Assembly (NCBI RefSeq): GCF_900113715.1
Contig: NZ_FOQK01000013.1
Span: 1-64,000, forward strand
Reading direction: 5' to 3'
Length of the DNA: 64,000 nt
Source of the DNA: Pseudoselenomonas ruminantium
GTDB lineage: Bacteria > Bacillota > Negativicutes > Selenomonadales > Selenomonadaceae
A model generated the notes under the pieces. It had not been told where the DNA came from. It saw nothing but the letters and a program-made list of their open reading frames with translations, and made no database searches. Of the stretch, positions 1 through 64,000 are shown piece by piece. The first letter of the stretch is position 1; the number at the start of each line of letters is the position of its first letter. Made by a program: the position numbers and the translations under genes.

Positions 1-197
1 AATTGGAAAGAATAGGTTTCATTTTTTCTTGACCGTTGAAGCCCATCTTTCCCCATTTTACGATATTTTCCGACCCACGCTTGAATGCATTTTGAGGAAG
101 GGATGTCATATTTTTTTGTTAAGGCAGTATATCCTATATGTCCATTCAAATACTCTTGGACTACCTTACATTTAAATTCTGCACTATATTTTGCCAT
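1..197 (-). CDS. IS150-like transposase OrfA, N-terminal part (partial)
   Basis: From an ATG at 197 the minus strand encodes about 65 residues beginning MAKYSAEFKCKVVQEYL and continuing through YDIPSSKCIQAWV to a RSRKN segment. This is the usual N-terminal helix-turn-helix of IS3/IS150-group OrfA proteins, which binds the element's ends. The frame is open to the window edge. The only ribosome-site candidate is a GGGGG run 7 nt upstream, buried in the perfect hairpin at 202-245. It is AT-richer than the flagellar genes beside it, consistent with mobile origin. The reading is direct; the family assignment is from recall of OrfA proteins. Confidence 0.75.
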   Translation of the reverse strand, partial: MAKYSAEFKCKVVQEYLNGHIGYTALTKKYDIPSSKCIQAWVGKYRKMGKDGLQRSRKNETYSFQ

Positions 198-201
198 AAA
201 A

Positions 202-245
202 AGACCCCCATAAGTTAGATTCCTTGGTCTAACTTATGGGGGTCT
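202..245. repeat. Perfect 18-bp inverted repeat (hairpin) at the IS end
   Basis: Positions 202-219 and 228-245 are perfect reverse complements with an 8-nt loop. On the minus strand the stem is followed by TTTTT and then, within 4-5 nt, the OrfA start codon. It looks like a terminator that also buries the GGGGG ribosome-site candidate, so transcripts entering from the flagellar operon would give little transposase. Confidence 0.85.
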
Positions 246-265
246 CTACATATCACGCGACTTTT

Positions 266-1102
266 TTATTTGTTTTCCAGTTCGCGGCGGTTCATCTCAC
301 GCAGCAGCTCAATGGCTCCCTTGCCGATTCCTGTCTCCCGCGCAGTTTCCTCCACACTGTAGCCACTCAGAAGCAACGCTCTGGCCTTGGCCGCATTCGG
401 GGAAATATCAAGCCCTTCATCAGCAGGTGCAATCACCTCAGCACTTTGACCGCCCTCTTCTACGGGCTGCCGCTCATCCATAGCCTGGGCCGAGCGGCTG
501 CTCATGGCCTCTGCCAGTCCGGCTGCCTGCTGGACACTCACAGGTGGCGTCTCAACAGGGGCAGCCTGCGCCAGCTCGTCCCGCTCCATCGACTGCTGCA
601 AAACCTGCGCAAAGTCTTGGGCATCGACGCGCTCTGGCTCCCGTGCAACCACTGGCGAAGCAGCCATCGGCGCACTGGCTGCCGGAGCTGGAGCCGCCGG
701 CATGACCGCGGATGGCATCACCGGCGGTACAGCCTGCCAGCGGGCGGCCAGCTCATCGGCTACGCGGCGTGCTGTCAGCGTATCCGATGAAAGCTGCCGC
801 AGCTGCTGCTCAAGGTCAAGGCCAGCTCTCCTGGCCTCATCCAGCTGAGCTTCCAGCTTGCGATTGCGTTCATCCGCCTCCTGCAGCAGCCGCTCCAGAT
901 GCTTGATATGGCTGCCCATACGGCTGATAACGGCATCCGCCGAGCGCTCGAGTTCCGCCTTGAGCTGATCCGTCGACTGCCGGAGCGCCTCACTGTCGAT
1001 CTGCTGCTGCTGGCGGTGTGACAACCAGCGTGCTCCCATGACGAGAATGAACCCTACGATAATAAGTAAACCTAATGTTAAGACCATGACTGACTGCAAC
1101 AT
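266..1102 (-). CDS. SwrB-like (DUF6115-type) membrane-anchored flagellar operon protein
   Basis: A 278-residue protein with one N-terminal membrane segment (about residues 5-24), a charged coiled coil (about 35-110), a long Ala/Pro/Val-rich linker and a conserved C-terminal block near 240-270 (AKARALLLSGYSVEETA, then GIGKGAIELL) resembling a small helix-turn-helix. This layout and the place just after sigD match Bacillus SwrB, which promotes flagellar basal-body assembly and swarming. The ATG at 1102 is very close to the AGGAGG that overlaps the previous stop, so a TTG at 1099 is also possible. It is the last gene of the operon before the IS. Family membership is inferred from architecture and position, not from strong sequence identity. 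Confidence 0.7.
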   Translation of the reverse strand: MLQSVMVLTLGLLIIVGFILVMGARWLSHRQQQQIDSEALRQSTDQLKAELERSADAVISRMGSHIKHLERLLQEADERNRKLEAQLDEARRAGLDLEQQLRQLSSDTLTARRVADELAARWQAVPPVMPSAVMPAAPAPAASAPMAASPVVAREPERVDAQDFAQVLQQSMERDELAQAAPVETPPVSVQQAAGLAEAMSSRSAQAMDERQPVEEGGQSAEVIAPADEGLDISPNAAKARALLLSGYSVEETARETGIGKGAIELLREMNRRELENK

Positions 1103-1107
1103 GCCTC

Positions 1108-1440
1108 CTATAGGCTGATATCCAGAAGATGTCCGCGCGATGGATCCTTGGCAAAATGCTCGGGCTCCGGCTCAGTCTGCTCGGCCGCCGCCATGTGCCG
1201 CCGGCGCGAACCGCCGCCACCGCCCTGCTTCTGCTGGCGATCTGGCTCGTCCTTGATGCGGCCATCCTCCAGTTCATCCTTTTCGCGGACCTGTTCCTGT
1301 TTCAGCTTATCTTCTTCTTTCTGTTTTACGGCTTGAAAATCCGACTGCATGGCATTTGCCTGATTCAGGTTATGCTGAACCTGTGTCGCATCAGCCGCCC
1401 GCGGAACCATCATTTGCAAACTCATCGGCGTGACATCCAT
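1108..1440 (-). CDS. Small hydrophilic protein of unknown function in the flagellar operon
   Basis: A 110-residue protein without membrane segment or signal peptide. It starts with a conserved-looking MDVTPMSLQMMVPR block, continues as a highly charged Lys/Glu/Gln helix (about residues 35-70), then GGGGGSRRR and an acidic tail. The ribosome site (GAGGG, then ATCCG, then ATG) is good, and it sits 22 bp after the FapA-like gene and 5 bp before the SwrB-like gene, so it is clearly co-transcribed. I do not recognise a domain. The length and charge pattern suggest a coiled-coil adaptor for flagellar assembly or swarming, but that is only context. Confidence 0.7.
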   Translation of the reverse strand: MDVTPMSLQMMVPRAADATQVQHNLNQANAMQSDFQAVKQKEEDKLKQEQVREKDELEDGRIKDEPDRQQKQGGGGGSRRRHMAAAEQTEPEPEHFAKDPSRGHLLDISL

Positions 1441-1462
1441 CGGATTCCCTCGCTTTCTTCAA

Positions 1463-3136
1463 TCAGTATGGACCAATGTCCACCCGTTCATCTTTGACGG
1501 TCAGCGTCGTGCGCTTGATTTCCGACTGCACATTCATGATGACCGAATTGATAGAAATCTTGACACCTGGATAGATTGTATCACTTACGCGGATTTTGCC
1601 ATTCTGCATCTGCGAAAGCTCTTCGCCCAGTGCCTGTATTTCCTGCTCATCCCGCTTGATCTTGCCAGCCAGGGGGAACTGCGAACGCGTCAAAGCATTG
1701 ATCTGGTTGATGCGCTCCTGCGGCAGACGGCTGATGTCAATCTTGCTGAGCGTATTGAGCATCTGATTGATCTGTCTGAGACGCTCCTTCGACTCTTTAT
1801 ACTCCCGGCACAGATCGCGGTATTTCTTTTCAAGCTGAGGATTAACACCCACAGACAACCGCGTGACTACCGAAGCTGGGTTCCCGACGATCTTGCAGCG
1901 GATCTCCTCACCAGCAGCACATCTGCCGCCCGTGAGCATGCCCCGCTTCTCCTCCATGTAGATGCGCTTCCCAGCCGTAAGCGCTGAATGCAGCGACACA
2001 TCGCGGATATAGATATCACGGCCGGCTTCGATCTCCGCATTCTCCGCAAAGGATGCATGCACATCCTCATCTGCCCGGATCTTGCCTCGGTTCATACCAT
2101 TCACGCCGCCATTGACAAATACATTCCTGCCCTCGACGTTGCCGCCGCTGACCATTCCGCCGATCTGGACATCGCCTGTGGCCTTGACATTGAAGCCTGC
2201 CTCGACATTTCCCTTGACCTCGACGCTGCCAATGAAATCGATATTGCCAGTGCCGACGCCGACACCGCCTTGAATCAGCAGATGCGGATCGACTGAAATC
2301 TTTTTGCCTGTATCGACAATCTGTCCATCGATCAAGGCAATGAGCTCATTGTCTCCCGTGATTTCCGTATTGTTTCCCTGTGGCATCGGAATGGGCTTAC
2401 CATTGCGGGCATTGATTTCCCGGCCATATACATCCCGTCCTGGCTCTCCCTGAGTCTGCGGAATACGGACCGCCAGCAAATCACCTTTTTTCGCCAGCAC
2501 GAACAGATTCATGTCCTTGAAGTCAACACGATCATATTCGTCAACCTTGGGACGTCCTTTGATACCTAAATCAAAATGACGCTCAATCCGAGCATTCTCA
2601 CCATGCCTGGGAGACTGTCCCTTCGCCGCCACAAATGGCGACAAGCTTTCTATTCCCCTGCGGATTGCATCCACATCGATACCGAACACGACGCCAGTAT
2701 CCGTCAACGCCTGCCGGACATCCTCATAAGTTGGCAGCTTCCGCCCCACATTCGTATCATAACGGATCGTTGCTATCATTTTATCATGACTGATGTCGAC
2801 GATGATTCCCGCGGGCTTCTGCTCCTCTTCCACTGGATTTTCCTGCTCCGGCTGCGCCTGCTGATTTTCCTGTTCAGCAATCTCTTCCGGCAGTCCATAT
2901 GAGGTTGCCAATTTCCGCGGCTCACCAGCTGCTTCGCGCAGAATCTGCGACAGCGTTATGATATCGTAATCAATAACACCATGGTCATGCAAAACCTGGC
3001 GTATATCCGACAACTCAAAAGCAAGGCCGTCAGCAGCATCGGGATAAATCGTCAGATAGACACCATCTTCCCGAAATTCAAACAAGTAGCCTGCTTCTTT
3101 GCTGCCTACCGCCGGGCGTAATGTCTGGTCATCCAT
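1463..3136 (-). CDS. FapA-like DUF342 polymer-forming protein
   Basis: A 557-residue protein. The middle (about residues 280-410) is a run of short repeats with alternating Gly, Asn and Val, such as VEAGFNVKATGDVQIGG, typical of the right-handed beta-helix of DUF342/FapA proteins. The C-terminal part (about 430-510) is a charged coiled coil, and the N-terminal part contains the mixed alpha/beta repeats usual for the family. Genes of this family often follow sigD in Firmicutes flagellar operons, but their role in motility is not established. The start is supported by a GGGGGG ribosome site. The gene begins 27 bp after sigD. Confidence 0.85.
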   Translation of the reverse strand: MDDQTLRPAVGSKEAGYLFEFREDGVYLTIYPDAADGLAFELSDIRQVLHDHGVIDYDIITLSQILREAAGEPRKLATSYGLPEEIAEQENQQAQPEQENPVEEEQKPAGIIVDISHDKMIATIRYDTNVGRKLPTYEDVRQALTDTGVVFGIDVDAIRRGIESLSPFVAAKGQSPRHGENARIERHFDLGIKGRPKVDEYDRVDFKDMNLFVLAKKGDLLAVRIPQTQGEPGRDVYGREINARNGKPIPMPQGNNTEITGDNELIALIDGQIVDTGKKISVDPHLLIQGGVGVGTGNIDFIGSVEVKGNVEAGFNVKATGDVQIGGMVSGGNVEGRNVFVNGGVNGMNRGKIRADEDVHASFAENAEIEAGRDIYIRDVSLHSALTAGKRIYMEEKRGMLTGGRCAAGEEIRCKIVGNPASVVTRLSVGVNPQLEKKYRDLCREYKESKERLRQINQMLNTLSKIDISRLPQERINQINALTRSQFPLAGKIKRDEQEIQALGEELSQMQNGKIRVSDTIYPGVKISINSVIMNVQSEIKRTTLTVKDERVDIGPY

Positions 3137-3163
3137 GATACGTCCCCCCTAAGGCTGAATTTG

Positions 3164-3931
3164 CTATACCAAGCTTGCCTTCATCCGTGCCAAATATCCC
3201 CGCAACCTGAATACTGCCTTGGTATGCAGCTGCGAGATACGCGCCTCGGATAAATTCAAAATCAAGCTGATTTCTTTCAAGGTCAATTCTTCGTAATAAT
3301 AAAGCGCTACAACCTTTTTTTCCTTCTCTGGCAAACGCTCAATCGCCGCTGCCAGTGTATTGCGGAGCTCCGCCTTTTCCAGGCGCTCAGTCGGCCCTTC
3401 TTCAGCCGAAGCTGGCGAATCGGTCCGCAGATAATCATCCAACGGAATCACAGTAGCCACGCTGATCTGGCTTTCCAGAGCACGAAGTTCTTTCTCGGTC
3501 AGACCTAATGCTTCAGCGAGTTCCTGGTCATTCGCTGGCCGCCCCAAACGGGTCTCCAGCTCATAGACGGTCTGTTCATAGCGCCGTATCTTCTGCCGGA
3601 TAGCAACCGGAAGCCAATCCTTCGAGCGCAGGTAATCGAGCATCGCACCACGGATCCGTACCCCTGCATACGTTTCGAACTTATTCTTGCGCTCCATGTC
3701 ATACCGGTCAATCGCATCCATCAGACCGAAAAAACCGCTGGAAAGCAGGTCGTCACGATCTACATGGGCGGGCAGACTGATAGCCAGCCTGCCCGCAACC
3801 AGCTTGACTAAGGGCAAATAATGCTCAGCCAGCTGATTGCGAAGCTCGACAGTCTTATTTTCCAGATAGCTATGCCAAAGGGAAGTGACATCGGCCAAAT
3901 TTTCATCCTGGTTCATTCCCACAGAATCCAA
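3164..3931 (-). CDS. sigD: RNA polymerase sigma factor for flagellar and chemotaxis genes (SigD/FliA)
   Basis: A 255-residue sigma-70 protein of the FliA/WhiG group. Region 2 is seen in DLLSSGFFGLMDAIDRYD and FETYAGVRIRGAMLDYL (about residues 60-105), and region 4 in LPEKEKKVVALYYYEELTL followed by ISQLHTKAVFRLRG (about 200-245). It should direct late flagellar transcription, for example flagellin and motor genes, which lie outside the window. The start is a TTG with GGAGG eight bases upstream. As in Bacillus it lies near the 3' end of the fla/che operon, so its level may depend on how far transcripts extend. FlgM, the usual anti-sigma factor, is not in the window. Confidence 0.95.
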   Translation of the reverse strand: MDSVGMNQDENLADVTSLWHSYLENKTVELRNQLAEHYLPLVKLVAGRLAISLPAHVDRDDLLSSGFFGLMDAIDRYDMERKNKFETYAGVRIRGAMLDYLRSKDWLPVAIRQKIRRYEQTVYELETRLGRPANDQELAEALGLTEKELRALESQISVATVIPLDDYLRTDSPASAEEGPTERLEKAELRNTLAAAIERLPEKEKKVVALYYYEELTLKEISLILNLSEARISQLHTKAVFRLRGYLARMKASLV

Positions 3932-3958
3932 CGGAACGTCCTCCCTCCATCATTTTCT

Positions 3959-3990
3959 GGAGGCACCATCAATTCTGCGATGGAGCCTCC
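3959..3990 (-). other. Stem-loop just upstream of sigD
   Basis: GGAGGC-A-CCATC at 3959-3970 pairs with GATGG-A-GCCTCC at 3979-3990, interrupted by one A-A mismatch, with an 8-nt loop. It overlaps the stop codon of the upstream membrane-protein gene. There is no T-run after it, so it is not a classical terminator. It may stabilise or process the mRNA or reduce read-through into sigD. Confidence 0.45.
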
Positions 3991-4352
3991 ATATGCCTGA
4001 GATCCTCTGAGCCCAGCGGCTTGAATTCCGCCTGCTCATGTTCTTGTTCTTCTTCTGCCGACTGCGTTTCAGCTTCAGCAGCAGCTGCCGCATCCTCAGC
4101 CTCATACTCTTCCGGACTCTTGGGCTCCTCTTTTTCCATCTCTTCGATGAGCTCGAGATTCTTGTCGAAACCGACTATGTCCTTTGTCTCCAGGATGAGC
4201 GTCACCAGCCAAACCAACGCTCCAGTCAACAGAAAGCCAATCAGGCTGCGGAGCAGCACCGTTGTCAGTCTGGCCTCACTGCTAAGTCCTGTCAGGACGA
4301 TGATCAAGGCCGAAATAACACCAAATACCAACGACATTCCCAATTTGAACAA
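3969..4352 (-). CDS. Small membrane protein of unknown function in the flagellar operon
   Basis: A 127-residue protein with two hydrophobic segments, about residues 5-22 (SLVFGVISALIIVLTGL) and 35-55 (LIGFLLTGALVWLVTLIL), followed by an acidic, Ala/Glu-rich cytoplasmic tail ending in ordered-looking GSEDLRHMEAP. I chose a TTG start at 4352 because AGGAGG lies ten bases upstream of it; an upstream ATG at 4376 lies before that ribosome site and has none of its own. It lies between cheD and sigD. I do not recognise the family. The pattern of two helices plus an acidic tail is seen in many small flagellar-operon proteins of unknown role. Confidence 0.7.
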   Translation of the reverse strand: MFKLGMSLVFGVISALIIVLTGLSSEARLTTVLLRSLIGFLLTGALVWLVTLILETKDIVGFDKNLELIEEMEKEEPKSPEEYEAEDAAAAAEAETQSAEEEQEHEQAEFKPLGSEDLRHMEAPSQN

Positions 4353-4387
4353 CGCTGCTTCACCTCCTAACGGCATTATTCCCTTGC

Positions 4388-4873
4388 TTAGATTTCCTTT
4401 TCACCTTTGTCTATGGTCTTGACTTTGTACACACCAGTCTCCATATCGATGGAAACCGTACGGCCATACGTGCCTCCCGTATCCTCGGCGATCAGCCGGA
4501 TATTCAGATCCTTCAGGATCTTCTTTGCAGCCTCTGCATTGCGTGCACCCACGCGCATGATGTCCGTCGCATTGGCAAAAGCAAACATCTGCGCACCGCC
4601 AGCAATCTTAGCCACGAGACGCGTCCGTGAAGCACCTAATGCCAAGACATCTTTCAGCATCAGCGGCAAGCCGGTATCGGCAAATTTTGCCGGATTATCG
4701 GTTGGCCTGGCCTGGGTGCTGTCCGGCAGCATGATATGCAGGAGTCCGCCCACTTTTGTCTGCGGATCGTACAAGGAAATGCCGATACAGGAGCCGAGGC
4801 CATAGCTGATGATTGTCGACGGCGCCTGGCCTACTTTGTAGTCTGCCATGCCGACTCGGATAAGATCTGCCAT
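4388..4873 (-). CDS. cheD: CheD, chemoreceptor glutamine deamidase
   Basis: A 161-residue protein with the CheD core: GLGSCIGISLYD carries the catalytic Cys (Cys29) and GGLLHIMLPDS the catalytic His (His46). Downstream KIAGGAQMF and VGARNAEAA are also family motifs. CheD deamidates glutamines on chemoreceptors and, in Bacillus, binds CheC and stimulates its CheY-P phosphatase activity. The ATG at 4873 is chosen because it begins one base after the cheC stop and has AGGAG nine bases upstream. The cheC-cheD pairing here matches that partnership. Confidence 0.95.
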   Translation of the reverse strand: MADLIRVGMADYKVGQAPSTIISYGLGSCIGISLYDPQTKVGGLLHIMLPDSTQARPTDNPAKFADTGLPLMLKDVLALGASRTRLVAKIAGGAQMFAFANATDIMRVGARNAEAAKKILKDLNIRLIAEDTGGTYGRTVSIDMETGVYKVKTIDKGEKEI

Positions 4874-4874
4874 A

Positions 4875-5489
4875 TCACTCAACTCCTACCGCGTCAATAA
4901 TTGTATTCAACGAGCCTGGATCAGGGACCAGGAAGAACTGGCCATTGATGCCATCATCCTCAGAAAGGAATTCTGTCTCAATGACGAGTGCCTGATCGCC
5001 CATCTGGCCAAGCTGTGCCAAAACGACGTTGAGGATTGCGCCTGCCATGTCCATAGCCAAGGCGGGGATGGATGGCAGCATCGTAATCTTCGTGAACGTA
5101 AAGAATGCATTGAGGTACGCACCGGATAGGATATTGCCGATCTCCATCAGTGCAGACTCATCCATGAATTCCAGCTTTGTAGTTGAACCATGCGGTTTCC
5201 CCATGAGCGTATCTACCAGATAGAAGGCGCTCTTCTGGGGCAGCAGGAACAAGATATTGCTCGGTGCTTTACCGTAAACGCGCAGGAAAATACCGACGAC
5301 AACGGCATCCGGGCCGCCGACCAGATCTGGTACGGCTTCTAGCGGAACCAATGCCACCTTCGGTACATTCATATCAATGCGGCGGTTAATGACCTGTGAC
5401 AGCGCCGTAGCGGAGTTGCCCGCACCAACGTTGCCGATCTCCCGCAAGGCATCAAGCTGATTGGCGGAAAGATTCAATTCATCTGTCAT
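4875..5489 (-). CDS. cheC: CheC, CheY-P phosphatase
   Basis: A 204-residue protein with the two pseudo-symmetric CheC active-site motifs: LREIGNVGAGNSATALS near the N-terminus (Glu17, Asn20) and ESALMEIGNILSGAY in the second half. Each carries the Glu and Asn that attack phospho-CheY. It lacks the N-terminal CheY-binding peptide and the FliN domain that mark FliY. It acts in the cytoplasm in adaptation, together with CheD encoded immediately downstream. FliY in the same operon is a second CheY-P phosphatase, so the cell has both the soluble and the switch-bound kind. Confidence 0.95.
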   Translation of the reverse strand: MTDELNLSANQLDALREIGNVGAGNSATALSQVINRRIDMNVPKVALVPLEAVPDLVGGPDAVVVGIFLRVYGKAPSNILFLLPQKSAFYLVDTLMGKPHGSTTKLEFMDESALMEIGNILSGAYLNAFFTFTKITMLPSIPALAMDMAGAILNVVLAQLGQMGDQALVIETEFLSEDDGINGQFFLVPDPGSLNTIIDAVGVE

Positions 5490-5554
5490 AGTTGGACCTC
5501 TCTTCTACAGGAAGGGGACGAGCCGCAGCCCTCCCCCTCACTGATACTGTCTAG

Positions 5555-6022
5555 TTATTTCCCGTCACCAACATTGCCGATGATCTCTTCAAGATTCAGC
5601 ATGATGATCAGACGACCATCTACATTGCCGATACCGCTCAAGAAACGCGAACCGCTCTTGTCGTTGATTGCCTTCTTGGTATCCACCGGCTTGCTGTCGA
5701 TCGTGAGTACTTCCGTCACTGCATCTACCAGCATACCGACATGGAGATCGTCGATATTCACCGTGACAATACGCGTGTCATCCGTATACGGTGTTTCCGC
5801 CAGTCCCAGGCGTTTCTTGAGGTCAATGACCGGCAGCACAGAGCCGCGCAGGTTGATGACGCCCTTGATGAAATCAGCGGAAAAAGGAACGCGGGTTATA
5901 TCGGTGAGATTGCGGATCTCCTGGACATTCAGAATGCTGACACCATATTCCTCATCCCGGAGCTTGAAAGCGACTACCTGTCTGCCTTCATCCATCTCAT
6001 TCATGTTCTCTTCATTTGCCAT
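5555..6022 (-). CDS. cheW: CheW, chemotaxis coupling protein
   Basis: A 155-residue CheW-domain protein. Typical segments are FKLRDEEYGVSILNVQEI near the start, VPFSADFIKGVINLRGSVLPVIDL in the middle and LMLNLEEI-like LIIMLNLEEII at the end. It links chemoreceptors to the CheA kinase in the polar signalling array. It has no receiver domain, so it is CheW and not CheV. It lies 15 bp after cheA and is followed by cheC. Confidence 0.96.
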   Translation of the reverse strand: MANEENMNEMDEGRQVVAFKLRDEEYGVSILNVQEIRNLTDITRVPFSADFIKGVINLRGSVLPVIDLKKRLGLAETPYTDDTRIVTVNIDDLHVGMLVDAVTEVLTIDSKPVDTKKAINDKSGSRFLSGIGNVDGRLIIMLNLEEIIGNVGDGK

Positions 6023-6037
6023 CTCAGCTACCTCCTC

Positions 6038-8119
6038 TTACTGCTGCATCATCGTAGCGACATCCAGGATCAGGGCAACACGGCCATCGCCGAGTACCGT
6101 CGCACCAGAGAACATCTTGAGACCTGCGAACAGGTTGCCCAAGGTCTTGATGACGATTTCCTGCTGTCCGATCAGATTGTCGACAACGATACCTGCTTTA
6201 GCCTCGCCAGCATGGACAACGACTACGAAAATCTCATCCGAATCCTTGACGTGCGGTACCTGCAGCGTCTCTTCCATGCGGATAATCGGGATGATCTCAC
6301 CACGCAGGACAATGACTTCCTTATTCCTTACCGTCTTGATATCCTCCGGCTGGATATTGATCGTGCTGTCGATCGAGCCGAGCGGGATTGCATACATCTC
6401 TTCCTGTACCTTGACGAGCATTGCCTGGATGATAGCCAGCGTCAACGGCAGTTTGATCTTGAATACCGAGCCCTCATCGATCTTCGTCTCAACATCGACA
6501 TGACCGGAAAGGGACTCGATCTTGCTGCGTACAACGTCCATACCAACGCCGCGGCCCGAGATATCCGTGATCTGCTCAGCCGTGGAGAAGCCCGGCAGGA
6601 AGATCAGGCGTACAGCATCGGCATCTTCGAGCTTATCTGCATCTTCCTGCGAGATCATGCCCTTCTCGACGGCCTTTTTGCGGATCTTATCCGCAGCAAT
6701 GCCAGCACCATCATCCGTGACCATGATGACAACATTGTTGCCTTCATGACGGGCAATGAGGCCGACTTCACCAGTGCGCGGCTTGCCTTTAGCTTCACGC
6801 TCATCCGGATGCTCGACACCATGGTCGAGGGAGTTGCGCAGCAAGTGCATGATCGGGTCGCCGATCTCATCGATGACGGTACGGTCAAGCTCTGTCTCCT
6901 CACCCTCGATGGTCAGGTTGATTTCCTTATTGAGCTCTTTGGATACGTCGCGGACCATGCGCGGGAAACGGTTGAATACTGCGCTGACCGGGACCATGCG
7001 GACCTTCATGACAATGTTCTGCAGATCGGTCGTTACGCGGTCCATCTGCTCCAGCGTTTCCGTGAGCTCCGACAGACGATGCGTCTGGCCGATCTGCTCC
7101 AGGCGGACTTTATTGATGACCAGCTCGCCCATGAGGTTCATCAGCGTGTCGAGCTTATCGATATCGACACGTACGGACTGGCTCTGATGTGCTTTTTTCG
7201 GCGGAGCAGCCTTCGCCGGAGCTGCCTTCTTCGCCGGGGCTGCCGGTTTCGGAGCCGGAGCCGCAGCGGCTGGTGCTGCCGGTGCTGGTGCTGCTGCAGA
7301 TGCCGGAGCAGCTGCCGGAGCAGCTGCCGGTGCCGGTGCTGCGGCTGCCTCGGGATCGACTACCTCGACGAGGATCTTGTCGATTTCCGAGATGCTGCTC
7401 AGCGAATCCTCAACCGCCTTCTTGTCTGCCCCCGTCACCACGAGGATATCAAAGCTATGGTCGAATTTCTCCTGCTCAAGATCCTCAGCCGGTGGTACGG
7501 ATTTCACGACATCACCGATCTCATCGAGTGCATTCATTACCATGTACGAACGCGCCGATTTGAGCAGGCAGGTCTCGGACAGCGTGATCTGGACGTGAAC
7601 GCCGATCATGCCACCCTCTTTGGCTTGGCGCAGCATATCGCGGTCAATGTCCGTAAGCTGCATGCCCCCCACAGTGGCAGCAGCTGCCGGTGCTGCAGCT
7701 GCCGCTGGTGCAGCCGGAGCAGCCGCCGGTGCCGGCTCGCCTTTGGAGATCGAGCTGAGTTTTGCCACGAGATCCGATACATCGACAACATCCTCCGATT
7801 CACCATCGGCGACACTGTTGATCATCTGCTCCAGCGAATCCAGGCACTTGAACAACGTATCGATGATATCCTCATCGAGCTTCAGCTGTTCCTTGCGGAT
7901 CAGGTCAAGGACATCCTCCATCTCATGGGTCAGCTCGGCAATCTTGTTGTATCCCATAGTCGCCGACATACCTTTGAGCGTGTGCGCATTGCGGAAGATA
8001 TCGTTGACGACAGACACATCCTCTGAATTCTCTTCCAAGCTCAGCAGTCCTTCGTTCAAAGACTGTAAATGTTCATGTGATTCATCCAAGAACATGTCCA
8101 TATACTGATTTGTTTCCAT
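6038..8119 (-). CDS. cheA: CheA, chemotaxis histidine kinase
   Basis: A 693-residue kinase with all five CheA domains. P1 has the phosphorylated His46 in FRNAHTLKGMSATMG. An Ala/Pro linker (about 130-150) precedes the P2 response-regulator-binding domain, and a longer Ala/Pro/Lys linker (about 255-310) precedes P3. The P4 ATPase shows LRNSLDHGVEHPDER, DDGAGI and GRGVGMDVV, and the P5 CheW-like regulatory domain ends the protein. It phosphorylates CheY and CheB in response to receptors. It lies between cheB and cheW. The low-complexity linkers explain the GC-rich repeats near 7200-7350 and 7680-7740. Confidence 0.97.
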   Translation of the reverse strand: METNQYMDMFLDESHEHLQSLNEGLLSLEENSEDVSVVNDIFRNAHTLKGMSATMGYNKIAELTHEMEDVLDLIRKEQLKLDEDIIDTLFKCLDSLEQMINSVADGESEDVVDVSDLVAKLSSISKGEPAPAAAPAAPAAAAAPAAAATVGGMQLTDIDRDMLRQAKEGGMIGVHVQITLSETCLLKSARSYMVMNALDEIGDVVKSVPPAEDLEQEKFDHSFDILVVTGADKKAVEDSLSSISEIDKILVEVVDPEAAAAPAPAAAPAAAPASAAAPAPAAPAAAAPAPKPAAPAKKAAPAKAAPPKKAHQSQSVRVDIDKLDTLMNLMGELVINKVRLEQIGQTHRLSELTETLEQMDRVTTDLQNIVMKVRMVPVSAVFNRFPRMVRDVSKELNKEINLTIEGEETELDRTVIDEIGDPIMHLLRNSLDHGVEHPDEREAKGKPRTGEVGLIARHEGNNVVIMVTDDGAGIAADKIRKKAVEKGMISQEDADKLEDADAVRLIFLPGFSTAEQITDISGRGVGMDVVRSKIESLSGHVDVETKIDEGSVFKIKLPLTLAIIQAMLVKVQEEMYAIPLGSIDSTINIQPEDIKTVRNKEVIVLRGEIIPIIRMEETLQVPHVKDSDEIFVVVVHAGEAKAGIVVDNLIGQQEIVIKTLGNLFAGLKMFSGATVLGDGRVALILDVATMMQQ

Positions 8120-8141
8120 TTGTATTCCCCCTATATCCTTT

Positions 8142-9356
8142 CTATCTCTTTACAGCCTCGACGATGGCCTGGGCAATGTCCTGGACCGGCCGTATCTCAT
8201 CGGCCAGCCCTGCATCCACAACTGCTTTCGGCATTCCATAGACCACACATGTGGGTTCGTCCTGCGCGATGCTGTAGCCGCCGGAAGCCTTTATCTTCTT
8301 CATACCTTCACAGCCATCTGCGCCCATGCCTGTCATGATGACAGCCACGAGATTCTGGCCAATCGAGGCTACCGAATCGTACATCACGTTGACCGCTGGA
8401 CGATGATTCCCTACCCTTGCTTCCTGACTAAGCTTGATCTTGCGCATCCCGCCGTCGTCCCTGACGCGCAGGTGGAAATCCCCTGGTGCAATATATACAT
8501 GGCCAGCCCGAATCGGTTCTTCATCTTCAGCTTCCTTGACGGTCACCTGCGAGATGGAGTTCAACCGGTCAGCCAATGCTTTCGTAAATCCTGCGGGCAT
8601 ATGCTGAACGACCACGACGCCGCAGGGAAGATTCCCCGGCAGGCGCGTGATGACATTCTGCAGGGCTTGCGGCCCGCCTGTCGATGTGCCGATCGCCACC
8701 AGCTTCTTGCTGCTGCCGATGCCACCGCTGGCCATGGGTGTCGGCCGGCCGATGGACGACGGTACACTGGTACGGTTCTGCAGCAACGGATTCACCCGCT
8801 TGCTACCCACTCCAGCTGCTGGTACTGCGGGCACTGCTCCTGTCGTCATCTGTGGCAGTTTCATGCCTTGACGGCGCGGGAGCTCGCCCCGTTTCATATT
8901 TGGTGCTGCCTGCACCGGTGACACAGCCGGTTCAGGTCTTGGCGCTGCCAACGTCCGATGGACATGTGCTTTGGCAGCATTGCGGCATTTTGCGAGGATC
9001 TCCTCGGCAATGTCATCAATGCGTGAGATTGAACCTCCCGCCTTGCTGATGAAATCCACCGCCCCAAGGCTGAGCGCCCGGATTGTAGCATCCGTCCCCT
9101 TCTGTGTCAGACTGCTCAGCATGACGACTGGCACAGGCGACGACTCCATGATGACGGCCAATGCATTGATGCCATCCATGACAGGCATATTGACATCCAT
9201 CGTCACCAGGTCAGGCTGCAGTTGTTTCACCTTGCTGACTGCATCCTTGCCGTTCATGGCCGTACCGACCACGTCAAAATCTGGCTGCTTTTGGAACAGG
9301 TCTGTTAAGACTTTGCGCATAAATGCTGAATCATCGGCAATCAAGACACGAATCAT
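8142..9356 (-). CDS. cheB: CheB, chemoreceptor methylesterase/deamidase
   Basis: A 404-residue two-domain protein. The N-terminal receiver has the acidic pocket Asp8/Asp9, the phospho-acceptor Asp54 (TMDVNMP) and SKAGG near the conserved Lys. After a long linker (about 130-215) comes the methylesterase domain with the Ser nucleophile in AIGTSTGGP, the His in VVQHMPAGFT and the Asp in MTGMGADG. It removes methyl groups from chemoreceptors during adaptation. The matching methyltransferase CheR is not in the window. It lies between the PilZ gene and cheA. Confidence 0.97.
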   Translation of the reverse strand: MIRVLIADDSAFMRKVLTDLFQKQPDFDVVGTAMNGKDAVSKVKQLQPDLVTMDVNMPVMDGINALAVIMESSPVPVVMLSSLTQKGTDATIRALSLGAVDFISKAGGSISRIDDIAEEILAKCRNAAKAHVHRTLAAPRPEPAVSPVQAAPNMKRGELPRRQGMKLPQMTTGAVPAVPAAGVGSKRVNPLLQNRTSVPSSIGRPTPMASGGIGSSKKLVAIGTSTGGPQALQNVITRLPGNLPCGVVVVQHMPAGFTKALADRLNSISQVTVKEAEDEEPIRAGHVYIAPGDFHLRVRDDGGMRKIKLSQEARVGNHRPAVNVMYDSVASIGQNLVAVIMTGMGADGCEGMKKIKASGGYSIAQDEPTCVVYGMPKAVVDAGLADEIRPVQDIAQAIVEAVKR

Positions 9357-9380
9357 CCCGCTCCCCCCATTCAGAAGCCC

Positions 9381-10073
9381 TTACAAATCATTCTTGTTGA
9401 TGCCCTTGGCAATCGTTGCCCGCTGCACTGCAAACAGATAATGGACAATCTGATTGCTCACTGCACGTGGCATATGCTGGAAAGCCGCCCCGATATGGTA
9501 GACGAACTCACCATCATCTTTCTCGATTTTCCGGCAGCTTGCAACCTTGCACATCTGCTCGATTGGTCCCACGCCAGGGATGCTGCTTAGCGACAGCGCA
9601 GCCTTGAGGCCAGGCTTCACTTCCTGATGCATGGCAAAGCAGATACCATTGCCACTGAGGTCGATCATCCGCGTCATCACCGGCGTCTGTATGGTACCTT
9701 CCTCATCGATGAGCCGGACCTGTACAGGCAGGTTGACCTTCACACGGACAAATTCGCGGTTCTGATGCCGCTCTACTTCCTCAGGAAAGCTTATGTACCA
9801 GACCGCAATGCGCTCATCGAGCATTCCTGTTTCATGGAACGTCGTGAAGAAACGATAACGGCACTGCTTGCCTATCGCCACCCCGTACAGGTGCGATCCA
9901 CTGAGCGGTATGATTGGTACATGCTTGCTGTTCATAGGCATAGCCACGATCAGTTCTTCATCCGTCATGCCCTCGATACGGCTTGTATGGCGCTCATCGC
10001 TTGCCTCGACAAAAAACTCCACGCGCTGGCCAATCTTTAAGACATCCCTTGCTTTTATTAATTCGCCCGCCAT
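9381..10073 (-). CDS. PilZ-domain cyclic-di-GMP receptor (YcgR/MotI-like flagellar brake)
   Basis: A 230-residue protein. The N-terminal half resembles the YcgR-type domain, and the C-terminal PilZ domain has both c-di-GMP contacts: the RxxxR motif in NREFVRV and the DxSxxG motif in DLSGNGI. Intact motifs suggest it binds c-di-GMP. Family members such as YcgR and Bacillus MotI slow or stop flagellar rotation when c-di-GMP rises. It lies between flhG and cheB, which supports a motility role. It could act on the stator, on FliG/FliM or on gene output; the sequence does not say which. Confidence 0.88.
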   Translation of the reverse strand: MAGELIKARDVLKIGQRVEFFVEASDERHTSRIEGMTDEELIVAMPMNSKHVPIIPLSGSHLYGVAIGKQCRYRFFTTFHETGMLDERIAVWYISFPEEVERHQNREFVRVKVNLPVQVRLIDEEGTIQTPVMTRMIDLSGNGICFAMHQEVKPGLKAALSLSSIPGVGPIEQMCKVASCRKIEKDDGEFVYHIGAAFQHMPRAVSNQIVHYLFAVQRATIAKGINKNDL

Positions 10074-10091
10074 AGTAAAGTTCCTCCATGT

Positions 10092-11006
10092 TTAACGCGA
10101 AAAACTAAAAATTTGTCGCAAAAATCCTCTCCACCCCTGCGTAACCTTCATCTTGCTGCCATAGAGAACACTGTTCGTCATCGCCTGCACGCACCTTGCA
10201 GCTGTACTGCCCGGATGCGCGACCAGGAATGGCGTCTGCTTGCGCACCGACCGCATGACTGCCGTGTCCTCAAAGATATATCCCAGACAATCGATCGGCA
10301 TGTTGAGGAAACGCTCTGAGGTCTGCTGCAGCTTGGCTACAACCTCCCGGCTTTCTGCTTCATCATACACGCGATTGACAACCAGGCGGATATTCTGGTA
10401 GCTGGCATACATGCTGTAAGCCTTCATGACCGCATAGGCATCCGTCAACGCGGTCGGCTCCGGCGTCGTCACCAGCAGTACCTCGTCCGCAGCCAGGATG
10501 AAATCCATGACATTCTTGCCAAGGCCTGCTCCGGTATCGACCAGGATGATATCGGCTACGGCTGCGCAGCCTGCCAGCTTCTGCATGAGCCGCTGACGCT
10601 CCTCAAGAGTAAACTCCGCGGCCTTCTCGATTCCCGAACCGCCCGATATATAATTGACGCCATAGGGGCCCTGCATGATGACATCCTGCAGTTCCGTGCC
10701 ATCCTCCAGCAGATTCAGCAGATGCTTGCGCGACATGCTGCCCAGCACCACATCGACATTAGCCATGCCAAGATCCGCATCGATGACGAGCACCCGCTGT
10801 CCAGCCATGCCAAGGGCGATGGCCAGATTGACTGTCAGATTCGTCTTGCCGACACCACCCTTGCCGCTCGTGATGGCCAGCACCCTGGCATCAGTCAGGC
10901 CCGTGCGTGCATTCGGCATGACGGCTGCGCCCCGCGCGCTGTAATCGGCCGGATATTCCGTTTTGTCGCCAACCAGCTGGCGAAGTCTTTGCGCCTGATC
11001 TCCCAT
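10092..11006 (-). CDS. flhG: FlhG (YlxH/FleN), MinD-type ATPase controlling flagellar number and placement
   Basis: A 304-residue ParA/MinD-family ATPase. The N-terminus carries DQAQRLR (residues 3-9), the DQAxxLR helix by which FlhG stimulates the FlhF GTPase. The deviant Walker A is SGKGGVGKTNLTV, followed by VIDADLGMANVDVVLG and VDTGAGLG. It sets the number and pattern of flagella with FlhF, whose gene ends one base before this one begins. The stated roles come from Bacillus and Gram-negative homologues. Confidence 0.95.
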   Translation of the reverse strand: MGDQAQRLRQLVGDKTEYPADYSARGAAVMPNARTGLTDARVLAITSGKGGVGKTNLTVNLAIALGMAGQRVLVIDADLGMANVDVVLGSMSRKHLLNLLEDGTELQDVIMQGPYGVNYISGGSGIEKAAEFTLEERQRLMQKLAGCAAVADIILVDTGAGLGKNVMDFILAADEVLLVTTPEPTALTDAYAVMKAYSMYASYQNIRLVVNRVYDEAESREVVAKLQQTSERFLNMPIDCLGYIFEDTAVMRSVRKQTPFLVAHPGSTAARCVQAMTNSVLYGSKMKVTQGWRGFLRQIFSFSR

Positions 11007-11007
11007 A

Positions 11008-12378
11008 TCATTCCCTCAGCAGCAGCTCCGCCAGCTTCTGCGGCGTTGCCGGTATGATGTCATCGGGTACACTCTGCCCATTCGTCAGGAAGGACAAAGC
11101 AATATCCCGCTTGGCTAACAGATTCAGGATGAGACCGACACTGCTGGTCTCATCGGTTTTCGTGAAGATCACCCGATCCGGCTCGCAAGCCGAGAATTTA
11201 TCCAGGATTTCAGCTGCATCGCGGTTCTTCGTGGTCGCACTCATGACGAGATGGCACTCGATGTGCGAATTCACGGCCAAGAACTCCTGCAGCTCCTTCA
11301 TCTGGTATTCATTGTGCTGGCTTCGCCCAGCTGTATCGATGAGTATCAGATCTTTGTCACGATGTTTATGGATTGCTACCTTGAGCTCATCTGGAGAATA
11401 GACGATCTCGAGCGGCAGTCCGATGATATCCGAATACGTCTTGAGCTGTTCGACAGCTGAGATCCGGTAGGTATCGGCTGTTATCAGCGCAGCACGGATG
11501 TTTTTTTCAAGCACGAAACGCGCGGCGATCTTGGCCAGCGTCGTTGTCTTGCCGACGCCTGTCGCACCAATCAGGGCGACAATGCGCACCCCATGCTTGT
11601 TGAGCGTGATGCCCTCGGAAAAATTCATCGCATCGCCCAGATAACCAGCCAGCACCTCTGCGGCCCGCTCATCCTGACTGTCGAGCAAGGTGTCCCCCGC
11701 CGGCAGCTGGGCAGCCATATCCTTCAAGAGCTCCTCATCCACTTCCTGGCGGCGCAAAGCTTCCTGTATCGATACCTTGTCCTTCGGCTGATCCTTGCTC
11801 ATGACCTGGGCCAGCATCGCCTTCATCTGTGCCAGTTCATCTTCTAAGCGCTGGATCTTTTCCGTATCTTCCGGATTGGAGGCCATCGGTTCTGCTGCTG
11901 TTTTTTCCATAACTTGTACATCATCCTCTTGTTTCGCTGTATCGGCTGGATTTTCATCCGGCAAGGTCTGTACCGGCTGCGCAGACGGAACCACAGGCTG
12001 CGCCGGCTGGAATACCGGAGCTGGTATCGGCGACTCCGCCATGCGTACCCCGGCTTCCGTCCCATTCGTCTTGTACTGCGACAAGACCTGGTTTGGCATG
12101 ACAGGCGCGGCTGGCGATACCACGTCAAGACGGCCGCCCATCGGCGCTGGTTTGGCCTGCTTAGCAGCCAGGCTGCGCTTGGCCCGCTTGTTAGCCTGCA
12201 CCTCATCCGCCTCTTCGATTGCGGCAGTCACCTCAACCACCTCGGCGCTATGATACCCGAGGAAGCCGCCTTCCCGGTATTTTTTCGTATGCAGGATGAC
12301 CGCATCCGGCCCGAGTTCTTCCTTTACCTGCTGCATGGCTTCCTTCATCGATGGAGCCTTGACTACTTTTATCTGCAC
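11008..12378 (-). CDS. flhF: FlhF, SRP-type GTPase for flagellar placement
   Basis: A 456-residue protein with the FlhF layout: a basic N-terminal domain (MQIKVVKAPSMKEAMQQVK), a Gln/Pro/Ala-rich linker with charged coiled coil (about 80-205), and a C-terminal NG GTPase domain with GATGVGKTTTLAKIA (G1), DTAGRS (G3) and TKTDE (G4). It recruits early flagellar parts to the membrane and is regulated by FlhG. The start is a GTG immediately after the flhA stop, pointing to translational coupling. Length is in the usual range given the long linker. Confidence 0.96.
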   Translation of the reverse strand: MQIKVVKAPSMKEAMQQVKEELGPDAVILHTKKYREGGFLGYHSAEVVEVTAAIEEADEVQANKRAKRSLAAKQAKPAPMGGRLDVVSPAAPVMPNQVLSQYKTNGTEAGVRMAESPIPAPVFQPAQPVVPSAQPVQTLPDENPADTAKQEDDVQVMEKTAAEPMASNPEDTEKIQRLEDELAQMKAMLAQVMSKDQPKDKVSIQEALRRQEVDEELLKDMAAQLPAGDTLLDSQDERAAEVLAGYLGDAMNFSEGITLNKHGVRIVALIGATGVGKTTTLAKIAARFVLEKNIRAALITADTYRISAVEQLKTYSDIIGLPLEIVYSPDELKVAIHKHRDKDLILIDTAGRSQHNEYQMKELQEFLAVNSHIECHLVMSATTKNRDAAEILDKFSACEPDRVIFTKTDETSSVGLILNLLAKRDIALSFLTNGQSVPDDIIPATPQKLAELLLRE

Positions 12379-14466
12379 TTAGATCTTCACCACCCCAAGA
12401 ATCTGAATCTCGACGCTCTGTTCTATCTCAGCATGCGACAGGACGATAAGTCCCGGAACAGAACGCTCGACCAATTTGCGGAAATACAGCCGCACCGCAG
12501 GACTGGTCAGCACGATTGGCTGATAGCCCATATTCGTAAGTTTCGGCAGCTCGTTATTGAGCGCCGTAATGAGATTTTGCAGCGAATCGGGATCGAGGCT
12601 GACATATGAGCCATGATCCGTGCGCTGCACGCCCCCGGCAATGCGGTTTTCGAGTGCCGGATCGAGCGTGATGCATGGCAGGGTGCCATTCTGTACATTC
12701 TGCTGAGTGATCTGGCGCGCCATTGCATGGCGGACATACTCGGTAAGTATTTCCGTATCCTTGGTTGCCCGGGCATAATCGGCGAGCACCTCGAGAATCG
12801 TCGCCATATCGCGGATCGAGATGCGCTCCCGCAAGAGATTGGAGAGCACCTTCTGGATCTCGCCGACAGTCATAAGATCTGGTACGACCTCGTCGACCAG
12901 CGACTGGTTCGTCTTCTTGAGGTTGTCGATGAGGTTCTGGGTCTCCTGACGGCCGAGGATCTCATCGGCATGCTGCTTGATGACCTCTGTCAGATGCGTA
13001 GCCAGCACCGATACGGCATCGACCACCGTATAACCATTGAGCTCTGCCTGCTCGCGTTCATTCTCCGGAATCCAGAGGGCCGGCAGGCCAAAGGCCGGCT
13101 CGGTCGTCTCGATGCCCGGCACTTCCTCAAAAACTGTGCCCGAGTTCATCGCCAGATAGTGGTCAAGCATCAGCTCGCCCTTGGCGATCTCGATGCCCTT
13201 GAGCTTTATGATGTACGCATTCGGCTTGATCTGGATGTTATCACGGATGCGGATAGTCGGCACCACCAGACCGAGCTCCAAAGCACATTGCCGCCGGATC
13301 ATGACGATGCGGTCGAGGAGATCGCCGCCCTGGCCCGTATCAACGAGCGGAATCAACGAATAGCCGATTTCCAGCTCCATCGGATCGACCTGCAGCAACG
13401 AGACGATATTCTCTGGCGTCGTGGCCTTCTTCTTCTCCTGCACCTTCTTCTCTTCCTTCTGGGTCTCAGTCTTGACCTCTGCCCCCTGCTTGAGCAGACG
13501 GCCGATGAAGAAGCAGAAGATAGCCAGCACCGTGAACGGGATTCCCGGCAAACCCGGAATGATAGCGAAGAACAACAGGACACCGCTCAAAATGAAGTAA
13601 ATACGATCGTTGCGGACGAGCTGTGTGACAAGATCGCTGCCGATGTTGCCCTCAGCACCGGCACGCGTGACGATAAGGCCCGTTGCCGTAGAAATGAGGA
13701 GCGCAGGAATCTGGCTAACCAGGCCCTCACCGACAGTCAGCAGCGTGTAGGTCTGCAAAGCCTGTACAGCTTCGAGATTTCGCTGCATCATACCGATGAT
13801 GAAGCCACCCGCGATATTGATGAACATAATCAGGATTGCGGCGATAGCATCGCCCTTGACGAACTTAGAAGCACCGTCCATCGCGCCGAAGAAATCCGAC
13901 TCATGCTGGATTTTCTCACGGCGTATCTTAGCTTCAGCATCCGTGATAGCGCCCTGATTGAGATCCGCATCGATAGACATCTGCTTACCAGGCATTGCAT
14001 CGAGCGTGAAACGTGCCGATACCTCAGCGACACGCTCCGACCCCTTCGTGATGACGATGAAGTTTACGGCAACGAGGATGACGAACATGATGAAACCGAC
14101 AACCGGGTTACCGCCGACGACGAAGTTACCGAAAGCCGTGATGACCTCACCGGCGTAACCATCGAGCAGGATAAGTCGCGTCGATGAGATGTTCAGTGCA
14201 AGACGGAACAGCGTCGTCACGAGCAGCAAGGAAGGGAAAATCGACAGGTCGAGTGCTTCCTTGTTGTAGATGACCGCCATGACCAGCAGCAACGCAATCG
14301 TGATATTCAGACAGATCAACATATCCAGCAGCAGCGTCGGCAGCGGGATGATCATCATGACAACGATGACGATGATTGCCACCGCAATCATTACATCACT
14401 GTATTTTTGGATAAAACTGCCCTTGCCAAATGCATTTGACGCAGCAGCTGCCTGTGGTGCAGCCAT
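12379..14466 (-). CDS. flhA: FlhA, flagellar type III export gate protein
   Basis: A 695-residue protein with about eight membrane segments in the first half, including the FHIPEP-family signature region IFPSLLLVTTLFRLALNISS (about residues 90-110), and a large cytoplasmic C-terminal domain that docks chaperone-substrate complexes (LEIGYSLIPLVD onwards). It forms the nonameric ring of the export apparatus. It ends directly against flhF and follows flhB, FliP/Q/R order being conserved upstream. Confidence 0.97.
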   Translation of the reverse strand: MAAPQAAAASNAFGKGSFIQKYSDVMIAVAIIVIVVMMIIPLPTLLLDMLICLNITIALLLVMAVIYNKEALDLSIFPSLLLVTTLFRLALNISSTRLILLDGYAGEVITAFGNFVVGGNPVVGFIMFVILVAVNFIVITKGSERVAEVSARFTLDAMPGKQMSIDADLNQGAITDAEAKIRREKIQHESDFFGAMDGASKFVKGDAIAAILIMFINIAGGFIIGMMQRNLEAVQALQTYTLLTVGEGLVSQIPALLISTATGLIVTRAGAEGNIGSDLVTQLVRNDRIYFILSGVLLFFAIIPGLPGIPFTVLAIFCFFIGRLLKQGAEVKTETQKEEKKVQEKKKATTPENIVSLLQVDPMELEIGYSLIPLVDTGQGGDLLDRIVMIRRQCALELGLVVPTIRIRDNIQIKPNAYIIKLKGIEIAKGELMLDHYLAMNSGTVFEEVPGIETTEPAFGLPALWIPENEREQAELNGYTVVDAVSVLATHLTEVIKQHADEILGRQETQNLIDNLKKTNQSLVDEVVPDLMTVGEIQKVLSNLLRERISIRDMATILEVLADYARATKDTEILTEYVRHAMARQITQQNVQNGTLPCITLDPALENRIAGGVQRTDHGSYVSLDPDSLQNLITALNNELPKLTNMGYQPIVLTSPAVRLYFRKLVERSVPGLIVLSHAEIEQSVEIQILGVVKI

Positions 14467-14501
14467 ATGTGACTCTCCTTACTTTCGAATAATTTTATGA
14501 A

Positions 14502-15620
14502 TCAAGCCCGGCGGCGATTCTTCAAACGATATACATACGCCAAGACTTCAGCTACCGCCTGATAGAGCTCAGCCGGCACAATATCGCCAACCTCGGTGCT
14601 GGCATAAAGTGCACGCGCCAAAGGACGGTTCTCCACGATAGGTACGCGCGCATCACGCGCGATGTCCTTGATACGCTTGGCGACCAAATCCTGCCCTTTC
14701 GCCACGATAAGCGGCGCGACCATTCCCTTGCTGTACTGCAGGGCTACCGCGAAATGCGTCGGGTTCGTGACGATGACATCCGCCTTCGGCACTTCCTGCA
14801 TCATACGGCTCATAGCCATCTGACGCTGTTTCTGTTTGATCTTGCCCTTGATCTGCGGATCACCTTCGGTCTGTTTCATTTCATCCTTGACCTCTTGCTT
14901 GGTCATCTTCAGATCCTGTGTCGTCTGCCATTTCTGATATCCGTAGTCCAGGATACCGAGAACAATGATGACAGCAATGACCTCAAAAGCCATACTGAAA
15001 ACGATATCCGCAATCTGTGCCAGACTGTTCGGCAAATCAAAATAGATAAACTGTGGCATAGCCATCAGATGATCTTTTAGGAAATCATAAAGGAAATAAC
15101 CAATGATTGCAATCTTGAATAGTGACTTGGCAAGCTCCACCAGCGACCGCTTGGAAAAAATACGGCCGAAGCCGTTGATCGGATTCAGCTTGTCCGGTTT
15201 GAAACCGATGGCCTCCGTATTGAAGTTCAACCCCACCTGGAAGACGTTGATTGCCAAGCCCATGAGCATGATGCCGATCATGATGGGCAGCGATGTCTGT
15301 GCCAGCAACTCGATGATGCCGATGAATATCCGCAGGATGTTCTCCGTATCGACCGGCTGGTTCAGGTGGCTGAATACATACGTCGTATAGGCCGCAATAC
15401 TGCCATAGATATGCGCCCACATCACCTTGATGATGAAGAAACCAATGAGCAGGACAAAAGCCGTACTGAGCTCTGTACTCCTGCCGACCTGGCCTTTCTT
15501 CTTCGCATCAGCCCGTTTCTTGGACGTTGGCTCCTCGGTCTTGTCACCGGCAAAGAGCTGCAGGTCAAAGGCAAAGGGCCTGCTAACGTAAGGCCTGTAG
15601 AGCGATTGTAATATTTCCAT
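14502..15620 (-). CDS. flhB: FlhB, export-apparatus substrate-specificity switch
   Basis: About 372 residues. DLQLFAGDKTEEPTSKKR marks the conserved N-terminus, four membrane segments follow, and the cytoplasmic domain has the self-cleaving NPTH (VIVTNPTHFAVALQY). Cleavage there switches export from rod/hook to filament proteins when FliK signals that the hook is complete. I chose the ATG at 15620, which overlaps the end of fliR by about 38 bp; a more upstream ATG at 15656 would add an unconvincing Cys/Tyr-rich stretch. The exact start is uncertain because no strong ribosome site is visible. Confidence 0.93.
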   Translation of the reverse strand: MEILQSLYRPYVSRPFAFDLQLFAGDKTEEPTSKKRADAKKKGQVGRSTELSTAFVLLIGFFIIKVMWAHIYGSIAAYTTYVFSHLNQPVDTENILRIFIGIIELLAQTSLPIMIGIMLMGLAINVFQVGLNFNTEAIGFKPDKLNPINGFGRIFSKRSLVELAKSLFKIAIIGYFLYDFLKDHLMAMPQFIYFDLPNSLAQIADIVFSMAFEVIAVIIVLGILDYGYQKWQTTQDLKMTKQEVKDEMKQTEGDPQIKGKIKQKQRQMAMSRMMQEVPKADVIVTNPTHFAVALQYSKGMVAPLIVAKGQDLVAKRIKDIARDARVPIVENRPLARALYASTEVGDIVPAELYQAVAEVLAYVYRLKNRRRA

Positions 15621-16365
15621 ACATCTCATTGAATAGCACATCCAGGAATAATACATAGAACGGCAGCACCATCGCCAAAATCAAGGTACCAATCGTCAGC
15701 TGCATCGGAATACCGACAACAAAGATATTCATCTGCGGCATCGTCCGCGCCAGTATTCCTAGCCCCACGTTTGTCAACAAGATGGCAAAGGTCACCGGCA
15801 TGGCAATCTTCATGCCCGTCAGGAATATCCCCGTCGTGAAATTGGCAATGATGAGCGGCAATGACAAACTCATCTCCATCGATAGCAACGGCACCATCTT
15901 GAAGCTTTCGAACAAGGCATCGATAAGCATATGATGACCATTCACTACCAGGAAAATGATAACGGTCAAATTATAAAGAAAACTTCCGATAAGCGGCATC
16001 TGCTGACCGGAAGTTGGGTCCATAACATTGACAATGGCAAATCCGACCTGCATATCCATGACCTTACCAGCCATTGTGATCGCCGCAAACGAAATATACG
16101 CGACAAAGCCAATGAGCCAACCGATAAACAACTCGGACAAAACAGCACCTGCATAAGCCCATACCGACGGTGGCGCCTGAATGATTCCCATATTGTCGAT
16201 CACAGGATAAAGTACGATAGCCATAACCAGCGACGCCCCTGCCCGAAAGTATACGGGAATATTCATACTGCCAAAAAACGGAGAAATAATGAACAAACCG
16301 CTGACCCGGGTCATGAGCAGCAGGAATACCGCAGCATGCCCCTCCAAAAGATCATAGAAATCCAT
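15583..16365 (-). CDS. fliR: FliR, flagellar export gate protein
   Basis: A 260-residue, very hydrophobic protein with about six membrane segments and family segments such as LLMTRVSGLFIISPFFGS near the N-terminus and PVTFAILLTNVGLGILART. With FliP and FliQ it forms the helical export gate inside the basal body. It follows fliQ by 11 bp and overlaps flhB, so the export genes look translationally coupled. Confidence 0.95.
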   Translation of the reverse strand: MDFYDLLEGHAAVFLLLMTRVSGLFIISPFFGSMNIPVYFRAGASLVMAIVLYPVIDNMGIIQAPPSVWAYAGAVLSELFIGWLIGFVAYISFAAITMAGKVMDMQVGFAIVNVMDPTSGQQMPLIGSFLYNLTVIIFLVVNGHHMLIDALFESFKMVPLLSMEMSLSLPLIIANFTTGIFLTGMKIAMPVTFAILLTNVGLGILARTMPQMNIFVVGIPMQLTIGTLILAMVLPFYVLFLDVLFNEMYGNITIALQALR

Positions 16366-16376
16366 TATTCACTCCT

Positions 16377-16646
16377 TTAACCGATATAAGACGGCAGATT
16401 GACGAGAACATTGGTCAGATACTCCACCATGATGCGCAGCATCCACGGTCCAAAAATCAAAATTGCCACAAACACGGCAATGATTTTCGGTATGAATGCC
16501 AGCGTCTGCTCCTGGATCGATGTCGTTGCCTGAAAGACACTGACCATAAGGCCAACCATAAGACCAAGTCCCAGCATCGGCGCTGCTACCAGCATGACGA
16601 CGAACAAGGCTTCCTGGCCCAGCTGGACCACCAGATCTCCCGACAT
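16377..16646 (-). CDS. fliQ: FliQ, flagellar export gate protein
   Basis: An 89-residue protein with two long membrane helices, including LVAAPMLGLGLMVGLMVSVFQ and the conserved ATTSIQEQTLAFIPK between them. This is the usual FliQ length and pattern. It forms part of the FliP5-Q4-R1 export gate and lies between fliP and fliR as in most flagellar operons. Confidence 0.96.
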   Translation of the reverse strand: MSGDLVVQLGQEALFVVMLVAAPMLGLGLMVGLMVSVFQATTSIQEQTLAFIPKIIAVFVAILIFGPWMLRIMVEYLTNVLVNLPSYIG

Positions 16647-16672
16647 GCTACAACCTCCCTTTTATCCCCTTA

Positions 16673-17449
16673 CTACTTGAAGCTGACAATCAGGGACTTG
16701 ATAAGCAAATGCCATCCATCGACCATGACAAACAGCAGAATCTTGAACGGCAGCGATATCATGACCGGTGGCAGCATCATCATCCCCATTGACATCAAGG
16801 TACTCGCAACAATCATATCAATGACAATAAACGGCACATAAATCATAAAACCAATCTGGAATGCCGTTTTGAGCTCACTGATAATGAATGCCGGAATCAG
16901 GGTAAATGTTGATACATCCTCAGGGCCATTGGGCCGTTCGGCATCAGACAAATTGACGAACAACGCCAAATCCGACTCACGCGTCTGCTTGAACATGAAT
17001 TCACGAATCGGCTCGACAACATTCTCAAGTGCCTGCTCCTGCGTAATCTGTCCTGACAGATACGGCTGAATGCCGTTTTCATTGGCCTGTCCCCAATAGG
17101 GAGCCATGATATAGAATGTCAGGAACATTGACAAAGCGATAACAATCTGATTGGGCGGTACATTCTGCGTCGACAGCGCATTGCGCAAAAAGCCGATAAC
17201 CACGACGATGCGCACGAATGACGTCGTCATGATCAGGATTCCAGGTGCCAGCGTCAATACCGTCAGCAATGCCATGACCTGCAGCGTTACCGCTACATCC
17301 TGCGGCTTGTCTGAAGTTCCCACATCTACATTGACGGTGGGAATCAAAGGCGCCGCCAAGGCATTATTCGTCATAAACAGCAGGAAGGCCAAGCCTCCCA
17401 GCAAAATCAAAACCTCCCGACGTTTCAAGCGCCTACAATCCTTTCTCAA
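16673..17449 (-). CDS. fliP: FliP, flagellar export gate protein
   Basis: A 258-residue protein with an N-terminal signal peptide (basic start, then LILLGGLAFLLFM, ending near ALAAP) and four membrane segments. Typical motifs are TSFVRIVVVIGFLRNALST, VPPNQIVIALSMFLTF and IPAFIISELKTAFQIGF. FliP is the main component of the export gate. It follows fliO by 22 bp and precedes fliQ. Confidence 0.97.
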   Translation of the reverse strand: MRKDCRRLKRREVLILLGGLAFLLFMTNNALAAPLIPTVNVDVGTSDKPQDVAVTLQVMALLTVLTLAPGILIMTTSFVRIVVVIGFLRNALSTQNVPPNQIVIALSMFLTFYIMAPYWGQANENGIQPYLSGQITQEQALENVVEPIREFMFKQTRESDLALFVNLSDAERPNGPEDVSTFTLIPAFIISELKTAFQIGFMIYVPFIVIDMIVASTLMSMGMMMLPPVMISLPFKILLFVMVDGWHLLIKSLIVSFK

Positions 17450-17471
17450 TCACAGACATAAACATTGCCGC

Positions 17472-17996
17472 CTACTTGCGGAATATGGGTGGAATCTTCT
17501 GCACAAAATCGGACAGCGTCCCGAATTGTTGTGAAAACATCTCGGGAACTTTGGGACCTGTCAACTCCTCCCGATGCAGACGATCAATCTCATCGGGATC
17601 GTTGATTTCTGCCAGCAAGGTAACCGAATGCTCAGTCACCCCTAACATGAATATGCGGCCAGCCATCTCAATGATACAGACCGAACGATTCGGTCCGAGC
17701 GGCAGATGGGAAAGAATCCTCCCCCCATAGCCCATTTTCTGTTGGGCAAATCGCCCGCCCAGAAAGCGAGCAGCAAAATAAGCCAGCCCTACCACAAAAA
17801 TAAAAATGGCAAAAAGGCTGACCAAATAAGCAATAGATGACCACCACGAAATCGACGACGGCTTGGGATCTGCATTCTCATAGCCTGACAAATACCCGCC
17901 CTTAGCCGCCTCCTCAGCGGCCAGGACGGGATCCATCATGACCAAAAATACCAGTACCCCAATAACACACGTCAAAAGAATGTGTTTTCTCTCCAT
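17472..17996 (-). CDS. fliO: FliO, flagellar export assembly protein
   Basis: A 174-residue protein with an N-terminal signal-like helix (HILLTCVIGVLVFLVMM), a second membrane helix (SLFAIFIFVVGLAYFAARFLGG) and a cytoplasmic domain containing LPLGPNRSVCIIEMAGRIFMLGV, the FliO signature. FliO helps FliP assemble. Its start overlaps the cheY stop by one base, so translation is probably coupled to cheY. Confidence 0.9.
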   Translation of the reverse strand: MERKHILLTCVIGVLVFLVMMDPVLAAEEAAKGGYLSGYENADPKPSSISWWSSIAYLVSLFAIFIFVVGLAYFAARFLGGRFAQQKMGYGGRILSHLPLGPNRSVCIIEMAGRIFMLGVTEHSVTLLAEINDPDEIDRLHREELTGPKVPEMFSQQFGTLSDFVQKIPPIFRK

Positions 17997-18358
17997 TAGC
18001 CTACTGCTTTGCGGACAGCCTCCAGTACACGGTCTGCCTGGAACGGCTTAACGATAAAGTCACGGGCACCAGCCTGGATTGCCTCGATAACCATAGCCTG
18101 CTGACCCATAGCACTGCACATTACGATCTTGGCATTCGGATCAACCTTCTTGATTTCCTTGACGGCACTGATACCATCCATCTCCGGCATCGTGATATCC
18201 ATCGTAACGAGATCCGGCTTGAGCTCCTGGTATTTCTCCAGAGCCTTCATTCCATTCTCAGCCTCGCCGACTACTTCGTAGCCATTCTTCGACAGAATGT
18301 CTTTAACCATCATTCTCATGAATGCCGCATCGTCAACGACCAATACTCGTACTGCCAT
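17996..18358 (-). CDS. cheY: CheY, chemotaxis response regulator
   Basis: A 120-residue single receiver domain with Asp9/Asp10, the phosphorylated Asp54 (TMDITMPEMDG), a Ser in MCSAMGQQ and Lys in IVKPFQAD, all active-site positions. Phospho-CheY binds the switch proteins FliM and FliY, whose genes precede it; CheC and FliY remove the phosphate. A good SigA-type promoter lies upstream at 18413-18441, so it may be expressed apart from the long operon. Confidence 0.96.
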   Translation of the reverse strand: MAVRVLVVDDAAFMRMMVKDILSKNGYEVVGEAENGMKALEKYQELKPDLVTMDITMPEMDGISAVKEIKKVDPNAKIVMCSAMGQQAMVIEAIQAGARDFIVKPFQADRVLEAVRKAVG

Positions 18359-18412
18359 GTTTCATCTCTCCTCATCTTAAAAAATCACTCGACTTGGTTC
18401 AATATATTTTTA

Positions 18413-18441
18413 ATTATATAAGAAAGTCCTGCCTAAAACAA
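18413..18441 (-). promoter_or_regulatory. SigA-type promoter upstream of cheY
   Basis: On the minus strand TTGTTT (18436-18441) is separated by exactly 17 bp from a perfect TATAAT (18413-18418), in the 92-bp AT-rich gap between fliY and cheY. It would give cheY, fliO and downstream genes a start site independent of flgB. Prediction from sequence only. Confidence 0.65.
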
Positions 18442-18450
18442 GAGTGGGTA

Positions 18451-19677
18451 TCACTGAAGCTTAGCCGCTCTCTCAGCCGGACTTGCTATCTCCGTAATAC
18501 GGACACCAAAGTTCTCGTCAATGACAACAACCTCACCTTTGGCCAAGAACTTGCCATTGACCTGGATATCTACCGGCTCACCAGCCAGCTTATCGAGCTC
18601 AACGATCGAACCATTTGTGAGCTCCAGGATCTCTTTGATTGACTTCTTCGTACGCCCCAATTCGACCGTAACCTGTAAAGGTACATCCAAGATCAAGCCG
18701 ATATTGGCATCATTGACCTGTACAGGCTGCGTGTTAAGCGGCGTAAACTGCGCCGATTGAACAGGAACATTCGTAGCCACATGTGGCTGCATCGCCATCC
18801 CATAGCCACCAGCTGGTGCTGCCATTGCTGGTGCTGCCTGTGGTGGTGGCGCTGCTGCCGGTGCTGGTGCAGGCGTGGGGGCCGGTGCCGGAGCTGGCGC
18901 AGCTGCAGGAGCTGGTGCCGGTTCTGGCTCTTCTGCCTTGGAACTGTTCGTCAAGGCCTCAACCATTTCCTTCGCCACTGGCACAGGCAGGATCTGCATG
19001 ATTTCACTATCAATCAGGCCATCGACCTCCATGCGGAAAGAAGTCCGCACTACAGGCTCGTCCTGGCCAACAATCTCAGTTACCTTATCCTCATTACCAA
19101 GATCGATCAAATTAACCTTTGGCGGCGAAATATCGATTTTCTTATTGAACATCGTGGAAAGCGAGGTCGCTACCGTGCCCATCATCTGATTCATGGACTC
19201 GCCCACGGCACTCATAGCAATCTCGTTGATTTCCGTGTCAGGATTCGTACCATCGCCACCCATCATGAGGTCGGCAATGATCGATGCATCCTGTGCCTGG
19301 ATAGCCAGGACATTATTGCCATCAATACCGATTGTATAACCGACCTCAACAATGAGATACGGCATCGGATACTGCTCCTGAATGATGCTCATCGTGGCAA
19401 CCGAAACAGTCGGTGTGGTAATACTTACCTTATGGCCAAGCAGTACGGAAAGCGTCGTAGCTGCACTGCCCATCGAGATATTACCGATCTCGCCCAGCGC
19501 ATCCTTCTCCATATCAGTGAGTACATCGTCAAACTGAGATGAGCTACTGTCTGCGGCTGGCGCCTCAGCTGCTGCCTCCGACTCTCCCGCGGGTGCTGCA
19601 TCGCCGCCTGCCTCTGGTATAGCACCACCATTCAGCAGGGCGTCAATCTCCTCTTGCGAGATCATATCGTCACTCAT
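18451..19677 (-). CDS. fliY: FliY, flagellar switch protein and CheY-P phosphatase
   Basis: About 408 residues. The N-terminal ISQEEIDALLNGG is the CheY-P-binding peptide also seen in FliM. The CheC-like domain has two phosphatase motifs (EIGNISMGSAATTLS and MSAVGESMNQMMG). A roughly 50-residue Pro/Ala linker follows (DNA about 18800-18930), then a C-terminal FliN domain (PLQVTVELGRTKKSIKEIL) that builds the C-ring. So FliY replaces FliN, the Firmicutes arrangement. The ATG at 19677 overlaps the fliM stop region; an ATG at 19689 would lie right against its ribosome site. Confidence 0.95.
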   Translation of the reverse strand: MSDDMISQEEIDALLNGGAIPEAGGDAAPAGESEAAAEAPAADSSSSQFDDVLTDMEKDALGEIGNISMGSAATTLSVLLGHKVSITTPTVSVATMSIIQEQYPMPYLIVEVGYTIGIDGNNVLAIQAQDASIIADLMMGGDGTNPDTEINEIAMSAVGESMNQMMGTVATSLSTMFNKKIDISPPKVNLIDLGNEDKVTEIVGQDEPVVRTSFRMEVDGLIDSEIMQILPVPVAKEMVEALTNSSKAEEPEPAPAPAAAPAPAPAPTPAPAPAAAPPPQAAPAMAAPAGGYGMAMQPHVATNVPVQSAQFTPLNTQPVQVNDANIGLILDVPLQVTVELGRTKKSIKEILELTNGSIVELDKLAGEPVDIQVNGKFLAKGEVVVIDENFGVRITEIASPAERAAKLQ

Positions 19678-20674
19678 CAGTATCTTCATCCCCTTCGTTA
19701 ATTATCTTAGTTATCTGTACCGCCATCTTCTTGCCGGATGTGCCGGGGCGGCAGTAGAACTTGGGCTTATGCCCGACCAGACAGAGCAGATTATCATCCA
19801 CCTTGGCATCCATCTGCAAGACATCACCAAAGCCCAAAGTCAGGAACTCATTGATGGTAATATCGACGCCGCCCAGCTGGACGACAAACGGAACCTTGGT
19901 ACGTTCAATCTTACGCTGCAGGATTTTGACCTGCTCCGGATCATCATCCTTGGAAACCGAGGATGCTACCCAGAACGTCGTGGTCAGCTTGGACATGATT
20001 GGCTCCAGTACCAGGTACGGGATGCAGATATTCATCATGCCCTCAACATCGCCCACCTTCATCTGAATCGTGACGATGACTACCATATCACTTGGAGGTA
20101 CAATCTGCGTAAATTGCGGATTGGACTCCGTCGCTTCTAAACTTGGTTTGAACTCTATGACATTGGACCAAGCCTCTTTCAAGTGGCTCATTGCTGTATC
20201 GATGAAACGCTTCATGACGACTTCCTCGATTTCTGTGAGCACGCGTGGCTTGATACCCGATCTGCCCTCACCACCAAACACACGGTCAATGAAAGCAAAA
20301 GCTATCTCGGTGTTAACCTCCATGATGATGTTGCCCTTGAGCGGCGGAACCGCCAAGATGCTGATTACCGATGGATTGGCCAGCGATTGGACGAACTCCT
20401 GATAAGTCAGCTGTTCGACCGATGCCACCTCGACATTTACCAGTGTGCGGAGATGTGTAGACAAATATGTATTCAATAACCGGGAAAAACTCTCATGGAG
20501 CATGAACAATGTTCGGATCTGATCCTTGGAGAACTTATCCGGCCGCTTGAAATCATAGGTCTTGACTTTCTTCTGTTCTTCGTCTGCTTTGACTTCTTCT
20601 GCGGATACTGTTCCGTCTGAGAGCGCTGAAAGCAGTTTATCTATCTCAGATTGAGATAGTACATCATCTGCCAA
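19670..20674 (-). CDS. fliM: FliM, flagellar motor switch protein
   Basis: A 334-residue protein with the N-terminal CheY-P-binding motif VLSQSEIDKLLSAL, the middle CheC-like domain without phosphatase residues (MLHESFSRLLNTYLSTHLR onwards) and a C-terminal FliN-like domain (VQLGGVDITINEFLTL). It forms the middle of the C-ring and receives the CheY-P signal. The start is a TTG with GGAGG nine bases upstream. It overlaps fliY by a few bases. Confidence 0.96.
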   Translation of the reverse strand: MADDVLSQSEIDKLLSALSDGTVSAEEVKADEEQKKVKTYDFKRPDKFSKDQIRTLFMLHESFSRLLNTYLSTHLRTLVNVEVASVEQLTYQEFVQSLANPSVISILAVPPLKGNIIMEVNTEIAFAFIDRVFGGEGRSGIKPRVLTEIEEVVMKRFIDTAMSHLKEAWSNVIEFKPSLEATESNPQFTQIVPPSDMVVIVTIQMKVGDVEGMMNICIPYLVLEPIMSKLTTTFWVASSVSKDDDPEQVKILQRKIERTKVPFVVQLGGVDITINEFLTLGFGDVLQMDAKVDDNLLCLVGHKPKFYCRPGTSGKKMAVQITKIINEGDEDTDE

Positions 20675-20708
20675 CCTTCGTCCTCCTTCCTGCTATGTGC
20701 CTATGATG

Positions 20709-21215
20709 TTACTGAAGCAGGAAGCTGGTGATGTAGACATCATAGACCGAACCTGCTCCCAGCTTCGTATTGAGCTCATCCTTGATCTTCTTCTTGAGCT
20801 CATCCTGCTTGGCTGCATCGAACTCATCGAGTTTCGCACTGCGCAGAATCTGCATCGTCGTGTCAAGGATCTTCGTCTCAGCCATCGGCTGGAGCTTTCC
20901 TTCTTCGATGTTATCCTTCTTGCCAGGATTCATCTCCAGGACAATCCCTGCTTTGAGGAACTTGCCTGCCTTCTGCCCGCCGACATTGACCATGATCCCT
21001 TCTTTAGCGTCGCCGAGCTTGATGAAGGTTCCCGGGTCATGATGCTCGCTCACAGACTCCGTAGCTGTCTCTTTCATCATCTTCGTGGTAATAAAGAACG
21101 AAATACCTCCGGCCAGAACAAGGCCGACCAGTACCAGAATTACCACCAGGATTATCGGTGATTTCTTTTTCTTCTCTTCCGGCGCTGCCTCGTTTTCCTT
21201 CTCTTCGTCTGCCAT
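20709..21215 (-). CDS. fliL: FliL, flagellar basal-body/stator-associated membrane protein
   Basis: A 168-residue protein: an acidic/basic cytoplasmic head (EEKENEAAPEEKKKK), one membrane helix (IILVVILVLVGLVLAGGIS) and an extracytoplasmic domain with LGDAKEGIMVNVGGQK and a C-terminal LGAGSVYDVYITSFLLQ. FliL rings surround the stator and tune motor torque in other bacteria. It sits between flbD and fliM, as in Bacillus. Confidence 0.93.
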   Translation of the reverse strand: MADEEKENEAAPEEKKKKSPIILVVILVLVGLVLAGGISFFITTKMMKETATESVSEHHDPGTFIKLGDAKEGIMVNVGGQKAGKFLKAGIVLEMNPGKKDNIEEGKLQPMAETKILDTTMQILRSAKLDEFDAAKQDELKKKIKDELNTKLGAGSVYDVYITSFLLQ

Positions 21216-21277
21216 TTGATACTCCCTCCATTAAATCTGCTTTTCTAATTATACCAAGAGTTTTCAATTTGTCTACA

Positions 21278-21478
21278 TCAAAATTGATGCAACGCCCGAC
21301 GATATTTCATCACACGGCGGACAATCTCATCCATTGGCTCATCGACGATGAACTTTTTGCCGTTTGTCAGCGTGACAACCGTATCCGGCGTTTCCTCTAT
21401 AGTTTCTATTATTTCGGCATTGAGGACAAATTCTCCTTTTTTATTTGTCTTAGAATTAAATTTTGTAAGCATTATCAT
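21278..21478 (-). CDS. flbD: FlbD family small flagellar protein
   Basis: A 66-residue protein with the FlbD pattern: an MLTKFN start, FVLNAEIIETIEETPDTVVTL, then NGKKFIVDEPMDEIV. Small FlbD proteins between flgE and fliL/motA genes are common in Firmicutes and spirochaetes, but their role is unclear; this is not the Caulobacter transcription factor FlbD. It carries a short SKTNKKGE insertion near residue 10. A 21-codon reading frame overlaps its start by ATGA. Confidence 0.85.
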   Translation of the reverse strand: MIMLTKFNSKTNKKGEFVLNAEIIETIEETPDTVVTLTNGKKFIVDEPMDEIVRRVMKYRRALHQF

Positions 21479-21540
21479 TGCCTTGTCATCTCCTTATCCG
21501 CATCGCTATACATCTTCATTCTTTCTTTTTTCGTCGTCAA
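21475..21540 (-). CDS. Possible 21-residue leader peptide overlapping flbD
   Basis: AAGGAG lies nine bases before a TTG at 21540, opening a frame that encodes MTTKKERMKMYSDADKEMTRQ-like basic residues and stops at TGA inside the flbD start (ATGA). The layout fits translational coupling. Nothing else supports it, and the same AAGGAG-like bases further on could serve flbD directly. Confidence 0.3.
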   Translation of the reverse strand: MTTKKERMKMYSDADKEMTRQ

Positions 21541-21619
21541 GCCCTCATTCTCCTTTTTATTTTCCCAGATTCTCTAAAAATCTGCAATATTTTTCCCTGA
21601 CGCTACCAAACCATGAATA

Positions 21620-21670
21620 ACGGCCGATGCATTTTCATGCATCGGCCGTAAAGATAGCTGATAAGCTATC
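21620..21670 (-). other. Two adjacent hairpins after flgE
   Basis: A perfect 13-bp stem (21620-21632 with 21637-21649, loop TTTC) lies just past flgE. A second 7-bp stem (GATAGCT/AGCTATC, about 21653-21670) overlaps the flgE stop codon. Neither is followed by a proper T-run on the minus strand, so they look like mRNA-stabilising or weak attenuating structures and not full terminators. Confidence 0.6.
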
Positions 21671-23672
21671 ACCGTTTCATATTGATCAAGGTTTCAATCA
21701 TCTCATCGCCAACCGTGATAATCTTGGAGTTCGACTGGAAGCCACGCTGCGTGATAATCATATCCGAAAACTCATTGGCGATATCAACATTAGACATCTC
21801 CAAGGCATTTGCTGTAATCGTAACACTGCTTCCATCAGCTGTCACGTAATTACGATCACCAGAGTTATTCGACATCTGATAGAGGCTGTTTCCTGTCTTC
21901 GTCAAACCAGCTGCATTGTTGAACTGTGCCAGGACAACCTGTCCCTCACTGCGTTTTACACCATTCGAATAGGTCCCTGTAATCAAGCCAGTATTATCAA
22001 TTGCCACACTAGACAAGGTACCGTATGCATTTCCGTCTCCAGTAACATTTGGCGTCGATGAACCAGAGTACTGTGTCATGCCCTCCAGATTCAAGGATAC
22101 GCTTTGATTGGCCGGCAATCCAGATTCATAGGTGATATCCAGCGTAGCACTGCCGCTCTTGTACGACCCGTCAGTATCAAACAGCAAATCTTTTGCTGTA
22201 ATCGTTACCGATGCCGTATTTCCACTAGGATCGGTAATCGTAGTCGTTGACATACCATCCTTAAGGGTCAACCCCCATTTATTATCACCAGTCTTGGTTA
22301 TAAGAACCGGGATAGAATGAGCTCCCCCCTCTGAATCATATACAGTAACCGTCGTCGTGTTTGACGTATAGAATTTTCCACCATTTGCATAGCTCGACGC
22401 TTTCAAACTGCTAAGAGTCGTTCCATCCGTAGTCGTTACCTTAACCGAATCCACCGTCTTACCATTAAAGGTGTGCGTCTCTGTACCAGAACGGCTGATG
22501 GCCTGAACCATTTCGCCTGTCTGCCCAACCCTTGCATAAGTTTCGCCTGCAGTAGTCCAGCTCTTATCAGCATGCAACTCAGAAGCACCAGCTTCAGTTG
22601 TCACCGTTGCACCGCTTTTGGCATCTATCTGCGTAATCGGTAAAGAGAATGATACGCTCTGACCATCCTGATATGTAAAATTCTGCGGATTTGGTACGTT
22701 TATCGTATATTGCGTGCCTTTATCATCTGTAACTTTTAATTGCGTCTGCCCGCTGCCCGAACCACTTGTCGTCACACCATTGGTATCAATCGTAGCGTTC
22801 AGGGTGTAATATCCTCCCACCGAATAAGTTCCACTCGTTAAACCTGTAATTGTAGCCGGCGTAATCGAATAAACGCTTGATCCCGTTCCCAGCGTCAAAT
22901 CAATGGTTCCCGTAGCCGTTGCTGTCATGGAACTAATTGGCGAGGTGTAAAGTGTCTTACCAGCTATGGACTGCCCAGTCTGAAAATCATACCCCGCTGT
23001 GGAATCCAGCGTCACCACAGTTCCATCGGTTAGGGTCAAACTCATCGTGCCAGCTGCAGTTTCCGTCGGCATATAGCTTGAAACCGTCTCACTCGTTCCG
23101 TCAGTATACGAAATAATAATGCTGGAAATATCATAAGCCGTCTCACTGGCATTGAGATTGCCGTTATAGGTGCCAAGCGTAGTTGCTTTAGCCGGCATCT
23201 TGCTATCCGATCCCACCTGAAGATCGCCCATTGCGCCAGTAGAAACACCATCCTTATATATATAACCTTGTACATGCATACCATTTGCATTTACCAAGTT
23301 GCCCTCAGCATCGAACTGAAAAGCACCATTACGCGTATAGTATTCCTGCGTTCCATTCTTCAAGACAAATAACGCATTGCCGGAAATAGCCAAGTCGGTA
23401 TTCTTGCCTGTACTCTGCGTACTGCCGTCAGTAAACAACGTGTCAATGCTAGCAACGCCAGTACCAAGACCGACCTGTTTGGGGTTCGTTCCACCAAGAT
23501 TACCTGCTGGTGCCGACGCACCAGACTGAGTCTGTGAAAGCGTGTCTGCAAATGTAACACGGCTTGATTTGAACCCTGTCGTATTGACATTAGCAATATT
23601 GTTGCCAATAACATCCATACGGGTCTGATGAGATTTAAGTCCGGATACACCGGAAAAAAGCGAACGCATCAT
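21669..23672 (-). CDS. flgE: FlgE, flagellar hook protein
   Basis: A 667-residue hook protein. The N-terminal rod/hook motif MDVIGNNIANVNTTGFKSSR (about residues 20-40) and the C-terminal MSNVDIANEFSDMIITQRGF form the D0/D1 core; between them lies a long Ser/Thr/Gly-rich surface region. It is longer than typical hook proteins (roughly 400-500 residues), the extra length being in the exposed domains. It is exported through the flagellar apparatus without a cleaved signal. It follows the TIGR02530-type gene and precedes two hairpins. Confidence 0.94.
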   Translation of the reverse strand: MMRSLFSGVSGLKSHQTRMDVIGNNIANVNTTGFKSSRVTFADTLSQTQSGASAPAGNLGGTNPKQVGLGTGVASIDTLFTDGSTQSTGKNTDLAISGNALFVLKNGTQEYYTRNGAFQFDAEGNLVNANGMHVQGYIYKDGVSTGAMGDLQVGSDSKMPAKATTLGTYNGNLNASETAYDISSIIISYTDGTSETVSSYMPTETAAGTMSLTLTDGTVVTLDSTAGYDFQTGQSIAGKTLYTSPISSMTATATGTIDLTLGTGSSVYSITPATITGLTSGTYSVGGYYTLNATIDTNGVTTSGSGSGQTQLKVTDDKGTQYTINVPNPQNFTYQDGQSVSFSLPITQIDAKSGATVTTEAGASELHADKSWTTAGETYARVGQTGEMVQAISRSGTETHTFNGKTVDSVKVTTTDGTTLSSLKASSYANGGKFYTSNTTTVTVYDSEGGAHSIPVLITKTGDNKWGLTLKDGMSTTTITDPSGNTASVTITAKDLLFDTDGSYKSGSATLDITYESGLPANQSVSLNLEGMTQYSGSSTPNVTGDGNAYGTLSSVAIDNTGLITGTYSNGVKRSEGQVVLAQFNNAAGLTKTGNSLYQMSNNSGDRNYVTADGSSVTITANALEMSNVDIANEFSDMIITQRGFQSNSKIITVGDEMIETLINMKR

Positions 23673-23782
23673 AATGAATTCCTACCTTTCCCTACATGAA
23701 AGAATTTCTCTCTTCATTCTATTGATGCACAGCAGGATAACCTCTGTCGTTCAGTCATCCAAAGTTTCCGCTAAGTCCAACT

Positions 23783-24166
23783 TTATAGAATTGCTGCGCT
23801 GTCAATATTTGTTATTATATTTTCGTTTCCATTTGCGCTATCCATAGCAGTAATCACGGTACGATTCGTCACACTAACGACTAATGCCACATCATTCATA
23901 TAAATGAGCGATTCCCGTGCTCCTTTTTGTGCCAGCCTTTCAACTGTATTGTCAAGCTTTGCCAAATCCTGATTGCTTAAGCAAATATTTCGCTGCTGCA
24001 AGCGATCGTTAGCATGTTTGGAAAAGCTAACCTTTTTTTGCGCCTCGCGCAAAAAAGAACCAAAATCAGCCTTTCCTGCACTATTTGCTGCTTGCTGCCT
24101 GACATTACCTGTCTGGTCAATTAGAAGAGGTGGCTGCGTATTCAACAACATCCTTGAAACAGCCAT
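23783..24166 (-). CDS. TIGR02530-type flagellar operon protein
   Basis: A 127-residue cytoplasmic protein with VSFSKHANDRLQQRNICLS near residue 50 and VERLAQKGARESLIYMNDVALVVSVTNRTVITAM near 85-115. This is the pattern of the small protein found between flgD and flgE in many Firmicutes flagellar operons (TIGR02530). Its function is unknown; hook-assembly chaperone or regulator are guesses from position. The start has a GGGAGG ribosome site. Confidence 0.85.
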   Translation of the reverse strand: MAVSRMLLNTQPPLLIDQTGNVRQQAANSAGKADFGSFLREAQKKVSFSKHANDRLQQRNICLSNQDLAKLDNTVERLAQKGARESLIYMNDVALVVSVTNRTVITAMDSANGNENIITNIDSAAIL

Positions 24167-24202
24167 CGTTTGATTCCTCCCTTACCTGTTCACCTATAAT
24201 GC

Positions 24203-24724
24203 TTACGTATTTTTCGTTCCCTCGCCAATACGCGTAATATCACTGATAGATACCTGATAAGTCTTGCCGCCAGACTCTGCTACAATCGTCGGCTTACCGT
24301 CAGAGATGCTGACACCTTTGACCGTTCCTTCCAGCGTATTCTTGGTCGTTTTTGTATTACCATCAGCATCAGTCGTCGATGTCGATGTCGTCCACTGAAC
24401 CGATTGACCTATCATGTTGCTAAGCTGTCCCACAAGAACTGACGTATCAATGTTGCTGACAAGTTCTGATACATTGGACAAACCATCAGCGACATTTGTC
24501 ATCTGCTCCAATGCCGAGAACTGCGCAAGTTGTGCCAAATACTCACCATTGTCTTGCGGATCAAGCGGATCCTGATATTTCATCTGCGTGACCAGCAGCT
24601 GCAAAAATGCATCTTTTCCCAAGGAATCATTTGCCTTGGTTGCTGAATTAGCCTGAGACTGCTGATAACTCTCCAGTGTCTGTGTTACGCCATTTGTCGT
24701 AATGGTATTAAGCGAATTTGCCAT
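24203..24724 (-). CDS. flgD: FlgD, hook-cap scaffolding protein
   Basis: A 173-residue protein with the FlgD N-terminal segment LGKDAFLQLLVTQMKYQDPLDPQDN (shown here in part: DAFLQLLVTQMKYQDP) and the QFSALEQM motif, then a short C-terminal domain (GTVKGVSISDGKPTIV). It caps the growing hook and is removed when the hook is complete. It is shorter than Gram-negative FlgD, as usual in Firmicutes. It lies between fliK and the TIGR02530 gene. Confidence 0.95.
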   Translation of the reverse strand: MANSLNTITTNGVTQTLESYQQSQANSATKANDSLGKDAFLQLLVTQMKYQDPLDPQDNGEYLAQLAQFSALEQMTNVADGLSNVSELVSNIDTSVLVGQLSNMIGQSVQWTTSTSTTDADGNTKTTKNTLEGTVKGVSISDGKPTIVAESGGKTYQVSISDITRIGEGTKNT

Positions 24725-24745
24725 ATACTCACTTCCTAACTAACT

Positions 24746-26806
24746 TTAAATACGATAATCTACACCCTCAGCAGCTGATTGGATTGAGCCTTGCCTGGAA
24801 GATGCGGCTAACAGGTCTGCATCTTCACCATATTCCTCAGCGTCCATTGCAATGCCGCGAATACTGCTATTCCTGCTGCCCTGCTGATTCTGCCATGCCT
24901 GCTGTCCTTGTTCCTGCGGCAGCTGCCCATCAGCCAAACCTGCATAAACCTCAACACTATCCACTTTAAGCCCCTGGTTGTTAAGTTCCTGCCGCAACTG
25001 TACGAGCGAATTTTCGATAATTGCCCTTACTTGCGCATTATCACTATGGAAAGATGCATTAACAGAACCATTCTGCGTAACCGAAACTTTCAACGTCAAC
25101 TCGCCCAGATGCTCTGGATGGAGCTTGATGACCATCTGCGTATCCTCTGACCTGCGTACCAGGCGTACCTGATCGATAATCTGACGTGGGATATCGAAAT
25201 CGTTCTGCGGTTGCTGCACATCCTGTACCTTTGGTGCTGCTGTGCCATTGATGCTTTCCTGTAAACTCTGCTGGAACAGATTAACTGTATTATTACCCGT
25301 AACCTGCTTAGAAAAAACTCTGTCACCTGCCGACTCTTCAGGAAGCTGCTGCATTGGCATTGTCTTACTGGAAGAAGATACATTTACCTGCTGACTTTCC
25401 TGTGAGACGGCTACGCTGTTGCGATCTGCCGGCTGCTGGGCAGCCCCCCTGCCGTCAGCCGTCTCTTGGGGAAGCTGCTCCAGCCCCCCAGTCTTGTCAG
25501 GCAAAGATACGCTTGCTGACTGTTCCCGCTGACTTGTCCCGAAGACAGTCGCCGTATTGCTGCCCGCAGACTGCGTGGCAACCGCTCTGTCAACAGTAGC
25601 CTCTTCTGAGCGCTGCTGGCTAGCCGGCTGATCCTGCTTCCCGGCTTGCTGTCCCGGCTCTCCCAGGGACTGCTTCGCATCCATACGAGAGAGAACCACA
25701 TCCGTTTTTTGCTCTACCATCAGTTCAGCATCACCGAGCAGCGAAGCAACAGACTTATCTTCCTTGGCCACTTTCTGGGCTACGGGACTCTGCATCACAA
25801 CCTGCTGTATAACAGGCTTATTGCGCAGTTCCTGTGTCTCAGCAGTATTTACAAACCGCTGATTATTATTCCATGACACTGCTTGCGTTGCCTGCTCCGA
25901 CACAGCCAATTGATCTGTCAGCCGGATCTGCTGTACGCTTGCTGGCTTATCCGCGCGTAAAGCCGTATCATCAAATGTCAATGTCTCTGCCTGTTGTACG
26001 GCAAGTTTTGGCTCCCTGCCTGTCTGCTGTACGCCTGCTGGCTGCTCCACACGTAAAGCCGTATCATCAAAAGCCAATGTCTCTGCCTGCTGTACGGCAA
26101 GTTTTGGCTCCCTGCCTATCTGCTGTACGCCTGCTGACCGCTCTGCGCGTAAAGCCGTATCATCAAATGTCAATGTCTCTGCCTGCTGTGCAGCAAGTTT
26201 TGACTTCTTCCCCGTCTGCTGTACGCTCAAGAGCTGTGCTTCAAGCATTGTAGTTGCTTGCTGCGGCTTCGTCTCTGGCTTGACATCCACAGCTTGCTCA
26301 TTTCCCGCACTGCTTTTAAGATGCTGTCCCGACAACATCTTAAGGAAATCCTGGTTCTTGCGCCCTGTTTCCGCCGGTTGCGGCAACAAGCTCTGCAGAT
26401 TAGCTGCAGCATTTCCTTCCTCAGTTGCCGGTTTATTGATAAAAGCCGCCTGAGCCTCAGCAGAAACATCGACCACCGTGTCCGGCTCGGCTACCTGCGG
26501 CAGCGGCTCAACGATATCCTTACCCTGCGTATCATTCCTTTGTTGTGATGCAGCGAGCACTGCGGCCAGCGGATCTTTTGGCGCATCCTCCATGACATCG
26601 CCATCATCTGCTGTGCTTCCCTGCTCTTGCGTGGCTGTCTGCGTTAAGGCCTCCTTGACTTCCTGGTCAAGCTTCCCCAAGGCATCGCCAAAGGATTCCA
26701 GTCCCTTGCTATTGCCCTTGCCTGCTTTGGCGACGGGCTTTATTCCCTGCCCCTTCGCCTGCGCACCGGCCTGCGTCGCAACAGCCATTACATTTGCTGT
26801 ATTCAC
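24746..26806 (-). CDS. fliK: FliK, hook-length control protein with internal repeats
   Basis: About 686 residues. The N-terminal two thirds are low-complexity, Gln/Ala/Ser-rich ruler-like sequence. The C-terminal domain has the FliK signature LHPEHLGELTLKVSVTQNG and LRQELNNQGLKVDSVEV, which contacts FlhB to switch export. I chose a GTG at 26806, eight bases after AGGAGG; an earlier GTG overlaps that ribosome site. Three tandem 32-residue repeats containing QQAETLTFDDTALR lie near residues 190-290. A terminator separates it from the upstream genes. Confidence 0.9.
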   Translation of the reverse strand: MNTANVMAVATQAGAQAKGQGIKPVAKAGKGNSKGLESFGDALGKLDQEVKEALTQTATQEQGSTADDGDVMEDAPKDPLAAVLAASQQRNDTQGKDIVEPLPQVAEPDTVVDVSAEAQAAFINKPATEEGNAAANLQSLLPQPAETGRKNQDFLKMLSGQHLKSSAGNEQAVDVKPETKPQQATTMLEAQLLSVQQTGKKSKLAAQQAETLTFDDTALRAERSAGVQQIGREPKLAVQQAETLAFDDTALRVEQPAGVQQTGREPKLAVQQAETLTFDDTALRADKPASVQQIRLTDQLAVSEQATQAVSWNNNQRFVNTAETQELRNKPVIQQVVMQSPVAQKVAKEDKSVASLLGDAELMVEQKTDVVLSRMDAKQSLGEPGQQAGKQDQPASQQRSEEATVDRAVATQSAGSNTATVFGTSQREQSASVSLPDKTGGLEQLPQETADGRGAAQQPADRNSVAVSQESQQVNVSSSSKTMPMQQLPEESAGDRVFSKQVTGNNTVNLFQQSLQESINGTAAPKVQDVQQPQNDFDIPRQIIDQVRLVRRSEDTQMVIKLHPEHLGELTLKVSVTQNGSVNASFHSDNAQVRAIIENSLVQLRQELNNQGLKVDSVEVYAGLADGQLPQEQGQQAWQNQQGSRNSSIRGIAMDAEEYGEDADLLAASSRQGSIQSAAEGVDYRI
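25930..26230. repeat. Three tandem 96-bp repeats inside fliK
   Basis: GTAAAGCCGTATCATCAAA-type units begin at 25957, 26053 and 26149, exactly 96 bp (32 codons) apart, and are nearly identical for most of their length. They keep the reading frame, so copy-number change would alter the length of the FliK ruler region. Confidence 0.88.
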
Positions 26807-26830
26807 AAACTTCACCTCCTTACTACATAT

Positions 26831-26857
26831 GTATCGTAAGAATCTTCCATTCTCTTA
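26831..26857 (-). promoter_or_regulatory. Candidate SigD-type promoter before fliK
   Basis: The minus strand reads TAAG, 15 bp, TACGATAC, compared with the sigma-28 pattern TAAA-N15-GCCGATAA: correct spacing with 3 of 4 and 5 of 8 matches. It lies between a terminator (26879-26911) and the fliK ribosome site, where a new promoter is needed if that terminator works. Weak evidence. Confidence 0.35.
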
Positions 26858-26878
26858 AGTAAAAATTCTCACAGCCCG

Positions 26879-26911
26879 AAAAAAGTCCCTCCTGCCGAAC
26901 AGGAAGGACTT
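26879..26911 (-). terminator. Rho-independent terminator after the MotE-like gene
   Basis: AAGTCCCTCCTG (26883-26894) pairs with CAGGAAGGACTT (26900-26911), one mismatch, 5-nt loop; on the minus strand it is followed by six T residues. It lies directly after the MotE-like stop codon and before fliK, within what otherwise looks like one operon. Confidence 0.8.
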
Positions 26912-26915
26912 GACT

Positions 26916-27557
26916 TTATGGATTTGCTGCCTCATTGCCCGCGGCCTCCGCATTCTCACCATTCTGCTTGGCCTGCTCCGCCTCGAGCATCTTGCGCACA
27001 TCATCTTCAGTGTTCAGTTGCTTCTGCGTGCCTTCATACATGATCTGCGTCAGCCGAGCGGTCTTTCCCGCTTCAAACTCTGACAGTACCTTGGCCGCAT
27101 TGCTTTCATCCATGCGCTGCAGGATGGCGATGCAGAGATCATCGTCAAGTTCATCCATGGCCTTGGCCGCATCTTTCGGTTTCATCGAGTTATACAGCCG
27201 CGCCAGCTTCGATACGCGCTTGCGTTCGCCAGCCTCACGTTCCTTCATCTGCTTCTCGATCTCCTTCTTGGAGATGGTGATCTTCTTGGACTGTTGCTTT
27301 TTCTCATCCTTGTCCGGCTTGACATCCTCCACCGGTGTATTCTCCATCTCGGCCTGTGTCGGTGCTGGTTTCACGAAATACTGACCCACAACCGGCAGAT
27401 TGTGGAGCCCCAGCTTCTCATTCGCTTCCTGGGTATCGAACAGCCGCAGATAAATGCCCAGGGCAAATCCGCCAATGATAAGTACCAGCAACAGGAAGAG
27501 CATCAGCAGCAGCTTCACTATTTTCTTTCCTTTTTTCTTTGGCTTTTCCCCTGCCAT
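26916..27557 (-). CDS. MotE-like (YlxF) flagellar protein with MgtE-N-type domain
   Basis: A 213-residue protein: Lys-rich start, one membrane helix (IVKLLLMLFLLLVLIIGG), a charged coiled coil (about 95-125) and a C-terminal helical domain with LYNSMKPKDAAKAMDELDD and ILQRMDESNAAKVLSEF. That domain matches the MgtE intracellular N fold also seen in FliG and MotE. Proteins of this kind lie after fliJ in Firmicutes flagellar operons (Bacillus YlxF) and are proposed motor or FliG/stator chaperones. It follows the transglycosylase gene. Confidence 0.82.
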   Translation of the reverse strand: MAGEKPKKKGKKIVKLLLMLFLLLVLIIGGFALGIYLRLFDTQEANEKLGLHNLPVVGQYFVKPAPTQAEMENTPVEDVKPDKDEKKQQSKKITISKKEIEKQMKEREAGERKRVSKLARLYNSMKPKDAAKAMDELDDDLCIAILQRMDESNAAKVLSEFEAGKTARLTQIMYEGTQKQLNTEDDVRKMLEAEQAKQNGENAEAAGNEAANP

Positions 27558-27609
27558 CGTATTACCTGCCTTTATCTTGATCTATACTGCATATCTTTGG
27601 AACACACCC

Positions 27610-28254
27610 TCAGCGGTAGATATCCAGCACCTTGTTGACATAATTCTGCGTTTCCTGATAAGGCGGAACCCCGCCATAATCCTTCACAGCCTGCGGCCCA
27701 GCATTATAGGCTGCCACCGCCCGGCGGACATCGCCATCAAAGGCATCGAGCATCTGCCGCAGATACTTTGCACCACCCTCGATATTCGACTTCTTGTCGT
27801 AAGGATTGACGCCCAGTGCAGCCGCCGTATCAGGCATCAGCTGCATGACACCGACCGCACCTGCTGACGAAGCAGCATCCTGATCGCCTCCAGACTCGAC
27901 TTCTGCCACTGCCGAAACAAGCTTTGGATCGACATTGTACTTGCGGGCCGCCGCGTCGATAAGCGACGAAAGATTCTGGTCGGCTACCGGCAGGCTGCTA
28001 TTGACCGAATAAGACGCAAACGGATTGGCTGCGCCATTGCTGCCAGCACTATGTACCACTGCCTCTTTCGGCGTTTGGGCAGCAGCTTTCCCTGCTGCTC
28101 CAGCAGCTGCAGCACCAGCCGCACCGCCACGCTGCATTTCCTTGTCCAGCTTCTTCTGGAAATCCAGGCCTGGAACCGGGCCTGGCAGCCCAAACTGCTG
28201 CTGCAGCTGCGCAATTCTTGCCTGCACAGCCCTTACGCCCATCAGGTTTATCAT
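27610..28254 (-). CDS. Lytic transglycosylase (SLT domain) of the flagellar operon
   Basis: A 214-residue protein with a C-terminal SLT lysozyme-like domain: catalytic Glu in AVAEVESGGD, then GAVGVMQLMP, NIEGGAKYLRQML and AVAAYNAGP. The N-terminal 80 residues are helical then Ala/Gly-rich, and no Sec signal peptide or membrane anchor is visible. It probably opens peptidoglycan for the rod, like the muramidase half of FlgJ, and might be exported by the flagellar system itself; that route is inferred. Its ATG overlaps the fliJ stop (ATGA). Confidence 0.88.
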   Translation of the reverse strand: MINLMGVRAVQARIAQLQQQFGLPGPVPGLDFQKKLDKEMQRGGAAGAAAAGAAGKAAAQTPKEAVVHSAGSNGAANPFASYSVNSSLPVADQNLSSLIDAAARKYNVDPKLVSAVAEVESGGDQDAASSAGAVGVMQLMPDTAAALGVNPYDKKSNIEGGAKYLRQMLDAFDGDVRRAVAAYNAGPQAVKDYGGVPPYQETQNYVNKVLDIYR

Positions 28255-28715
28255 GAAGCTTCCCCCGCTTTCCTTCTCATCGTCAATTGCAGGCCAATCT
28301 CATCGAGCATCTTCTGCTCCTCCTGCATTGCCTCTTCCTTGTATTCCTGCAGTCTTTTTTCCTTCAGCTGCTCGATGCTTTTCAGGTAACTCATGACTTC
28401 CATGAGTGCCTGCAGTTTTTTCTGCTTTTCTGCCCGCAGCTGCAGGACAATTCCCTGCTGCATCTCTATCTGCTCACGCTTCCAGGCAAAAAAACTGTTG
28501 AACGTCATCAAGCGGCCAATCGTCACCTTGGTGCCTTCCTGTGATAACGCCTCATAGTCCCGCTGGCCCTGCTGCATCTCTGCTATAAGATTCGCCAAGG
28601 CCTCTCTGCCCTCTTCCAGCTTGCGCGCCGACTCAGCGAAGGCAACCTCCGCGTCCTCTTTTTTCATGCGCGTGACTTTGAGCAGTGTCTCCAGCTGAAA
28701 CTTGAATTTCTTCAT
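28251..28715 (-). CDS. fliJ: FliJ, flagellar export chaperone/stalk protein
   Basis: About 154 residues, almost all coiled coil, beginning MKKFKFQLETLLKVTRMKK, the usual FliJ start. FliJ fills the centre of the FliI hexamer and connects the ATPase to FlhA. I chose the ATG at 28715 by homology; a GTG at 28724 overlapping the fliI stop (GTGA) is also possible. Coupled to fliI upstream and the transglycosylase downstream. Confidence 0.9.
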   Translation of the reverse strand: MKKFKFQLETLLKVTRMKKEDAEVAFAESARKLEEGREALANLIAEMQQGQRDYEALSQEGTKVTIGRLMTFNSFFAWKREQIEMQQGIVLQLRAEKQKKLQALMEVMSYLKSIEQLKEKRLQEYKEEAMQEEQKMLDEIGLQLTMRRKAGEAS

Positions 28716-28720
28716 GACGA

Positions 28721-30061
28721 TCACCCGGATATGCCGATCAGCTTGTTCTCGGTATCTTCGTAAGTATCTACCTCAAAGATTCCCTGGCACAGGAAATCAT
28801 TGATAGCATCTATCTTGGCAATGGATTCATCGATCTTAGCACTCGAACCTTTGACATACGCGCCGATATGGATGAGATCCTCCGCATCACGGTAGACCGC
28901 CATGAGCTGGCGCATCTGCTGCGCTGCCTTCAGATGTTCCGGCGATACCACTTCGTTCATGACACGGCTGACGCTCGGCATGACATCGATGGCCGGGAAA
29001 TGGTTCTGGGCAGCGATCTTGCGGCTCAAGACGATATGACCATCAAGGATACTGCGAACAGCATCGGCAATCGGCTCATTCATATCATCACCATCGACCA
29101 GCACCGTGTAGATTCCCGTGATGGAACCCGTAGCACTTGTGCCGGCCCGCTCAAGCAGTCTTGGCAGCATGGCAAAGACCGACGGCGTATAGCCGCGCGT
29201 TGCCGGCGGCTCACCGATCGTCAAGCCGACCTCACGCTGAGCCATGGCAAAACGGGTAACCGAGTCCATCATCAAGATGACCTTGCGGCCTTGATCGCGG
29301 AAATACTCGGCGATGGCCGTAGCCGTCATGGCCCCCTTGATGCGGACCAGCGCCGGCTGATCGGATGTCGCCACAACAACGACAGACCGCTTCATGCCTT
29401 CCTCGCCAAGGTCGCGCTCAATAAAGTCACGTACCTCACGGCCACGCTCGCCGACTAATGCAATGACACTGATATCCGCCTCGGTGTTGCGGGCAATCAT
29501 GGACAGCAGCGTCGACTTGCCGACACCTGAGCCAGCCATGATGCCGATACGCTGCCCTTCTCCCATCGTGATGAGTCCATCGATCGCGCGGACACCAACA
29601 TAGAGATTCTCATGGATACGCGGCCGCGTGAGCGGCGCTGGCGGCTCTGCCTGCAAGGGATATTCCTCCTTGCATAAGAGCGGCCCCTTGTCATCCATGG
29701 GGTTACCCAGACCGTCAAGCACGCGCCCTAATAGCTCCGGGCCGACTTTCACCTGCAGCATCTTCTGGGCCGCCACGACTTCACAGCCTGGGCCTATCCC
29801 CTGCATCTCGCCGACCGGCATCAGCATGACATAGCCCTCACGGAAACCCACAACCTCAGCCGGAATCGGCGGGACATTGGGGAACCGCGAATGGACATAG
29901 CAGAGTTCCCCCACGCTGACCGTCGGCCCCTGTGCCTCGATGACCAGGCCGATGACCTGGGTGACCTTGCCCGTCAGCTTCATCGACGGGCAGGCAGCAA
30001 CAGCATCCGTGAATTTTCCGATATTCAGTTGGAATCCCTTGCTATCCCTCACATCAGTCAT
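28721..30061 (-). CDS. fliI: FliI, flagellar export ATPase
   Basis: A 446-residue F1-beta-like ATPase. Walker A is GSGVGKSTLLSMIAR, Walker B lies in VILMMDSVTRFAMAQRE, and GEPPATRGYTPSVFAMLPRL is the family signature. Together with FliH and FliJ it drives export of flagellar proteins. It is the expected length. Its start overlaps the fliH end by 4 bp. Confidence 0.97.
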   Translation of the reverse strand: MTDVRDSKGFQLNIGKFTDAVAACPSMKLTGKVTQVIGLVIEAQGPTVSVGELCYVHSRFPNVPPIPAEVVGFREGYVMLMPVGEMQGIGPGCEVVAAQKMLQVKVGPELLGRVLDGLGNPMDDKGPLLCKEEYPLQAEPPAPLTRPRIHENLYVGVRAIDGLITMGEGQRIGIMAGSGVGKSTLLSMIARNTEADISVIALVGERGREVRDFIERDLGEEGMKRSVVVVATSDQPALVRIKGAMTATAIAEYFRDQGRKVILMMDSVTRFAMAQREVGLTIGEPPATRGYTPSVFAMLPRLLERAGTSATGSITGIYTVLVDGDDMNEPIADAVRSILDGHIVLSRKIAAQNHFPAIDVMPSVSRVMNEVVSPEHLKAAQQMRQLMAVYRDAEDLIHIGAYVKGSSAKIDESIAKIDAINDFLCQGIFEVDTYEDTENKLIGISG

Positions 30062-30843
30062 AACATTACATCCCGTACCGCCTGTTTCAGCAATTCCATA
30101 CGCGTCGCGAGGCGCGCATCGACACTGCCGTTTGGCGTCTCAATCAAGCAATCGCCTGCCTTGAGGCTTTCATCCGATTTAACCGTAAGTATAGCATCAC
30201 CATATGTCAATATCGTACGGAACTCATCCCGCGCCATAAGCACCAAATCGTAACTGTCCGGTGGTACATGCACGATAAGCTCCTTTTGATTCTTGACCTT
30301 GAGAATCGCATCCTTGACCAGTGGCAATACCATCTGTGGCACATCGATGAAATGCTGCGGCAGTATTTTTTCAACCACGCTCATGGCAATCGTCACAACA
30401 TCATGCTCAGCTTGCTGGACGTAGTCCCTGGAAGCTGCCTTGGCATCAGCCAGGGTCTTCTCCGCTTTGGCATTCGCCTGGCGGATGATATCCGCCAGCT
30501 CCTCGCGGACTTTCTGCTCACCATCGGCATGACCGGCTTCATAGCCTTCGCGTCTGCCTTCCTGTTGAGCCTTCTCCTTTAGTCCAGCGATTTCCTGCTG
30601 CGCCTCAGCGATGAGCCGTTCCTGCTCCGCCTGCGCTTCCTGCTTGATTATCTCTGCATTTACTTTGGCATCCTTGAGCATCTCCGATGCCCGCTGCTCC
30701 TTGGCAGCAATTTCTGCCATCATATGGGCAAGCGCCTCATCATCCATCGCTACATCTGCCGCAGCCTCTGTTTTAGGCGGCTCCGGCGTATCGATATAAT
30801 GAGGGTTGTCTTTCCATACAGCGGCTTTGATAACCCTAGACAA
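30058..30843 (-). CDS. fliH: FliH, flagellar export ATPase regulator
   Basis: A 261-residue protein with a long Ala/Glu/Gln coiled coil (about 45-135, for example ASEMLKDAKVNAEIIKQEAQ) and a C-terminal V-ATPase-E-like domain (VEKILPQHFIDVPQMVLPLV). It holds FliI at the C-ring. The start is a TTG overlapping the last codons of fliG with a GGGAG upstream, so it is probably translationally coupled. Sequence varies widely in this family; the position between fliG and fliI makes the call secure. Confidence 0.92.
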   Translation of the reverse strand: MSRVIKAAVWKDNPHYIDTPEPPKTEAAADVAMDDEALAHMMAEIAAKEQRASEMLKDAKVNAEIIKQEAQAEQERLIAEAQQEIAGLKEKAQQEGRREGYEAGHADGEQKVREELADIIRQANAKAEKTLADAKAASRDYVQQAEHDVVTIAMSVVEKILPQHFIDVPQMVLPLVKDAILKVKNQKELIVHVPPDSYDLVLMARDEFRTILTYGDAILTVKSDESLKAGDCLIETPNGSVDARLATRMELLKQAVRDVML

Positions 30844-31864
30844 TCATCTCGTCTCCCTGTCCACGCGAAACAACAATCTCGCCCTTGTCCTCCAGCGTAC
30901 GGATGACATTGACGACCTTCTGCTGTGCCTCTTCGACATCGCGGATCTTGACCGGTCCCATGAACTCGATCTCTTCACGCAGCATATCGGCAGCACGTTT
31001 GGACATATTCCTGTATACCTTGTCGGCAACCTCCTGTGGCGTAGCCTTGAGGGCCAGCGACAGATCTTTCGTATCCACCTCGCGCAGAACCATCTGCAGC
31101 GAGCGGTCGTCGAGCTGGACGATATCCTCGAATACGAACATGAGGCGTTTGATCTCCTCGGCCAGTTCCGGATTGTCCACTTCGAGTGTCTCGATGATGG
31201 ATTTCTCGGTCGTGCGGTCGACGCGGTTGAGTACCTCGACGATGGCCTTGACGCCACCAGCCGTAGTGAAGTCCTGCGTGACCAGTGCCGACAGCTTGCG
31301 CTCGAGGACGCGCTCGACCTCGCGGATGATATCCGGCGAAGTGCGGTCCATCTGCGCGATACGCTTGGCAACATCAGCCTGTGCTTCCGGCGACAGCGAT
31401 CCCAGGACGGTCGCTGCCTGATCGGGATCGAGATAAGCCATGATCAGGGCAATCGTCTGCGGATGCTCGTTCTGGATAAAGTTCATGAGCTGCGACGGAT
31501 CGGTCTTGCGCAGGAAATCGAACGGACGGACCTGCAGGCTCGTCGTCAGACGGTTGAGTATCTCCATGGCCTTCTCGGAGCCCAGCGCCTTCTCGAGTAC
31601 ATTCTGTGCATACTCGAGACCGCCACTGGAAATGTAGTCCTTGGCCATCGCCATCTGATAGAACTCGCTGATAACAGCCGCCTTCTGCTCCGCACTCACC
31701 TGCTTGTGATTGGCGATCTCGAGCGTGATCTTCTCGATTTCCTCATCATCCAGGTGCTGGAACAGCTTGGCCGAATACTCTGGTCCCAACGCTATAAACA
31801 ATATCGCAACTTTTTGCTGATTGGAGAGCTCCGACTCGCTTTCTCCATACATATCAAATGCCAT
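30836..31864 (-). CDS. fliG: FliG, flagellar motor switch protein
   Basis: A 342-residue protein with the three FliG domains. Notable segments are QQKVAILFIALGPEYSAKLF (N-terminal), FIQNEHPQTIALIMAYLDPD (middle, with the EHPQ motif) and a C-terminal torque helix region FVFEDIVQLDDRSLQMVLRE. FliG transmits stator force to the rotor. It starts one base after fliF and overlaps fliH. Confidence 0.97.
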   Translation of the reverse strand: MAFDMYGESESELSNQQKVAILFIALGPEYSAKLFQHLDDEEIEKITLEIANHKQVSAEQKAAVISEFYQMAMAKDYISSGGLEYAQNVLEKALGSEKAMEILNRLTTSLQVRPFDFLRKTDPSQLMNFIQNEHPQTIALIMAYLDPDQAATVLGSLSPEAQADVAKRIAQMDRTSPDIIREVERVLERKLSALVTQDFTTAGGVKAIVEVLNRVDRTTEKSIIETLEVDNPELAEEIKRLMFVFEDIVQLDDRSLQMVLREVDTKDLSLALKATPQEVADKVYRNMSKRAADMLREEIEFMGPVKIRDVEEAQQKVVNVIRTLEDKGEIVVSRGQGDEMIV

Positions 31865-33454
31865 TTATTCATCCTCCGAAAGCCAAGTCTTGATAAGCAT
31901 AGCCACCTCGGCTGGTTTCTGATCGATGAGCTGCTGCAGCGTCTGCTTCTCGGTGAGCTGGCGCTGTTCTTCTTCGGTAAGCTCTTCTTCGCCCACTTCG
32001 CCTGCCTCCACAAGGGCTGCCCGCTCGGCAGCCAAGCGCTGCTTCTCTTCCTCTTCGAGACGTTTCTGTTCTGCAAGAGCTGCCAGTTCCTGCTGTTTCT
32101 TCTTGCGGCGCATCATGATGTATGCGGCAATCAGAGCCAGTACCAGCAGTACAGCTGCAATCTGCATGTAGAAGATGCGGTCTTCTCTGTCCTTGGCAGC
32201 CTGCTCCTCAGCAGCACGGCGATCTCTGAGCTCCGTGCTGAACGGCAACGGTTCGACCGAGATCGTATCGCCACGATCCTGGTTGATGCCGGCAGCACTG
32301 CTGACGGTACGCATGATGCTGTCCTGCTGGGTCGCATTGACATCCTCATTGACGAGGACTGCGACGTTCAGGCGGCGGATAGAGCCCGGCGCAGCTACGA
32401 CCTTGGATTTCTCCTCGTTGATCTCGTAGTTCTTCGTCGACTCTTTTTTCTCATAATCTGCATTGGCATTGCCATTCTGAGCGACATAGCCTGGTACGTT
32501 CGACTGTACGCCAGCTGCACCACCCGGCTGCGTCGACGTACCGCTGTACGTCTCGCTGAGATCCTGCTGGCTGCGGATGATGCCGGCATCATCGACAACC
32601 GGCGTGAACGTCTGCTTGTCCGTCGTGCGGTCATCGAAGTCCAGCTCAACACTCACGCGGGCAAACGCACGGCCCTCACCCAGGGACTGATCCAGCAAGG
32701 ACTGGATGTTCTTCTGGATATTGTCCTGGACCTTCTTGGTCATGTCGAGCTGCGTCATCGTCTTGGCACCGACGCTGTTCTCTTCGTTCTCATCCGGATC
32801 GTTGAGGATCTTGCCCGTATCATCGATGATTGTGATATTTTCCGGTTTTAGTCCCTGGACACTGTTGGCAGCCAGGTTCACGATGCCTTTAATCTCTTTC
32901 TTGCTCAATTCGACATGCGGCTTCAGATGCAGCATAATCGAAGCCGTCGCCGGCTTCTCATTCTTCTTATAAAGGCTATCCTCTGGCAATACGATATGCA
33001 CGCGTGCCTTCTCGACGGCTTCAATCTGCTCAATCGTGCGCGTCAGCTCGCCCTGCAGCGCCTGCAGATAGTTCACCTTGTTCTGGAACTCCGTGACGCC
33101 CAGCTTGCTGTCATCGAAAATCTCGAAGCCCTTGTTGCCACGCGGCAGTCCCTGCGAGGAAAGTTCCAGGCGAACGCCGTGCACATTCTTCGAGGGGACG
33201 AGGATCGTCGTTCCCTGCTTGTTCTCCTGCACCTCATAATCTATCTTTGATTCTTTCAGTTTTGCCGCTACTTCGCCGGCATCCTTCGTCTCCATATTGG
33301 TAAACAGCGGAACCATATCCGGCTTATTGCCGTACCAGGCACTGACCCCGATAATAGCAACGAGAATAGCCAAAGCGGACCCCAGCATGATATACCGCTG
33401 GCGTTTACTGAACCTGTTCCACAGGTTCTCGTACCGCTCTTTCCAATCTCCCAT
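31865..33454 (-). CDS. fliF: FliF, flagellar MS-ring protein
   Basis: A 529-residue protein with membrane helices near residues 22-42 (IMLGSALAILVAIIGVSAW) and 430-448 (IAAVLLVLALIAAYIMMRR). The periplasmic ring-building motifs lie between, including YLQALQGELTRTIEQIEAVE and ASIMLHLKPHVELSKKEIKG. The cytoplasmic C-terminus ends MLIKTWLSEDE, which binds FliG. It forms the base on which the rest assembles. Confidence 0.97.
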   Translation of the reverse strand: MGDWKERYENLWNRFSKRQRYIMLGSALAILVAIIGVSAWYGNKPDMVPLFTNMETKDAGEVAAKLKESKIDYEVQENKQGTTILVPSKNVHGVRLELSSQGLPRGNKGFEIFDDSKLGVTEFQNKVNYLQALQGELTRTIEQIEAVEKARVHIVLPEDSLYKKNEKPATASIMLHLKPHVELSKKEIKGIVNLAANSVQGLKPENITIIDDTGKILNDPDENEENSVGAKTMTQLDMTKKVQDNIQKNIQSLLDQSLGEGRAFARVSVELDFDDRTTDKQTFTPVVDDAGIIRSQQDLSETYSGTSTQPGGAAGVQSNVPGYVAQNGNANADYEKKESTKNYEINEEKSKVVAAPGSIRRLNVAVLVNEDVNATQQDSIMRTVSSAAGINQDRGDTISVEPLPFSTELRDRRAAEEQAAKDREDRIFYMQIAAVLLVLALIAAYIMMRRKKKQQELAALAEQKRLEEEEKQRLAAERAALVEAGEVGEEELTEEEQRQLTEKQTLQQLIDQKPAEVAMLIKTWLSEDE

Positions 33455-33502
33455 GATCTCAATCCCTTCAAGTCAAGTTTATATTACGAATATACTGCAT
33501 GA

Positions 33503-33805
33503 TCATACCTGCATACGCATGATTTCCTGGTAAGCAGAAACCGCACGGTTGCGCAGCTGAAGGGTAAGCTGCAAGGCGAGGTCAGCCTTCTGGCTGGCAA
33601 TGACTACCTGTGCAACATCATCAATCTGGCCAGCCGCCAGCAGCGCATTTTCACGGTCAGACTCCAGCTGAAGTTCATTTGTCTTCTTCAAGGCATCTGT
33701 CAGATATTCGCCAAAGCCTTTCACTTCTTTATGAGACTGGGTTTCACCTAAATGGCTCTCCGCATGCATGGGCACCGGAGTCATCTGTAATGCTGCTATC
33801 TCCAT
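33503..33805 (-). CDS. fliE: FliE, hook-basal body rod adaptor
   Basis: A 100-residue protein with the FliE pattern: FGEYLTDALKKTNELQLESD in the first half and AQVVIASQKADLALQLTLQLRNRAVSAYQEIMRMQV at the end, of which SAYQEIMRMQV is the strongest signature. It links the MS-ring to the rod. It lies between flgC and fliF, the standard order. Confidence 0.96.
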   Translation of the reverse strand: MEIAALQMTPVPMHAESHLGETQSHKEVKGFGEYLTDALKKTNELQLESDRENALLAAGQIDDVAQVVIASQKADLALQLTLQLRNRAVSAYQEIMRMQV

Positions 33806-33850
33806 ATCTTTACCCTTTCAATCATCTGAACTCTCATTTTCACGGCTATG

Positions 33851-34297
33851 TTATTTACCCATATCTAATGCCTTGGTCACCATGGACTTGGCAGCGTTGA
33901 TGGTCGTCGTATTCGCTTCGTAGGCACGCGATGCCGTGATCATATCCACCATCTCGGCGACAATGTTGACATTCGGTCGCTCCACATAGCCCTGTGCATT
34001 GGCATCCGGATGTCCCGGGTCATAGACCAGCGGCCCTTGCGTATCATCCGCTTCGATGCCGATGGCACGCACGCCGTCACCAGCCTCCAGCTTGTTGACC
34101 GATCTCTGCAGGAAGCTCGAAAAACTGTTGCCGCCCTTCACTCTAGGCTCAAAGACTACATAACGGCGGTGATATGCACCGCCTTCCTGAGTCCGTGTTG
34201 TATTTGCATTGGCAATATTGTTGGAAATGACGTCCATGCGCAGCCGTTCAGCCGTGAGGCCTGAAGCTGCCGCATCAATTCCTAGAAACATGCTCAT
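33851..34297 (-). CDS. flgC: FlgC, proximal rod protein
   Basis: A 148-residue rod protein with the N-terminal motif MDVISNNIANANT and the C-terminal VNIVAEMVDMITASRAYEAN. It is exported by the flagellar system and polymerises into the proximal rod with FlgB and FlgF. It follows flgB by 30 bp and precedes fliE. Confidence 0.97.
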   Translation of the reverse strand: MSMFLGIDAAASGLTAERLRMDVISNNIANANTTRTQEGGAYHRRYVVFEPRVKGGNSFSSFLQRSVNKLEAGDGVRAIGIEADDTQGPLVYDPGHPDANAQGYVERPNVNIVAEMVDMITASRAYEANTTTINAAKSMVTKALDMGK

Positions 34298-34327
34298 GAT
34301 CTATCTCCTCTGTATCCCAATCCTTCA

Positions 34328-34762
34328 TCAGCTCTGGCCACTCGTGATGACGCCCTTCATCCTGTTGATGAAGCTGCCCAGCTCCGTGGTCATCGCGTTG
34401 TAGTAGAGCTGGTTCTTCGCCAGTCCTGCCATCTCGATATCGATATCCACATTGTTGTTATCAACACGCATCGTCGTCGTCCCATCTTCCTCGATGACAG
34501 CGTGTACCTTACCCGGCAACGCCATCGGCAAATGGCGGTCATGCGTCCTTACCATGTCCAGTCTGCGGCCATCATTGTCCAGATGCAGTTCCTTTGCCAG
34601 CAGATTCTCAAAGTTCACCGCACTGCGCTTGAAGTTCGGCGTATTCACATTGGCAATGTTGTTGCTGATGACCTCATGGCGCATCGTCGCGGCTGCCAAG
34701 CCCCTGCCCAAGTAGTCGAAGTTCGACGAGTTCATGATTTGTTCCAGCATCTCCGGAATCAC
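34328..34762 (-). CDS. flgB: FlgB, proximal rod protein, first gene of the fla/che operon
   Basis: A 144-residue rod protein with YLGRGLAAATMRHEVISNNIANVNTPNFKR-type N-terminal motif (key part EVISNNIANVNTPNFKR) and a C-terminal segment ending LGSFINRMKGVI. It is the promoter-proximal gene of the flagellar operon. The GTG at 34762 sits almost on its AAAGG ribosome site, so ATG at 34750 is an equally good start. The region up to the codY terminator (34763-34898) is AT-rich and must hold the main operon promoter, but I see no convincing -35/-10 pair there. Confidence 0.94.
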   Translation of the reverse strand: MIPEMLEQIMNSSNFDYLGRGLAAATMRHEVISNNIANVNTPNFKRSAVNFENLLAKELHLDNDGRRLDMVRTHDRHLPMALPGKVHAVIEEDGTTTMRVDNNNVDIDIEMAGLAKNQLYYNAMTTELGSFINRMKGVITSGQS

Positions 34763-34898
34763 ATCCTTTCTTGCACGTTTGCCCTGCGGCTATAGTTATC
34801 TTTTATTTATTTTCTACATAATACCCGCAATTCCTTTCAAGTTTATCATTTTTTTCTTTTTTTTAGAAGATGCCCTGTATATTTTTTTTGCGGGAATG

Positions 34899-34927
34899 AA
34901 AAAAGCTGGCACGAAATGGTGCCAGCT
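34899..34927 (-). terminator. Rho-independent terminator of codY
   Basis: AGCTGGCAC (34904-34912) pairs perfectly with GTGCCAGCT (34919-34927); loop of 6 nt; six T residues follow on the minus strand. It separates codY from the flagellar operon. Confidence 0.88.
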
Positions 34928-34942
34928 ATAAGAAGCAAAAGC

Positions 34943-35719
34943 TCAATCCTTCAGTTTTCGCACGCCATCCAGCAGGTATTCGTTCAACACCTTGATGTAC
35001 GTTCCCTTCATGCCCAGCGATCTCGACTCGATGACGCCTGCCGATTCAAACTTGCGCAGTGCATTGACGATGACCGAGCGCGTGATCTTGACTTCATCGG
35101 CGATCTTCGAAGCGACGAGCAGCCCTTCCGTATCCTGCAGAGCGGAAAGGATAGCAAATGCCGCCTTGCGTTCAGAGAAGGACAGCGTTTCCAGTGCAAT
35201 CTGCACCGTTGCCTTCTTGCGGGCTTCGATCTCGATCTTCTCCGCATGGTCGCGCAGCATTTCCATGCCGACAACCGTAGCGCCATACTCGCAGAGCAGC
35301 AGATCATCATCGGTGAACTCTTCGTCATACTTGGCCACGATCAGCGTACCAATCCGCTCGCCGACGCCATAGATGGGAACAATTGTCGTGTTCTTGCCGT
35401 TGAACATGCATTTCGTATTCTCTTCATAGGCGCACATGCCGGATTTGGAACGCAGGTTGGCATTCGTCTCATCCATGCGCATGAGCCAGTTCACATAGTG
35501 TTTCGGGAATTCGCCCTGATTGATGACCTTATCGACCATGAGGTCACACTCAAAATCATCAATGAAAGCATACCCGAAAATCTTGCCCTTGCGATTCGTG
35601 ATGTAGACATTAGCCCCCAGGACATTGCTGAGCACGCGGGAAATGCCATCGTATTCGACGTTTTCCGAACGCTGCAGCAGACGATTGATTTTTCTGGTTT
35701 TTTCAAGTAATGATGCCAT
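34943..35719 (-). CDS. codY: CodY, GTP- and branched-chain-amino-acid-sensing global regulator
   Basis: A 258-residue repressor. The N-terminal GAF domain (about 1-155) includes LLQKTRKINRLLQ-like LLEKTRKINRLLQRS and VLGANVYITNRKGKIFGY. The C-terminal winged helix has ASKIADEVKITRSVIVNALRKF (shown in part as KITRSVIVNALRKF), the DNA-reading helix highly conserved in CodY, then KGTYIKVLNEYLL. It represses nutrient-scavenging, and in Bacillus some motility, genes when amino acids are plentiful. It ends the hslVU operon, has its own candidate promoter at 35785-35812, and lies directly upstream of flgB. Confidence 0.97.
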   Translation of the reverse strand: MASLLEKTRKINRLLQRSENVEYDGISRVLSNVLGANVYITNRKGKIFGYAFIDDFECDLMVDKVINQGEFPKHYVNWLMRMDETNANLRSKSGMCAYEENTKCMFNGKNTTIVPIYGVGERIGTLIVAKYDEEFTDDDLLLCEYGATVVGMEMLRDHAEKIEIEARKKATVQIALETLSFSERKAAFAILSALQDTEGLLVASKIADEVKITRSVIVNALRKFESAGVIESRSLGMKGTYIKVLNEYLLDGVRKLKD

Positions 35720-35784
35720 TTAAGCTTACTCCTTTTTTCAAATATTCCGATATTCTCTCTGGGCCATAAATCAGCCTGATTATA

Positions 35785-35812
35785 ACTATAATTATCTTAT
35801 CACATTTTTCAA
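35785..35812 (-). promoter_or_regulatory. Candidate SigA promoter of codY
   Basis: On the minus strand TTGAAA (35807-35812), 16 bp, TATAGT (35785-35790), within the 160-bp AT-rich gap between hslU and codY. It would allow codY transcription apart from hslVU. Confidence 0.5.
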
Positions 35813-35846
35813 AATAATCATAGATGTTGAACAATATTTTTAATTA

Positions 35847-35861
35847 AATTTTCGAAATATT
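35847..35861. promoter_or_regulatory. CodY-box-like sequence upstream of codY
   Basis: AATTTTCGAAATATT resembles the CodY consensus AATTTTCWGAAAATT, with the central W missing and one further change. It lies about 35 bp upstream of the candidate codY promoter, where it could mediate autoregulation. In AT-rich DNA such a match can arise by chance. Confidence 0.3.
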
Positions 35862-35879
35862 TGATAGGAGCCACAAAAA

Positions 35880-37271
35880 TCAGAGAATGAACTGCGACAA
35901 ATCGCGGTTCACGACGATATCCGAAAGCTGCTTGTCCACATAAGCAGCATCGATGCAGATCTCTTTTTCCTCAAGCTCTGGTGCTGTGAAACTGATTTCC
36001 TCCAGCAGCTTTTCCAGCAGGGTATGCAGACGGCGCGCTCCGATATCTTCAGCCTGCTCATTGACATCGCAGGCCAGCTGGGCCAGACGGGCAATAGCAT
36101 CGGCGCAAAAGGTGATCTTCACACCTTCCGTCGCCAGCAGAGCCTCATACTGCTTGAGCAACGCATTGCGCGGCTCCGTGAGGATCTTCTCGAAATCTTC
36201 CTTGCGCAGGGATTTAAGTTCCACGCGGATAGGGAAACGTCCCTGCAGCTCCGGGATGAGGTCGGACGGCTTGGCCATATGGAAGGCACCGGCAGCAATG
36301 AAGAGCACATGATCCGTCTTGAGCGGGCCGTACTTGGTCATGACCGTCGAGCCCTCGACAATCGGCAGGATATCACGCTGCACTCCCTCGCGGGATACGT
36401 CTGCGCCGGAAGAGTTCCCCTTCACAGCCACCTTATCAATCTCATCGAGGAAGACAATACCGCTATGCTCTGCCACCTTGATAGCCTCATCCGCCACGGC
36501 ATCCATATCGATGAGCTTGCCCGCCTCTTCCTGCGTGAAGATCTTGCGGGCCTGCTCAACCGTCACCTTGCGCTTCTTGTGGCGCTTGGGCATCAGATTG
36601 CCGATCATGTCCTGCAGGTTATCGCCCATGCCTTCAAGGCTGGAGCCAGCAAACATACCAACCATCGGTTTGCCCGACTCCTCGACATCGATTTCGATGG
36701 TCTCCTGTTCAAGCTCCCCATTTTTGAGCCGTTTGCGTACCCAATCACGGCCAGCCTGATATTTCGGCTCAGGCTGCTCCTCATCCTTCTCTTCGCTATC
36801 GGCGCCAAAAAGACGGCCAAGAGGGCTCTGGGCTTTGCGCGGCTCTGGGACAAATACATCCAGGATGCGCTCTTCGGCCAATTCAGCCGCCTTGTCCTGC
36901 ACCGAATCGAGCCGCTGCTGGCGCACCATGCGCACCGAAGTCTCTGCCAGATCGCGCACGATGGATTCGACATCACGGCCGACATAACCGACCTCGGTGA
37001 ATTTCGTCGCTTCCACCTTGATGAAGGGCGCGTTGACCAATTTAGCCAGGCGGCGGGCAATCTCTGTCTTGCCGACGCCCGTGGAGCCGATCATCAGGAT
37101 ATTCTTCGGAATGACTTCTTCCTGCATGTCACCGGCCAGCTGGCGGCTGCGCCAGCGGTTGCGCAGGGCAATCGCTACCGACCGCTTCGCCTCATCCTGC
37201 CCGACAATGTATTTGTTGAGCTCCTCGACAATCTGACGCGGAGTCTGTTCATTTACGCCAATTTCCTTCAT
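35880..37271 (-). CDS. hslU: HslU (ClpY), ATPase subunit of the HslVU protease
   Basis: A 463-residue AAA+ unfoldase. [20 protein letters not shown] begins the protein, Walker A is GSTGVGKTE (residues 62-70), [16 protein letters not shown] is the pore/GYVG loop, VFLDEIDK is Walker B, the inserted I-domain lies about 120-240, and the C-terminal tail RDLSQFIL docks in HslV. It feeds unfolded proteins to HslV. Its ATG overlaps the hslV stop. Confidence 0.97.
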
Positions 37272-37813
37272 TAGTCCAGCTCCTCCACCTTGATGTTGTG
37301 ATTCGTGTAGACACAGATATCTGCAGCGATCGACAGGGCTTCCTTGGCGATATCGCCAGCGCTCATCTCCGTATGCTTGACCATCGCACGGCCAGCCGAC
37401 AGGGCATAGAAGCCGCCAGAACCGATTGCCGCCACATCACCATCCGGCTCGATGACCTCGCCGTTGCCGGAAAGCATCAGCATCGTATCATGATCCGCTA
37501 CCAGCAGCAACGCCTCAAGCTTACGCAGGACTTTGTCCGTGCGCCACTCCTTGGCCAGTTCGACCGCAGCCCGCTGCAGGTTGCCATTATAGGACTCCAG
37601 CTTAGCCTCGAATTTCTCAAACAAAGTGAAGGCATCGGCCACAGATCCGGCAAAGCCAGCCAGGATCTTGTTGTGGTAGAGGCGCCGTACCTTACGCGCA
37701 TTGGCTTTCATTATCGTGTGTTCCCCGAAGGTCACCTGACCGTCGCCAGCAATGGCCGTTCTGCCGTTCTTGCGCACGGCACAGATTGTCGTTGCATGAA
37801 ATTGTGTCTCCAT
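37271..37813 (-). CDS. hslV: HslV (ClpQ), peptidase subunit of the HslVU protease
   Basis: A 180-residue threonine/serine peptidase. It begins [17 protein letters not shown], aligns with Bacillus ClpQ (FHATTI) and continues [20 protein letters not shown] and [18 protein letters not shown]. In proteobacterial HslV the nucleophile is Thr directly after Met; here that Thr is preceded by a seven-residue leader, and the residue after Met is Glu, not Ser as in Bacillus. The ATG at 37813 has GGAG upstream and starts four bases after the trmFO stop. The role with HslU is secure; the processing is not. Confidence 0.95.
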
Positions 37814-37817
37814 CGCG

Positions 37818-39152
37818 TCATTCTCCAATCTTTGCTTTGAAGGATTCAATCGCGGCCAGCGCCCGCTCGGCCAGCCGCTGTTTCTTGAGTTTCTTGTCCT
37901 TGATGTATTTGCCGTTCTCATTGCGCATATCGATTTCCGGCAGGATGCCGAAATTGACATTCATCGGCTGGAAATGCTTGGCTTCACTCGTCGTGATATA
38001 GTGGCAGAGCGCACCATGGCAGCTTTCTGCCGGGAATACCAGCGGCGCCTTCCCCATGGCCAGCCGTGCAGCATTGACACCAGCGATGAGCCCCGATGAA
38101 GCCGACTCGATATAACCCTCAACGCCCGTCATCTGCCCGGCAAACAGCAGCGTATCCTCTCCGCGCAGCTGCAGGGTTGCCTGCATATGCTGCGGCGAGT
38201 TCAGGAACGTATTGCGGTGCATGACGCCATAGCGCAAGAATTCCGCCTGCTCAAGTCCGGGGATCATGCCGAACACCCGGCGCTGCTCCGGCCATTTGAG
38301 GTGTGTCTGGAAGCCGACGATATTGTAGAGCGTCGCACTGGCATTATCCTGGCGCAGCTGGACAACGGCATAGGGACGCACCCCCGTCTCGGGGTGTTCC
38401 AAGCCCACCGGCTTCAAAGGCCCATACAGCAGCGTATCCTTGCCCCGGCTCGCCATGACCTCCACCGGCATGCAGCCCTCAAAGAACTTCTCTTTCTCGA
38501 AATCCTTGGTCGGTGCTTTCTCAGCATTGACGAGTTCTGTCCAGAACGCCTCGTATTCCTCCTTGGTCATCGGGCAGTTGATATAAGCTGCCTCGCCCTT
38601 GCCATATCGCGAAGCGCGGTACGCCTTGCTCATATCGACCGAATCGATGCTGACAATCGGCGCTGCTGCATCGTAGAAATACAGCGAATCATTGCCCGTG
38701 CGGGCAGCAATGTCCTCCGCGAGCTTACCGGCCGTCAGCGGGCCGCTGGCCACCACGGTGATTGCATCGTCTGCCAACGGGATCGCGTCAAGTTCCTTAT
38801 GGACGACCGTGATCTGCGGATGCTCCGTGACCTTTTTCGTCACATAGTCGCTGAATCCATGACGGTCAACAGCCAGCGCCCCGCCTGCCGGAACCTTTGT
38901 CGCATCGGCAGCTTCCATGATGATCGAGCCCAGCCGGCGCATCTCCTCTTTGAGTACGCCAACCGCATTCTCAAGACCCGCACCGCGCAGCGAGTTACTG
39001 CAGACCAGCTCCGCAAAACCGGCAGTCTTATGCGCCGGGGTCGATTTTTCCGGCCGCATCTCATACAACGTGACCTCAGCGCCGAGCTTTGCCGCCTGCC
39101 ATGCGGCCTCAGAGCCAGCCAGGCCAGCTCCTACGATAATTACTTTTTTCAC
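37818..39152 (-). CDS. trmFO: TrmFO, folate/FAD-dependent tRNA (uracil-54) methyltransferase
   Basis: A 444-residue flavoprotein. The FAD-binding N-terminus is [20 protein letters not shown] followed by LYEMRP; other family blocks are [43 protein letters not shown] and [15 protein letters not shown]. It makes 5-methyluridine at position 54 of tRNA using methylenetetrahydrofolate. It follows topA by 2 bp and precedes hslV, as in Bacillus apart from the missing codV. Confidence 0.97.
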
Positions 39153-39154
39153 GT

Positions 39155-41380
39155 TTATTTTTCCTCTTCCGCCTCCTGCGCAGCCTTTTCTGCCTCCCGG
39201 GCTTTCTTGGCTTCTGCGCGCTGGCGCATTTTTTCTAATTCCTTGTTGATGGGATGGTCGATGCGCGTCTTGCAGTCATCGTTGCTGCAGTAGAGCAACG
39301 CCCGGCCATTCTTGTAATGGTGTTTGAGCATGAAGGCTCCGCATTCCGGGCATTTCTCCTGCTGCGGCTGATCCCAGGTCGTGTAATCGCACTCCGGATA
39401 ATTCTTGCAGCCATAGAAATTGCGGCCGCGGCGCGTCTTGCGCTCAACGATGGCCCCACCGCATTTCGGGCACTTGACCCCCGTGTCCACGAGCAATGGT
39501 TTCGTATTGCGGCACTCGGGAAAGCCCGGGCAGGCCAGGAACTTGCCAAAGCGCCCCTGCTTGACCACCATCATGCGGCCGCAGAGTTCACACGGCACGT
39601 CCGATACCTCGACAGGCAGCTCAACATGTCCGATGGCCTCATCGGCTTTTTCGAGTGTTTCTTCAAACGGATCATAGAATTCACGCAGCAGATTGTTCTT
39701 CTTGACCTTGCCCTCAGCAATCTCGTCGAGTTCATTTTCCAGATTAGCCGTGAACTTGACATCAACGATATTCTTGAAATACTCCTCGAGCATATCGACA
39801 ACGACAAAGCCGAGTTCCGTCGGCTGGAAATGCTTGTCGATGCGCTGCACATAGCCACGCGCCTGGATGGTCTCGATGATTGGCGCATAGGTGCTCGGAC
39901 GGCCGATTTCCTTCTCTTCCAAGGTCTTGACCAGCGAAGCATCATTATAGCGCGGTGGTGGCTCGGTAAAGTGCTGCTGCGGCAGCGTCTTAGCCGTCGT
40001 GAGCATATCGCCCTCTGCCAGTTCCGGCAGGACGACATCCTTCTCCTTCTTCGTCGTATCAGCACCGGCATAAACAGCCGTGAAGCCGGCGAACTTGAGC
40101 TTCGAGCCGGCAGCGCGCACTGTGTATCGCTCGCCAGCCTTGATGGTGATGCTCATCGTATCGTAGACAGCTGGCGTCATCTGGCTGGCCGTGAAGCGCT
40201 GCCAGATCAGCGTATAGAGCTTCAGCTGATCCTTGTTCAGGAATTTCTCGAGCGCTTCCGGTGTCAGGTTGACATCCGTCGGCCGGATAGCCTCATGGGC
40301 GTCCTGCGCCTTCTTGCCAGCCGCATAGACATTAGGCTTGGCCGGGATATAGTCTGCGCCGAACTGCTCGCTGATATACGTGCGGGCCTCATCCTGGGCC
40401 AGATCCGACAGGCGCGTGGAGTCCGTACGCATATACGTGATAAGGCCTGTTGCGCCATGACGTCCCAGCTCGATGCCTTCATAGAGCTGCTGGGCCAGCA
40501 TCATCGTCTTGCGCGAAGTGAAGCCCAGCTTGCGGGCTGCATCCTGCTGCAGGGAACTCGTCGTGAACGGTGCCGCAGGCTTGCGGCGGCGCTCACTTTT
40601 CTTGACGGTCTCTACCTTGAGTTCCTGCTTGCCAAAGTCATCCAGCAGCGCCTTGGTCTCCTGCTCATTGTGCAGGTCCAGTTTCTCGCCATCGGCATGG
40701 GTGAGTTCCGCACCGAACATGGCGGACTTATCCTTGCGCAGCTTGAGGCCTACCGTCCAGTACTCCACCGAATCGAAGGCCTGGATCTCCTTCTCGCGGT
40801 CGCAGATCAGCTTGACCGTGACCGACTGCACGCGTCCAGCGGAAAGGCCCTTGCGCACCTTGCGCCACAACAGCGGTGACAGCTTGTAGCCGACAATGCG
40901 GTCGAGCATGCGGCGCGCCTGCTGAGCATCGACCTGATCGATATTGATAGCCCGCGGATGCTTGACGGCATCCTGGATCGCTGGCTTGGTGATCTCATTG
41001 AACACGATGCGGCAGTCTTCCTCAGGATTGAGCCCCAGGATATACGACAGATGCCAGGCAATCGCCTCGCCCTCGCGATCCGGGTCACTTGCGAGATAGA
41101 CTTTATCCGCATTCTTGGCATCTTTTTTGAGCGCCTTGATGAGGTCGCCCTTGCCACGGATGTTGATGTATTTAGGCTCGAACTCGTTATCTACGTCGAT
41201 GCCGAACTGGCTCTTCGGCAGATCGCGCAGATGTCCCATTGACGCGCGAACCATGTATTTGCGTCCCAGATATTTCTCAATAGTTTTCGCTTTGGCCGGC
41301 GACTCTACAATGACCAAGGTTTTCTTTACCTTGGTCTTCGCCTTTGCTTTCGTTTTGGTTTTCGTTGCTGCTGCAGCCAA
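39155..41380 (-). CDS. topA: DNA topoisomerase I
   Basis: About 741 residues. A Lys/Thr/Ala-rich N-terminal tail ([14 protein letters not shown]) precedes the Toprim domain ([32 protein letters not shown]). The catalytic Tyr is in the [15 protein letters not shown] segment. Three C-terminal zinc ribbons begin at PCELCG, CPKCGG and CPECGA. It relaxes negative supercoils. I chose a TTG at 41380, seven bases after GGGAG; the more upstream ATG at 41422 lies well inside dprA and has no ribosome site. Confidence 0.96.
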
Positions 41381-41384
41381 ACCT

Positions 41385-42482
41385 TCACTCCCTCTCAGCA
41401 CGCCGGTAAGCGTGCAGCTCATTCTCTATGACAAGGCCTTTAAGCTCCATCTGCAGAAGGATAAAGGCCAGATTCGACATTTCGCCATCCGGCAGGCTCT
41501 GGATGATCTCATCCAAGGACAACGGCCGCTCAAAAGAAAGTACCTGCCATACCTGGCGTTCCGCTGGCGTGAATCGGCGAACTTTCCTTGGCTTCGGCGG
41601 CGCCACCAGGCCGTATTCCTCGAGGATATCGTCCGGACACTGCACAAGCTTTGCCCCCTGCTGGATCAGCTGGTGGCAGCCCTGGCTCGTCGCCGAATAG
41701 ATGCTGCCAGGGACTGCAAACACGTCGCGCCCCTCATTCAAGGCCAGCTGCGCTGTGATCAGCGACCCCGAGCGGCTGGCAGCCTCCACGACTACCGTCC
41801 CACGCGACAGGCCGCTGATGATGCGGTTGCGTGCCGGGAAAAAAGCCGGCAGCGGCTGTGTGCCCGGTCCATACTCAGAAATGACCACGCCGCCAGCTTC
41901 CACGATCTGCGCCAAGAGACGCCGGTTTTCTGCCGGGTAGGCCACATCCACGCCGCAGCCCAGCACAGCTACCGTGCGGCCGCTTTTCAGCGCGCCTTTA
42001 TGGGCAGCCGTATCGATGCCACGAGCAGCACCGCTGACTACTGTGATGCCCGCAGAAGCCAGCCATTCGCCAAGCTCCAGGGCAATGCCCTCGCCATACG
42101 GGGTAAAGCGTCTGGCCCCCACCATCGCGATGCGCTCAGCCTGCGGCTGCAGTTCCCCACGATAGAAGAGAACCGGCGGCGGATCGAAGATTTCCTTCAA
42201 TATATAAGGATATTCCTGCTGGCCAATCGCACACAGTCTCACCCCCGCCCGCTGGCAATCCACTGCCAGCTGCTCCGGAAGGTGTGGCTGCTTGCGGCAG
42301 AACAACGCCAGCCGCTGTGCCTGGCCAGAGGTCAGCTTTCCCTGCAGGACGAGACTTTCAGCCCCTGCCTGCCATACTGCCCGTGCCGAAGGGAAATGCC
42401 CCATCAGCTGCTGGAGCAGGCGGCTGCCTGCTCCAGGCGAGTGGGCCAATGCCGCCAAATAATATCTATCTTCGGATTCCAT
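41385..42482 (-). CDS. dprA: DprA, DNA-processing protein for transformation
   Basis: About 365 residues. The Rossmann-fold core shows MVGARRFTPYGEGIALELG, VVSGAARGIDTAAHKGAL, VLGCGVDVAYPAENR and FPARNRIISGLS; a winged-helix domain lies at the C-terminus. It loads RecA on incoming single-stranded DNA. The ATG at 42482 has AAGGA ten bases upstream. It precedes topA with near-overlap, the order usual in Firmicutes. Its presence alone does not prove natural competence. Confidence 0.95.
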   Translation of the reverse strand: MESEDRYYLAALAHSPGAGSRLLQQLMGHFPSARAVWQAGAESLVLQGKLTSGQAQRLALFCRKQPHLPEQLAVDCQRAGVRLCAIGQQEYPYILKEIFDPPPVLFYRGELQPQAERIAMVGARRFTPYGEGIALELGEWLASAGITVVSGAARGIDTAAHKGALKSGRTVAVLGCGVDVAYPAENRRLLAQIVEAGGVVISEYGPGTQPLPAFFPARNRIISGLSRGTVVVEAASRSGSLITAQLALNEGRDVFAVPGSIYSATSQGCHQLIQQGAKLVQCPDDILEEYGLVAPPKPRKVRRFTPAERQVWQVLSFERPLSLDEIIQSLPDGEMSNLAFILLQMELKGLVIENELHAYRRAERE

Positions 42483-42600
42483 GCTATCGCCATCCTTAGA
42501 CCTATACATTTATTCATCTTAGCGAATATTTAAATCGAATGCAACACTTTCCATTACATTTTCAGAAATTTTTACCAACCTGTTATCCTGCGGACATGAC

Positions 42601-42630
42601 AAAAGGCCATCAGCCAAGATATGGCTGATG
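42601..42630 (-). terminator. Terminator after folB
   Basis: CATCAGCCA (42608-42616) and TGGCTGATG (42622-42630) form a perfect 9-bp stem with a 5-nt loop; the minus strand then reads GGCCTTTTG. Modest T-run. Confidence 0.65.
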
Positions 42631-42648
42631 ACCTCAAACGCGCTTCTA

Positions 42649-43011
42649 TCAGTCCTGCACGCGGGTAGTCTCAACTTCGACATAATCGATAGGCCCGGAA
42701 ATAGGCACAGAGGGTTTGCGGATACGCGCGGTGACCGAATGGAAATGCGGATACTTGGCGAGCAGCTTGTCGCCGATATGCGCAGACAAAGCGCCGAGCA
42801 TCTGGAAACGCTTATTCTCCGTGACGTCCTTGACAATGTCATAGATAGCAGCAGGATCAACACCATCCTTGACATCATCGGTTTCAGCCATGCGGTCATC
42901 CTTCGTCTCAATCTCGATGTCGAGATAGAATTTCTGGCCCTGCTCACGCTCATATTCATAAACGCCATGGAAGCCATAGAACATCATGTTGAGAATTCTT
43001 ACTTTTGCCAT
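42649..43011 (-). CDS. folB: Dihydroneopterin aldolase
   Basis: A 120-residue protein with the FolB pattern: ILNMMFYGFHGVYEYEREQG near the N-terminus (the conserved FYGxHGV), DDVKDGVDPAAIYDIV in the middle and a C-terminal VTARIRKPSVPISGPIDYVEV with the KP-hydrophobic motif. It cleaves dihydroneopterin in folate synthesis. The ATG at 43011 has GGAG eight bases upstream. Other folate genes are not adjacent. Confidence 0.92.
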   Translation of the reverse strand: MAKVRILNMMFYGFHGVYEYEREQGQKFYLDIEIETKDDRMAETDDVKDGVDPAAIYDIVKDVTENKRFQMLGALSAHIGDKLLAKYPHFHSVTARIRKPSVPISGPIDYVEVETTRVQD

Positions 43012-43133
43012 TATGGTCACTCCTCACAAACTGAATCCATCATTTACATCTTAGTCCCATCTACAGGTTCTCATTGTTTATGTATTTCGTGGCGCATGAC
43101 AAAATTCCTGCTTGCGTATGCGAATATTTCAGA

Positions 43134-43211
43134 TTAATTTGTAAACAGCTCGTCCCAAAACGTATAGGCTGCCATCAGAAATATCAGCAGTGCCAAAAAA
43201 AGATCGCCCAT
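43134..43211 (-). CDS. Putative 25-residue membrane micro-protein
   Basis: GAGGAGGGCAGG immediately precedes an ATG at 43211, opening a 25-codon frame: an acidic start (MGDL), a hydrophobic core (FLALLIFLMAAYTF) and an acidic C-terminus (WDELFTN), ending in TAA. One transmembrane helix of about 17 residues is predicted. It lies just after the NlpC/P60 terminator and before folB. The ribosome site is among the best in the window. I do not recognise it. Confidence 0.5.
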   Translation of the reverse strand: MGDLFLALLIFLMAAYTFWDELFTN

Positions 43212-43232
43212 CCTGCCCTCCTCATTCTTATT

Positions 43233-43262
43233 AAAAAAATTGGAGAGGCTCTCAGCCTCTCC
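43233..43262 (-). terminator. Rho-independent terminator of the NlpC/P60 gene
   Basis: GGAGAGGCT (43242-43250) and AGCCTCTCC (43254-43262) form a perfect 9-bp stem with a 3-nt loop; seven T residues follow on the minus strand after AA. Confidence 0.88.
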
Positions 43263-43279
43263 CAACCATACTGGTCATT

Positions 43280-43942
43280 TTACATCACCCGGCGTGCGCC
43301 GATGTAGCAGGAGCCCCAATAGGAGCTGTCAAGCGATGCTACGCTGACGCCGCGGCTCGACGATGCATTGATGAACTGACGGTCACCAAGATAGATGCCG
43401 ACATGAGACGCACCTGCATCATACGTCGAGAAGAATACCAGGTCACCTGGCATGAGCTCACCGGAGGAAACCGGCGTGCCGCATTCATACTGGACATCTG
43501 CCGTGCGCGGCAGGGAGACGCCAGCATGAGCGAAGACATACTGCACGTAGCCGGAGCAGTCAAAGCCGTTCGGCGTCGTGCCACCGAATACATACGGTAC
43601 ACCAAGGTACTGCATGGACTCGGAAAGGATCGTGCGGTTGATGTAGTTGGCAGCATGTTTCACAGCCGGCATCGCTTTGCCGAGCAGCGCCACGTAAGTC
43701 GAGGAACCTACCTGCCCATCTGCATTCATACCGTGCGAAGACTGGAATGCCTTCACTGCCTCAGCCGTGGCCGGACCGAAGTCGCCATCAGCCGAAACGT
43801 CGTAGCCGAGACGGACTAATTGTCCTTGTATCTCTGCTACCTCGGTGCCCTGATCGCCTACACGGAATGCCGAAGCACCGCATACGGAAAACCAGCACAT
43901 AAGGATCATGGATAGCGCAAACACGCGCATTGCTTTACTCAA
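43280..43942 (-). CDS. Secreted NlpC/P60 peptidoglycan hydrolase with peptidoglycan-binding domain
   Basis: A 220-residue exported protein. A signal peptide (VFALSMILMCWFSV, ending near ASA at residue 25) precedes a peptidoglycan_binding_1 domain (about 28-85: GDQGTEVAEIQGQLVRLGYD, AFQSSHGMNADGQVG). The NlpC/P60 domain (about 105-220) has the catalytic Cys in GFDCSGYVQYVF and the His in SHVGIYLG. It should cut peptide stems of the cell wall. The c-di-AMP riboswitch upstream ties its expression to cell-wall and osmotic state. Confidence 0.93.
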   Translation of the reverse strand: MSKAMRVFALSMILMCWFSVCGASAFRVGDQGTEVAEIQGQLVRLGYDVSADGDFGPATAEAVKAFQSSHGMNADGQVGSSTYVALLGKAMPAVKHAANYINRTILSESMQYLGVPYVFGGTTPNGFDCSGYVQYVFAHAGVSLPRTADVQYECGTPVSSGELMPGDLVFFSTYDAGASHVGIYLGDRQFINASSSRGVSVASLDSSYWGSCYIGARRVM

Positions 43943-43959
43943 AAAGCCACTCCTCTCTC

Positions 43960-44092
43960 TATTCGCCTACGAGGTTAGCTGCCGGGCTCGGGTAGAGAAG
44001 ACCACCCGCGTCAATTTCACGCTTGCCGTGAGCCTGACGTTCGCCCCAAGAAATTGGTTCCCCCGCTCCTGGGTTGGATTCGGCTTGTTCCA
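43960..44092 (-). promoter_or_regulatory. Cyclic-di-AMP riboswitch (ydaO/yuaA type)
   Basis: Read on the minus strand, this leader has the ydaO-yuaA conserved blocks in order: GCCGAATCC, GGAGCGGGGGAACCAA, GGGGCGAAC, GAGCCCGGCAGCTAACCTCG, and GTAGGCGAA. It ends about 20 bp before the NlpC/P60 start. This class binds c-di-AMP, usually turning genes off, and very often precedes cell-wall hydrolases. Boundaries are approximate and the pairing was judged by eye. Confidence 0.88.
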
Positions 44093-44221
44093 TCCTTTAT
44101 AGAACCCAATGTATATAATACGACAAAAGCCGTCGTATTCCTGCTATTTTTTAAATATTCTCTTATTTAGTCTTAATGCGGCTTATTCTTTCATCTTCTT
44201 TTCAGAAAACATCCAGACATG

Positions 44222-44248
44222 AAAATTGGCTGCCATCACTGACAGCCA
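44222..44248 (-). terminator. Terminator after RNase P RNA
   Basis: TGGCTG...CAGCCA at 44227-44248 folds to a stem of about 9 pairs with a GTGA loop, followed on the minus strand by AATTTTC. Confidence 0.6.
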
Positions 44249-44261
44249 CAGTATTCATTTC

Positions 44262-44631
44262 ACGTTGCTATAAGCAATCAATAAGCCGAGTTTTGTTCCG
44301 CTTGCGCGGTGACAATCATTTATCTAGGCACGGCAGTTGCCTGCCGGCTCAAGCGACTCAACCCGGAAGGTTCCGCGGGCCGCATCATCCCTTCCCTATT
44401 TGGTCTTGCTCCGTGTGGGGTTTACCCAAGCCAGCCAGTCACCTGACTGCTGGTGCGCTCTTACCGCACCTTTCCACCCTTACCTGACAAGCAGGCGGTC
44501 TAAATCTCTATGGCACTTTCCCTAAGGTCACCCTCGCTGGACGTTATCCAGCACACTGCCCTGTGGAGCCCGGACTTTCCTCATCTGGCGTCAAGCGCCA
44601 GCCGCGATTGTCTTGACAACTTATATCAACG
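44262..44631 (-). ncRNA. rnpB: RNase P RNA (bacterial class A)
   Basis: The minus strand carries the hallmark GAGGAAAGTCCGGGCTCCA, then CAGGGC, GGTAAGGGTGGAAAGGTGCG-type segments, AACCCC near the middle, and ACAAAACTCGGCTTAT at the 3' end (usual form ACAGAACCCGGCTTA). The ends pair: 44620-44630 with 44264-44274, one mismatch, giving helix P1. About 370 nt, the usual size. This is the catalytic RNA that trims tRNA 5' ends. The 5' end is placed from the promoter. Confidence 0.95.
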
Positions 44632-44637
44632 TACGTG

Positions 44638-44667
44638 ATTATAGCACAATTAGCACGTCTTTGTCAA
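44638..44667 (-). promoter_or_regulatory. Near-consensus promoter of rnpB
   Basis: TTGACA (44662-44667), 18 bp, TATAAT (44638-44643), both perfect, with the extended TGC in front of the -10. The predicted start lies around 44631, just before RNase P helix P1. The rest of the gap to deoD (44668-44829) is AT-rich with no further clear element. Confidence 0.85.
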
Positions 44668-44829
44668 ATCAGGTACTAAAGCCAGTATTTCCCCGTATTT
44701 TATACAGCTTTTAATGCTTTTATAATATTTTTTGGACATTTGCCCTTTTCTTATTTCCTATTTTTTTTTATAATTGGTTTATAGGTTTCAAATTTTCAAA
44801 AATCCGCTTTAGGAAAGAAGGAGTACATC

Positions 44830-45540
44830 ATGGCTACACCACATATTGGCGCCGAAAAGGGCGATATCGCTGAGCGCATCCTGCTGCCGGGCGATCCGCT
44901 GCGAGCTAAATTCATCGCCGAGAATTTCCTCGACAATCCGAAACAGTACACGTCCGTCCGCAATATCCTGGGCTATACGGGTACGTACAAGGGCGTTCCT
45001 GTCTCCGTACAGGGCACAGGCATGGGCATTCCGTCCATCTCCATCTACGTCCATGAGCTCATCCATTCGTTCGGCTGCAAGAAACTGTTCCGCGTCGGTA
45101 CCTGCGGTGGCATGCATCCGGACGTCAAGCTCCGCGACGTGCTGATTGCCCAGGGCGCCAGCACGGATTCATCCATCATCAAGAACATCTTCGGCGGTTC
45201 GATCAACTACGCACCGCTGGCTGATTTCGAGCTGCTGGAGAAGGCAGTAGCCAACACGCGTAAACTCGGTCTGCACGCCAAAGTCGGCAACATCATCTCC
45301 GTCGACCGCTTCTACGATGACGAGATTGATAACGACAAGCTCCGCAAATACGGCATCCTTGCCGTCGAGATGGAGGCAGCTGCTCTCTACACGCTTGCAG
45401 CGGAAGCGCATGTCCAGGCACTGGCTCTGTTCACGGTCAGCGACCATCTGCTGACAGGCGAAGCTTGCACAGCCGAAGAACGCCAGACGACTTTCAACGA
45501 TATGATTAAGATTGCCCTCGAGACCGCTATCGAGGATTGA
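44830..45540 (+). CDS. deoD: Purine-nucleoside phosphorylase (DeoD type)
   Basis: A 236-residue phosphorylase. Family segments are [31 protein letters not shown] at the start (key [11 protein letters not shown]), [32 protein letters not shown], and [13 protein letters not shown], the last holding the nucleoside-binding residues; SDHLLTGE carries the catalytic Asp. It splits purine nucleosides into base and ribose-1-phosphate for salvage. AAGAAGGAG is the ribosome site. It is a single-gene unit, transcribed opposite to its neighbours, with its own terminator. Confidence 0.96.
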
Positions 45541-45566
45541 TTTCCGTTTCCAACTGCATACACACT

Positions 45567-45612
45567 GTGGCTGTTGCCTGCGACAAAACGCCGGGGCAAC
45601 AGCCACTTTTTT
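45567..45612 (+). terminator. Rho-independent terminator of deoD
   Basis: GTGGCTGTTGCC (45567-45578) pairs perfectly with GGCAACAGCCAC (45595-45606), followed by six T residues. Confidence 0.9.
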
Positions 45613-45749
45613 ATCCGCGCGGTTTCTTTCCCGGCAAAATCGCAGCGTCAATCCTTTGCCAGCAGGGAAATAGCTGCAGACTGGCGAATTATGTAGTACA
45701 AATGGGCCAGGACTTGCCTGCCGGATCTATCCGTATAGGAGGAGCGCTT

Positions 45750-46559
45750 ATGTTGGTAAATACAGAAATCAAGGACCGCATTGCCTATGTGGAAATGCAG
45801 AACGCTGACCACTTCAACTGTCTGAGTGAACAAATGTGCACAGAACTCATTGCCGCGCTGGACGAAGCCTATGCCAGTGAATGCGTCGGCGTTGTCTTGA
45901 AAGCGCAAGTCAAAAAAGGTGTCTGGAGTGCCGGCCACGATATCCGTGAACTGCCACTGGACGGGTCTGACCCGCTTGGCTTTGACGTGCCCATGGAAAA
46001 GCTCATGCGGGCAGTACAGGATGTCCCCATTCCTGTCATCGCTTGTGTCAGCGGTACCGTCTGGGGTGGTGCCTGCGACCTCTGCCTTTCCTGCGACATG
46101 ATCATCAGTGCTCATACCGCCACCTTTGCCATCACCCCAGCCAAGATTGGCATTCCCTACAATGCCTCTGGCATCCTGCACTTCATCAACCAGTTGGGCA
46201 TGAACAAGGCACGCGAGATGTTCTTCCTGGGCACCCCCATAACCGCCGACGATGCCTTGAATGTAGGCCTTATCAATCATGTTGCAGAAGCCTCCGATCT
46301 AGACCATATGCTGGAAACTAAATTCCTTGCACCGCTACGCCGCAACAGCGTGGTTTCTATCAGCGCCATCAAGCGCCAATTCCGCATTCTCTCTCGTGCC
46401 TCCACAGTCATCAGTGCCGAGAACTTCGAACACATCAATGCCTACCGCACCCGGGTATTCGAGGGCGAAGACTACCAGGAAGGCATCAAGGCTTTCTTGG
46501 AAAAACGGCCGCCTGAATACAAAGGCAAGGCCGCAGACCTGGATCGCCCGCAACCATAA
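45750..46559 (+). CDS. scpB: Methylmalonyl-CoA decarboxylase (YgfG/ScpB-like, crotonase family)
   Basis: A 269-residue crotonase-fold protein resembling E. coli ScpB along its length: VWSAGHDIRELPLDGSDPL (oxyanion loop and AGHDI), SGTVWGGACDL (second oxyanion glycines), ITPAKIGIPYNASGI and EGEDYQEGIKAFLEKRPP at the end. It probably decarboxylates methylmalonyl-CoA to propionyl-CoA, fitting a propionate-forming Negativicute, but other crotonase activities are possible. The ATG at 45750 has TAGGAGG upstream; in-frame codons further upstream cross the deoD terminator and are not used. Confidence 0.85.
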   Translation: MLVNTEIKDRIAYVEMQNADHFNCLSEQMCTELIAALDEAYASECVGVVLKAQVKKGVWSAGHDIRELPLDGSDPLGFDVPMEKLMRAVQDVPIPVIACVSGTVWGGACDLCLSCDMIISAHTATFAITPAKIGIPYNASGILHFINQLGMNKAREMFFLGTPITADDALNVGLINHVAEASDLDHMLETKFLAPLRRNSVVSISAIKRQFRILSRASTVISAENFEHINAYRTRVFEGEDYQEGIKAFLEKRPPEYKGKAADLDRPQP

Positions 46560-46574
46560 AACTTACTCGTACCC

Positions 46575-46620
46575 AAAAAGGACTGCTGCACGCATTCTCT
46601 GCTGTGCAGCAGTCCTTTTT
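46575..46620. terminator. Bidirectional terminator between scpB and the M18 aminopeptidase
   Basis: GGACTGCTGCAC (46580-46591) pairs perfectly with GTGCAGCAGTCC (46604-46615). A5 precedes and T5 follows, so it can stop transcription from both convergent genes. Confidence 0.88.
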
Positions 46621-46627
46621 ATCCGTT

Positions 46628-48013
46628 TTAAGCCTCGCTTAGGAAAGCCGTATAGGCCTTGCGGGCCTCATAGACATCAACTTTGCTCGTGACTTCCCAT
46701 GGCGCGTGCATGCTCATGACGCCAACACCACTGTCTATGACCTGCATGCCATAGAGACTCATGATGTAAGCAATCGTACCACCGCCACCGAGATCTACTT
46801 TGCCAAGCTCCGCAAGCTGGTAGTGGACGTTGTTGCCATCCATGATGCGGCGCAGCTCCGCCAGGTATTCTGCATTGGCATCATTCGAACCCGACTTGCC
46901 ACGCACCCCCGTGAACTTGTTGAACACCATGCCGCGGCCCAGATAGGAGACATTCTTCTTATCGTAGGCACTCGCATAAAGCGCATCATAAGCACTCGAC
47001 ACATCCGAAGACAGCATTTTGCAGTTAGCCAGCGTACGGCGCAGGGTAAGATCCGTATAGGCACCACAGGCATTCAGCAGCTCCGCTACGGCGTTCTCGA
47101 AGAAATGCGACTGCATGCCCGTCGCACCGACACTGCCGATTTCTTCCTTATCGACCAGCAGGCAGCAAGCCGTACGTTTCATACGGCCAGTCGCCAGCAT
47201 AGCCACCAGCGAAGTATACGCGCAAACGCGGTCATCCTGACCATAAGCCAGGATCATGCTGCGGTCAAAGCCAAGTTCACGTGCTTTGCCAGCTGGCACC
47301 AACGCGAGCTCAGCCGACTGGAAATCTTCCGCATCGATATCGTATTTATCCTTGATGAGTTTCAGCACACCATCCTTGACCGATTCCTTATCGTCTTTCT
47401 TGAGCGGGTAATTGCCAACGAGGATATCGAGATTCTCACCCTCGATGACCTTGGCCGCATTCTTCTTCAGCTGTTCCTGGGACAGATGTATCAGCAGGTC
47501 CGTGACACAGAATACCGGATCTGCCTCATCCTCACCAATGCAGATATCGATGACACGGCCATCCTTCTTGGCGACAACGCCATGCAGTGCGAGCGGCAGG
47601 GTAACCCACTGGTACTTCTTGATACCACCGTAATAATGCGTATCAAGATAAGCCAGGCCACCATCTTCATAAAGCGGGTTCTGCTTGACATCGAGCCGGC
47701 AAGTATCGATATGGGCCCCAAGGATATTCATGCCCTGCTCGAGAGGCTCATCACCGATATTGAACAGCACGACAGCCTTCTTCATATTGACCGCATAGAC
47801 CTTGTCGCCAGCGGCTAGCGTCCCGCCATTCTTGACGACCTCATAGAGGTCGCGGTATCCTGCTGCCTCAGCCTGCCGTACAGCCTCAGTCACACTTTCA
47901 CGCTCCGTCTTGCAGTTCGACAGGAACTCGCGATACCCTCGGTTGAGCGCCTCGAGTTCCTGCTTTTCCTCTTCACTGTACTGATTCCAGATTGACGTCT
48001 TTTCTTCTGCCAT
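46628..48013 (-). CDS. apeA: M18-family aminopeptidase
   Basis: A 461-residue metallopeptidase. GAHIDTCRLDVKQNPLYEDG holds the first zinc ligands (His and Asp), DKEEIGSVGATGM holds the catalytic Glu pair, SSDVSSAYD supplies another ligand, and GVGVMSMHAPWEVTSK a C-terminal His. It removes N-terminal amino acids from cytoplasmic peptides; family members prefer acidic or aliphatic residues. It stands alone between the bidirectional terminator and dusB. Gene name by resemblance to Firmicutes M18 enzymes. Confidence 0.88.
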   Translation of the reverse strand: MAEEKTSIWNQYSEEEKQELEALNRGYREFLSNCKTERESVTEAVRQAEAAGYRDLYEVVKNGGTLAAGDKVYAVNMKKAVVLFNIGDEPLEQGMNILGAHIDTCRLDVKQNPLYEDGGLAYLDTHYYGGIKKYQWVTLPLALHGVVAKKDGRVIDICIGEDEADPVFCVTDLLIHLSQEQLKKNAAKVIEGENLDILVGNYPLKKDDKESVKDGVLKLIKDKYDIDAEDFQSAELALVPAGKARELGFDRSMILAYGQDDRVCAYTSLVAMLATGRMKRTACCLLVDKEEIGSVGATGMQSHFFENAVAELLNACGAYTDLTLRRTLANCKMLSSDVSSAYDALYASAYDKKNVSYLGRGMVFNKFTGVRGKSGSNDANAEYLAELRRIMDGNNVHYQLAELGKVDLGGGGTIAYIMSLYGMQVIDSGVGVMSMHAPWEVTSKVDVYEARKAYTAFLSEA

Positions 48014-48031
48014 CTATATCCTTCTTTCTCG

Positions 48032-48994
48032 TCAGAAAAACTCCTCAATGATATCCACAAAGTCCTGCCGCGTCTCCGCCTTGTTGAAGCGGTCGCGCAG
48101 AATCGCCCCGTGCTTTATCCCGCGCGTATACCAAGTCGCATGCTTGCGCATCTCGCGCGGGCCAACGTAGTCACCCTTGTATTTGAGCAGCAGATCCAGA
48201 TGCCGGAGGATTACCTCTGCACGCTCCTGCATCGTCGGACCTGGCAGCTCCTCGCCAGTCTGCAGATAATGCGTGAGCTGCCGGAAGATCCACGGATTGC
48301 CCTGTGCCGCCCGGCCGATCATCACGCCATCAGCCCCAGTCACCACCAGTATCTTCTTGAGGTCGGCACAGCTGCGCACGTCACCATTGGCAATGACCGG
48401 CACATTTACCATCTGCTTGACGGCCGCGATGATCTCCCAATCCGCATTGTCCCGGTAGAATTGCTCGCGCGTGCGGCCATGGACAGCAATCGCATCGACA
48501 CCAGCCTCCTCGGCCAGCTTGGCGATCTCCAGCACGTTGACATTGTCGTCATCCCAGCCTTTGCGCATCTTGACCGTGAATGGCATCTTGACCGCCTTGC
48601 GGATGGCCGACAGGATTGCAAAAGCCTTGGCCGGCTCGCGCATAAGTGCCGAGCCCTCGCCATTCTTGACGATCTTTGGTGCCGGGCACCCCATGTTGAA
48701 ATCCAGGATGTCCGCCGTGCCGAGGTCTTCGACATACTTGGCCGCCTCAGCCGCCATCTCCGGCGTATTGGCAAAGATCTGCATGGCAATCGGGCGCTCG
48801 CCGCTCTCAGTCTTCAGCATCTCAAGCGTGCGCTCGTTGCGGAAGTGGATGCCCTGGCTGCTGACCATCTCCGCATAGCAGAGCGGACAGCCCATATCAT
48901 GCGCGATGATACGGTAAGCCGTATCGGTCACACCAGCCATCGGTGCCAGGAATACCGGCTGCTCGAAATGGAAATTGCCGATATCCATGCTCAT
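48032..48994 (-). CDS. dusB: tRNA-dihydrouridine synthase (DusB)
   Basis: A 320-residue flavoenzyme with a TIM barrel. Key blocks are FLAPMAGVTDTAYRIIAHDM, DFNMGCPAPKIVKNGEGSAL (active-site Cys), VHGRTREQFYRDNADW and VIANGDVRS. It reduces uridine in tRNA. The ATG overlaps the coaX stop (ATGA) with AAGGAG upstream, so it is coupled to coaX, as in Bacillus dusB in the ftsH-coaX neighbourhood. Confidence 0.95.
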   Translation of the reverse strand: MSMDIGNFHFEQPVFLAPMAGVTDTAYRIIAHDMGCPLCYAEMVSSQGIHFRNERTLEMLKTESGERPIAMQIFANTPEMAAEAAKYVEDLGTADILDFNMGCPAPKIVKNGEGSALMREPAKAFAILSAIRKAVKMPFTVKMRKGWDDDNVNVLEIAKLAEEAGVDAIAVHGRTREQFYRDNADWEIIAAVKQMVNVPVIANGDVRSCADLKKILVVTGADGVMIGRAAQGNPWIFRQLTHYLQTGEELPGPTMQERAEVILRHLDLLLKYKGDYVGPREMRKHATWYTRGIKHGAILRDRFNKAETRQDFVDIIEEFF

Positions 48995-49806
48995 GCTTCG
49001 TTCTCCTTCTTGAGGCGCTCAGGATTATGCCCCTCGCGGCGGTCAGCATTGCGTTCGTAGAGTGCCTGCAAGCCCGTCAGGGTCAGGAAGTGATCGACCT
49101 TATCGATCGTCGCCGATTCCTTGGCGATCATGCGCGCCAGGCCGCCCGTAGCGATGACCTTCATGTCCTTGCCATATTCCGTCTTGATGCGCCGCACGAT
49201 CTCGTCGATCTGGCCGACATAGCCAAAGATGATGCCAGCCTGCATCCCCTGGATCGTATTGCGGCAGATAATCTGCTTCGGAGGGACGAGCTCGATGCGC
49301 GGCAGCTGTGCAGCGCTCTGGAACAGCGCATCGGCACTCGTGCCGATGCCCGGTGCAATGACGCCGCCGAGGAAATCGCCGGTATCGCCGACCACATCAA
49401 AGGTCGTCGCAGTGCCGATATCGATGACAATGAGCGGGCCGCCATACTGCTCATAAGCACCGACGACATTGACGATACGGTCAGCACCGATGGAGCGCGG
49501 ATTCTCATAATGCAGCTTGATGCCCGTCTTGATGCCCGGGCCGACCACCAGCGGCCGGATGTGGAAATAACGCTCGCACATCTTGACCATCGGCACGACC
49601 AGTGGCGGCACGACCGACGAAATGATGATGGCATGGATATCCGTCATGCGGATGCCCTGATAGCGGAACAGGTCATTCATCAGCATACCGTATTCGTCGC
49701 CGGTCTTCTGCCGGTCCGTCGAGATACGCCAATGCTTGATGAGTTTCTTCCCCTCATACGTTCCCATAACGATGTTGCTGTTGCCAATATCGAATACTAA
49801 TAACAA
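48991..49806 (-). CDS. coaX: Type III pantothenate kinase
   Basis: A 271-residue acetate/sugar-kinase-fold enzyme. LVFDIGNSNIVMGTYEGKKL is the phosphate-1 motif, DRIVNVVGAYEQYGGPLIVIDIGTATTFDV (key DIGTATTFD) the second, and GVIAPGIGTSADAL the third. It phosphorylates pantothenate, the first step of CoA synthesis. The start is a TTG with GGAGGAG about nine bases upstream. It lies between birA and dusB. Confidence 0.95.
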   Translation of the reverse strand: MLLVFDIGNSNIVMGTYEGKKLIKHWRISTDRQKTGDEYGMLMNDLFRYQGIRMTDIHAIIISSVVPPLVVPMVKMCERYFHIRPLVVGPGIKTGIKLHYENPRSIGADRIVNVVGAYEQYGGPLIVIDIGTATTFDVVGDTGDFLGGVIAPGIGTSADALFQSAAQLPRIELVPPKQIICRNTIQGMQAGIIFGYVGQIDEIVRRIKTEYGKDMKVIATGGLARMIAKESATIDKVDHFLTLTGLQALYERNADRREGHNPERLKKENEA

Positions 49807-49827
49807 AGGATACTCCTCCTGAATCTC

Positions 49828-50808
49828 TTACTTCTTGGGCCGGATGGACACGTCGCCAGCCAGTACGCGGTGACGTCCATCCGCTGCGTCGACAAGCAGG
49901 GCACCATCTTCATCGATGTCTGCCGCTATGCCGGTATATTCTTCGCCATCACGCACACCGATGACACGCACTTCCTGCCCCAGCGTGATCGTATACTTGC
50001 GCCAGGCGGCCAGCACCGGTGCAAAGCCCTGAGTTGCCACTTCAGCATAAAGCGCATCCAGCGCTTCGAGTACAGCCTGGAAGAACTTCACCCGCGGCAC
50101 AGGCTTACCGCCATTCACTGCCTGCAGGGAGGTAGCCGTCTTGCGTATCTCAGCAGGAAACTCCTGCGGCAGGATGTTGACGTTGATGCCGATACCGATG
50201 ACGATGTGATTGATGCGGTCCATTTCGGCACTCATCTCCGTCAGGATGCCGACGAGCTTGCGGTTCTCATAGAGCAGGTCATTGGGCCATTTGATTCCAG
50301 CCGGCAGGCCGAACCGCTCCATGGCCTTGGCCACTGCCACTGCCGCCAGCAGCGTGCACTTCGGTGCCTCCTGTGGCATGAACGGCGGACGCAGGATGAC
50401 GGAAAACCAGATCCCCTTGCCAGCTGGCGAAAAGAAGCTGCGCTCCAAGCGTCCCTTGCCCCCGGTCTGCTGCTCGGCCACGACGATGGTGCCATCTGCT
50501 GCGCCAGCCGCCGCCAGCCGTTTGGCCACGTTGTTGGTCGAATCGAGGACCTCCTCGAAGTGAATTTCCCGCCCCACGCACTGCGTCTGCAAACCGTGCC
50601 GGATCTCATTCGGCAGCAGCCGGTCCGGCGCTTCGCGCAGCGAATAGCCGCTGCGCGAATGGCTGACGATATCGTAGCCGTTCTCGCGCAGCTCCCGGAT
50701 GTGTTTCCAGATTGCCGTCCGCGAAACGCCGAGCCGGCTCGCCATCTCTTCGCCTGATATATATCCATCACCTGCACTGCGCAGGATCTCGAGTATCTTA
50801 GTCCGCAA
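49828..50808 (-). CDS. birA: BirA, biotin-protein ligase and repressor
   Basis: About 326 residues. The N-terminal helix-turn-helix (SGEEMASRLGVSRTAIWKHI, about residues 15-40) marks the bifunctional type that represses biotin genes. The ligase domain has DSTNNVAKRLAAAGAADGT, AEQQTGGKGRLERSF (biotinyl-AMP loop), KWPNDLLYENRKLVGIL and GIGINVNI. I chose TTG at 50808, eight bases after AGGAGG; ATG at 50814 is only two bases from it. It shares direction with coaX and dusB. Confidence 0.93.
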   Translation of the reverse strand: MRTKILEILRSAGDGYISGEEMASRLGVSRTAIWKHIRELRENGYDIVSHSRSGYSLREAPDRLLPNEIRHGLQTQCVGREIHFEEVLDSTNNVAKRLAAAGAADGTIVVAEQQTGGKGRLERSFFSPAGKGIWFSVILRPPFMPQEAPKCTLLAAVAVAKAMERFGLPAGIKWPNDLLYENRKLVGILTEMSAEMDRINHIVIGIGINVNILPQEFPAEIRKTATSLQAVNGGKPVPRVKFFQAVLEALDALYAEVATQGFAPVLAAWRKYTITLGQEVRVIGVRDGEEYTGIAADIDEDGALLVDAADGRHRVLAGDVSIRPKK

Positions 50809-50865
50809 TGGCATTTCCTCCTTTGCCCATTCACACCTGTCCATTATACAACGAATCCAGCCATT

Positions 50866-50903
50866 AAAAAAGACCTGCCCTCAAAGCAGGGTAGGTCTTT
50901 TTT
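50866..50903 (-). terminator. Rho-independent terminator of ftsH
   Basis: AGACCTGCCCT and AGGGTAGGTCT (50871-50899 region) form an 11-bp stem with one mismatch. It is flanked by A-runs and T-runs, so it ends ftsH on the minus strand and could work in both directions. Confidence 0.85.
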
Positions 50904-50911
50904 CCGCTTGC

Positions 50912-52954
50912 TCAGCGATCATAATGGGTAACGTTGAATTTCGGTTCCGCTTTCTCTTCTTTCTCTGCGCCCGTCTTCTCCTCCGTCACCGTTTCTTTTG
51001 CTTCCTCGTCTTCCTTTTTGGCAGCCGTTGATGCATCCGCATCATCCTGCTGCTCGATCTTCCCAACAGGTGCTGGATCAAAGAACGACCAATCGTCCTT
51101 CTTTTCTTCAAAATCCAAGGAATCCGTTTTCTTCTCATCCTCATCAGACAGCTTGCCGTTCGTCAGCAGCTCTTCGAGCTGTTTGGCCGTCAGCGTCTCA
51201 CGTTCCATGAGTGCCTGGGCAATGAGCTCAAGCTTGTCCCGGTTCTCCGTGATGAGCTTGCGGCAGGCTTCATAAGCCTCTTCCAGATACTTGCGGACTT
51301 CCTTATCGATCTCGCCGGCAACCTCTTCCGAGTAGTTGCGTTCATGATTGAAGTCGCGTCCCAGGAATACCTGATGGTTCTGGGCTTCGCCATAAGCCAC
51401 CGGGCCGAGCACATCGCTCATGCCGTACTGCATGACCATGCCGCGTACCATGCGCGTCGCCTGCTGGATATCCTGGGAAGCACCCGTGCTGATTTCCTTG
51501 AGCACGATCTCTTCAGCTACACGTCCGCCCATGGCGACCTTGAGACGATCCAGGAGCTCTGACTTCGTCGCATAGTTGCGGTCTTCCTTCGGCAGCATCA
51601 GCGTATAGCCGCCGGCGCGGCCGCGTGGGATAATCGTGACCTTATGGACCGGATCGGCATGTTTGAGGAGCATCCCCACAAGAGTATGGCCGCCCTCATG
51701 ATAAGCCGTCAGGCGTTTCTCCTCATCATTCATGATATGCGACTTGCGTTCCGGACCAGCCATGACACGCTCGATAGCTTCTTCGAGTTCACCCATGAAA
51801 ATCTTTGTTTTGTCGCGGCGTGCTGCCAAAAGTGCTGCCTCGTTGACAAGATTGCTGAGATCCGCACCCGTGAAGCCCGGCGTACGGCGTGCAAGGATAT
51901 CCAAATCGACAGCATCATCAAGCGGCTTGCCCTTCGTATGTACCTTGAGGATAGCCAAGCGGCCACGGACATCCGGACGGTCAACGACGACCTGACGGTC
52001 GAAGCGGCCCGGACGCTGCAAAGCGGGGTCAAGAATATCCGGACGGTTGGTCGCAGCAATGATGATGATGCCTTCATTAGCAGCAAAACCATCCATCTCG
52101 ACCAGCAACTGATTGAGCGTCTGTTCACGTTCGTCATGTCCACCGCCAACACCAGCACCACGCTGGCGGCCTACTGCATCAATCTCATCGATGAATACGA
52201 TGCAGGGCGCATTTTTCTTGGCCTGATCGAACAGGTCACGGACACGCGAAGCACCGACACCGACAAACATCTCCACGAAATCCGAACCGGAAATCGAGAA
52301 GAACGGCACACCAGCCTCACCAGCGACCGCACGGGCCAGAAGGGTCTTACCAGTTCCCGGGGGGCCTGAAAGCAGCACACCTTTCGGGATGCGGGCCCCG
52401 AGATCGTTGTATTTCTTCGGATGCTTGAGGAACTCGACGACTTCTTCGAGCTCCTGCTTGGCTTCATCAGCACCAGCAACATCCTTGAAATTGACCTTGA
52501 TCTTATCCGCACCGCTCATGCGCGCACGGCTCTTGCCGAACGACATGACACGGCCACCGCCGCCCTGCGTCTGCTGCATGATAAAGAACCATACACCGAC
52601 GAGCAGCAGGATTGGCAGTACCGACGAGAACATCGTCGACCACCAGGGGGGCTCGGGCGGATTTTCCGCCGCGATATCCACATTCTTGCTGCTCAGTTTC
52701 TGGTAGAGCTGCGGGTCATTATTTGGAGCATCCGGTGTAATGGTCGTAAACTCGGTACCATCGGTCAGCTTACCGCGGATCGTGTTCTGGATGATCACGA
52801 CTCTGGCCACTTCACCATTATCCACCTGCTGCAGGAATTTGGTGTACTCCACCTCCTGCTTCGTCGTGTTCTTTGTTGAGAAATAATCGATGATCGATAT
52901 GGCGACCAGGATAATCAACAGGTAGAACCCTACATTGCGTAGAAACTTATTCAA
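50912..52954 (-). CDS. ftsH: FtsH, membrane ATP-dependent zinc protease
   Basis: A 680-residue protein. Two membrane segments (about 7-22 and 110-128) precede the AAA+ domain: Walker [17 protein letters not shown], the [17 protein letters not shown] pore region, Walker [13 protein letters not shown] and RPGRFDRQV. The zinc site is HEGGH (HExxH), with a downstream Asp ligand expected. The C-terminal 60 residues are an acidic Lys/Glu tail. It degrades unassembled membrane and short-lived regulatory proteins. It lies between hpt and birA, the Bacillus order. Confidence 0.97.
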
Positions 52955-53015
52955 TCCATTGCCCTCCCTTTCGGGGGCCTTTCAAAGGCTCCTCCGGTCT
53001 TTTTCTTTTACTGGC

Positions 53016-53561
53016 TCAGGCGTAAATCTCCGGCTTCAGGACACCGATATACGGCAGGTTGCGGTATACCTCGGCATAATCGAGGCCATAGCCGACCAGG
53101 AACTCATCCGGTACTACAAAGCCGCAGTAGTCAATATCGACATCCACCGTACGGCGGGACGGCTTGGAGAGCAGCGAGCAGAGCTTGACGCTTTTCGGCT
53201 TGCGCTCACGGAAGTACTTCATGAGATAGTTCATGGTCGTACCCGAGTCTATTATATCTTCAATAACGATGAGGTGTTTTCCTTCAATATCGTAGTCAAG
53301 ATCCTTCAAAATTTTGACCGAGCCCGTCGTCGACGTGCCATTGCCATAGCTCGAAGCGATCATGAAATCGAAATGTACCGGCAGATCGATCTGACGGACC
53401 AGATCCGTGTAGAACGTCACTGCCCCCTTCAAAATACCGACACAGTAGATCTCTTCTTTGACATCCTTATAGTCTTCCGTGATCTGGCGGCCCAGCTCGG
53501 CTACTTTTGCCTGGAGCTGTTCCTCCGAATATACTACCTTCTCGATATCATCGTTCATCAT
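53016..53561 (-). CDS. hpt: Hypoxanthine phosphoribosyltransferase
   Basis: A 181-residue enzyme. The PRPP-binding motif is VIEDIIDSGTTMNYL, with YCVGILKGAVTFYTDL and YGNGTSTTGSVKILKDL upstream and YIGVLKPEIYA at the end. It converts hypoxanthine and guanine to nucleotides, and in Bacillus pairs with TilS to regulate ftsH. It overlaps tilS by 14 bp and is followed by ftsH, the conserved tilS-hpt-ftsH order. Confidence 0.96.
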   Translation of the reverse strand: MMNDDIEKVVYSEEQLQAKVAELGRQITEDYKDVKEEIYCVGILKGAVTFYTDLVRQIDLPVHFDFMIASSYGNGTSTTGSVKILKDLDYDIEGKHLIVIEDIIDSGTTMNYLMKYFRERKPKSVKLCSLLSKPSRRTVDVDIDYCGFVVPDEFLVGYGLDYAEVYRNLPYIGVLKPEIYA

Positions 53562-54960
53562 GATAAATTTCCTCTCTTCTTTCCAGTCTGAGATATAAAA
53601 CTCTTCTTTTCAATGGTCTATCGAAAGCCACCGCACAGCGTGTGCTGCGCCGATGGCCTGCCACCCATAATACTTCATGGCCAGCCGCCAGAATCGGCAG
53701 CTGGTCGCGTTCCTGCTGGGGGATCTTGTCATCGATCAGCAGTTTTTTCAGCTTTTTGCGGCCGCCAGGCAGCTGTATCGCATCGCCAGACTCACGCTGG
53801 CGGATGACCAGCGGCTCCGCAAGATCATCAGGCTGCAGGTAGAGCTCCCACGGTGTGGGCGCTGGTGCGATCTCCGCACACCACTCAGCCGTGCAGAGGT
53901 AGCTGCCCCATTGCGTGCAGCCAGGTATCTGCAAGTCTGCTGGCGCAGGCGCCGCTGCGGTCTCAGGCCGCTGTGCACAGGTCAGCCAGCCATAGGCCAG
54001 CCGGGCCACAAAGCCATGGGGAAGTTCCAGCTGGCTGCTTGTCTGCCCCACTCGCAAAAGTAAGCGCAGCTTCTCCGCCTGCCCAAACCCCAAGTCCTGC
54101 CGGCTGCCAGCTGCGGCCTGCCAGAAACGGCGCACCAGGCCGCGCTGCAACGCCAGCGGCAGCTGGCTGAAGCCCTGCTGGTTCAGGGCCAGCGGCTGCT
54201 GGCGCACACGCGCGGTATCCTGCCACAGTGCTTCGACCTGCGCCTCGATGTATTCCGTCTCGGCAGCGGCTACCTCTGCCAGCTGGCACAGGGCCCGCGC
54301 AAGTTCGGGGTTGTACGCCTGCTTGAGTGCCGGCAGCGTCGCCAGCCGCAGGCGGTTGCGCGTGCATTCTGCCTGCTCATTGGTGGCGTCCTCGCATGGC
54401 TGCAAGCCCTGCGCCGCACAAAACGCGCGTATCGCCGCCTTCGTCACCCCCAATAACGGACGGATGATCGTGCCCCCCTTGCCACTGCGCGGACGCATCG
54501 CCGCCAGCCCCTGGGTTCCCGTGCCGCGCAGGATGCGCATGAGCACAGTCTCTGCCTGGTCATCGGCATGATGCGCCACAGCGATGGCATCAAAGCCTGC
54601 CGTCTGCCGCACCTGCTCCAGAAAACGGTAGCGCAGTTCACGGGCCGCTGTCTCCAGCGAAAGCCCCTGGGCCGCAGCCTCCTTGGGGACATCAGTCGCA
54701 GCCAGCTGCACCGGTATCCCCCGCTGCTGGCAGAAAGCCTGCACAAAATCAGCATCGGCCTTTGATGCCGCCCCGCGGATACCATGCTCGAAATGCGCCG
54801 CCACGATCTGCAGATCATATTTGCGGCGCAGCTGCCACAAGATCACCAGCAACGCCAGCGAATCAGGGCCGCCCGAGCACGCTGCGACAATGCGGTCCCC
54901 ACGGTGCAGCAGCCCATGTTCCAAGCAGAATTGCTCGACCTGTTCCAGCACACCTGTCAC
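53548..54960 (-). CDS. tilS: tRNA(Ile)-lysidine synthase
   Basis: A 470-residue PP-loop ATPase. SGGPDS (residues 29-34) is the PP-loop, HFEHGIRG and HHADDQAETVLMRILRGTG are TilS-specific, RPLLGVTKAAIRAFC follows, and a C-terminal domain carries LPGGRKKLKKLLIDDKIP. It attaches lysine to the wobble C of tRNA-Ile so that AUA is read as Ile; essential. It is notably Gln/Ala-rich and GC-rich compared with hpt downstream. Confidence 0.95.
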   Translation of the reverse strand: MTGVLEQVEQFCLEHGLLHRGDRIVAACSGGPDSLALLVILWQLRRKYDLQIVAAHFEHGIRGAASKADADFVQAFCQQRGIPVQLAATDVPKEAAAQGLSLETAARELRYRFLEQVRQTAGFDAIAVAHHADDQAETVLMRILRGTGTQGLAAMRPRSGKGGTIIRPLLGVTKAAIRAFCAAQGLQPCEDATNEQAECTRNRLRLATLPALKQAYNPELARALCQLAEVAAAETEYIEAQVEALWQDTARVRQQPLALNQQGFSQLPLALQRGLVRRFWQAAAGSRQDLGFGQAEKLRLLLRVGQTSSQLELPHGFVARLAYGWLTCAQRPETAAAPAPADLQIPGCTQWGSYLCTAEWCAEIAPAPTPWELYLQPDDLAEPLVIRQRESGDAIQLPGGRKKLKKLLIDDKIPQQERDQLPILAAGHEVLWVAGHRRSTRCAVAFDRPLKRRVLYLRLERREEIYHDER

Positions 54961-54993
54961 CTGACCTTCCTCGAATCTGCGGGCAAACGAACA

Positions 54994-55018
54994 AAAGCAC
55001 CCTTATGCAGAGTGCTTT
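54994..55018 (-). terminator. Weak terminator-like hairpin between the S1-domain gene and tilS
   Basis: AAAGCAC (54994-55000) and GTGCTTT (55012-55018) pair across an 11-nt loop; the minus strand continues TTTTGTTCG. Short stem, so low confidence. Confidence 0.45.
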
Positions 55019-55043
55019 GAAACTACGAACTACGATCGTCCCA

Positions 55044-55523
55044 TCAGTCCGAACGGCGGGAACCACGGCCTCCGCGTTTCGAGTCCGTCTTGCGGCGCAA
55101 GTCCGTTAGACGCTCATCGCTGTCCTTGAGGAAGCGCGAGAGCTTATCCTCAAAGGATGCCGAGGTATTGTTGAAACGATTATTCGGTTTCCGGAAATCA
55201 CGCGGCCCGCGTGCAGGACGCGGCGTCCGGAAGGAAGAATTATTCGTGGCGGCATGCTGCTGGGTAGTGGCATGTTCCTCTGGTTTCTTCTCCTGAGTCT
55301 GCTTGATGGAAAGACCGATCTTGCCCTTCTCATCAATCGTCAGGACCTTGACTTTTACCTTATCTTTTTCTGCGAGGAAGTCATGAACATCCTTTACATA
55401 AACATCTGCGACTTCCGAAATGTGGACGAGACCAGTCTTACCCTCTGGCAATTCGATGAATGCACCAAAGTTCGTGATGCCGCTTACGACACCCTCAACC
55501 ACACTGCCAACTTCAATGGACAA
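55044..55523 (-). CDS. S1 RNA-binding domain protein (YabR-like)
   Basis: A 159-residue protein. An S1 domain (about 1-75) contains VGSVVEGVVSGITNFGAFIE, GKTGLVHISEVAD and KVKVLTIDEKGKIGLSIK. The remaining half is a disordered basic tail (RPARGPRDFRKPNNRF, DSKRGGRGSRRSD). Bacillus YabR, next to divIC, has the same plan. It probably binds RNA or ribosomes; no specific partner is known. It lies between the DivIC-like gene and tilS. Confidence 0.88.
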   Translation of the reverse strand: MSIEVGSVVEGVVSGITNFGAFIELPEGKTGLVHISEVADVYVKDVHDFLAEKDKVKVKVLTIDEKGKIGLSIKQTQEKKPEEHATTQQHAATNNSSFRTPRPARGPRDFRKPNNRFNNTSASFEDKLSRFLKDSDERLTDLRRKTDSKRGGRGSRRSD

Positions 55524-55602
55524 ATTAATTCTTCCCCCTTAAGTATTAAAGAATACACGCTTTATTATACCCTTGCACGCTAAACAGTGTCAAGGAACAT
55601 AA

Positions 55603-55899
55603 TCATTTGCTGCGCCCGGTCGTATAGGGCAATTCCCCCGCCCGGGTCATCCCGAGTTCTTCCCGGGCAATCTTCTCGATATACCCCAGTTCATTGAGTT
55701 TTTCTTTCTCCTGCCGCAGAGCTTCATTCTCCTTCTGCGCGGCGGCCAGCCGGGCCTCTGCTGCGGCCTGGTCCTGGCCTACCTGGCGCAGGTAAAGCTG
55801 CTGCGAGATGAGAATCGAGGAAAAATAGACTACACTGCCAACCATCAGGATAAAAAACCAGCTGAACCGGCGTTTTTTCTGTTGTCTTTGGCGCTGCAT
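55603..55899 (-). CDS. DivIC/FtsL-type septum formation initiator
   Basis: A 98-residue bitopic protein: basic cytoplasmic start (MQRQRQQKKRR), one membrane helix (WFFILMVGSVVYFSSILIS) and a coiled coil (ARLAAAQKENEALRQEKEKL), then YIEKIAREELGMTRAGEL, the DivIC/FtsB signature. It belongs to the division complex that activates septal wall synthesis. The ATG at 55899 has GGGGGG six bases upstream. Next to the yabR-like gene as in Bacillus. FtsL is less likely because of the C-terminal motif. Confidence 0.87.
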   Translation of the reverse strand: MQRQRQQKKRRFSWFFILMVGSVVYFSSILISQQLYLRQVGQDQAAAEARLAAAQKENEALRQEKEKLNELGYIEKIAREELGMTRAGELPYTTGRSK

Positions 55900-55975
55900 C
55901 ACTATCCCCCCTTCAAAAAACATCAATCTCCTTAATGATACCGATATTTATGGACGGATGCAAGCAAAACTGCAA

Positions 55976-56452
55976 TTATTTTTCTGACCACTGGAAATAA
56001 TCGGTTGATGCTATCCGGCGGAATTTTGATGAACAATGCGGACAATCAAAATGATCTTTGACGTTTTCCATATCCGCACGGCCATCCACGATGCGGACGG
56101 CCTGTCCCTCAACGAAATCCATCTTCTGGCCGCAACGCGGGCAGACACATTGATTGTTGACATCCTTCTTGAGGATCATCGGCTCAAGATCGCCAGTACG
56201 GCGGACATTGAGCACCTTGGTTTTAGGCTGCTGCGGCAGATCGTGCTCATCGAAGAACCCCGATCCCAGCAGCTCCTGAAAATATATGCCACAGTGATGG
56301 CACTCGTATTTCGGCAATATGGCAGACATATCCGCCCGCCCATCGACAATCTGTACGGCCGTGCCATCGACAAACCGAAGATTCCCCTGGCATTTCGGAC
56401 AGAGATATTGCCCCTTATCATTTTTTGCTAACTGGTAAACGGCCATTTCCAT
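55976..56452 (-). CDS. Unrecognised protein with two duplicated zinc-ribbon modules
   Basis: About 158 residues made of two copies of one module. Copy 1 has CPKC, FVDGTAVQIVDGRADM and CHHC; copy 2 has CPRC, FVEGQAVRIVDGRADM and CPHC. Each pair of CxxC motifs should bind one zinc, and the VDGRADM between them is nearly identical in both. No membrane segment or signal is visible. The start is uncertain (ATG at 56452, 56446 or 56476). It lies where Bacillus has yabP/yabQ, between the glycosyltransferase and DivIC genes. I do not recognise the family. Confidence 0.7.
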   Translation of the reverse strand: MEMAVYQLAKNDKGQYLCPKCQGNLRFVDGTAVQIVDGRADMSAILPKYECHHCGIYFQELLGSGFFDEHDLPQQPKTKVLNVRRTGDLEPMILKKDVNNQCVCPRCGQKMDFVEGQAVRIVDGRADMENVKDHFDCPHCSSKFRRIASTDYFQWSEK

Positions 56453-56550
56453 CACCATATCTTTCCCAACCAACATATCGGGTGCTCAGCAGACTATCTA
56501 TATATATTCCCCATATCGCAGAAAAAAACCTGCCTGGTGATGAATTATTT

Positions 56551-57684
56551 TTACTGACCACTGTCCGCCTGGATGAAAGCTGCAATCGCGCAGGCAATCT
56601 TCTGCGCAGCTTCAGGCCGCGCACAGGCAAGCGCCCGCTCAGACATCGCTTGCAGGCAGCCCTCGGCAAACAGTTCCTGTACCGCCGGTGCCAGCTTCTC
56701 GCCGGGATGGAGCCAGACAGCCGCACCATGACGTGTCGCATAGACGGCGTTTTCAGTCTCCGGTCCGGGGATGGGATCGTGCAGCAGCATCGGCAGCCCG
56801 AGCACGAAGGCTTCACTGATGGTCAGTGCCCCTGGCTTGGTGATCAGCAGGTCGGCTGCCCGCATGAGCTCATGGGCCTTATCGGTATATCCCCAGAGCT
56901 TCACCAGATGATGCGAGGTGCGGGCAAACGCCCGTACCTCATTGAGCAGCCGTGCATTGCGCCCGGCAATCACCAGCAGTGTCAACTGCTGCGGCAGCTT
57001 CTCCAAAGCCTGCAGGGTGGCTTGGATGCCTCCCAGTCCCAGGCCGCCGCCCATCAGCAGCACGGTCGGCTGTTCCAGCGGCAGCGAAAAACGCTGGCGC
57101 AGCTCTGCCTTCGGCGGCAGGCTGCGCAGATTGCTGTCCACAGGAATCCCTGTTGCCTGCAGTGTCTCCGCCGCAAAGCCACAGGCTGTCATCTCTGCCT
57201 GCATCGCCGCCGTCGCCATGAAATACTGATCGACCTGCGGGTACAGCCAGATCTGATGCAGCGAGTAATCCGTCATGACCACAGCCAGCGGCAGCTGGCT
57301 ATGCTGGCGTCGTTTCCATAGGGATACCGCTCCCTCTGGGAACGGATGCGTGCAGATGATGGCCGTCGGCTCATATCTGCGGATGAGGCGCTTCACCACC
57401 GGCTGCATGACAGCAGCAAAGGCACTCTGCACCAGCGAACCGCTCGCCGCCCCGCCAGACACCTTGTAGAATACATCATACAGATTCGGGACAAAGGCCA
57501 GCATGACAAGATAGATCTTCTTCATCAGCCAATGGAGCCAGGCCGTATCGCGCGCCATGAAATCCACCGTGGTGAGCACGGCTTCCGGCAGCTGCCGCTG
57601 CATCTCCTTGGCCACGGCCTCGGCTGCCTTGATATGGCCTGAGCCGATCGATGCCGTCAGTATGAGTATCCTGTCTGCCTTCAT
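56551..57684 (-). CDS. MGDG-synthase/UgtP-like glycosyltransferase
   Basis: About 377 residues, GT-B fold. The N-terminal ILILTASIGSGHIKAAEAV is the lipid-acceptor motif shared with monogalactosyldiacylglycerol synthases, UgtP and MurG; LLMGGGLGLGGIQATLQAL and KPGALTISEAFVLGLPMLL are the nucleotide-sugar-binding region. It probably glycosylates diacylglycerol or a similar membrane lipid. ATG at 57684 has AAGGA upstream. The sugar and acceptor cannot be read from sequence. Confidence 0.88.
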   Translation of the reverse strand: MKADRILILTASIGSGHIKAAEAVAKEMQRQLPEAVLTTVDFMARDTAWLHWLMKKIYLVMLAFVPNLYDVFYKVSGGAASGSLVQSAFAAVMQPVVKRLIRRYEPTAIICTHPFPEGAVSLWKRRQHSQLPLAVVMTDYSLHQIWLYPQVDQYFMATAAMQAEMTACGFAAETLQATGIPVDSNLRSLPPKAELRQRFSLPLEQPTVLLMGGGLGLGGIQATLQALEKLPQQLTLLVIAGRNARLLNEVRAFARTSHHLVKLWGYTDKAHELMRAADLLITKPGALTISEAFVLGLPMLLHDPIPGPETENAVYATRHGAAVWLHPGEKLAPAVQELFAEGCLQAMSERALACARPEAAQKIACAIAAFIQADSGQ

Positions 57685-57732
57685 CTTGTTCCTTCTCTCC
57701 GTTGAAATCATACCCGCCTATTGTATCACATT

Positions 57733-58497
57733 TCAGGCAGTCAGGCCACCATCGACCCCCCAGACCGCACCGGTCACGAACGCCGCAGCCGGTGAGGCCA
57801 GAAAAGCGATCAGCGCTGCCGCTTCCTCCGGCGTGCCGATGCGCCCCAACGGATAGACCGAGGCCATCTCGCGCAATGCCTGTTCCCGGTCAGGCATCGC
57901 TGCCAGCTGCTTTTCTGTCAGCGGCGTCAGGATGTCCCCCGGGGCGATGGCGTTGACGCGCACGCCGAAGCCAGCCAGCTCCAAGGCCAGCGCCCGCGTG
58001 AACATGACGACTGCCCCCTTGCTGGCACAGTAAGCCGTGCAATAGTAATTGCCATGAACACCAGCATCCGAAGCCACGTTGACGATATTGCCGTGCATCT
58101 TCTTGAGCGCCGGAACCGCCAGCTGGCATAGATAATACGTCCCCTTGACGTTGATATCAAGTACCTCTTCGAGCTGTGCTTCACTCACGTCCTCGATGGC
58201 ACCTTCGCAGTAGACACCAGCGGAATTCACGAGCACATCGAGCTGTCCCCAGCGCTTCAGCACCGTATCCACCGCCAGCTGGCAATCCTCGCGCCGGCTC
58301 ACATCACAGGGCTGGAAAGATGTCCGCTCCCCTGCCGCCAGCTGAGCCAGTGCCTCCTGGCCGTGCTTCACGGACCGCCCGAGCAGCATCACCTTGGCTC
58401 CGGCCTGCAGGAACTCACGGGCAGCGGACAGTCCGATCCCCGAAGTACCGCCAGATATCATGACCACCTTGTCTGTCATCCGCATATCCATTTCCAT
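57733..58497 (-). CDS. Short-chain dehydrogenase/reductase (FabG-like)
   Basis: A 254-residue SDR. SGGTSGIGLSAAREF is the NAD(P)-binding glycine motif, NSAG the structural motif, Ser in NVASDAG and YCASK the catalytic Ser, Tyr and Lys, and GVDGGLTA the usual C-terminus. It reduces or oxidises an alcohol/ketone, but not necessarily a fatty-acid intermediate, as no fab genes are nearby. GGGAG lies just before the ATG. Confidence 0.9.
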   Translation of the reverse strand: MEMDMRMTDKVVMISGGTSGIGLSAAREFLQAGAKVMLLGRSVKHGQEALAQLAAGERTSFQPCDVSRREDCQLAVDTVLKRWGQLDVLVNSAGVYCEGAIEDVSEAQLEEVLDINVKGTYYLCQLAVPALKKMHGNIVNVASDAGVHGNYYCTAYCASKGAVVMFTRALALELAGFGVRVNAIAPGDILTPLTEKQLAAMPDREQALREMASVYPLGRIGTPEEAAALIAFLASPAAAFVTGAVWGVDGGLTA

Positions 58498-58511
58498 CCA
58501 TCTCCCTTTTG

Positions 58512-58543
58512 AAAAGGGCCGGGTTCCCGAAGGAACCCGGCCC
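58512..58543 (-). terminator. Rho-independent terminator of the HU gene
   Basis: GGGCCGGGTTCC (58516-58527) pairs perfectly with GGAACCCGGCCC (58532-58543). On the minus strand the loop is a TTCG tetraloop closed by C-G, and TTTTC follows. Confidence 0.85.
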
Positions 58544-58565
58544 TGCTTTTATGCTTTTGCTATCC

Positions 58566-58841
58566 TCAGCCATTTACGGCATCTTTGAGTGCCTTACCAG
58601 CCTTGAATACCGGATTCTTCGATGCCGGAATCTCGATATCCTGACCCGTACGCGGGTTGCGGCCTTTGCGGGCAGCGCGCTCTTTCACCTCAAACGTGCC
58701 AAAGCCAATCATCTGGACTTTATCCCCAGCCGTCAGCGCGTCCTGAACACTGTCAAACAGAGCATTTACAGCTTTTTCTGCATCTTTCTTCGTCAGACCG
58801 GTTTTCTCAGCAACACTAGCTACCAATTCAGTTTTGTTCAC
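58566..58841 (-). CDS. hup: HU-type nucleoid DNA-binding protein
   Basis: A 91-residue protein of standard HU length. [20 protein letters not shown] starts it, [19 protein letters not shown] and [18 protein letters not shown] are the DNA-binding arm and C-terminus. It bends and compacts DNA. The start is a GTG at 58841 after AAGGAGG; the longer open frame upstream has no support. It has its own promoter and terminator, so it is a single-gene unit despite its neighbours. Confidence 0.96.
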
Positions 58842-58924
58842 AACCGTAGCCTCCTTAAAGATAAATGATTTGTCTACGACAGTTGAATTCGCGCTCCTCC
58901 GCGTAATTCCTGCCACTATAAGAG

Positions 58925-58953
58925 AATTTAACAGAAAAGCTCCGAAAAAGCAA
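58925..58953 (-). promoter_or_regulatory. Candidate SigA promoter of hup
   Basis: TTGCTT (58948-58953), 17 bp, TAAATT (58925-58930), with an extended TG before the -10 on the minus strand, about 85 bp before the HU start codon. Confidence 0.6.
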
Positions 58954-59004
58954 GGTTTTTCACGAAAAAACACGAAACAGTCCGCCAGTTTTGACAATTA
59001 TTAT

Positions 59005-59685
59005 CTACGATTCGCTTTTGGCACGGATAAACAGGCTCGTGAGATGATCGACATCCTTCTGCCGGTCAAGCTCGTAGAGCGGGATCTGCCGGATGGATTC
59101 ATCGGGCAGGGCCAGATTGTGGATATAGGTCACTTCGTACTCATCAGGGAACAGCTCCATCAGCATGAGCTTCGTATCAGAAGCGATCGGCTGGCTGTAT
59201 ACCTGCGTGATGACAAGGGACTGGGCCGGCCGCTCTTTGAGCGTTGCTACATCCTCAGCATCAAGGATTGTCAGCCCATCGATGGGGTCGATGCCGAGCC
59301 GCGTGTACATGACCTCGACGAAGCTCATGCCCGGCAGGATATTGACCGTCACCTCGCTGGTACGCGCGAATTCGCGCAGCAGCACCACCGTGCGCTCCGC
59401 CACCAGCGGGCTGCCCGGCACAGCGTAGACAATATCACCCTCAGACTTTGCCCGCTGCAGGAGATCACGGGCAATCGCCCCGTAGAGCGACTCGAAATCC
59501 GCCGCCTCCTCATAAAATCCATCATACGTGGAAAACGTCATGCCCGCCGCCTCGATGGCCGCTACGGTCGGATGGATGCGCGTGCGCAGCACGAGACGCT
59601 CGGCCTTGGCCATGAGCTCCCAGCTCTCACGCGTGATAAGGCCAGCCCTTCCGGGGCCCAGGCCTGTTACTGTAATGGTTGCCAT
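59005..59685 (-). CDS. Tetrapyrrole-methylase-like domain protein (N-terminal half of YabN/MazG)
   Basis: A 226-residue protein. TVTGLGPGRAGLITRESWEL is the SAM-binding N-terminus, with YAVPGSPLVAERTVVLL and ILPGMSFVEVMYTRLGIDPI, all typical of the methylase half of Bacillus YabN. YabN continues into a MazG pyrophosphohydrolase; this protein stops at RAKSES just where MazG would begin, and no MazG motif follows in any frame before hup. Its substrate is unknown. ATG at 59685 with AGGAG upstream; it overlaps none of mfd but starts 17 bp after it. Confidence 0.85.
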   Translation of the reverse strand: MATITVTGLGPGRAGLITRESWELMAKAERLVLRTRIHPTVAAIEAAGMTFSTYDGFYEEAADFESLYGAIARDLLQRAKSEGDIVYAVPGSPLVAERTVVLLREFARTSEVTVNILPGMSFVEVMYTRLGIDPIDGLTILDAEDVATLKERPAQSLVITQVYSQPIASDTKLMLMELFPDEYEVTYIHNLALPDESIRQIPLYELDRQKDVDHLTSLFIRAKSES

Positions 59686-59702
59686 ATTCTGTCTCCTATT
59701 CC

Positions 59703-62700
59703 TCATTCCTGCCCGGCAGTTTTCCTGGCAGACATCGCCGTTTCATCACCAGCCGCTGCCAGCAGCAGCCGGGTAGCGAAGTTTGTGATGTCCTGTTTGT
59801 ATTTTTCATTCAATGCAAAGCGATAGCCATGCTTGCCTGGCAGCGCCTTCATGGTACGGCCGAACATCTTGTCCAGCGCCAGCAGCCCCTTGACCGGCAG
59901 CTTGCAGTCCGGCAGCAGGTAGATGTCCAGCGCCTGGGGGAGCTCCGCCAGCGAGCGGAGGCCCAGCGCGCGCGCGTGATTCTTGATGCGCGCCACCGCC
60001 AGCAGATTCATGACAGGCTTGGTCGGCTCACCGAAGCGATCGATCAGCTCGTCGAGCAGATTGTGCAGCTCCTCGTCGGTGCGGATAGCCGCTATGCGCT
60101 GGTAAAGCTCGATCTTATGCATGGCATCGTCGATGTAGCCGCCATCGATATAGGCCTCGACCTGCAGGTCGATGGTCGGATCCGGCTTGGGTGCCTCGAC
60201 CTCCTTTTTGCCCTGCCGCAGCTTCTCGACAGCTTCTTCCAGTAGCTTGCAATACATCTCAAAACCAACACTGGCGATATGTCCATGCTGCTGCGAGCCC
60301 AGCAGGTTGCCGGCTCCGCGTATCTCGAGATCGCGCATGGCGATCTTGAAGCCAGCCCCGAGCTCAGCAAACTCCTTCATGGCCTGCAGGCGCTTCTCCG
60401 CCGTCTCCGTAAGGATCTTGTCGGCCTGATAGACAAAGTAGGCAAAGGCCATATGGTGCGAGCGGCCGACACGGCCACGCATCTGATAGAGCTGGGACAA
60501 GCCGAAGTGGTCGGCATTGTAGACGATGATCGTATTGGCATTGGCCACATCGAGTCCATTTTCGACGATGCTCGTTGCCAGCAGGATATCGTAATCACCC
60601 TCGTAGAAGTCCATCATGACACGCTCGAGCATCTCCTCCGGCATCTGGCCGTGCGCCGTCTGGATGCGGGCATCGGGCACGAGCTGCTGGATATGGTCGC
60701 GCATGCGGTCGATCGTATCGACGCGGTTGTAGACGAAATAAACCTGCCCTCCGCGCTTGAGCTCGCGCTTGATGGCATTGGCGATTATCGTGTCGTTGTT
60801 CTCCACGACATACGTCTGCACCGGGAAGCGCTCAGCCGGCGGCGTCTCGATGATGCTCATGTCCCGGGCACCGACCAGCGACATATGCAGCGTGCGCGGA
60901 ATCGGCGTCGCCGACAAAGTCAGCACGTCGATGCCTGCCGACAGGCTGCGGATCTTATCCTTCTGCTTGACGCCGAAGCGCTGCTCCTCATCGACAATCA
61001 GCAGACCCAGTTCCTTGAACTGGACTTTCTTCTGGTTCAGGATGGCATGAGTGCCAATGAGGATATCCACCTTTCCCTCTTTGACCCGCTCCAGCGTCGC
61101 CTTCTGTTCTTTTGCCGTACGGAACCGGCAGATGACATCAACATTCGGCGCAAAATCCATGAACCGGGAGCTGAAGGTCTGGAAGTGCTGCTGAGCCAGC
61201 ACGGTCGTCGGTACGAGCACGGCCACCTGCTTGCCGTCCATAGCCGCCTTGTAGGCCGCCCGGATGGCGACCTCGGTCTTGCCGAAGCCTACGTCGCCGC
61301 AGAGCAGACGCTCCATCGGCTTCTCCTTTTCCATATCGGCCTTGATCTCCGCAATGGCCTTGAGCTGATCGTCCGTCTCCTGATAGGGGAAGGCATCCTC
61401 GAAGTCGCGCTGGGTGGCATCGTCAGGGGAAAAGGCAAAACCTGTGGCCTGCCGCCGCTTGGCATAGATCTCGATGAGCTTCTTGGCGATGTCCTCCACG
61501 GATTTCTTCGCGCGTGCCTTAGCCTTGACCCACTCCGTACCGCCCATGCGATGCAGGCGCGGTACATCGCCCTCCGAGCCGATATACTTCTGCAGCAGCC
61601 CGACCTGGTCGGTCGGCACGAACAGTTTATCATCGCCACCGTATTTGATATGCAGGTAGTCCTTGTGGATAGCGCCGACCTCCAGCGTCTCGAAACCGAG
61701 GTATTTGCCGATGCCGTGGTTCACATGGACGACGTAATCCCCAGGCCGGATCTCCCGGAAATGTGAGATTTTCTCGCCTTGATTGGCGCTGCGCACGATG
61801 CGGCGCTTCTGCCGGCCGAAGATATCCTTCTCCGTCACCACCACCAGCCGGGCCGCGGCCATCTCGAAGCCGGCCAAGAGTGCCCCCTGCTGGATATTGA
61901 CCAGATCGGTGCGCAGTTCCTCCCCTGCCGCGACGACGGCAGAGGGCACACGATGACGCGCGAGAAGTTCGCGCATCGAATCCGCTTTCGCACGGTCCCC
62001 GAGCAGGATGAGCACACGCTGCTTCTGGCCGAGCCAGCGGCCGATCTCATTTTCCAGCAGGTCCATCTGCCGCTGGAACGGTGTCATGTTCGTCGCCGTA
62101 AAACTGATCGTTGCATCCGGCTCAGCCCCGTGGACCTGCTGGAGCATCAAGGCCGAGTAGAATACGTGGTTGCCCTGGGCAGCTGCGCGCATATCCTCCC
62201 AGCTGAACACCTTGGTCTTGATGTCAGGATTCTCCTTGACCATCGTCTTGATCTGCTCACGGATGCGGATGGGTTCATCGAACAGCACGGCCCCCTTCTT
62301 CTCCAGATACGTCAGGAATAGCTCTGGACGTCCCGCATCATCAGTCTGAGCCAGTGGCAGGATGGCAGTGCTGCTGATGTTGCGGATAGAGCGCTTGGTC
62401 GCCAGATCGAATTCGCGCAGCGAATCGATCTCGTCATCAAAGAATTCCATGCGCACCGGTGCAGGGCTGTTGATGGCATAGACATCCACGATGCCGCCGC
62501 GCGAACTGAACTGCCCGACGCGCTCCACTTCCTCTGCATGCTCATAGCCAAGCTGGACAAGGCGCGCCAGCAGCTCCTCGCGGGGCAGCTGCTGGCCGAT
62601 GCGGACACCAAGGCTCAGGCGCTCGAACTCATTGCGGCTCATCCCTTTCTGGACAGCTGCCGCCGAGGTCGCCAGCACGATGACAGGCTCCTGCCGCATC

Positions 62701-63029
62701 AGCCGGCCGAGCACATCCATGCGGCGCGCCGAACGCTCGATGCTTTTGGCCGCTGCCTGCACATTGACGATATCCAGCTCAGGCAGCTCCACGACCGTCG
62801 CCTCCGGCAGGAGCGCTTCCAAGTCTTCCCGCCAGGCGCTGACCATATCGCTGTTGTGCACCAGCACCACCCATGGCTGCGGGCTCTTGCGGTAGCAGGC
62901 AGCAAAGGCCACATGCTTCTGCGAGCCGGAAAGGCCATAAGCCAGCGTCTCTCCCGGTTTTCCGGCAAACCGCTCCTGCAGCTTCTGTACGGCGGCATCC
63001 AGTCCTATGGCCGCCAATAATGAATCCAT
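59703..63029 (-). CDS. mfd: Mfd, transcription-repair coupling factor
   Basis: About 1108 residues. The UvrB-homology region lies N-terminal (FSSRGGIVDVYAINSPAPVR), the RNA-polymerase-interaction domain in the middle (GDYVVHVNHGIGKYLGFE), and the helicase has Walker A CGDVGFGKTEVAIRAA, DEEQRFGV, LSATPIPRTLHMSL and QMRGRVGRS. It frees stalled polymerase and recruits UvrA. ATG at 63029, seven bases after AGAGG. It heads the cluster that in Bacillus also starts with mfd. Confidence 0.97.
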   Translation of the reverse strand: MDSLLAAIGLDAAVQKLQERFAGKPGETLAYGLSGSQKHVAFAACYRKSPQPWVVLVHNSDMVSAWREDLEALLPEATVVELPELDIVNVQAAAKSIERSARRMDVLGRLMRQEPVIVLATSAAAVQKGMSRNEFERLSLGVRIGQQLPREELLARLVQLGYEHAEEVERVGQFSSRGGIVDVYAINSPAPVRMEFFDDEIDSLREFDLATKRSIRNISSTAILPLAQTDDAGRPELFLTYLEKKGAVLFDEPIRIREQIKTMVKENPDIKTKVFSWEDMRAAAQGNHVFYSALMLQQVHGAEPDATISFTATNMTPFQRQMDLLENEIGRWLGQKQRVLILLGDRAKADSMRELLARHRVPSAVVAAGEELRTDLVNIQQGALLAGFEMAAARLVVVTEKDIFGRQKRRIVRSANQGEKISHFREIRPGDYVVHVNHGIGKYLGFETLEVGAIHKDYLHIKYGGDDKLFVPTDQVGLLQKYIGSEGDVPRLHRMGGTEWVKAKARAKKSVEDIAKKLIEIYAKRRQATGFAFSPDDATQRDFEDAFPYQETDDQLKAIAEIKADMEKEKPMERLLCGDVGFGKTEVAIRAAYKAAMDGKQVAVLVPTTVLAQQHFQTFSSRFMDFAPNVDVICRFRTAKEQKATLERVKEGKVDILIGTHAILNQKKVQFKELGLLIVDEEQRFGVKQKDKIRSLSAGIDVLTLSATPIPRTLHMSLVGARDMSIIETPPAERFPVQTYVVENNDTIIANAIKRELKRGGQVYFVYNRVDTIDRMRDHIQQLVPDARIQTAHGQMPEEMLERVMMDFYEGDYDILLATSIVENGLDVANANTIIVYNADHFGLSQLYQMRGRVGRSHHMAFAYFVYQADKILTETAEKRLQAMKEFAELGAGFKIAMRDLEIRGAGNLLGSQQHGHIASVGFEMYCKLLEEAVEKLRQGKKEVEAPKPDPTIDLQVEAYIDGGYIDDAMHKIELYQRIAAIRTDEELHNLLDELIDRFGEPTKPVMNLLAVARIKNHARALGLRSLAELPQALDIYLLPDCKLPVKGLLALDKMFGRTMKALPGKHGYRFALNEKYKQDITNFATRLLLAAAGDETAMSARKTAGQE

Positions 63030-63145
63030 CTTCACACCTCTGTCTATCTTATCAATTACGCCAAAATGGGACTGCCGGCTGCGCGAGACAGCCGATAGTC
63101 CCTTGTAATGCTTTCATTTCAATGTATTTTATGATAATCCTATTT

Positions 63146-63775
63146 CTAGCGCACGTCAAGGAACGAACGCTGTTTCCAGACAAATTCCACAGCCATCCCG
63201 GGGCGCAGGCTCTGCAGATCCTTGGCCGTACGCGCCGGCAGGACACAATAGCTGCCACAGGACTCACACTCGAGCACGATCTCCTCGCCGCGTATCCCCG
63301 CCACGATGTCCTTGCTGCCGCAGGGGCAGACGAGCTCACCGCTGTCCGCCAGGTCATGCACGCGATTCAGTGCCTCCAAGAGCGTCTGCTGGCGCTCCAG
63401 GTACTCATCGCCATCATTGGGATGCAGCGAATCATACTCGGCGGCATTGAAGTCCAGGAACTCGGCGATATCCTGCCACTGGCCAATGTATCCCAGCTCA
63501 AAATGATCGTGTTCACAGTAGAGTTTTTCAAAACGCAGATGGCGCAGCTGACGCCAGGTGAACTGCTGCTGGTTCTTCCCCCCGCAGACACCGCAGGTAG
63601 TCGTGAGTATCAGTCCCTGACGTGGTTTCAGCGAGATCTCTCCCATTGTATGCCCGCAGCTGCCACATTCCAGCGTGAAATGCTTCTGCCCACTGAAAAG
63701 CGGCACATCATGGAGCTCAATCCGGCCACAGCGTTGGCAGTAAAACGCCAAGGAACAGGCCGTATCGATAAGCAT
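63146..63775 (-). CDS. CpXC-like zinc-binding protein of unknown function
   Basis: A 209-residue cytoplasmic protein. CQRCG near residue 12 and CGSCG about 22 residues later, then CGVCG, later CPCG and CESCG, give several zinc-ribbon cysteine pairs; GEISLKPRQGLILTTTCG resembles the CpXC domain. The middle (HFELGYIGQWQDIAEFLDF) is acidic and helical. The ATG at 63775 has GAGGAGG seven bases upstream. It lies between the probable pyrG and mfd. Function unknown. Confidence 0.7.
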   Translation of the reverse strand: MLIDTACSLAFYCQRCGRIELHDVPLFSGQKHFTLECGSCGHTMGEISLKPRQGLILTTTCGVCGGKNQQQFTWRQLRHLRFEKLYCEHDHFELGYIGQWQDIAEFLDFNAAEYDSLHPNDGDEYLERQQTLLEALNRVHDLADSGELVCPCGSKDIVAGIRGEEIVLECESCGSYCVLPARTAKDLQSLRPGMAVEFVWKQRSFLDVR

Positions 63776-63892
63776 CGGTTTTCCTCCTCTCTTTTGTCTC
63801 TTGTCCATTTCCCATTCGCCAACCTTTGTTTCCTAAGTCAATAGTTCGCCAATCAGCCAGCAAAATCCTCCTGCCTGAAAATATTTCTTGAC

Positions 63893-63927
63893 AAAAAAGC
63901 CCCGCCATCCTCAATGGATGACGGGGC
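63893..63927 (-). terminator. Rho-independent terminator of the gene running in from the right edge
   Basis: GCCCCGCCATCC (63899-63910) pairs with GGATGACGGGGC (63916-63927), with one G-U pair in the RNA, and six T residues follow on the minus strand. Confidence 0.88.
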
Positions 63928-63946
63928 GTATGCTATGCTTCTATGC

Positions 63947-64000
63947 TTATTTGACCTGTACGTTGGCCAGCGCTGCCTTGACGAAGTCGCGGAACAGCGG
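63947..64000 (-). CDS. pyrG: C-terminal 17 codons of probable CTP synthase (partial)
   Basis: The minus strand encodes PLFRDFVKAALANVQVK and a TAA stop at 63947-63949. PLFRDFVKAAL is the usual C-terminal end of CTP synthase. The rest lies outside the window, so the call depends on this short stretch. Confidence 0.65.
   Translation of the reverse strand, partial: PLFRDFVKAALANVQVK

Follow-up and report, generated by a model that had tools for sequence, protein, structure and literature searches.

An uncharacterised tandem zinc-ribbon protein family encoded beside glycosyltransferase and division genes in Negativicutes

Relation to described zinc-ribbon families

Small stand-alone zinc-finger proteins with two C(P)XCG motifs are described for Haloferax (HVO_0758 and HVO_2753) in the available part of PMC10716476, a zinc ribbon is present in Mut7-C proteins (PMC1779556, in excerpt), and UgtP of Bacillus subtilis has been suggested to be a metabolic cell-size sensor (PMC7578834, in excerpt). 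The protein examined here, which we call ZnR (tandem zinc-ribbon protein), is encoded in the window, the whole 64,000-nucleotide stretch of DNA that was analyzed. With the Mut7-C RNase ribbon (PF01927) it shares a long spacing between CxxC pairs in the same register, and a whole ZnR module pairs with positions 81-133 of that 146-position profile, the C-terminal ribbon only. Unlike Mut7-C RNases, ZnR consists of tandem modules with a tail of their own and no nuclease part; no PIN-type nuclease domain was found in ZnR proteins, which consist of ribbon modules, and the window protein falls below the PF01927 cut-off (16.1 against 23.3). A PF01927 search was negative in all 41 genomes, the window's own included, and in locus L184, from another family, which gave a partial Mut7-C hit, no forward ORF passed our filter for two CxxC pairs at a suitable spacing.

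At E 0.001 the FmdB-type ribbon (TIGR02605) matches all 16 of the close relatives and, of 33 diverse members, 16; its best stretch on the window ZnR covers only profile positions 20-50 of 52. The C-terminal module of the window protein alone scores 25.0, L117 (22.6) and L047 (16.0) lie below the cut-off, L099, L112 and L113 give no match, and a match across both knuckles and the whole ZnR family was not found. UPF0434/Trm112p-type proteins (PF03966) stand near the top of the structural matches to the full ZnR model (Z 3.8-4.3), with Z values within 1 of those of unrelated ribbons; 2jr6 (Z 3.8) is titled UPF0434, and we take 2pk7, 2jny and 2hf1 to be members of the UPF0434/Trm112p-type family. 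At the sequence level, PF03966 matched in none of 41 genomes, the window's own included, in a search that was positive in 8 of 14 control genomes. The HVO_0758 structure (8q5b) aligns with the full model at Z 3.8 and with the C module at Z 2.8, but ZnR lies far below the NCBIfam cut-offs of the Haloferax small proteins, has another spacing and tail, and the Haloferax proteins are without such tandem repeats. Similarly to UgtP, the glycosyltransferase (GT) encoded next to ZnR is of the broad UgtP/MGDG-synthase type (PF06925) and its gene lies beside a division gene, yet it scores 235 against a cut-off of 500 with the diglucosyl-diacylglycerol synthase model, and of any counterpart to the UgtP-division coupling gene order alone is known here. 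Searches of the literature collection found nothing joining Selenomonas ruminantium with a zinc ribbon, only a heliorhodopsin paper (available in part) for Negativicutes and zinc ribbon, and only an unrelated paper for a described divIC-yabPQ-tilS-ftsH cluster.

An earlier note on this DNA, made from the sequence alone, had stated that ZnR matches no known family. This stands in that no curated family explains ZnR and no well-described one fits it. The window protein passes the cut-offs of TIGR02605 (36.1 against 31.3) and PF13453 (23.9 against 22). Other members pass other cut-offs, namely L117 that of PF01927 (33.1 against 23.3), L047 those of PF03119 (32.5 against 25.8) and PF20020 (28.3 against 26.6), and L031 that of PF13453 (24.5 against 22); such variation from protein to protein is as expected for short, cysteine-rich sequences. 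Among diverse full-length members the commonest Pfam matches at E 0.01 were Mut7-C and DUF6431 (26 of 33 each), and the single-module proteins had no matches in Pfam at E 0.001 or in NCBIfam at E 0.01. Identity with a known family was rejected, as searches of Pfam, NCBIfam and PHROGs yield nothing beyond scattered zinc-ribbon scores. None of the libraries searched contains a model dedicated to the ZnR family, which looks like an uncharacterised, conserved, unnamed family on the common zinc-ribbon fold.

Gene, modules and predicted fold

The ZnR ORF fills positions 55976-56452, as the earlier note had it, and lies on the minus strand, which that note left unstated. It holds 158 residues from the start given there; translation probably begins at the ATG at 56446, because M3 is an invariant methionine in 16 aligned proteins, so that an end at 56452 would be two residues too many. 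The features of the gene are as follows.

55976..56446, minus strand: ZnR coding sequence, 156 residues from the probable start MAVYQL
56390..56401, minus strand: module 1, first CxxC
56327..56347, minus strand: module 1, VDGRADM block
56291..56302, minus strand: module 1, second CxxC
56147-56149, minus strand: module 2, extra cysteine two residues ahead of the first CxxC
56132..56143, minus strand: module 2 (C-type), first CxxC
56069..56089, minus strand: module 2, VDGRADM block, its DG forming a hairpin turn in the model
56033..56044, minus strand: module 2, second CxxC
55979..56020, minus strand: module 2, conserved tail RRIASTDYFQWSEK

Each of the two copies comprises a CxxC, 29 residues that include VDGRADM, a second CxxC and a tail. 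The duplication described in the earlier note is borne out: a gapless 60-residue alignment of the two halves scores 138, whereas 2000 shuffles with the cysteines kept in place score 26.7 +/- 5.6 (maximum 61). The gene is real, given that dN/dS is 0.04-0.12 in 7 of 12 species pairs (dS exceeds 2 in two of the seven; the other five gave no value), and it is under purifying selection. Zinc binding by the modules is presumed from the sequence.

Among 125 distinct ZnR proteins, 93 have two modules, 18 have four, 12 have three and two have one. The modules fall into an N-type (the first), a middle and a C-type (the last) class; N-type and middle tails resemble [RQ]E[LV]L.[ST]G[FY]YD, C-type tails resemble RR[IL]A.T[DN]YFQW.E, and linkers between modules measure 16-75 residues between profile hits. 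The four cysteines are aligned in all 282 distinct modules. Most C-type modules (109 of 117 distinct ones) have a fifth ahead of the first CxxC, against one of 47 middle and none of 118 N-type modules, and it is missing from one of the two single-module proteins. In the C-type tail R52, T57 and Q61 are each present in 117 of 117 distinct modules, and Y59 in 109. The C-type module comes last in 124 of 125 proteins, a count in which the C-type module of L177 scored just below the limit of our script and was filed as middle; the exception, L178 (1362-2183), is a three-module protein without a C-type module. In genus g10, L048 (1214-2041) and L128 (1-825) carry a degenerate middle module (19.6 bits), which in L048 retains its four cysteines, and no DivIC was seen downstream of ZnR in either locus.

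A FastTree phylogeny of the 282 modules, based on about 65 columns, places N-type and middle modules opposite C-type modules with one exception, which would fit L177, and the single-module proteins join the branch between the two sides (support 0.78 and 0.97). This suggests a single-module ancestor, one old duplication into N and C types, and later repeats of the N-type.

According to the earlier note, the VDGRADM block was better conserved than the rest of the protein and marked a functional surface. The alignment does not confirm the better conservation, as block and tail are about level, with mean column identities of 0.71 (N-type), 0.74 (middle) and 0.77 (C-type) for the seven-residue block against 0.73, 0.75 and 0.79, respectively, for the 13-residue tail after the second CxxC. 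Besides the cysteines, the tail is the most constant part of ZnR modules. Exact VDGRADM was rejected as a family signature, being present in 11 of 296 modules (5 of the 123 N-type, none of the 50 middle and 6 of the 123 C-type ones); only two of the 125 proteins, that of the window and its nearest relative L031, have it in both modules. What is retained is the block glycine, which never varies in N- or C-type modules and is 94% conserved in middle ones, and an aspartate three residues past it (91-96%). In the C-module model the block DG lies at a turn between short strands (39-41 and 44-46), and the likeliest reading of the block is as an element of the fold.

Structure prediction, as the earlier note had proposed, gave a ribbon-like model of the C module (pLDDT 83, pTM 0.66, from 27 sequences), with six strands and no helix as long as four residues; the full-length model was weaker (pLDDT 74, pTM 0.42). 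ZnR has the marks of a zinc ribbon, with two CxxC knuckles per module and, in the C-module model, predicted beta-strands and a hairpin between and after them. With Foldseek, neither model had a match at E 0.001. In fold comparison the best match of the full model was 2pk7 (Z 4.3, rmsd 3.0 over 52 residues), and the C module reached at most Z 3.4 (rmsd 2.3 over 39 residues); the matches of both models are generic ribbons, and the UPF0434 chains from the full-model comparison do not recur in the C-module match list. Solved structures searched by sequence held no credible relative, the best E value of the profile being 0.00012, to tau, with no stretch passing on its own.

Distribution and gene neighborhood

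To assess the distribution of ZnR, we used both the window protein and a single-module profile (A1, built from 13 C-type modules), the latter as the earlier note had suggested. The window protein matched in 34 of 60 genomes, comprising 22 of 22 in its genus (its own included), 10 of 15 in the rest of the family and 2 of 23 in the rest of the class. All 16 loci found in named public genomes belong to Selenomonas, 10 of them labelled S. ruminantium, and are 53-94% identical. Of 380 genomes in the class, 130 matched the A1 profile (128 of them in the window's family), as did 6 of 398 genomes in a sample of the phylum, all again in that family. The two matches outside the family (G040 and G052), one genome in each of two other families, encode a single-module ZnR and were first detected with the window protein, so that their detection is independent of their own presence in A1. 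Absence outside one strain, named in the earlier note as what would count against the family, is thus not the case; relatives in the genus, the family and two distant genomes rule out a one-strain oddity. A phage or plasmid origin was likewise rejected, as tblastn at E 0.001 found nothing in either of the two collections. ZnR is missing from several genera.

The minus-strand order around ZnR is Mfd, MazG-type, HU, SDR, GT, ZnR, DivIC, S1, TilS, Hpt and FtsH. The identities of HU, SDR, GT, DivIC and S1 are backed by family searches; Mfd, the MazG-type protein, TilS, Hpt and FtsH are what we take the remaining neighboring ORFs to be from reading them. The closest features are these.

58515..58544, minus strand: 13-pair hairpin between HU and SDR, then TTTTC on the minus strand
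57733..58497, minus strand: SDR-type dehydrogenase, upstream of GT
56551..57711, minus strand: GT, MGDG-synthase-type glycosyltransferase (PF06925, 103 bits), upstream neighbor of ZnR
55603..55899, minus strand: DivIC-type septum protein (PF04977, 55 bits), downstream neighbor of ZnR
55044..55523, minus strand: S1-domain RNA-binding protein, next downstream

The division (DivIC-type) and lipid-glycosylation (MGDG-synthase-type) neighbors that the earlier note had named are therefore as described, and the conservation of neighbors that it proposed to check is high, with DivIC downstream in 121 of 123 family loci and GT directly upstream in 86 of 118 judgeable ones (five loci end too soon). DivIC lies within 400 bp in 108 loci, at 1.1-1.2 kb in 13, and was not seen in two. 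Of the 32 loci without GT, 30 belong to genus g13, in which no locus with room upstream has GT there, and the other two are from G252 (g42) and G160 (g2). By coordinates, GT lies immediately upstream of ZnR in the same orientation in 89 of the 95 genomes in which both genes were placed. Thirteen g13 loci have an ORF in the roughly 1.1-1.2 kb between ZnR and DivIC, parts of which, in L099 (4540-5650) and L115 (5297-6412), resemble a methyltransferase by appearance.

SDR, GT, ZnR and DivIC may form one transcription unit, with the HU-SDR hairpin as a possible upstream limit, because that hairpin lies between HU and SDR and a sigma-70 pair matching 12 of 12 positions (TTGACA, 18, TATAAT; 55593-55564, minus strand) lies between DivIC and S1. 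The terminator scan listed the hairpin for the plus strand only and is noisy, with 7 sites against 2.9 expected and two on the minus strand inside ZnR and DivIC. Elsewhere in the window, a c-di-AMP riboswitch and an RNase P RNA (43948-44095 and 44267-44623, minus strand) score far above the Rfam gathering scores.

G052 has GT followed by single-module ZnR, a PBP_like_2 phosphate-type binding protein, a permease, two further genes (the first of which, by appearance, looks like a permease), YabP, YabQ and DivIC, with PhoU, an ABC ATPase and a histidine kinase on the other side; in G040, GT and ZnR lie near PhoU and an ABC ATPase. GT is next to the single-module ZnR in both distant genomes and an adjacent DivIC in neither, and the DivIC adjacency seen in the family could, to judge from these two genomes, have arisen by loss of intervening genes. 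Because the GT/ZnR region holds PhoU and phosphate-type transport genes, the arrangement suggests a glycolipid synthase linked to phosphate limitation in the two distant genomes. Loci L113 (3714-10455) and L112 (5606-10725) show GT and a single-module ZnR amid PhoU and phosphate-type transport genes.

An obligate partnership of ZnR and GT was rejected, each occurring without the other. ZnR occurs in at least 13 genomes in which no GT match reaches 1e-20 (G033, G160, G196, G200, G202, G212, G216, G217, G218, G223, G224, G225 and G249; G033 is 99% and G202 100% complete, and several others are fragmentary), and four genera (g6, g8, g9 and g11) have GT without a ZnR match, so neither needs the other. 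In L103-L106, one genome from each ZnR-less genus, a DivIC-looking gene stands between GT and S1 in three, and in L104 no DivIC-like ORF was picked there. The GT tree, which has long branches, groups the GTs of G040 and G052 with that of family genus g40 and requires at least four presence changes, with G252 and G197 counted as bearers since their ZnR is elsewhere in the genome. ZnR seems to have been lost in the lineages of L103 (g11) and L104 (g9), because their GTs fall among those of ZnR bearers.

Possible roles of ZnR

The best explanation, which we place at a probability of just under 0.4, is that ZnR is a soluble, multivalent protein-binding adaptor or regulator, co-expressed with the SDR-GT-ZnR-DivIC envelope and division unit; its adaptor role and partner are what we infer. 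The soluble protein would consist of structural zinc-ribbon modules on flexible linkers, in which the zinc sites would hold the fold and the VDGRADM block would be a hairpin of that fold. The ancestral gene, with a single module, would have followed directly on a membrane glycolipid synthase gene in some Negativicutes; in the Selenomonas-containing family, duplication would have produced an N-type and a specialised C-type module, and the N-type would have multiplied further in some genera. The functional surface would most likely be each module's tail ([RQ]E-LL-SG-YY in the N-type, RRIA-TDYFQW in the C-type). We prefer an adaptor to its rivals because the charge is near neutral, no membrane segment was found in ZnR proteins, and conservation outside the cysteines peaks in the tail. 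The range of one to four modules, the linkers, the terminal place of the C-type, the neighborhood and the dN/dS values are also counted in its favor; the separate occurrence of ZnR and GT and the distant genomes without an adjacent DivIC count against it, and tail conservation could be structural.

ZnR could instead be an RNA- or DNA-binding regulator, acting for instance on its own operon or on transcripts shared with the S1 protein, a reading that we regard as tentative and somewhat less probable. The S1 gene lies in the same cluster, the ZnR tail has a conserved arginine, fold comparison of the models brings up RPB9 and topoisomerase ribbons, and the weak sequence matches are to ribbons of nucleic-acid proteins, including the Mut7-C RNase matches at E 0.01 given above. 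However, the matched fold has many other uses, short cysteine-rich proteins score easily, and a net charge of 0 for the window protein and of 0.1 on average over 125 proteins is unusual for such binders.

Trm112-type proteins activate methyltransferases, and by analogy ZnR might be a small enzyme activator or chaperone, in the first place of the neighboring GT. The position of GT directly upstream in most family loci and in both distant genomes, together with the UPF0434 matches of the full model (2jr6 and 2pk7), would agree with this, but a Z of 4.3 is not specific, PF03966 is absent from the genomes searched, at least 13 genomes, two of them 99-100% complete, have ZnR without a GT match, and four genera have GT without ZnR, all of which makes such a role unlikely. 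A metal reserve, metal carrier or redox switch acting through the cysteines, to which the further cysteine of most C-type modules might point, is very improbable, as that cysteine is absent from N-type, nearly all middle and one single-module protein and the conservation outside the cysteines exceeds the needs of a store.

To return to the adaptor, its boldest extension would have ZnR couple glycolipid synthesis to septum formation in Negativicutes, N- and C-type modules holding different partners such as GT and DivIC, in parallel to the link between UgtP and division in Bacillus; this we consider a long shot. The varying number of N-type modules and the constant C-type offer a natural series of one, two, three and four modules for relating valency to partner binding. 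If the role of ZnR is ordinary, its profile is still one absent from the libraries searched. Negativicutes are Firmicutes with an outer membrane (PMC5007114, in excerpt), and ZnR would bring an unnamed, lineage-restricted repeat family into their envelope and division cluster.
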